A stretch of DNA of 16,553 bases from Nitrospirota bacterium. Lineage in GTDB: Bacteria; NPL-UPA2; JAADIA01. The stretch covers positions 1 through 16,553 of the forward strand of contig JAADIA010000021.1 of the NCBI GenBank assembly GCA_013151555.1, read 5' to 3'. Positions 1 through 16,553 of this stretch are shown here, one piece after another; position 1 is the stretch's first letter, and each line of letters begins with the position of its first letter. The position numbers and the translations under genes are program-made. The notes beneath the pieces were generated by a model. The model saw nothing but the letters and a program-made list of their open reading frames with translations. It did not search any database and was not told the origin of the DNA.

Positions 1-11
1 ATCCGGCTTGC

Positions 12-38
12 AAAAGACATTGGCCCTGTCTTTTTTTT
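12..38 (+). terminator. Possible intrinsic terminator of an off-window gene
   Basis: An 8-bp stem (12-19 with 27-34) encloses a 7-nt loop and runs directly into eight T residues (31-38) on the + strand. It would end a gene lying left of the window. The stem is A/T-rich (AAAAGACA/TGTCTTTT), so it is weaker than the other terminators here. No gene end is visible inside the window to confirm it. Confidence 0.4.
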
Positions 39-77
39 AACATCTTTTAGCGTATTTGTCAATAACTCATTCATGGG

Positions 78-118
78 ATGTCAAGCCAAAATAGAAATGT
101 CCTATTTTGGCTTGACAT
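78..118. repeat. 17-bp perfect inverted repeat upstream of the rhodanese promoter
   Basis: The arms 78-94 and 102-118 are perfectly complementary over 17 bp around a 7-nt spacer. Neither strand has a T-run after the stem, so it is not a normal intrinsic terminator. It ends 16 bp before the -35 box of the rhodanese gene promoter. It could be an operator, a transcript-end hairpin or a mobile repeat; the sequence does not decide between these. Confidence 0.6.
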
Positions 119-133
119 AACTCTCGATTTAAC

Positions 134-162
134 TTGATTTTCATTTAAGGTTCTGATAAAAT
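134..162 (+). promoter_or_regulatory. Sigma70-type promoter for the rhodanese gene
   Basis: TTGATT (134-139), a 17-bp spacer, then TAAAAT (157-162). A Shine-Dalgarno GAAGGA (174-179) follows, 8 nt before the ATG at 188. The box matches and spacing are good, but this is a prediction from consensus only. Confidence 0.55.
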
Positions 163-187
163 CCATTTAAACTGAAGGATATCTATA

Positions 188-1447
188 ATGAACAAAAAAT
201 CATCTAATATAAATAAGAAGAAATATTATATCCCCCTTGTGGCCTTAGGAATTTTATTGATTGCCGGGATAATTTATTTAAGTAGTAATAGGACAAAGCC
301 CCAAAAAAGTTTTGAAATTTCAAATATTAAATCGCTGAATAAAATTGTTTTTAGTCTTCCGAATATGGATAAGGAGATGTGCAATACTTTCCCAAAGAGG
401 ATAGTGACGAGTCTTGAAGGTTTGGAGGGGGTTGTTGACGCTTCGTTCAATTTTAGCGGACATTTTGTTACCGCCTATTATGACCCTCAGTTTATTTCTA
501 AGAAAACTATTTTAACTTATGATATTTATTCATGGACCAAAGTGGATTTCATCAGCGACGAGAGTGTGCCTGTTTCTCTTGCGAAAACTCTTTATAAAAA
601 CAGGGAAAAAGACGATAATCCGGTAATGCCAAAGAACGGGATGGCGGATATAACTCCCGTGGAGAATCAGAAAATGATTGATGCCCAGAATTTCCCCTCG
701 CTGGTCAGCGCTAAATGGTTATTTGAAAATCTTGGAAATGTCAAAGTTATAGAAATAGGACCTGCGAAGGAATATGATAAAGGTCATATAAAAGGAGCGG
801 TGAATATTCAAATAGGTGATATAAGAGCAACAGAAAAAGGTATAGCGGAGCAGATAATTTCAAAAAAATATTTTGAACCTTTAATGGACAAGATTGGAAT
901 TTCTAACAGCGACAGGGTAGTGATTTATTCAAGCGAGAGTTTAAATCAGGAGTCAAGACTTTATGAAACGCTTAAATATTACGGACATAAAAATATAGCG
1001 ATCGTCAATGGCGGGAAAAATTTAATTGATAAAAAATATCTGACGACGGCTAAGACAAAAATTATCCCATCAAATTATACTGCGAAGGTAAATGAAAATA
1101 TTATTGTAGATTCGGATTATGTTTTGAGCAAGTTAAATAATTCCGGGACTGGTCTTCTTGATGTAAGAAGCGAAGGAGAATTTAACACCGGGCATATTCC
1201 CGGGGCGGTTAATATTAACTGGGAGAATCTTCTAAACTCCGACGGGACTTTGAAAAGTTTAGCAGAATTGAAATCTATTTTGAAAAATATTGATAAGAAT
1301 AAAGAGATTATTGTCTATTGTGTTTCGGGAACACGGGCGAGTTATATGTGGTTTGTTCTGACCGAAGTATTGGGATATAAAAATGTGAAAGTCTTTGATG
1401 GTTCAATGATTGCGTGGAAGTATAAAAATCTGCCTTTGGAAAAATGA
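188..1447 (+). CDS. Membrane-anchored HMA-like/tandem rhodanese protein (sulfurtransferase)
   Basis: A 419-residue protein. Residues 14-32 form an N-terminal membrane anchor after a Lys-rich start, so the rest is probably periplasmic. Residues 50-115 look like a heavy-metal-associated (ferredoxin-like) domain, but only one Cys (C65) remains where the family has CxxC. Two rhodanese domains follow, at about 172-290 and 305-418. The second has the active loop CVSGTRAS with Cys378, of the thiosulfate-sulfurtransferase CxxGxR type. The first has Ser-Ser-Glu at the matching place (248-250) and lacks the catalytic Cys. This inactive-then-active order is known from two-domain thiosulfate and mercaptopyruvate sulfurtransferases. 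The likely role is sulfur transfer or sulfur-species handling at the membrane; the substrate is unknown. The ATG has GAAGGA 8 nt upstream. It is the only + strand gene and visibly more A+T-rich than its neighbours. It converges with the methyltransferase gene 46 bp away. Confidence 0.85.
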   Translation: MNKKSSNINKKKYYIPLVALGILLIAGIIYLSSNRTKPQKSFEISNIKSLNKIVFSLPNMDKEMCNTFPKRIVTSLEGLEGVVDASFNFSGHFVTAYYDPQFISKKTILTYDIYSWTKVDFISDESVPVSLAKTLYKNREKDDNPVMPKNGMADITPVENQKMIDAQNFPSLVSAKWLFENLGNVKVIEIGPAKEYDKGHIKGAVNIQIGDIRATEKGIAEQIISKKYFEPLMDKIGISNSDRVVIYSSESLNQESRLYETLKYYGHKNIAIVNGGKNLIDKKYLTTAKTKIIPSNYTAKVNENIIVDSDYVLSKLNNSGTGLLDVRSEGEFNTGHIPGAVNINWENLLNSDGTLKSLAELKSILKNIDKNKEIIVYCVSGTRASYMWFVLTEVLGYKNVKVFDGSMIAWKYKNLPLEK

Positions 1448-1493
1448 TGAATTTTAGAAAGATGGAGAGAAAGAAAAAGTTAGGAATCCTATT

Positions 1494-3080
1494 TTACGCC
1501 CCCACTTCTATCACCGCTCCCGCATCATTCCCGAAAATATCTACCACCTTCACAGCAATTTTACGCTTTTTCTTGTCCAAAGTCGCTGTGACCATAATCG
1601 GCACTGTTTTAGCCCTTTTGCCGTTTCCTCTGAAAGCCTGCCATTGGCTTTTGAAAGTGAAGCCGTCAAAATCCCAGTCAATAGCCCAGTAATCAATTAA
1701 TACGGCGAAGTTATCCTTGGCAAGTTTCATCAACTTATTATAATTATTCTGTCCTTTCTTCGAGGTATGATTTACCGGAATATCCCTAAGGACATATCGC
1801 TTTATTCCCACCTTTATCCGAACCTTGCCCTTTCCTAAATCTTTTATCTCCGGCTTATTCAGTTTAAGACGATGTTGCCTTTCCGGGACACGCCCAGCGG
1901 CAAGATAAAGCATTTCCCGCGGGCCATTACCGATATTTTCTATAAGGAAAGGCTTTGCTCCCACCTCTACCAGACGGGCTCGGGTGACCTGAATTCCAAC
2001 CTTGCCCAGTTCACATCCAATCCAGCATCTTCCAAGTTTTTCAGCGACAGCAAGGGTGGTACCGGAACCGCAGAAAAAGTCAGCTACAAGGTCACCTTCA
2101 TTAGAGGAAGCTTTGATTATGCGTTCAAGGAGAGATTCGGGCTTTTGGGTATCGAAACCAACTCTTTCCCGGGAATTGCTGTTTAACATTTCAATTTTCC
2201 ACCAATCCTTTGGGATACTCCCTTTCTTCATATACTGTCTATAAGTAAATTGGGGATGTTTTTTCTCGTCTTCAATGCTTATATCCCCTTGACCAACACC
2301 AAAAGGACCACCCTTCCCTCTAATCATAAATCTTCTTCCTTGCTCATCCGTATACTTAAACCGTACCTGGTAATCTTCAGGATAAGGTTCCAAGACATCT
2401 TTTAAATTGAAAATTGGATTTTTTGACTTCGAATAATAAAAAATAATATCATGTTTTTTGGCCCAACCCGATTTTACCGTCTGCATAGTTCTATAGCACC
2501 ATACTATCTCATTCCTAAAATTTTCTTTACCAAAAATTTCGTCCAACAATATTCTTATATATGAATTAATGTGCCAATCACAGTGTACATAAATACTCCC
2601 CTCCTCTGCCAGCAACCGTTTCATCAACTGTAACCTCGGATAAAGCATATCCAGATAAGAATCCGTCCCCCCGGCCCAGGTATCTTTATAAGCAAGCCGT
2701 TCAATAACTGAAGGCTCTTTAGTAAATTCATTTCCTTCTATTACCATCTTGTGGGAATAATCTGCTTTGCTGTCAAAAGGTGGATCAATATAAATAAGAT
2801 TTATCTTTTCCTCGTATCCCCGGGCAAGAAGCGCCTGCATAGCTAAAAGATTATCGCCCCGGATAAGACGGTTCATCTTTTGTTTATCAAGCTCTTCTTC
2901 ACCCAACAGTCCGGCTCGAAAAGAAAAAGGAATCCGGGATTCGTCCCGATGAGGATTAGGAATCATCACTTCGGCGGTCTGAAATTCCATGTCCCGGGGA
3001 TTGGGAGCCCTTCCGGGCTTGGTATTCCAAACCAGCCTTGCTGAATCCTTTTTTTTGTATATGTTGTTATCATCAGCCAT
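1494..3080 (-). CDS. Solitary beta-class DNA methyltransferase (type III Mod-like)
   Basis: A 528-residue site-specific DNA methyltransferase acting on adenine N6 or cytosine N4. The catalytic motif IV DPPF (99-102) precedes the SAM-binding loop DFFCGSGTT (334-342). With the TQKPESLLERI segment (311-321) just before that loop, this gives the beta-class order seen in type III Mod subunits. About 160 residues after the SAM motif form a C-terminal extension I cannot assign. The length is somewhat short for a type III Mod. No restriction or helicase partner is next to it: the neighbours are a rhodanese protein (convergent) and an OmpA protein. It is therefore solitary here, either regulatory or a leftover of a restriction system. 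The ATG has AAGGA 8 nt upstream. DPPF is more frequent in N6-adenine enzymes, but the modified base cannot be fixed from sequence alone. Confidence 0.88.
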   Translation of the reverse strand: MADDNNIYKKKDSARLVWNTKPGRAPNPRDMEFQTAEVMIPNPHRDESRIPFSFRAGLLGEEELDKQKMNRLIRGDNLLAMQALLARGYEEKINLIYIDPPFDSKADYSHKMVIEGNEFTKEPSVIERLAYKDTWAGGTDSYLDMLYPRLQLMKRLLAEEGSIYVHCDWHINSYIRILLDEIFGKENFRNEIVWCYRTMQTVKSGWAKKHDIIFYYSKSKNPIFNLKDVLEPYPEDYQVRFKYTDEQGRRFMIRGKGGPFGVGQGDISIEDEKKHPQFTYRQYMKKGSIPKDWWKIEMLNSNSRERVGFDTQKPESLLERIIKASSNEGDLVADFFCGSGTTLAVAEKLGRCWIGCELGKVGIQVTRARLVEVGAKPFLIENIGNGPREMLYLAAGRVPERQHRLKLNKPEIKDLGKGKVRIKVGIKRYVLRDIPVNHTSKKGQNNYNKLMKLAKDNFAVLIDYWAIDWDFDGFTFKSQWQAFRGNGKRAKTVPIMVTATLDKKKRKIAVKVVDIFGNDAGAVIEVGA

Positions 3081-3107
3081 GGTTTATATCCTTACTTCCC
3101 CGTTCTT

Positions 3108-3137
3108 TTATCACATTTTTCAATCCTGCTTCTTCAA
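3108..3137 (-). promoter_or_regulatory. Weak candidate promoter for the methyltransferase gene
   Basis: On the minus strand TTGAAG (3132-3137), an 18-bp spacer, then TGATAA (3108-3113), 28 bp before the ATG. It lies just beyond the terminator of the OmpA gene, where a new promoter is expected. Box quality is modest. Confidence 0.3.
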
Positions 3138-3169
3138 CTATCTCCAGGAGTATTTAAAACAAGAAAAGC

Positions 3170-3210
3170 AAAAAAAGCCTGCTCAGTCTTTCTTTAAAAC
3201 CAAGCAGGCC
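3170..3210 (-). terminator. Intrinsic terminator after the OmpA/LysM gene
   Basis: On the minus strand the stem GCCTGCT/AGCAGGC (3203-3209 with 3177-3183) is followed at once by seven T residues (3170-3176). The loop is long, 19 nt. It lies 60 bp after the stop of the OmpA/LysM gene and separates it from the methyltransferase gene. Confidence 0.7.
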
Positions 3211-3269
3211 TTATTGCCGGGGTAATTATTCAAATGCAAACCGGGAAATAACTTTGATAATCTCTGTCC

Positions 3270-4190
3270 TTATTCGATGGGAATAATAATTGTCTTACCT
3301 GGTTTTAGCCTATCGGGATCTTTGATTTTATCTTTATTGAAATTGTAGATTCGTTTCCACTGACTTCCGTCGCCATATTCTTTTACAGCAATTTTCCATA
3401 AAGTATCTCCTTTCAGGACCGTATATTTTTTCGTATCTACCCTTATAGGAGTTTCAATCTTCTGAACCTCTTCTACAACTTTGCTCTTCGGAGAGACGGA
3501 TTTCCCGGGATAAGGGATCATAATCTCCTCCACCTCAGCGATCATAAACTGAGCGTTTCTATCTTTCTGCAGACCCACAAGATCATTGATGGGAGCAACA
3601 GCATCAAGTTTGCCACGGCTTACAATTCGGATACGTTCCTTGGGTATACCTTTACTAAGCATAAAATCTTTCACCGCTTCAGCCCGTTGTCTGCCCAATT
3701 CCAGATTGTAGGCCTCCGGCCCACGGATATCGGTATTCCCGGTTATGAGGATATTGCCCTTGGGATTTTTATTAAGGACTTTGACGGCATTTTCCAAAAT
3801 AGGGATGGCTGCATCTCTTAGCTTGGCTTTATCAAAGTCAAAGTATATCTTTACATTTTTAATTATCTTTTTGATAAGCAGAGAAGGTCTTGGTTCCTTT
3901 GGTTTCGGGGAAGGAAGTTCTCCTTCTTTATAATCAAAGATAACTTTATAGACATAAATGTAACCTCTGTTCCCCCAGGGCCTTACCTTTCCTGGAGTTG
4001 TCGGCCACCACCAGTATCCGCCTCGTTCCCGATCTTTTACCGGAGCAGGAACAGAATCCGTTGGCCACCAGGTAAAACGTGAAGCTCCCCCCTTCTTATC
4101 CTCCCGGGCATTAGCACTTGCCGTAACCATAAAAGAAATTGTTATCGCTAATAGACACAGGTAAACTTTCCCTACTGTTAAGCTTTTCAT
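3270..4190 (-). CDS. OmpA-family envelope protein with C-terminal LysM domain
   Basis: A 306-residue exported protein that probably ties the outer membrane or periplasm to peptidoglycan. A Sec signal peptide covers residues 1-28 (cleavage near ASANA). A Trp/Pro-rich segment with two similar motifs, FTWWPTDS (39-46) and YWWWPTTPG (59-67), comes next, then a Pro/Lys-rich linker. The OmpA peptidoglycan-binding domain spans about 112-220, with the helix NLELGRQRAEAV (162-173) that normally carries the peptidoglycan contact. A second wall-binding domain, LysM, covers 256-304 (YTVLKGDTLWKIA...). There is no beta-barrel domain, so it resembles Pal-like or soluble OmpA/LysM proteins more than true OmpA. 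It is monocistronic: own promoter, GGAGGGG Shine-Dalgarno 8 nt before ATG, own terminator. Confidence 0.87.
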   Translation of the reverse strand: MKSLTVGKVYLCLLAITISFMVTASANAREDKKGGASRFTWWPTDSVPAPVKDRERGGYWWWPTTPGKVRPWGNRGYIYVYKVIFDYKEGELPSPKPKEPRPSLLIKKIIKNVKIYFDFDKAKLRDAAIPILENAVKVLNKNPKGNILITGNTDIRGPEAYNLELGRQRAEAVKDFMLSKGIPKERIRIVSRGKLDAVAPINDLVGLQKDRNAQFMIAEVEEIMIPYPGKSVSPKSKVVEEVQKIETPIRVDTKKYTVLKGDTLWKIAVKEYGDGSQWKRIYNFNKDKIKDPDRLKPGKTIIIPIE

Positions 4191-4246
4191 AATTATTGCC
4201 CCTCCATTTATTTTTTCTTACTCTCACATCCTCACTCATTTTCCTA

Positions 4247-4275
4247 ATTTTACTCCAGGATATTATCCCTGTCAA
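4247..4275 (-). promoter_or_regulatory. Strong sigma70-type promoter of the OmpA/LysM gene, with spacer palindrome
   Basis: On the minus strand TTGACA (4270-4275), a 17-bp spacer, then TAAAAT (4247-4252). The spacer contains a perfect 11-bp palindrome, GGATATTATCC (4258-4268), a possible operator. The ATG lies 57 bp downstream. Confidence 0.7.
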
Positions 4276-4346
4276 TTTAATTAATGGGAAAGGCAATTTA
4301 TCAAGTTATGAAGTATTGAATGGAGTCGAAAAGGAGAAAACAAGAA

Positions 4347-5096
4347 TTATTCTCTATCATAAAGGGAATTATCCGTGCCGACAAACCCCAGGTTGTTGGT
4401 TTTAAAGGTTTCTTCGGAAGCAACCCATCCTGAAGCATGTACCAGGTCTCTGGTTCTGCTCTCTACATGGCCGTCACAAAAAGTTATATTAGCCTTTCCC
4501 CTATGGCGAAAATGGATGCTGGGATCGGCTTTGCCCCAGCTCCAGTAAGGAGCCGTGACAAAAGAATACTCAATAAGCTTTCCTCCGGATAAAAAAGCAC
4601 TATCGGCGAACATTATCGTTTGAGAAGGATTGCGTATCTGGTTAACCCGAGCCGGTATTTCTAAATTGTCCGGAGACCCTCCTACATACTGACTGTTGTA
4701 CCCATATCCTCCCGTTCCCAACTCAAAGGCACCGCTATCCTGATAAAACTTTTTAAAGGTTGGATCTTCCTTTATCTTTCCCGTTTGCAAATAGGGATAC
4801 AGAGGCCCTTTGGCAGGATCGAAAGGAGCAGAGAGAGTTTCTCTTGCCCCATGCCATCTCTGAAGATTGGCATGCATGATATCAGCCGCAGCCGGCGGGT
4901 ACCACCCATCGTAGTCTTCCGTATACAGGACTGCCGCCAGATAGAGTTGGCGCAGATTAGAGATACAAACAGCGCTTCTTCCCATTTCGCGGGCCGTGCT
5001 GAGAGCCGGTAAAAGCAGAGCTGCAAGTATAGAGATAATAGCCATAACTACCAGCAGCTCAATGAGGGTAAAACCCGTCTTTTTCCTAACAATCAA
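4347..5096 (-). CDS. Prepilin-like protein with N-terminal cleavage/methylation site and H-X9-DG motif
   Basis: A 249-residue type IV prepilin/pseudopilin-like protein. The leader is short and basic. The processing site TG|FTLIE puts cleavage after Gly8, with Phe9 as the new N-terminus and Glu13 at the conserved +5 position. A hydrophobic helix runs to about residue 32. Near the C-terminus is H198, nine residues, then D208-G209, the H-X9-DG signature (DUF1559-type) known mainly from planctomycetes, Lentisphaerae and relatives. Family members are numerous, and the function of most is unknown. The start is the rare codon TTG: GGAGG (5104-5108) lies 7 nt upstream, and no ATG gives the full processing site. 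It is the third gene after the cobalamin riboswitch, 12 nt behind the second PEP-CTERM gene, so it is probably controlled by B12. No clear terminator follows. Confidence 0.85.
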
Positions 5097-5108
5097 CCCC
5101 TTTCCTCC

Positions 5109-6092
5109 TCACTGCTTTCTCCGAAAAAGAAAGGAAAACAGTCCCCCGGCTAAAAGGATAACGGTTGCCGGTTCGGGAACAGGAGTAACTTCAAAGATGG
5201 TACTTTGTCCGGCAAACCAGTCGGTAGTATTTACATAAAGATGACCGCCATCCGGGTTTCCGGTTTCAAAATCACCACTGCCGGGAACAAACCTTAAGGT
5301 GCTGGGAGAAGTTCCGCTGCCGAAGGGGTTTGAAGAACCAAGATTGTTTGTTTCCGTAACCGCTCCTGTATAACTGCTGGAAAAAAGATCACCGGCGGAA
5401 TCAAAAGCGAAGTAGCCGATAGAGTCAAGTCCGGTAGCAAAGACAGACCAATCAGTTTCCCCCAGCGTCCCCGTTCCCAAGGCCGAATTCACCTGGCTGC
5501 CGGTGAAACTTATTATCTCACTTCCCTTACCATAATAGAGATTACCGGAAGTATCAAAAGCCAGGGGACCGGAATAGCCTCCGATATCGGCAATCTCATC
5601 AGTAGTTCCGTTTACCAGGTCGAGATTGTAAATTTTGGTTCCCGCCCAGCCGGGATTAGCAACAATAAAAGCTTGCCCGGAACTATTAAAGGCTAAATCG
5701 TAGTTACTACCCAGAGAACCAAGATCAGTTACCGTTCCTCCGCCTGTCGAAACAGATTTGATTGATCCGTTAGAACTCTCCCCAAAATAAACGGTGGAAT
5801 CTTTTACCTTAAGGAAACTTCCATAAACATCGGAACTAAAAGTATAAAGGTCCGTTTCGCTCCCTCCTGGCGCTCTCTTGACGATAGAGTTTCCCCGAAA
5901 GAGATAAAGGTTCCCTGAGGTATCAAAATCAAAGCCGGCCAGGGTACCTGCCGGGGAAGCATAGGAAGACTCAGCAGTATATCCCGGGGAAGGGGTATAG
6001 GAAGGACTGGCCTGAAGGGATGTCCCGCCAGCCGTCCCCAATAACACTAAAACCGTTAAAATACTGCTTACATACTTATTCATTCTTTGCAC
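5109..6092 (-). CDS. PEP-CTERM surface protein with beta-propeller-like repeats
   Basis: A 327-residue exported protein. Residues 9-28 are a signal peptide. The C-terminus is a PEP-CTERM sorting signal: VPEPAT (305-310), a hydrophobic stretch, then RRKQ at the end. Exosortase normally recognises such a tail; none is encoded in this window. The body has at least four imperfect repeats of the type (L/F)AFDxSGxLY (about 54-63, 132-142, 177-186, 228-237), as in NHL/SMP-30-like beta-propellers, and is rich in Gly, Ser and Thr. The function is unknown; ligand or polymer binding at the surface is inference. The start is GTG at 6092: GGAGG (6101-6105) is 8 nt upstream, whereas the in-frame ATG at 6083 would be 17 nt away. 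It overlaps the previous gene by 13 nt, suggesting translational coupling within the riboswitch-controlled operon. Confidence 0.85.
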   Translation of the reverse strand: MQRMNKYVSSILTVLVLLGTAGGTSLQASPSYTPSPGYTAESSYASPAGTLAGFDFDTSGNLYLFRGNSIVKRAPGGSETDLYTFSSDVYGSFLKVKDSTVYFGESSNGSIKSVSTGGGTVTDLGSLGSNYDLAFNSSGQAFIVANPGWAGTKIYNLDLVNGTTDEIADIGGYSGPLAFDTSGNLYYGKGSEIISFTGSQVNSALGTGTLGETDWSVFATGLDSIGYFAFDSAGDLFSSSYTGAVTETNNLGSSNPFGSGTSPSTLRFVPGSGDFETGNPDGGHLYVNTTDWFAGQSTIFEVTPVPEPATVILLAGGLFSFLFRRKQ

Positions 6093-6922
6093 AGTTTTTT
6101 CCTCCTTTTTCTAACCAATAACAAACCCCCAATGAAGAAGAAGATGGTGGCCGGTTCCGGAATAAGAACCGTATTCACTCCGGCTACGGCATCCAAATCG
6201 AACCCGTTACCGAAGGGAAGGTGATTTCCGGCATCATCTACTATATCGCCATTAACATCAAGGGTATTAGAGCCCGTATCCGTGATTTTGATAAACCGGA
6301 TATGGTTTACGTCAACACCGGCTTGAGTAGCTTTCCCGGCTATCTCGTTTAAGTCAAAAGAATCGCCTCCCGAAAATTCGGGGTCGGTAGGGTCAATTCC
6401 GTTAGAGGTTTTACTGATAACCGGATTCACTCCGGCAAAATCCCGGAAGTTATCAGGATTCTTATAAGAAGCTCCTCCAGAACCCGGAGGACCGTCAGGG
6501 TCGTAATCAAAGGGGAATTCCACAAAGGTATTCCCATCATCGCTCACAGCCACACTGGCTACCTCAGTAAAGACATTATCCTCTGCTCCTCCTACCAAGA
6601 TGGCATTTTCGAAAACCGTGAAGTCCTTTCCCTCTCCGTTATAGATATAGTTGTCGGTAAATTCCAGGACAATCCATCCTCCATCTCCCAGGCTGAGGAC
6701 ATCGGTAGACCCCCACAGGGTTCCTGTTCCTTCAGGAGGTCCCAGAACAATATCAGGGAAACTATCCTGACCGAAACCGGCTCCACTACCATAGCTAACC
6801 TTGACTACCTGGTCAGCAAAGGGATCCGGACCGGGAATTATTGAAGCTTCTCCCCGGGAAGCTGTTCCCGAAAAAACGCTCAAAACAATCATTAAAACAA
6901 GCCCTCTCCTCTTAAAAAACAT
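6080..6922 (-). CDS. PEP-CTERM surface protein, first gene after a cobalamin riboswitch
   Basis: A 280-residue exported protein. It has a basic, hydrophobic signal peptide (1-27) and a C-terminal PEP-CTERM tail: IPEPAT (254-259), a hydrophobic segment, then a strongly basic end (271-278). The extracellular body is acidic and Gly-rich, with conserved-looking segments GKDFTVFENAI (98-108), GGDSFDLNEIAG (185-196) and GNGFDLDAVAGVN (238-250). The stretch 222-230 (DVNGDIVDD) resembles a calcium-binding loop. I do not recognise a named domain. Its ATG has GGAGG about 12 nt upstream. A cobalamin riboswitch with terminator lies directly in front, so expression should rise when B12 is scarce. This and its place beside btuFCD suggest a role in corrinoid capture or a B12-dependent surface process; that role is inference. 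Confidence 0.85.
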   Translation of the reverse strand: MFFKRRGLVLMIVLSVFSGTASRGEASIIPGPDPFADQVVKVSYGSGAGFGQDSFPDIVLGPPEGTGTLWGSTDVLSLGDGGWIVLEFTDNYIYNGEGKDFTVFENAILVGGAEDNVFTEVASVAVSDDGNTFVEFPFDYDPDGPPGSGGASYKNPDNFRDFAGVNPVISKTSNGIDPTDPEFSGGDSFDLNEIAGKATQAGVDVNHIRFIKITDTGSNTLDVNGDIVDDAGNHLPFGNGFDLDAVAGVNTVLIPEPATIFFFIGGLLLVRKRRKKLCKE

Positions 6923-6948
6923 TGTCTCTCTGCACCTCCTCTCTTGAT

Positions 6949-6988
6949 AAAAAAAACCCCTAAGTTTTTTCTTAAAAAACTTAAGGGT
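6949..6988 (-). terminator. Riboswitch-linked intrinsic terminator before the PEP-CTERM operon
   Basis: On the minus strand a 15-bp stem (6974-6988 with 6956-6970, one G-U pair, 3-nt loop) is followed by eight T residues (6949-6956). It lies between the cobalamin aptamer and the first gene. That fits an expression platform in which bound cobalamin favours termination. Confidence 0.85.
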
Positions 6989-7041
6989 TGCACCCAGTTT
7001 ACTTCACCCCATCTTTACCAGCGAAGAAATGGTGAATCTCG

Positions 7042-7208
7042 ACACAGGCAGGTCTTCTGGCTCTCGGGTCATCCTCATTCCCACTCCTTCCCGAAATGGT
7101 TCACCACTTCAGTGGCACTTACGTGGGAAATCGTCTCCGATTACAGCGGCGGGACCGCGATGGCTTTTAACCATCTTCCCTATTATGCTCTCTTACAAGC
7201 ACCCGTGC
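7042..7208 (-). promoter_or_regulatory. Cobalamin riboswitch controlling the PEP-CTERM/prepilin operon
   Basis: Minus-strand cobalamin (B12) aptamer. The 3' B12 box AGCCAGAAGACCTGCC is at 7047-7062. Upstream are the conserved CCGCTGTAA core and ATAGGGAAG elements. A closing P1 stem of 8 pairs, including wobbles, joins 7201-7208 to 7042-7049. A short hairpin (7003-7036) and an intrinsic terminator follow, so control is probably by transcription termination. The promoter start site is expected almost exactly at the 5' end of P1. Confidence 0.93.
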
Positions 7209-7214
7209 TCTATT

Positions 7215-7244
7215 ATAATAAACCTTCTCCCAAATCTTTGTCAA
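7215..7244 (-). promoter_or_regulatory. Promoter of the PEP-CTERM operon riboswitch
   Basis: On the minus strand TTGACA (7239-7244), an 18-bp spacer, then TATTAT (7215-7220). A perfect TATAAT overlaps at 7212-7217 but would need a 21-bp spacer. Initiation about 7 nt downstream falls at the first base of the aptamer. Confidence 0.6.
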
Positions 7245-7278
7245 TAATAATCGGCAAAATCAGGCGAAGGAATTTGGT

Positions 7279-7476
7279 CTATTTTGACTTATTTTGGCTT
7301 ATCTTGGATTTATTCTTCCGTAAAAATTTCTCTATCTCCCCCTCGTCCCAGAATTTGGATTTGTTGGTCACAGTGATGGGAGGAGGAAACTTCCCCAGCT
7401 TAACCCAATTTCTGATGGTCTCTTCACACCGGCCGAATTTTTCAGCAACCTTCTGAATAGTAATTAGCCTCCCCAT
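7279..7476 (-). CDS. Small AlpA/excisionase-like helix-turn-helix protein in the btu operon
   Basis: A 65-residue DNA-binding protein of the AlpA/excisionase-like (MerR-type winged helix-turn-helix) group. The helix-turn-helix is at residues 6-28 (ITIQKVAEKFGRCEETIRNWV). The wing FPPPITVTNKSKFWDEGEIEKFL (31-53) leads to a basic tail with the repeated NKSK motif. The ATG at 7476 lies inside the end of btuD (13-nt overlap), with a GAGAAGGG Shine-Dalgarno about 6 nt away, so it is translated from the btu transcript. Proteins of this fold usually come from prophages or integrative elements and act as excisionases or small activators. No integrase or attachment site is visible here. It may regulate the following riboswitch-controlled operon, whose promoter starts only 35 bp downstream of its stop; that is inference. 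Confidence 0.75.
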   Translation of the reverse strand: MGRLITIQKVAEKFGRCEETIRNWVKLGKFPPPITVTNKSKFWDEGEIEKFLRKNKSKISQNKSK

Positions 7477-8285
7477 CTTTTACCCTTCTCAATCGCTCTT
7501 TCTTCTCCGGAAACCAAGATAATATAAGGTTTCCCGGAGAGAGGATTATTTTCCACCAGCACCACTGTTTCATATACCGCCTCAATATGGACGTAAGAGA
7601 GCACTTCTGCAGGAGAACCTTTTTGATATATTGTACCCTCTTTTAACAAAATCAACCGTTCACAGTACTCACCGGCCAGGTTCAGGTCATGCGAGACCAT
7701 GATGACCGTTATTTTTTTCTCTCTATTCAACTTCCTCAGCAGGTCCAGAATTTCTATCTGGTGGCCGATATCCATGTGAGAGGTAGGCTCATCCAGAAGC
7801 AGAAGTTCGGGTTCCTGGGCAAGGGCCTGGGCTAAAATGACCCTCTGTCTTTCTCCCCCGCAAAGCTCCGAAACCCTCCTCTCCCGAAGGGGAAGAATAT
7901 CAGTTAACACCATAGCCTTTTCCACCATCTCTAAATCAGCCCTTTTTCCCCTCTCCAATCTTCCTAAATAAGGAAACCTTCCCATAAGAACAAATTCTTC
8001 TACAGAGCAAGGGAAAGGGATACTTAACATCTGAGGCAGAACGGCTACTTCCCTGGCCAACTCCCGCCGAGGAATCCGGTTGAGAGATTTTCCTTTGTAA
8101 AAAATTTCTCCCCGGTAAGGTTTCAAAACCCGGGTGATGCATCGGAAAAGGGTCGTCTTACCGGAGCCATTGGGTCCAATTATACCCAGGAAACTTCCTT
8201 CTGCCACAGAGAAAGATATCCCCTTGAGGACTTCCTCCTCTCCATATCCGCAGACAAGCCCGCTTACCCTTAAGATATATCCCAT
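7464..8285 (-). CDS. btuD: Cobalamin ABC transporter, ATP-binding protein BtuD
   Basis: A 273-residue ATPase of the FecCD-type (iron-siderophore/cobalamin/heme) importers, on the cytoplasmic side of the inner membrane. Visible motifs: Walker A GPNGSGKTT (37-45), Q-loop Gln85, signature LCGGERQ (141-147, with Cys in place of the usual Ser), Walker B LLLLDEP (161-167), and the switch His199 in SHD. The start overlaps btuC by 16 nt, and its end overlaps the helix-turn-helix gene by 13 nt. Related importers carry siderophores or heme, and the protein alone does not tell them apart. The cobalamin riboswitch in front of the operon makes cobalamin or another corrinoid the likely substrate. Confidence 0.92.
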   Translation of the reverse strand: MGYILRVSGLVCGYGEEEVLKGISFSVAEGSFLGIIGPNGSGKTTLFRCITRVLKPYRGEIFYKGKSLNRIPRRELAREVAVLPQMLSIPFPCSVEEFVLMGRFPYLGRLERGKRADLEMVEKAMVLTDILPLRERRVSELCGGERQRVILAQALAQEPELLLLDEPTSHMDIGHQIEILDLLRKLNREKKITVIMVSHDLNLAGEYCERLILLKEGTIYQKGSPAEVLSYVHIEAVYETVVLVENNPLSGKPYIILVSGEERAIEKGKRWGG

Positions 8286-9253
8286 CTTTTCGCCCTCAAG
8301 AGGAAGGTTAAGAAGAAGAATCCTCCTAAAATTCCGGTAATGACTCCAACTGGAAGTTCCAGGGGAGCAACGATGGTCCGGGCCAGCGTATCGGAAAGAG
8401 CCAAAAAGACAGCTCCCCCAAGAGCCGCTGCCGGGATTAAAAGACGATGATTCGGACCGGTGAAACGTCGCAGAAAATGAGGGACGATTAATCCTACAAA
8501 ACCAATTATTCCCGTTGCCGCCACGGCAGCTCCGGTAATCAGGGAGGCCACCAGGAAGAGTATTTTCTTTACTCCCTCGGCCTCCAGGCCCAGATGCGCA
8601 GCTCTTTCCTCCCCCAGGGTAAGCAGGTCAATCTCCCGCCCGAAGAGAAGGAAAACAAGGATTCCGGCAGGGATGATAAAAGCAATGACTTTCAAGAGAG
8701 CCGGCTGCAGGGAAGAGAGGTCCCCCATTAGCCAGAAGATAGCTCCCTGTACTCTCTCTGCCCGGACCAGAGAGAAAATAAGGAGGACCAGGGAAGAAAA
8801 GATAAAGCTCAGGATTATCCCTCCCAAGATCAGGCCGGCAACAGAAAATCTTCTTCGGGCCACGATAAAATAAATCATCGCGATAGAGAACAAAGAACCC
8901 AAAAAAGCCATGGCCGGAACCCAGTAACCTCCTAAACCCAGGACAATGCCCAGGGTAGCCCCCAGAGCCGCTCCCCCGGAAACACCCAGAGTATAGGGTT
9001 CCGCCAGGGGATTACGAAGCATTCCCTGAAAGACTACCCCGCAGGAGGCTAACCCGGCGCCTACCAGGAATCCTAAGACAATCCGGGGAATGCGAATTTG
9101 CCAGATGATGGTCCGAACAGTTCCTGCCTGGTGAGGATGAAAGAGAGCCTCCATTGTTTCTCTCAAAGGAACCTTGCTTCCCCCAAACATCAGGGAAAAG
9201 ATGAAAGTGAAAAGTAAGAGTATAAGCAAAATAAGAAATAAGGCTTTTTTCAT
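8270..9253 (-). CDS. btuC: Cobalamin ABC transporter permease BtuC (FecCD family)
   Basis: A 327-residue polytopic inner-membrane permease with about ten hydrophobic segments along its length. Family hallmarks are RNPLAEPYTLGVSGGAALGA (80-99), the coupling region GFVGLIVPHFLRR (251-263) and the C-terminal ELPVGVITGILGGFFF (299-314). It forms the translocation channel of a BtuCD-type importer with the adjacent ATPase and binding protein. The ATG overlaps the btuF stop as ATGA (4 nt), a typical coupled arrangement. The length is normal for the family. Substrate assignment rests on the riboswitch and on btuF next door. Confidence 0.93.
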   Translation of the reverse strand: MKKALFLILLILLLFTFIFSLMFGGSKVPLRETMEALFHPHQAGTVRTIIWQIRIPRIVLGFLVGAGLASCGVVFQGMLRNPLAEPYTLGVSGGAALGATLGIVLGLGGYWVPAMAFLGSLFSIAMIYFIVARRRFSVAGLILGGIILSFIFSSLVLLIFSLVRAERVQGAIFWLMGDLSSLQPALLKVIAFIIPAGILVFLLFGREIDLLTLGEERAAHLGLEAEGVKKILFLVASLITGAAVAATGIIGFVGLIVPHFLRRFTGPNHRLLIPAAALGGAVFLALSDTLARTIVAPLELPVGVITGILGGFFFLTFLLRAKRWDIS

Positions 9254-10140
9254 CGTTCGAAGGCCTCAGGATGGAACCGCCGGGCTACTTCCTCCAATCC
9301 TTTAGCAAAGGCTAAAGGGGTGGGACGACTGACCAGGTTGGGATCCACACGATAAATCCTGGCCCTTAGATGGAAGCGGCGCCACTCTTCTTCCTGACGC
9401 TTTGCCAATTCCTTACCTCCCGTCGTCAAAATAACCACCTGAGGATTTTCTTTAATAACTGCTTCCCGACTATAACGCGGATATCTGGTTTTAGCTTCAT
9501 GAGCAATATTTATACCTCCGGCCATGCGGATCAATTCATCAATAAATGTTCCCTTAGCCACGGTAAACAGAGGTTTCGGCCACACCTGCCAGAAGACCCT
9601 GACCAAAGGTAAGGGACTAACTTCCTTGCTGACTTTTGTTATTATCCCGGCGGCTTTTCTCACTATCTGTCCGGCCGTCTTCTCCTGACCGACTATCTTT
9701 CCCAGGAGTAAAAAATGCTCCTTGATATCGGAAAAACTCCGGCTTTCCCCAAGGACAAAGACTTTTATTCCCAGATGGCGCAACTTACTCATCGTTTGAG
9801 ACTTGTTTCCTTCTTGGGTGATTAAGACCAAATCGGGATTTAAAGAGACTATCTTTTCTATACTGGGATTCAACATCGTCCCTACTTTTTCCTTCTTCCC
9901 GGCTTCCGCAGGGACATCTGCAAAGATTGTTACCCCCACTATTCTTTCCCCCGCTCCTAATAGATAAAGGCTCTCAGTAAGGGAAGGAGCCAGAGAGACA
10001 ATTCTCTGGGGTGGGGAGGAAAAACTGAAGGAAGTGCCGGTAGCATCTTTCAGCTTCAGGGGAGCAGAAAAGCCCCCCGCCGGCATCAGTAAAAGGACTG
10101 CTCCAACAATGGACAAACTAATTAATCTTCTCATTTTCAC
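9250..10140 (-). CDS. btuF: Cobalamin-binding periplasmic protein BtuF
   Basis: A 296-residue periplasmic substrate-binding protein of the helical-backbone (BtuF/FhuD) class. A signal peptide covers residues 1-25. The first lobe begins with the family pattern RIVSLAPSLTESLYLLGAGERIVGV (46-70), followed by IEKIVSLNPDLVL (94-106). It has no lipobox Cys, so it is probably soluble in the periplasm. It delivers the corrinoid to BtuC. Two starts are possible: GTG at 10140 (GAGGAG 5 nt upstream) and ATG at 10134 (11 nt upstream); the sequence does not settle this. It is the first gene after the upstream riboswitch, separated from the terminator by a repeat-bearing leader of about 335 nt. No outer-membrane receptor gene accompanies it. 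Confidence 0.9.
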   Translation of the reverse strand: MKMRRLISLSIVGAVLLLMPAGGFSAPLKLKDATGTSFSFSSPPQRIVSLAPSLTESLYLLGAGERIVGVTIFADVPAEAGKKEKVGTMLNPSIEKIVSLNPDLVLITQEGNKSQTMSKLRHLGIKVFVLGESRSFSDIKEHFLLLGKIVGQEKTAGQIVRKAAGIITKVSKEVSPLPLVRVFWQVWPKPLFTVAKGTFIDELIRMAGGINIAHEAKTRYPRYSREAVIKENPQVVILTTGGKELAKRQEEEWRRFHLRARIYRVDPNLVSRPTPLAFAKGLEEVARRFHPEAFER

Positions 10141-10210
10141 TACATCTCCTCAAAAAGATCGAGAATAAAACTTCCTAACCTCGGACAAACATTGTTTCTT
10201 TAATTTTCAC

Positions 10211-10235
10211 CGCAGAGTTCGCAGAGAACGCAGAG
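10211..10235. repeat. Three tandem 9-bp CGCAGAG units
   Basis: CGCAGAG occurs at 10211, 10220 and 10229, each followed by two variable bases, giving an exact 9-bp period. Short CGCAGAG tandem repeats of this type are scattered between genes in many bacterial genomes; their function is not known. Here it sits in the leader between the riboswitch terminator and btuF. Confidence 0.7.
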
Positions 10236-10281
10236 ATTGCTAACTTTAAAGATGATTTTTATTTTCTTCCCTGCAAATTTT

Positions 10282-10415
10282 TAGTCTATGGTCTATAGTC
10301 TGCCTTGCTAGAAATACAGACCTTAGACCTTAGACTTTAGACCTTAGACTTTAGACTTTAGACTTTAGACAAAAATATTTTAGTCTGTGGTCTATAGTCT
10401 AATATCTATAGTCTG
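10282..10415. repeat. Heptamer repeat array flanked by near-identical direct repeats
   Basis: The centre (10318-10370) is a run of seven full TTAGACY heptamers plus partial units. On each side is a near-identical 21-bp element of reverse-complementary character (10282-10302 and 10381-10401, differing at an internal position and at the last base), built from GTCTATG/GTCTATAGTC. A further partial copy (TCTATAGTCTG) ends at 10415. The flanks could pair imperfectly with the central array. The whole block lies in the btuFCD leader downstream of the terminator. Spacing is too short and irregular for CRISPR. Confidence 0.8.
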
Positions 10416-10476
10416 AATAATAGTCTTGTTGCTTTCCGGGTTTCTTTATTCACTCTTTTTTATGCTTTCCTATGCT

Positions 10477-10517
10477 AAAAAATCCCCAGCCTTCTCTTCA
10501 GAGAAAGGACTGAGGAT
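10477..10517 (-). terminator. Riboswitch-linked intrinsic terminator before btuF
   Basis: On the minus strand an imperfect stem of about 16 pairs (10501-10517 with 10482-10498, including a G-U pair and small bulges) is closed by a very short loop and followed by six T residues (10477-10482). It lies just 3' of the cobalamin aptamer, so it acts as the expression platform of that riboswitch. Confidence 0.8.
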
Positions 10518-10575
10518 AATTTTACCTACTCGGGCTTCACCGTCCCTTAACAGCGAAGAAAACAGTGAATATATA

Positions 10576-10750
10576 CCCAGGCAGGTCTTCTGACTTCCGG
10601 ATCAACCTACCGGCCGCACCTTCCCGATCGCCTCAAGCGATCAGTGGTTAATTGCGGCTTTCGTCCCCGGTTACAGCGGCGTGCCCGTGTCCTTTTAATT
10701 ATCCTCAGGACTTCCCTATTCTCCCGCCGGAAACACGGCAGGCACCTGGG
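10576..10750 (-). promoter_or_regulatory. Cobalamin riboswitch controlling btuFCD
   Basis: Minus-strand cobalamin aptamer with a near-consensus B12 box AGTCAGAAGACCTGCC (10580-10595), the core GCCGCTGTAACC, and AATAGGGAAG. The P1 closing stem of 7 pairs joins 10744-10750 to 10576-10582. A conserved short hairpin (10536-10569) and an intrinsic terminator follow. Cobalamin binding should reduce expression of the btuFCD importer, the usual logic for uptake genes. Confidence 0.94.
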
Positions 10751-10776
10751 CAGGATTTATTTTCAATTGTAAAGAT

Positions 10777-10805
10777 ATTATAAGCTGCTAACTTTTATCT
10801 GTCAA
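10777..10805 (-). promoter_or_regulatory. Consensus sigma70 promoter of the btu riboswitch operon
   Basis: A perfect match on the minus strand: TTGACA (10800-10805), a 17-bp spacer, TATAAT (10777-10782). It lies just after the end of the hexosaminidase gene and about 27 bp before the aptamer. Such a strong promoter fits control exerted afterwards by the riboswitch. Confidence 0.85.
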
Positions 10806-10843
10806 ACCCTTTTTGCCGAGGGAGATTTTTCGCAAAAAATTGT

Positions 10844-12895
10844 TTATTTTGAACTCTCGACCAATTTTTCAACAGCAGACACTATCATCAGTTCCGTTTC
10901 CCCTCTTGGTTCTTTTGCTTTTTCTATCTTTATTAGATTTTCCTGAATCCATTCTTCAGAGGGTTTCTTATGCTCATTCCTGAACTTTAAAGCTTGAAGA
11001 CCAACACCGGCCAGATCCGAAAGGTCTCTTGATAATGGTTCAACTTCCTTTAAAATCGGCGAGCGGTTTATAACTATGAGCAACTTTCCATGATTGTTTT
11101 TCCATAAATTCAACCAGGATACAATCTCATCTTTCGTTCCCTTGTTTCCGCTCAAATAACTGTTTACCAGTTCCCGGAAATGTCTGGCAACAACAGCATC
11201 CGGCCGGGCGGCATCCACCACTCTGGTTAGGGGAGAATAAGATGTATATTCCCGCAAAGAACCGCGTTTGTATCCCTTGACGGGTTCAAGCACATCAACA
11301 AGCGTTTTTAATGCTGTTATGTCGTGACTATTGGCCAGACGCCGAAGCATCATCCCGTAATTCTTCTCATGTAGTAATCCTAATTCTTCCAGGCGCAAAC
11401 TGACGACAGGCAACCGGCGATACATATCATCAACATCTCTGATTGAGCCCGGAGACCACAGACGTTCTGCAATGACAGCCGTGCGTGGCCAGATACGGGA
11501 ATCTATTGTTTCCGGAGATACAAATTCCCCCCACATGGTTGCTTCGCCGCCAAGAATATATTTCTTTTGTTTTTCAGTCAGCAAGGCCCCTTTCGGAAGC
11601 GGATCATTCAGATAAAGATAACTCGCAGGCTGGATAAGATCGATATAGTAGCCATTTGATAGAATTGTCTGATATCCTTTCTGGGCCGCCTTGATCAGGG
11701 CTGTTTGTCCCCGCCACGATTGGATAACGATATCTTTCGGCAGTTCCGGTTGAAAGATTTCATCCCAACCTACCATTTTTTTATTATATTTTTGCAAAAT
11801 TTTGAGGATCCGTTGGTTAAAATATCTTTGCAGAGCATGATTGTCGGGGATGTTATGAGCTTTCATATATGCCTGAATATCCGGATTTGCATTCCATTGC
11901 CTACCATTATTCTCATCGCCGCCGATATGAATATATCTGTCCGGAAACAAAGCCGTCATTTCTGCAAAGAATTTATCCAGAAAAACATAGGTTTCCTCCC
12001 GCGTGGGATCCATAGTGGGATCTTTAATGCCCCATTTGCGCGCGATTGTATACTTCCGTCCCGGGGCACTGGAAAGCTCCGGATAACCAACGAACCAGCT
12101 TGTGGCATGGCCAGGCATATCAAACTCCGGCATGACCCGAATGCCGCGATCTGCAGCGTAGGAAATAATATCTTTAATTTGTTCTTGTGTATAGTAAAAC
12201 CCATCCGATCCCAATTCATGCAGTTTGGGAAAAGTTTTACATTCCACGCGGAAACCCTGGTCTTCGGTAAGATGCAAATGCAAAACATTCATTTTTACCG
12301 CCGCCATGCCGCTAAGATTACGTTTGATAACTTCAACCGGCATAAAATGGCGACCGACATCTATCAGCAATCCCCGCCAGGGAAAACGAGGTGCATCTTT
12401 GATCTCAACGGAGGGAAAATAATAACCTTTTTCGTCCGCGTTTAATAATTGGTTAAATGTTGCAAGACCCCTCAGGATACCAATATCAGTTTCAGCAGAA
12501 AGCTCAATCTTTTCCGGCGTTATCCTTAACTGATAAGATTCATCTTCATGCAAAATTAATTTACCCTGCCGGTTGCAGGAGATAATAAAATCTGCATCCT
12601 GTACATTACCTCCGGGACGAATAAAATCCTGGGAAAAGAAAATCCCGGTTCGGTCGGATAAGCGTCGCAAGGTTCTGGTTACCGCTTTGCCCAGCCGCGC
12701 TCCTCCCTTTTTTCCCTGAATCGCAATTGTAAACGAATCCGACAGCCGGAACAGACCGTCCCCACGTGTTATTTGCTTCGGCACCGGCATAAGGTTTAAC
12801 TCTTCAGTTTCCTCCCTTGCGAAAGTGACGGAACCCATCGTCAGAATGATCACTAAAAGCAACAAAACAGAATAAAAAAGACTCGTCCTGTTCAT
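10844..12895 (-). CDS. Secreted GH20 beta-N-acetylhexosaminidase
   Basis: A 683-residue glycoside hydrolase family 20 enzyme that removes terminal N-acetylhexosamine residues (chitin or peptidoglycan fragments, glycans) by substrate-assisted catalysis. A signal peptide covers 1-26. The N-terminal GH20b domain (about 33-165) starts with LMPVPKQI. The catalytic barrel (about 172-490) shows FPWRGLLIDVGRHF with the substrate-binding Arg174, the catalytic Asp-Glu pair in HIGGDEN (D327, E328), MVGWDE (375-380), LGGEATMWGE (448-457) and AERLWS (476-481). A roughly 190-residue helical C-terminal region follows. There is no PEP-CTERM tail and no lipobox. The ATG has AGGAGG 5 nt upstream. It follows dgt by 115 bp with no terminator between them. 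No other glycan-degrading genes are nearby. The exact substrate cannot be read from the sequence. Confidence 0.93.
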   Translation of the reverse strand: MNRTSLFYSVLLLLVIILTMGSVTFAREETEELNLMPVPKQITRGDGLFRLSDSFTIAIQGKKGGARLGKAVTRTLRRLSDRTGIFFSQDFIRPGGNVQDADFIISCNRQGKLILHEDESYQLRITPEKIELSAETDIGILRGLATFNQLLNADEKGYYFPSVEIKDAPRFPWRGLLIDVGRHFMPVEVIKRNLSGMAAVKMNVLHLHLTEDQGFRVECKTFPKLHELGSDGFYYTQEQIKDIISYAADRGIRVMPEFDMPGHATSWFVGYPELSSAPGRKYTIARKWGIKDPTMDPTREETYVFLDKFFAEMTALFPDRYIHIGGDENNGRQWNANPDIQAYMKAHNIPDNHALQRYFNQRILKILQKYNKKMVGWDEIFQPELPKDIVIQSWRGQTALIKAAQKGYQTILSNGYYIDLIQPASYLYLNDPLPKGALLTEKQKKYILGGEATMWGEFVSPETIDSRIWPRTAVIAERLWSPGSIRDVDDMYRRLPVVSLRLEELGLLHEKNYGMMLRRLANSHDITALKTLVDVLEPVKGYKRGSLREYTSYSPLTRVVDAARPDAVVARHFRELVNSYLSGNKGTKDEIVSWLNLWKNNHGKLLIVINRSPILKEVEPLSRDLSDLAGVGLQALKFRNEHKKPSEEWIQENLIKIEKAKEPRGETELMIVSAVEKLVESSK

Positions 12896-12935
12896 CTTGT
12901 CCTCCTCTTAGTTCGAGGGCACTATTTTTTTACGC

Positions 12936-12992
12936 ATCCCGGAGTTCGATGGATAACACAGTATGCTCCCGGATATCCTCGTCTCCCGGATA
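12936..12992. repeat. Repeated TCCCGGA motifs upstream of the hexosaminidase gene
   Basis: TCCCGGA occurs three times in the same orientation (12937, 12967, 12984). The last two copies share the 10-mer CTCCCGGATA, 17 bp apart. Because the motif is nearly self-complementary, 12936-12944 and 12966-12974 can also pair with one mismatch. There is no T-run, so this is not a terminator. It might be a regulator site for the GH20 gene. Confidence 0.4.
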
Positions 12993-13010
12993 AAGAAAGA
13001 GCTGGTTTCC

Positions 13011-14162
13011 TCAAACTCTCTCATAGGGTTGGAATAGCTTATTATATTCATTAAGGGCAAAGCGGTCAGTCATTCCAGCAATATAATCGCAAATTACCCG
13101 GGCGGGTGTTGCTTCCTTAAATTTCTCCTGTGTATCCGGGGGCAATTGCAGAGGATAGTCTAAATAAATTTTAAACAATTCGCGGATGAAACGGCGGGCT
13201 TTTTCAGTCATTCTTACTACTCTATAGTGATGGTAGAGATGCTCGAGAAGAAATTGCTTAAGTTGCTCATTTTTCCGGGACATCTGCGGACTGAAAGATA
13301 CAAGAAGAGAAGAAGCTTCCCTCACATCTTTCACAGACCCTACTTGTGCCTGTTCCAGCCGCTTTTCCGTCTCTACAATTACATCGGTTACCTGAAGGTT
13401 GATAAGAGCTTTTATCGTCTGATATTTTCTTCTCTCCCGGTCGGAATCAGGAAACTTCTTTTTTATTTCTTGATAGGTTTCCTCCCAAAAGGAACTCTTG
13501 CCAAGAACTTCCTCGTTGATCATCTCTGCTGTTAACCCATCATCGAGGTCATGGTTATTGTAAGCAATCTCATCAGCTAAATTAACTGTTTGAGCTTCCA
13601 GGGTAGGAAATTTATCCGGTTCGAATTCGGAGAAAGAAGCTTTATCATAAGGAGTAGTATGTTTAATAATGCCCTCCCTCACCTCCCAGCTAAGATTCAA
13701 TCCTTTGAAACGGGGATTTCTTCTTTCCAGTTGCTCTACAACTCTTAAACTCTGCCAGTTATGCTCAAAACCTCCTTCATCCTCCATCAATTCTCGGAGA
13801 GCTTCCTCTCCCGAGTGACCAAAAGGAGTATGTCCTAAATCATGAGCCAAAGCGATAGCTTCCGTTAGGTCCTCATTTAACTTCAAGCTGCGGGCGATGG
13901 AACGAGCGATTTGAGCCACTTCAATGGTATGGGTAAGGCGGGTACGATAGTAATCACCTTCGTGATTGACAAAGACTTGTGTTTTATACTCTAAACGGCG
14001 AAAAGCAGTGGAATGAACAATGCGATCTCTGTCTCTTTGAAAGACAGAGCGATAGGCATGCTCCTCTTCAGGGTAAACCCGCCCCCAACTGTTCTCGCTC
14101 TTCATCGCATAGGAAGCGAGCAGCTCTTCTTCCTGCTTCTCAAGTTCGATTCTGGTTAGCAT
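13011..14162 (-). CDS. dgt: dGTPase-like HD-domain dNTP triphosphohydrolase
   Basis: A 383-residue cytoplasmic HD-superfamily enzyme of the deoxyguanosinetriphosphate triphosphohydrolase-like family, which cleaves dNTPs to deoxynucleoside and triphosphate. The metal-binding residues are visible: His78 in RLTHTIEVAQ, His107-Asp108 in LAHDLGHTPFGHSG, and Asp197 in NLADEIAYNNHDLDD. The N-terminal RDRIVHSTAFRRLEYKTQVF (45-64) is also typical of the family. The length matches the shorter bacterial dGTPase-like type rather than the longer E. coli Dgt, so the true nucleotide preference is open. The ATG is 5 nt after the stop of the Lys/Glu-rich gene, without a strong Shine-Dalgarno, which suggests translational coupling to it. 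Confidence 0.93.
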   Translation of the reverse strand: MLTRIELEKQEEELLASYAMKSENSWGRVYPEEEHAYRSVFQRDRDRIVHSTAFRRLEYKTQVFVNHEGDYYRTRLTHTIEVAQIARSIARSLKLNEDLTEAIALAHDLGHTPFGHSGEEALRELMEDEGGFEHNWQSLRVVEQLERRNPRFKGLNLSWEVREGIIKHTTPYDKASFSEFEPDKFPTLEAQTVNLADEIAYNNHDLDDGLTAEMINEEVLGKSSFWEETYQEIKKKFPDSDRERRKYQTIKALINLQVTDVIVETEKRLEQAQVGSVKDVREASSLLVSFSPQMSRKNEQLKQFLLEHLYHHYRVVRMTEKARRFIRELFKIYLDYPLQLPPDTQEKFKEATPARVICDYIAGMTDRFALNEYNKLFQPYERV

Positions 14163-14167
14163 CTCTA

Positions 14168-14623
14168 TTATTTAGAAGAGGCAAAGTTGATAAGCGAGGC
14201 AAGAAAAGGAGGAATGGAAACATTTAAAAGCGGGAGAAGAAGAAGTCCAACAGTCCCCGCCATCAAGACAAGGGAAAGGATAAAGAGAAATTTGAAGAAG
14301 GGACTATTCTCCTTTTCTTCCATTTTAAGAGGTACTTCTAATTTGGGATCGGTTAACTTAGGAAAAGTAACCGTTTTCTTTTCTTCTTTTTCTTCTTTTT
14401 CTTCTTTTTCTTCTTTTTTTTCTTCTTCTTTCTTTTCTTTTACTCCCCCAGGAGAAACTTCAACGGGCTTCTCCGGTTTTACCGTTGGAGGAATATCTTT
14501 CTGAATTGATTCAACCTTCTTAGGTTCTATCCGAAGCGGCTTTTCCTCTTCCAAGAGAGGTTTTTTCTCTTCCGCCTTGTTCTGCTTTTTATCCTCTTGG
14601 CTCAAAGGAGTTTCCTCGCCCAT
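14168..14623 (-). CDS. Lys/Glu-rich single-pass membrane protein, function unknown
   Basis: A 151-residue protein I cannot assign. Residues 1-60 are charged and rich in Lys, Glu and Pro. Residues 61-83 are an almost pure Lys/Glu tract with repeated EEKEEK. A short linker is followed by one hydrophobic segment (112-134) near the C-terminus. With no signal peptide it is probably tail-anchored with the charged part in the cytoplasm. The Lys/Glu tract is encoded by a 68-nt uninterrupted purine run (polypyrimidine on +, 14374-14441) made of near-repeats of GAAAAAGAAGAA, which is prone to slippage. The ATG has AAGGAG 7 nt upstream. It lies 53 nt after the coiled-coil gene and 5 nt before dgt, so it is probably in one operon with both. 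Confidence 0.7.
   Translation of the reverse strand: MGEETPLSQEDKKQNKAEEKKPLLEEEKPLRIEPKKVESIQKDIPPTVKPEKPVEVSPGGVKEKKEEEKKEEKEEKEEKEEKKTVTFPKLTDPKLEVPLKMEEKENSPFFKFLFILSLVLMAGTVGLLLLPLLNVSIPPFLASLINFASSK
14374..14441. repeat. 68-nt polypurine/polypyrimidine tract inside a CDS
   Basis: Every base from 14374 to 14441 on + is C or T, with a roughly 12-bp period (CTTCTTTTTCTT). It encodes the Lys/Glu tract of the overlapping membrane-protein gene. The tract could form triplex structures or change length by slippage. Confidence 0.8.
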
Positions 14624-14676
14624 ATCATTTCTCCTTTATCCCGGATATTATTCATAACGAATAATAAAAATTTGGT

Positions 14677-15642
14677 TTACGGAGTAAATTTTACCATGTC
14701 TTTCTTTCTAATCCCTTTGACTTTAGTTCCCGCTCCTGCTTCCACAACAACAGTCAAATGGTCCATATTCTTTAACACTATTTTTTTAAACAACTTATTA
14801 TCTCGATATACTGAAAGGACCGGTTCTATATTCCCCAAGCCTTCCTTGCCCAGGTCAATGTTCAAAAATCCCTGGCTGATAACGTCCAATACTTCCCCTT
14901 CCATAAAGGTAGAACCGAATATTCCGGTAGCGCCGGGTAAAAGGTTCAGAGTCACCCGATCATTTTTCTTGATTCCTTCTAATAAAGAAGACTCTCCCGG
15001 GCTAACACCGGCAATAAAGGTTACATATTGAATCCCCTTCGTATCCAGTTCCCTAACCAATTCCCCTTTTCGATAAATGGAAAGGACCGGATGAAGGCCG
15101 GAAACCACGTCTCTATCTAAGGCAAGACTAAGAAAAGGTTTGGCAACAACCAGGACCCTTCCTCCGATCATCTCCTTGGGCAGGATAGAAGGTTGCTTCG
15201 GAACTTTAACAACCTTGTTAGCTCTAATATTAGGAGAAGATTCTCTCAGCATCTCCCGCAGGTTCAATATAGCTTGTTGGGCTTCTTTGTACTTATTTTC
15301 CAATTCAGTTCTTGTCTTCTTCAAGTCTTCAAATTTATTTTTCCAGGCAATCTTCTCTGCCTTATCCCTCTCTGCTTCTTTCAGGATGTTTGTTATCTTC
15401 CGGTTCATTTCTCTTTGTATCTCTTCTTTCAGTCCTCGCTCCTTTTCAATTTCTTTCTTCAGAGTTGCGTTCTCTTCCTCAATCTTGACTAACGCACTAC
15501 TCTTCTCTTGCAAAGTTATATTCAATCCTTCTATCTTTTTCTGGCCTTCTTCAATGTTCCCGATTAGCTTGAAGGCAGAGATAACCGCCCCGATACTAAA
15601 GAGAAAAAACACTATTACTCCTACTTTTCCTATCTTGCTCAC
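14677..15642 (-). CDS. Membrane-anchored coiled-coil protein with duplicated C-terminal domain
   Basis: A 321-residue protein of unknown function. One N-terminal membrane segment (7-27) is followed by a long charged coiled coil (about 30-135). The C-terminal half is an internal duplication: 161-232 and 249-320 share the pattern G-VL-V---FL-I-L----PVLS-YR---L and end in GIKK-D-V or GIRKKDMV. This small beta domain resembles FlgT-C-like modules seen in envelope proteins; that comparison is from memory of the fold pattern and is tentative. The start is GTG at 15642 with AGGAGG and an 8-nt spacer. A consensus promoter lies directly upstream, so it probably opens the unit with the Lys/Glu-rich gene and dgt. 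Topology suggests a periplasmic, envelope-spanning or structural role; that is inference. Confidence 0.78.
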   Translation of the reverse strand: MSKIGKVGVIVFFLFSIGAVISAFKLIGNIEEGQKKIEGLNITLQEKSSALVKIEEENATLKKEIEKERGLKEEIQREMNRKITNILKEAERDKAEKIAWKNKFEDLKKTRTELENKYKEAQQAILNLREMLRESSPNIRANKVVKVPKQPSILPKEMIGGRVLVVAKPFLSLALDRDVVSGLHPVLSIYRKGELVRELDTKGIQYVTFIAGVSPGESSLLEGIKKNDRVTLNLLPGATGIFGSTFMEGEVLDVISQGFLNIDLGKEGLGNIEPVLSVYRDNKLFKKIVLKNMDHLTVVVEAGAGTKVKGIRKKDMVKFTP

Positions 15643-15667
15643 TTTGATTCCCTCCTATTTTAAATTC

Positions 15668-15696
15668 ATTTTAACATAACCTTTTCCTGCTGTCAA
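15668..15696 (-). promoter_or_regulatory. Sigma70-type promoter of the coiled-coil gene
   Basis: On the minus strand TTGACA (15691-15696), a 17-bp spacer, TAAAAT (15668-15673), placed 26 bp before the GTG start. It separates the coiled-coil/dgt unit from the sugar kinase gene upstream. Confidence 0.72.
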
Positions 15697-15726
15697 GAAA
15701 ACTGATCATTACCCTCTGTCAGCCCC

Positions 15727-16553
15727 CTAAAAACGAACCAAATCTTCGAATTCCCGGTATCTTTTTTCAACGTCTTTCCTGGTAACCGTCTTCAGACAGT
15801 CGAGGCTGAAACCCTCTACAGTAAAAGAAGCCATAATCGAACCGTATATGACGGCCTTTCTTAAACTCTCCTCATCCCTGCGACCACTTTCAGCTAAATA
15901 ACCGAGGAACCCGCCGGCAAAACTATCTCCCGCTCCGGTGGGGTCACAAAGGGATTCTACCGGATAGGCCGGAGCAGCAAAATAATCGCTTTCAGAAAAG
16001 AGAAGCACTCCGTGTTCACCCTTCTTAATAATAGCTATTTTCGGACCATAAGACAAAATGGCTCGGCCTGCCCTGACCAGGTTTTCTTCCTCCGTAAGCA
16101 TTCTGGCTTCGGAATCGTTAAGGATAAAAGCATCCACCCCGGTCAGCATTTGCAGGAGATCATTTCTCTTCTTTTCTATCCAGATATTCATAGTATCCCC
16201 GGCAATAAGCTGAGAATTAGTAAGCTGTTTTAAAATTTCCAAGTGCAGGCTCGGGTCTATATTAGCCAAAAAGACATAGTCGGAAGAACGATAATCTTGG
16301 ATCAGCCGGGGATGGAAATCTTCAAAGACGTTAAGACAAAGGGAAAGAGTTTCTCTCTCGTTAGGATCTACCCCATAGCGTCCTTCCCAACGGAAAGTTT
16401 TTCCTTCCCTTGTCTCTAATCCTCTTAAGTCTATTGATCGTTCCTTGAGCAAATTAAGATAATCCTCAGGAAAATCGCCTCCCACAATGGCGACTAAGTT
16501 CACCTTTGTAAAATAACTGGCAGCTATGGAAAAATAGGTAGCCGAACCTCCCA
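15727..16553 (-). CDS. PfkB-family sugar kinase, N-terminus beyond the window edge
   Basis: A partial ribokinase/PfkB-family carbohydrate or nucleoside kinase, open to the right edge. A start at the GTG 16501-16503 would look possible. However, the frame stays open upstream and encodes GGSATYFSIAASYF (16553 inward), the conserved N-terminal substrate/Gly-Gly region of PfkB kinases, so that GTG is an internal Val. About 275 residues are visible and roughly 30 are missing. Counting from the internal Val as residue 1, the motif NDSEA (129-133) and the second signature DPTGAGDSFAGG (187-198) with catalytic Asp193 are intact. The subgroup and substrate cannot be read. It ends 31 bp before the promoter of the coiled-coil gene; no terminator is seen. 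Confidence 0.9.
   Translation of the reverse strand, partial: GGSATYFSIAASYFTKVNLVAIVGGDFPEDYLNLLKERSIDLRGLETREGKTFRWEGRYGVDPNERETLSLCLNVFEDFHPRLIQDYRSSDYVFLANIDPSLHLEILKQLTNSQLIAGDTMNIWIEKKRNDLLQMLTGVDAFILNDSEARMLTEEENLVRAGRAILSYGPKIAIIKKGEHGVLLFSESDYFAAPAYPVESLCDPTGAGDSFAGGFLGYLAESGRRDEESLRKAVIYGSIMASFTVEGFSLDCLKTVTRKDVEKRYREFEDLVRF

Follow-up and report, generated by a model that had tools for sequence, protein, structure and literature searches.

We analyzed a 16,553-nucleotide stretch of DNA (the window) from a Nitrospirota bacterium (contig JAADIA010000021.1, assembly GCA_013151555.1). Three co-oriented minus-strand genes, here called P1, P2, and P3, lie downstream of a promoter, a cobalamin riboswitch aptamer, and an intrinsic terminator, and a second aptamer with its own promoter precedes btuF-btuC-btuD just upstream of this surface operon (Table 1). 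The 1.81-Mb assembly yielded two cobalamin riboswitches, both inside the window. A GH20 hexosaminidase gene is also located just upstream. The first-pass annotation, made from the letters alone, had placed a promoter, a cobalamin aptamer, and a terminator ahead of two PEP-CTERM genes and an H-X9-DG prepilin-like gene, and each of these elements was confirmed: the regulatory ones by the RF00174 match, the promoter consensus, and the 16-pair stem, and the proteins by their family scores. The PEP-CTERM tails scored 16.1 bits in P1 (just above the TIGR02595 cut-off of 16) and 22.4 bits in P2, the Pfam PEP-CTERM cut-off being missed by P1 (13.2 versus 20.7), while P3 matched N_methyl with 35.8 bits and pre_pil_HX9DG (TIGR04294) with 25.1 bits against a cut-off of 19. 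Two matches to exosortase were found in the genome. P1 and P2 do overlap, as had been noted, but the 13 nucleotides given for the overlap hold only with the GTG start of P2. Because an in-frame ATG at 6083 yields the common 4-nucleotide ATGA overlap with the P1 stop, P2 probably starts there and is 324 amino acids long.

Table 1. Features of the surface operon and of the neighboring btuFCD transcript in the window
Feature	Positions	Strand	Remarks
Promoter of surface operon, sigma-70 type, TTGACA-18-TATTAT	7215..7244	-	11/12 consensus bases; consensus match only
Cobalamin riboswitch aptamer 1	7030..7221	-	RF00174, 109.2 bits vs cut-off 31.5, E 5e-27
Intrinsic terminator, 16-pair stem then T run	6955..6989	-	Between aptamer 1 and P1
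P1, 280 aa, PEP-CTERM protein	6080..6922	-	
P2, 327 aa, PEP-CTERM protein	5109..6092	-	
P3, 249 aa, H-X9-DG prepilin-like, TTG start	4347..5096	-	
Promoter of btuFCD transcript, TTGACA-17-TATAAT	10777..10805	-	12/12 consensus bases
Cobalamin riboswitch aptamer 2	10563..10764	-	RF00174, 104.3 bits vs cut-off 31.5
btuF-like periplasmic binding protein	9250..10140	-	PF01497; BtuF PRK03379 E 1.4e-33, under curated cut-off
btuC-like permease	8270..9253	-	PF01032, E 1.7e-90
btuD-like ATPase	7464..8285	-	PF00005, E 6e-32
Helix-turn-helix protein, 65 aa, between btuD and riboswitch 1	7279..7476	-	HTH_17 and AlpA above cut-off

P1 consists of a signal peptide, a domain spanning residues 31-250, and the PEP-CTERM tail. 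Pfam families were absent from P1 except for PEP-CTERM and a weak match to the S-layer protein Slr4 (E 0.12), which we judged to be due to chance. We compared the AlphaFold model of P1 (pLDDT 88) with 350,542 PDB chains using Foldseek, and the top match was BtuG1 of Bacteroides (E 1.6e-5). Upon realignment, the B12-binding protein BtuH2 (7biz) was the best match in the PDB (Z 13.3, rmsd 2.8, 158 aligned residues), followed by the BtuH domain of BtuG1 (8blw; Z 13.2), and the next match reached 9.2. The comparison with known B12 binders that the first-pass annotation had suggested thus brought BtuG1 and BtuH2 to the top. CBM32 and discoidin domains came next (Z 7.5 to 9.2), and they raise the alternative that P1 is a surface protein that binds carbohydrates as CBM32 or F5/8 type C domains do, and that it is under riboswitch control because the bacterium's way of life depends on B12, not because P1 binds the vitamin; the GH20 gene would fit such a function. 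Nevertheless, the BtuH domains stand 4 units above any CBM, and in unrelated phyla the P1 family lies beside BtuB, BtuF, BtuC, ECF plus DUF4430, and CobT plus CobS, so we regard carbohydrate binding as improbable.

When the P1 and P2 sequences were used directly to query the PDB, nothing useful was returned. The first contig-derived alignment of P1 relatives was too diverse for searching, and only chance matches were obtained with a broad 53-sequence profile (A6), which did not retrieve BtuH2, or with a single divergent member from the same phylum (L020). A profile of 8 divergent relatives (A9) matched only BtuH2 among 177,635 PDB sequences, at a weak E value of 0.098 that is not significant by itself and comes from a subset picked afterwards. 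This profile aligned the family motif DFxVFENxF with DFCVQGNAF of BtuH2, and in this weak alignment Asn106 of P1 (encoded at 6605-6607) corresponds to BtuH2 Asn399 (construct offset of 100, which also sets the numbering of Phe401). Picomolar to nanomolar B12 binding is characteristic of the BtuH domain. In BtuH2, Asn399 contacts the B12 phosphate and Phe401 lies under the lower ligand, whereas Tyr510, Trp511, Trp577, His476, and Gln333 contact the corrin ring and ribose. Asn106 is invariant across the 53 P1-family sequences, and position 108, aligned with Phe401, is Phe in at least 90% of the family and Ile in the P1 of the window.

To what extent the association with cobalamin is conserved can be read from the relatives of P1, 393 of which were recovered in one pattern scan. 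A cobalamin riboswitch was located upstream of P1 and on the same strand in 60 of the 75 loci that we fetched, a sample that includes many related Myxococcota. The riboswitch matches at P1 loci, 84 in number, were all on the P1 strand, compared with 2 per 1.81 Mb in the genome of the window; two loci used the other cobalamin class, RF01482, with scores under its cut-off. About half of the 15 riboswitch-less loci were interrupted by a contig end, and true exceptions were several loci of Planctomycetota (L064, L073). The riboswitch-linked family extends to Myxococcota, Omnitrophota, Sumerlaeota, Planctomycetota, Verrucomicrobiota, CSSED10-310, and other phyla. One putative relative, L023, was discarded as too weak. 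A BtuB homologue was present in 46 of 88 P1 loci, BtuB adjoins the module in a genome of the same phylum, and the Omnitrophota loci carry DUF4430 together with an ECF transporter. Relatives of P1 therefore lack neither riboswitches nor btu neighbors, in line with the proposal made from the window alone. We also sought a Bacteroides-type BtuH sequence through DUF5074 loci; none was found, and the search turned up a fusion (L156), the P1 domain being joined in such proteins to a DUF5074 propeller resembling BtuG1 and BtuG2.

The nearest named relative of P1 was the Leptospira LIC_13355 family (NF033170; 53 bits, E 2.8e-14, curated cut-off 120), of which P1, as judged by this score, is a relative and not a member. 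The LIC_13355 model was matched by 50 of 53 P1 relatives, and nanomolar constants were measured for the binding of laminin and plasminogen by the refolded recombinant protein (PMC11891782), which would make the P1 family one of adhesins. Yet the family is hosted mostly by environmental bacteria, the assayed protein had been refolded from insoluble material, and LIC_13355 (LA_4203) is itself encoded together with CobT, CobS, and CobC in the B12 cluster cobII (PMC4758666). Adhesion is, in our view, very improbable as the function of the P1 family, and LIC_13355, now studied as an adhesin, gains a candidate B12-related function.

P2 is predicted to be a six-bladed beta-propeller with a PEP-CTERM tail. 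The best matches of its model (pLDDT 75) were six-bladed Pizza, NHL, and SMP-30 propellers (Z 23-24), a fold that is common and hence says nothing about B12. We found no match to DUF5074 (PF16819) in P2 at E values up to 1, and none elsewhere in the genome, which ruled out P2 on sequence as a member of the BtuG family. Elsewhere, a P2-type propeller is fused to a P1-like domain.

With regard to P3, the genome contains 12 prepilin-like genes and most P1 loci are without a prepilin, so that P1 and P2 might bind corrinoid while P3 is an unrelated prepilin located downstream by chance. Against this, the flanks up to 3 kb from P1 (581 kb in total) contained 8 prepilin genes and 812 kb of farther flank contained none, a clustering with a probability of about 0.001 by a simple length argument. 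The P1-linked prepilin genes come from three lineages and all share the strand of P1, and the corresponding prepilin at the L020 locus shows 51% identity to P3. We consider a chance neighborhood of P3 possible but doubtful.

The first-pass annotation had the module acting in place of, or together with, a BtuB-type receptor, and both situations were encountered: BtuB is present in the same-phylum genome mentioned above, whereas searches with PF00593, PF07715, and BtuB detected no TonB-dependent receptor in the genome of the window, a 94% complete metagenome-assembled genome. Conceivably, though we think it rather unlikely, corrinoids cross the outer membrane in this lineage without a TonB-dependent receptor, P1 and P2 being anchored through exosortase for capture and the B12-regulated prepilin helping display or import with pilus/secretin machinery. 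Alternatively, the absence of a TonB-dependent barrel or plug could mean that the operon is domain-swapped or a relic, non-functional here for want of an outer-membrane receptor. This appears very improbable, since we saw no damage to the promoters, the riboswitches, the terminator, or the reading frames, and a receptor gene could lie in the part missing from the 94% complete assembly.

Because the operon combines riboswitch control with a surface protein that has the fold and a key contact residue of a B12-binding protein, as far as the model and alignment indicate, P1-P2-P3 is probably a B12-catching device. The idea of a surface corrinoid-binding module ahead of BtuFCD is well supported for P1 by the predicted BtuH2 fold, the aligned Asn106, and the riboswitch linkage, from which we infer the corrinoid binding itself. 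We consider it likely that the operon encodes a module that captures corrinoids at the cell surface, working as follows. At low intracellular cobalamin, the riboswitch would permit read-through of the terminator and P1, P2, and P3 would be made; at high cobalamin, they would be switched off along with btuFCD, which is under its own riboswitch. After export and exosortase processing, P1 would be presented on the outside of the cell, where its BtuH-homologous domain would bind corrinoids, the invariant Asn106 contacting the phosphate of the nucleotide loop. P2 would be a propeller partner that holds or passes on the ligand, in place of the BtuG-type propellers of Bacteroides, and P3 probably assists in assembly or display. 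BtuF and BtuCD would finally receive the corrinoid. For exosortase sorting and for prepilin-like proteins, few physiological cargoes are known, and such a module would tie both to one specific nutrient.

Among known systems, BtuBFCD of Escherichia coli resembles the window in that btuFCD is under a cobalamin riboswitch; BtuB was not found in this genome. The LIC_13355 family is related to P1 in sequence, but LIC_13355 is a lipoprotein published only as an adhesin. BtuJ1 and BtuJ2 (DUF4465) are surface B12-binding beta-jellyroll proteins from riboswitch loci in several phyla (FEBS Open Bio 2026); their conserved motifs differ from those of P1, and we dropped this assignment as P1 has no Pfam match to DUF4465, whose absence from the P1 fold list proves nothing by itself. 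BtuG1 (BT_1490) combines a propeller with a BtuH domain, and the same arrangement occurs in several relatives of P1 that are fused to a DUF5074 propeller, whereas here P1 and the propeller protein P2 are encoded separately; the BtuG propeller is seven-bladed and that of P2 is predicted to have six blades. BtuH2 of Bacteroides thetaiotaomicron (BT_1956) shares with P1 the fold of the B12-binding domain and an Asn aligned with the phosphate contact, and it shares with the P1 family riboswitch-controlled loci with btuB. The two proteins are about 20% identical, and BtuH2 is lipid-anchored and contains Ig-like PKD domains, in contrast to the single domain and PEP-CTERM tail of P1. BtuH was earlier described in (gut) Bacteroidetes and three Firmicutes, without known structural homologues. 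Since riboswitch-linked relatives in this large, Pfam-absent family span many phyla, BtuH-type surface capture of B12 looks general rather than a gut speciality.

On the minus strand of the window, a promoter, a cobalamin riboswitch (RF00174), btuF-, btuC- and btuD-like genes and a 65-aa HTH gene are followed by a second set consisting of a promoter, RF00174, a terminator and the genes for P1 and P2, both with PEP-CTERM tails, and P3, an H-X9-DG prepilin. The first-pass annotation had described this second set, and the observation holds. The 13-nt overlap that it gave for P1 and P2 was revised, since P2 most likely starts at the ATG at 6083, which yields a 4-nt overlap of the ATGA type. The metagenome-derived assembly that holds the window (contig C75; 1.81 Mb, 94% complete) showed no cobalamin riboswitch beyond these two. 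The phylum was represented by nine genomes in the searched collection.

Features of the window and of loci with P1 relatives (L-numbers)
Sequence	Positions	Strand	Feature
Window	1494-3080		Stand-alone N6/N4 DNA methylase (PF01555), 528 aa
Window	3270-4190	-	OmpA-LysM protein, ~156 nt after P3
Window	5096-4347	-	P3, 249 aa
Window	6092-5109	-	P2, 327 aa
Window	6922-6080	-	P1, 280 aa
Window	7279-7476	-	AlpA/HTH_17-type protein, 65 aa, between btuD and second riboswitch
Window	10844-12895	-	GH20 beta-hexosaminidase gene, upstream of btuFCD promoter
L020	6105-6244	+	RF01482 match, 40.7 bits (cut-off 50), E 4e-6; own terminator; directly before operon
L131	8935-9064	-	RF01482 match, 47 bits (cut-off 50), ahead of P2/P1 fusion gene
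L032	4165-13458		Omnitrophota giant protein
L072	2223-14456		Omnitrophota giant protein
L037	53-7282		Omnitrophota giant protein

The association of P1 with riboswitches and btu genes was then evaluated in other genomes. A search of 60 P1 relatives gave 10 additional loci, eight of them with RF00174 and one, L020, with RF01482. Scanning of genome contigs yielded 393 P1 relatives, from which 75 loci were kept. Nine of the riboswitches were used to build a covariance model, which gave 84 matches in these loci, every one on the P1 strand. A riboswitch lay upstream of P1 in 60 of the 75 loci; as our genome has two per 1.81 Mb, one or two would be expected in a random 1.19 Mb. When all loci were pooled, with two contigs counted twice (L014/L070 and L016/L056), a riboswitch was present in 72/88 and a BtuB homologue in 46/88. 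The Rfam threshold for RF01482 seems to miss AdoCbl riboswitches placed exactly before P1/P2 genes, as in L020 and L131. Neither a riboswitch nor clear btu neighbours were found around the P1 relative in L064, L073 and L083, the latter two from Planctomycetota; all three are counter-examples to the linkage, and L064 and L073 are real exceptions. Nine Myxococcota loci (L035, L039, L040, L044, L046, L047, L051, L052, and L055) contain two tandem units, each comprising a separate cobalamin riboswitch, a companion gene of ~500 aa and a P1 gene.

No Pfam domain was detected in P1 apart from a sub-threshold PEP-CTERM match, nor in 53 relatives except for one PEP-CTERM match. The nearest named family, NF033170 (LIC_13355 lipoprotein), scored 53 bits (cut-off 120) on P1 and matched 50 of the 53 relatives. 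Across the loci, the anchor varies with lineage (lipobox, sorting tail or PEP-CTERM, by rough pattern match). The nearest named relative of P1 is a Leptospira "adhesin" in the cobII B12 cluster: LIC_13355 is LA_4203 (PMC5348505), which with LA_4202 forms the two lipoproteins of this cluster, alongside CobT, CobS and CobC; of both genes it was noted that they "may or may not participate in B12 biosynthesis" (PMC4758666). LIC_13355 was published as a binder of laminin and plasminogen (PMC11891782). Capture of B12 would be the more economical interpretation, but the published Leptospira cobalamin riboswitches are at other sites, namely btuB and a cob locus.

The structural model of P1 (pLDDT 88, pTM 0.81) was compared with the PDB. 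Its best match by Foldseek was BtuG1, and realignment gave Z scores of 13.3 for the Bacteroides surface protein BtuH2, 13.2 for the BtuH domain of BtuG1 and 9.2 for the next-best structure. CBM32 and discoidin folds filled the lower ranks, and such neighbours are also reported for BtuH2 itself. Furthermore, when eight divergent P1 domains were combined into a profile, BtuH2 was the sole PDB sequence that it retrieved up to an E-value of 10 (E 0.098); the alignment pairs SLGxGGxIxLxF...DFxVFENxF of the profile with VSLGSFGGYIIVGF...DFCVQGNAF. As chain numbering and native numbering differ by 100 (construct 103-593, 501-residue chain, two leading residues assumed), the aligned Asn and Phe of BtuH2 are Asn399 and Phe401, which in the crystal structure (PMC8941943) contact B12 at its phosphate and lower ligand. 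Asn106 of P1 is invariant across the 53-sequence alignment.

P2 was modeled as a six-bladed propeller (pLDDT 75), a common fold, and is tied to B12 by position and fusions only. At several other loci, the gene that separates the riboswitch from P1 shows weak traces of NHL or SMP-30, so a partner of the propeller kind may be a general feature. L020, which belongs to the same phylum, carries in order BtuB, BtuF, the riboswitch, a prepilin (51% identical to P3), a P2 homologue (30%) and a P1 homologue.

In eight loci a prepilin gene lay no more than 3 kb from P1, on its strand in every case; the other 812 kb of flank contained none, a split with a probability of about 0.001 by length alone. The eight are the window, L020, five loci including named Sumerlaeota, with the prepilin gene 26-53 nt after P1, and one Planctomycetaceae locus, where it immediately follows the riboswitch and its product ends in LYDRE, as does P3. 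The genome contains 12 genes for prepilin-like proteins and encodes five or six secretins, so the partner machinery is present; that it takes part in B12 capture is conjecture. The cell has a use for corrinoids, judging by several proteins that carry a B12-binding domain. Searches for a TonB-dependent barrel or plug and for a BtuB homologue found none in this 94% complete genome: either the missing 6% contains BtuB, or the corrinoid crosses the outer membrane by another route.

Fusions join the two proteins elsewhere. In Omnitrophota, one giant protein carries a propeller of the P2 type and, after it, a P1-like domain. Next come a protein with Ig repeats and a P1 domain, a transcobalamin-like DUF4430 protein and an ECF transporter; this arrangement is a possible second B12 route. 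L131 combines P2 propeller, P1 domain and sorting tail in one protein. Independent lines of evidence (regulation, gene neighbourhood, fusions, fold and a single contact residue) support the predicted corrinoid-binding surface module proposed initially. P1 is very probably a remote member of the BtuH domain family and is predicted to work like BtuH; the breadth of the family, the form anchored through exosortase, the prepilin as partner and the missing receptor are new. In L156, BtuB and a fusion protein follow a riboswitch; the fusion joins a DUF5074-type propeller, matching BtuG2 and BtuG1 (E about 1e-10), to a P1 domain. BtuG1 has its domains in the same order, propeller then BtuH domain (PMC10404256), so that the P1 domain takes the place of the BtuH domain.
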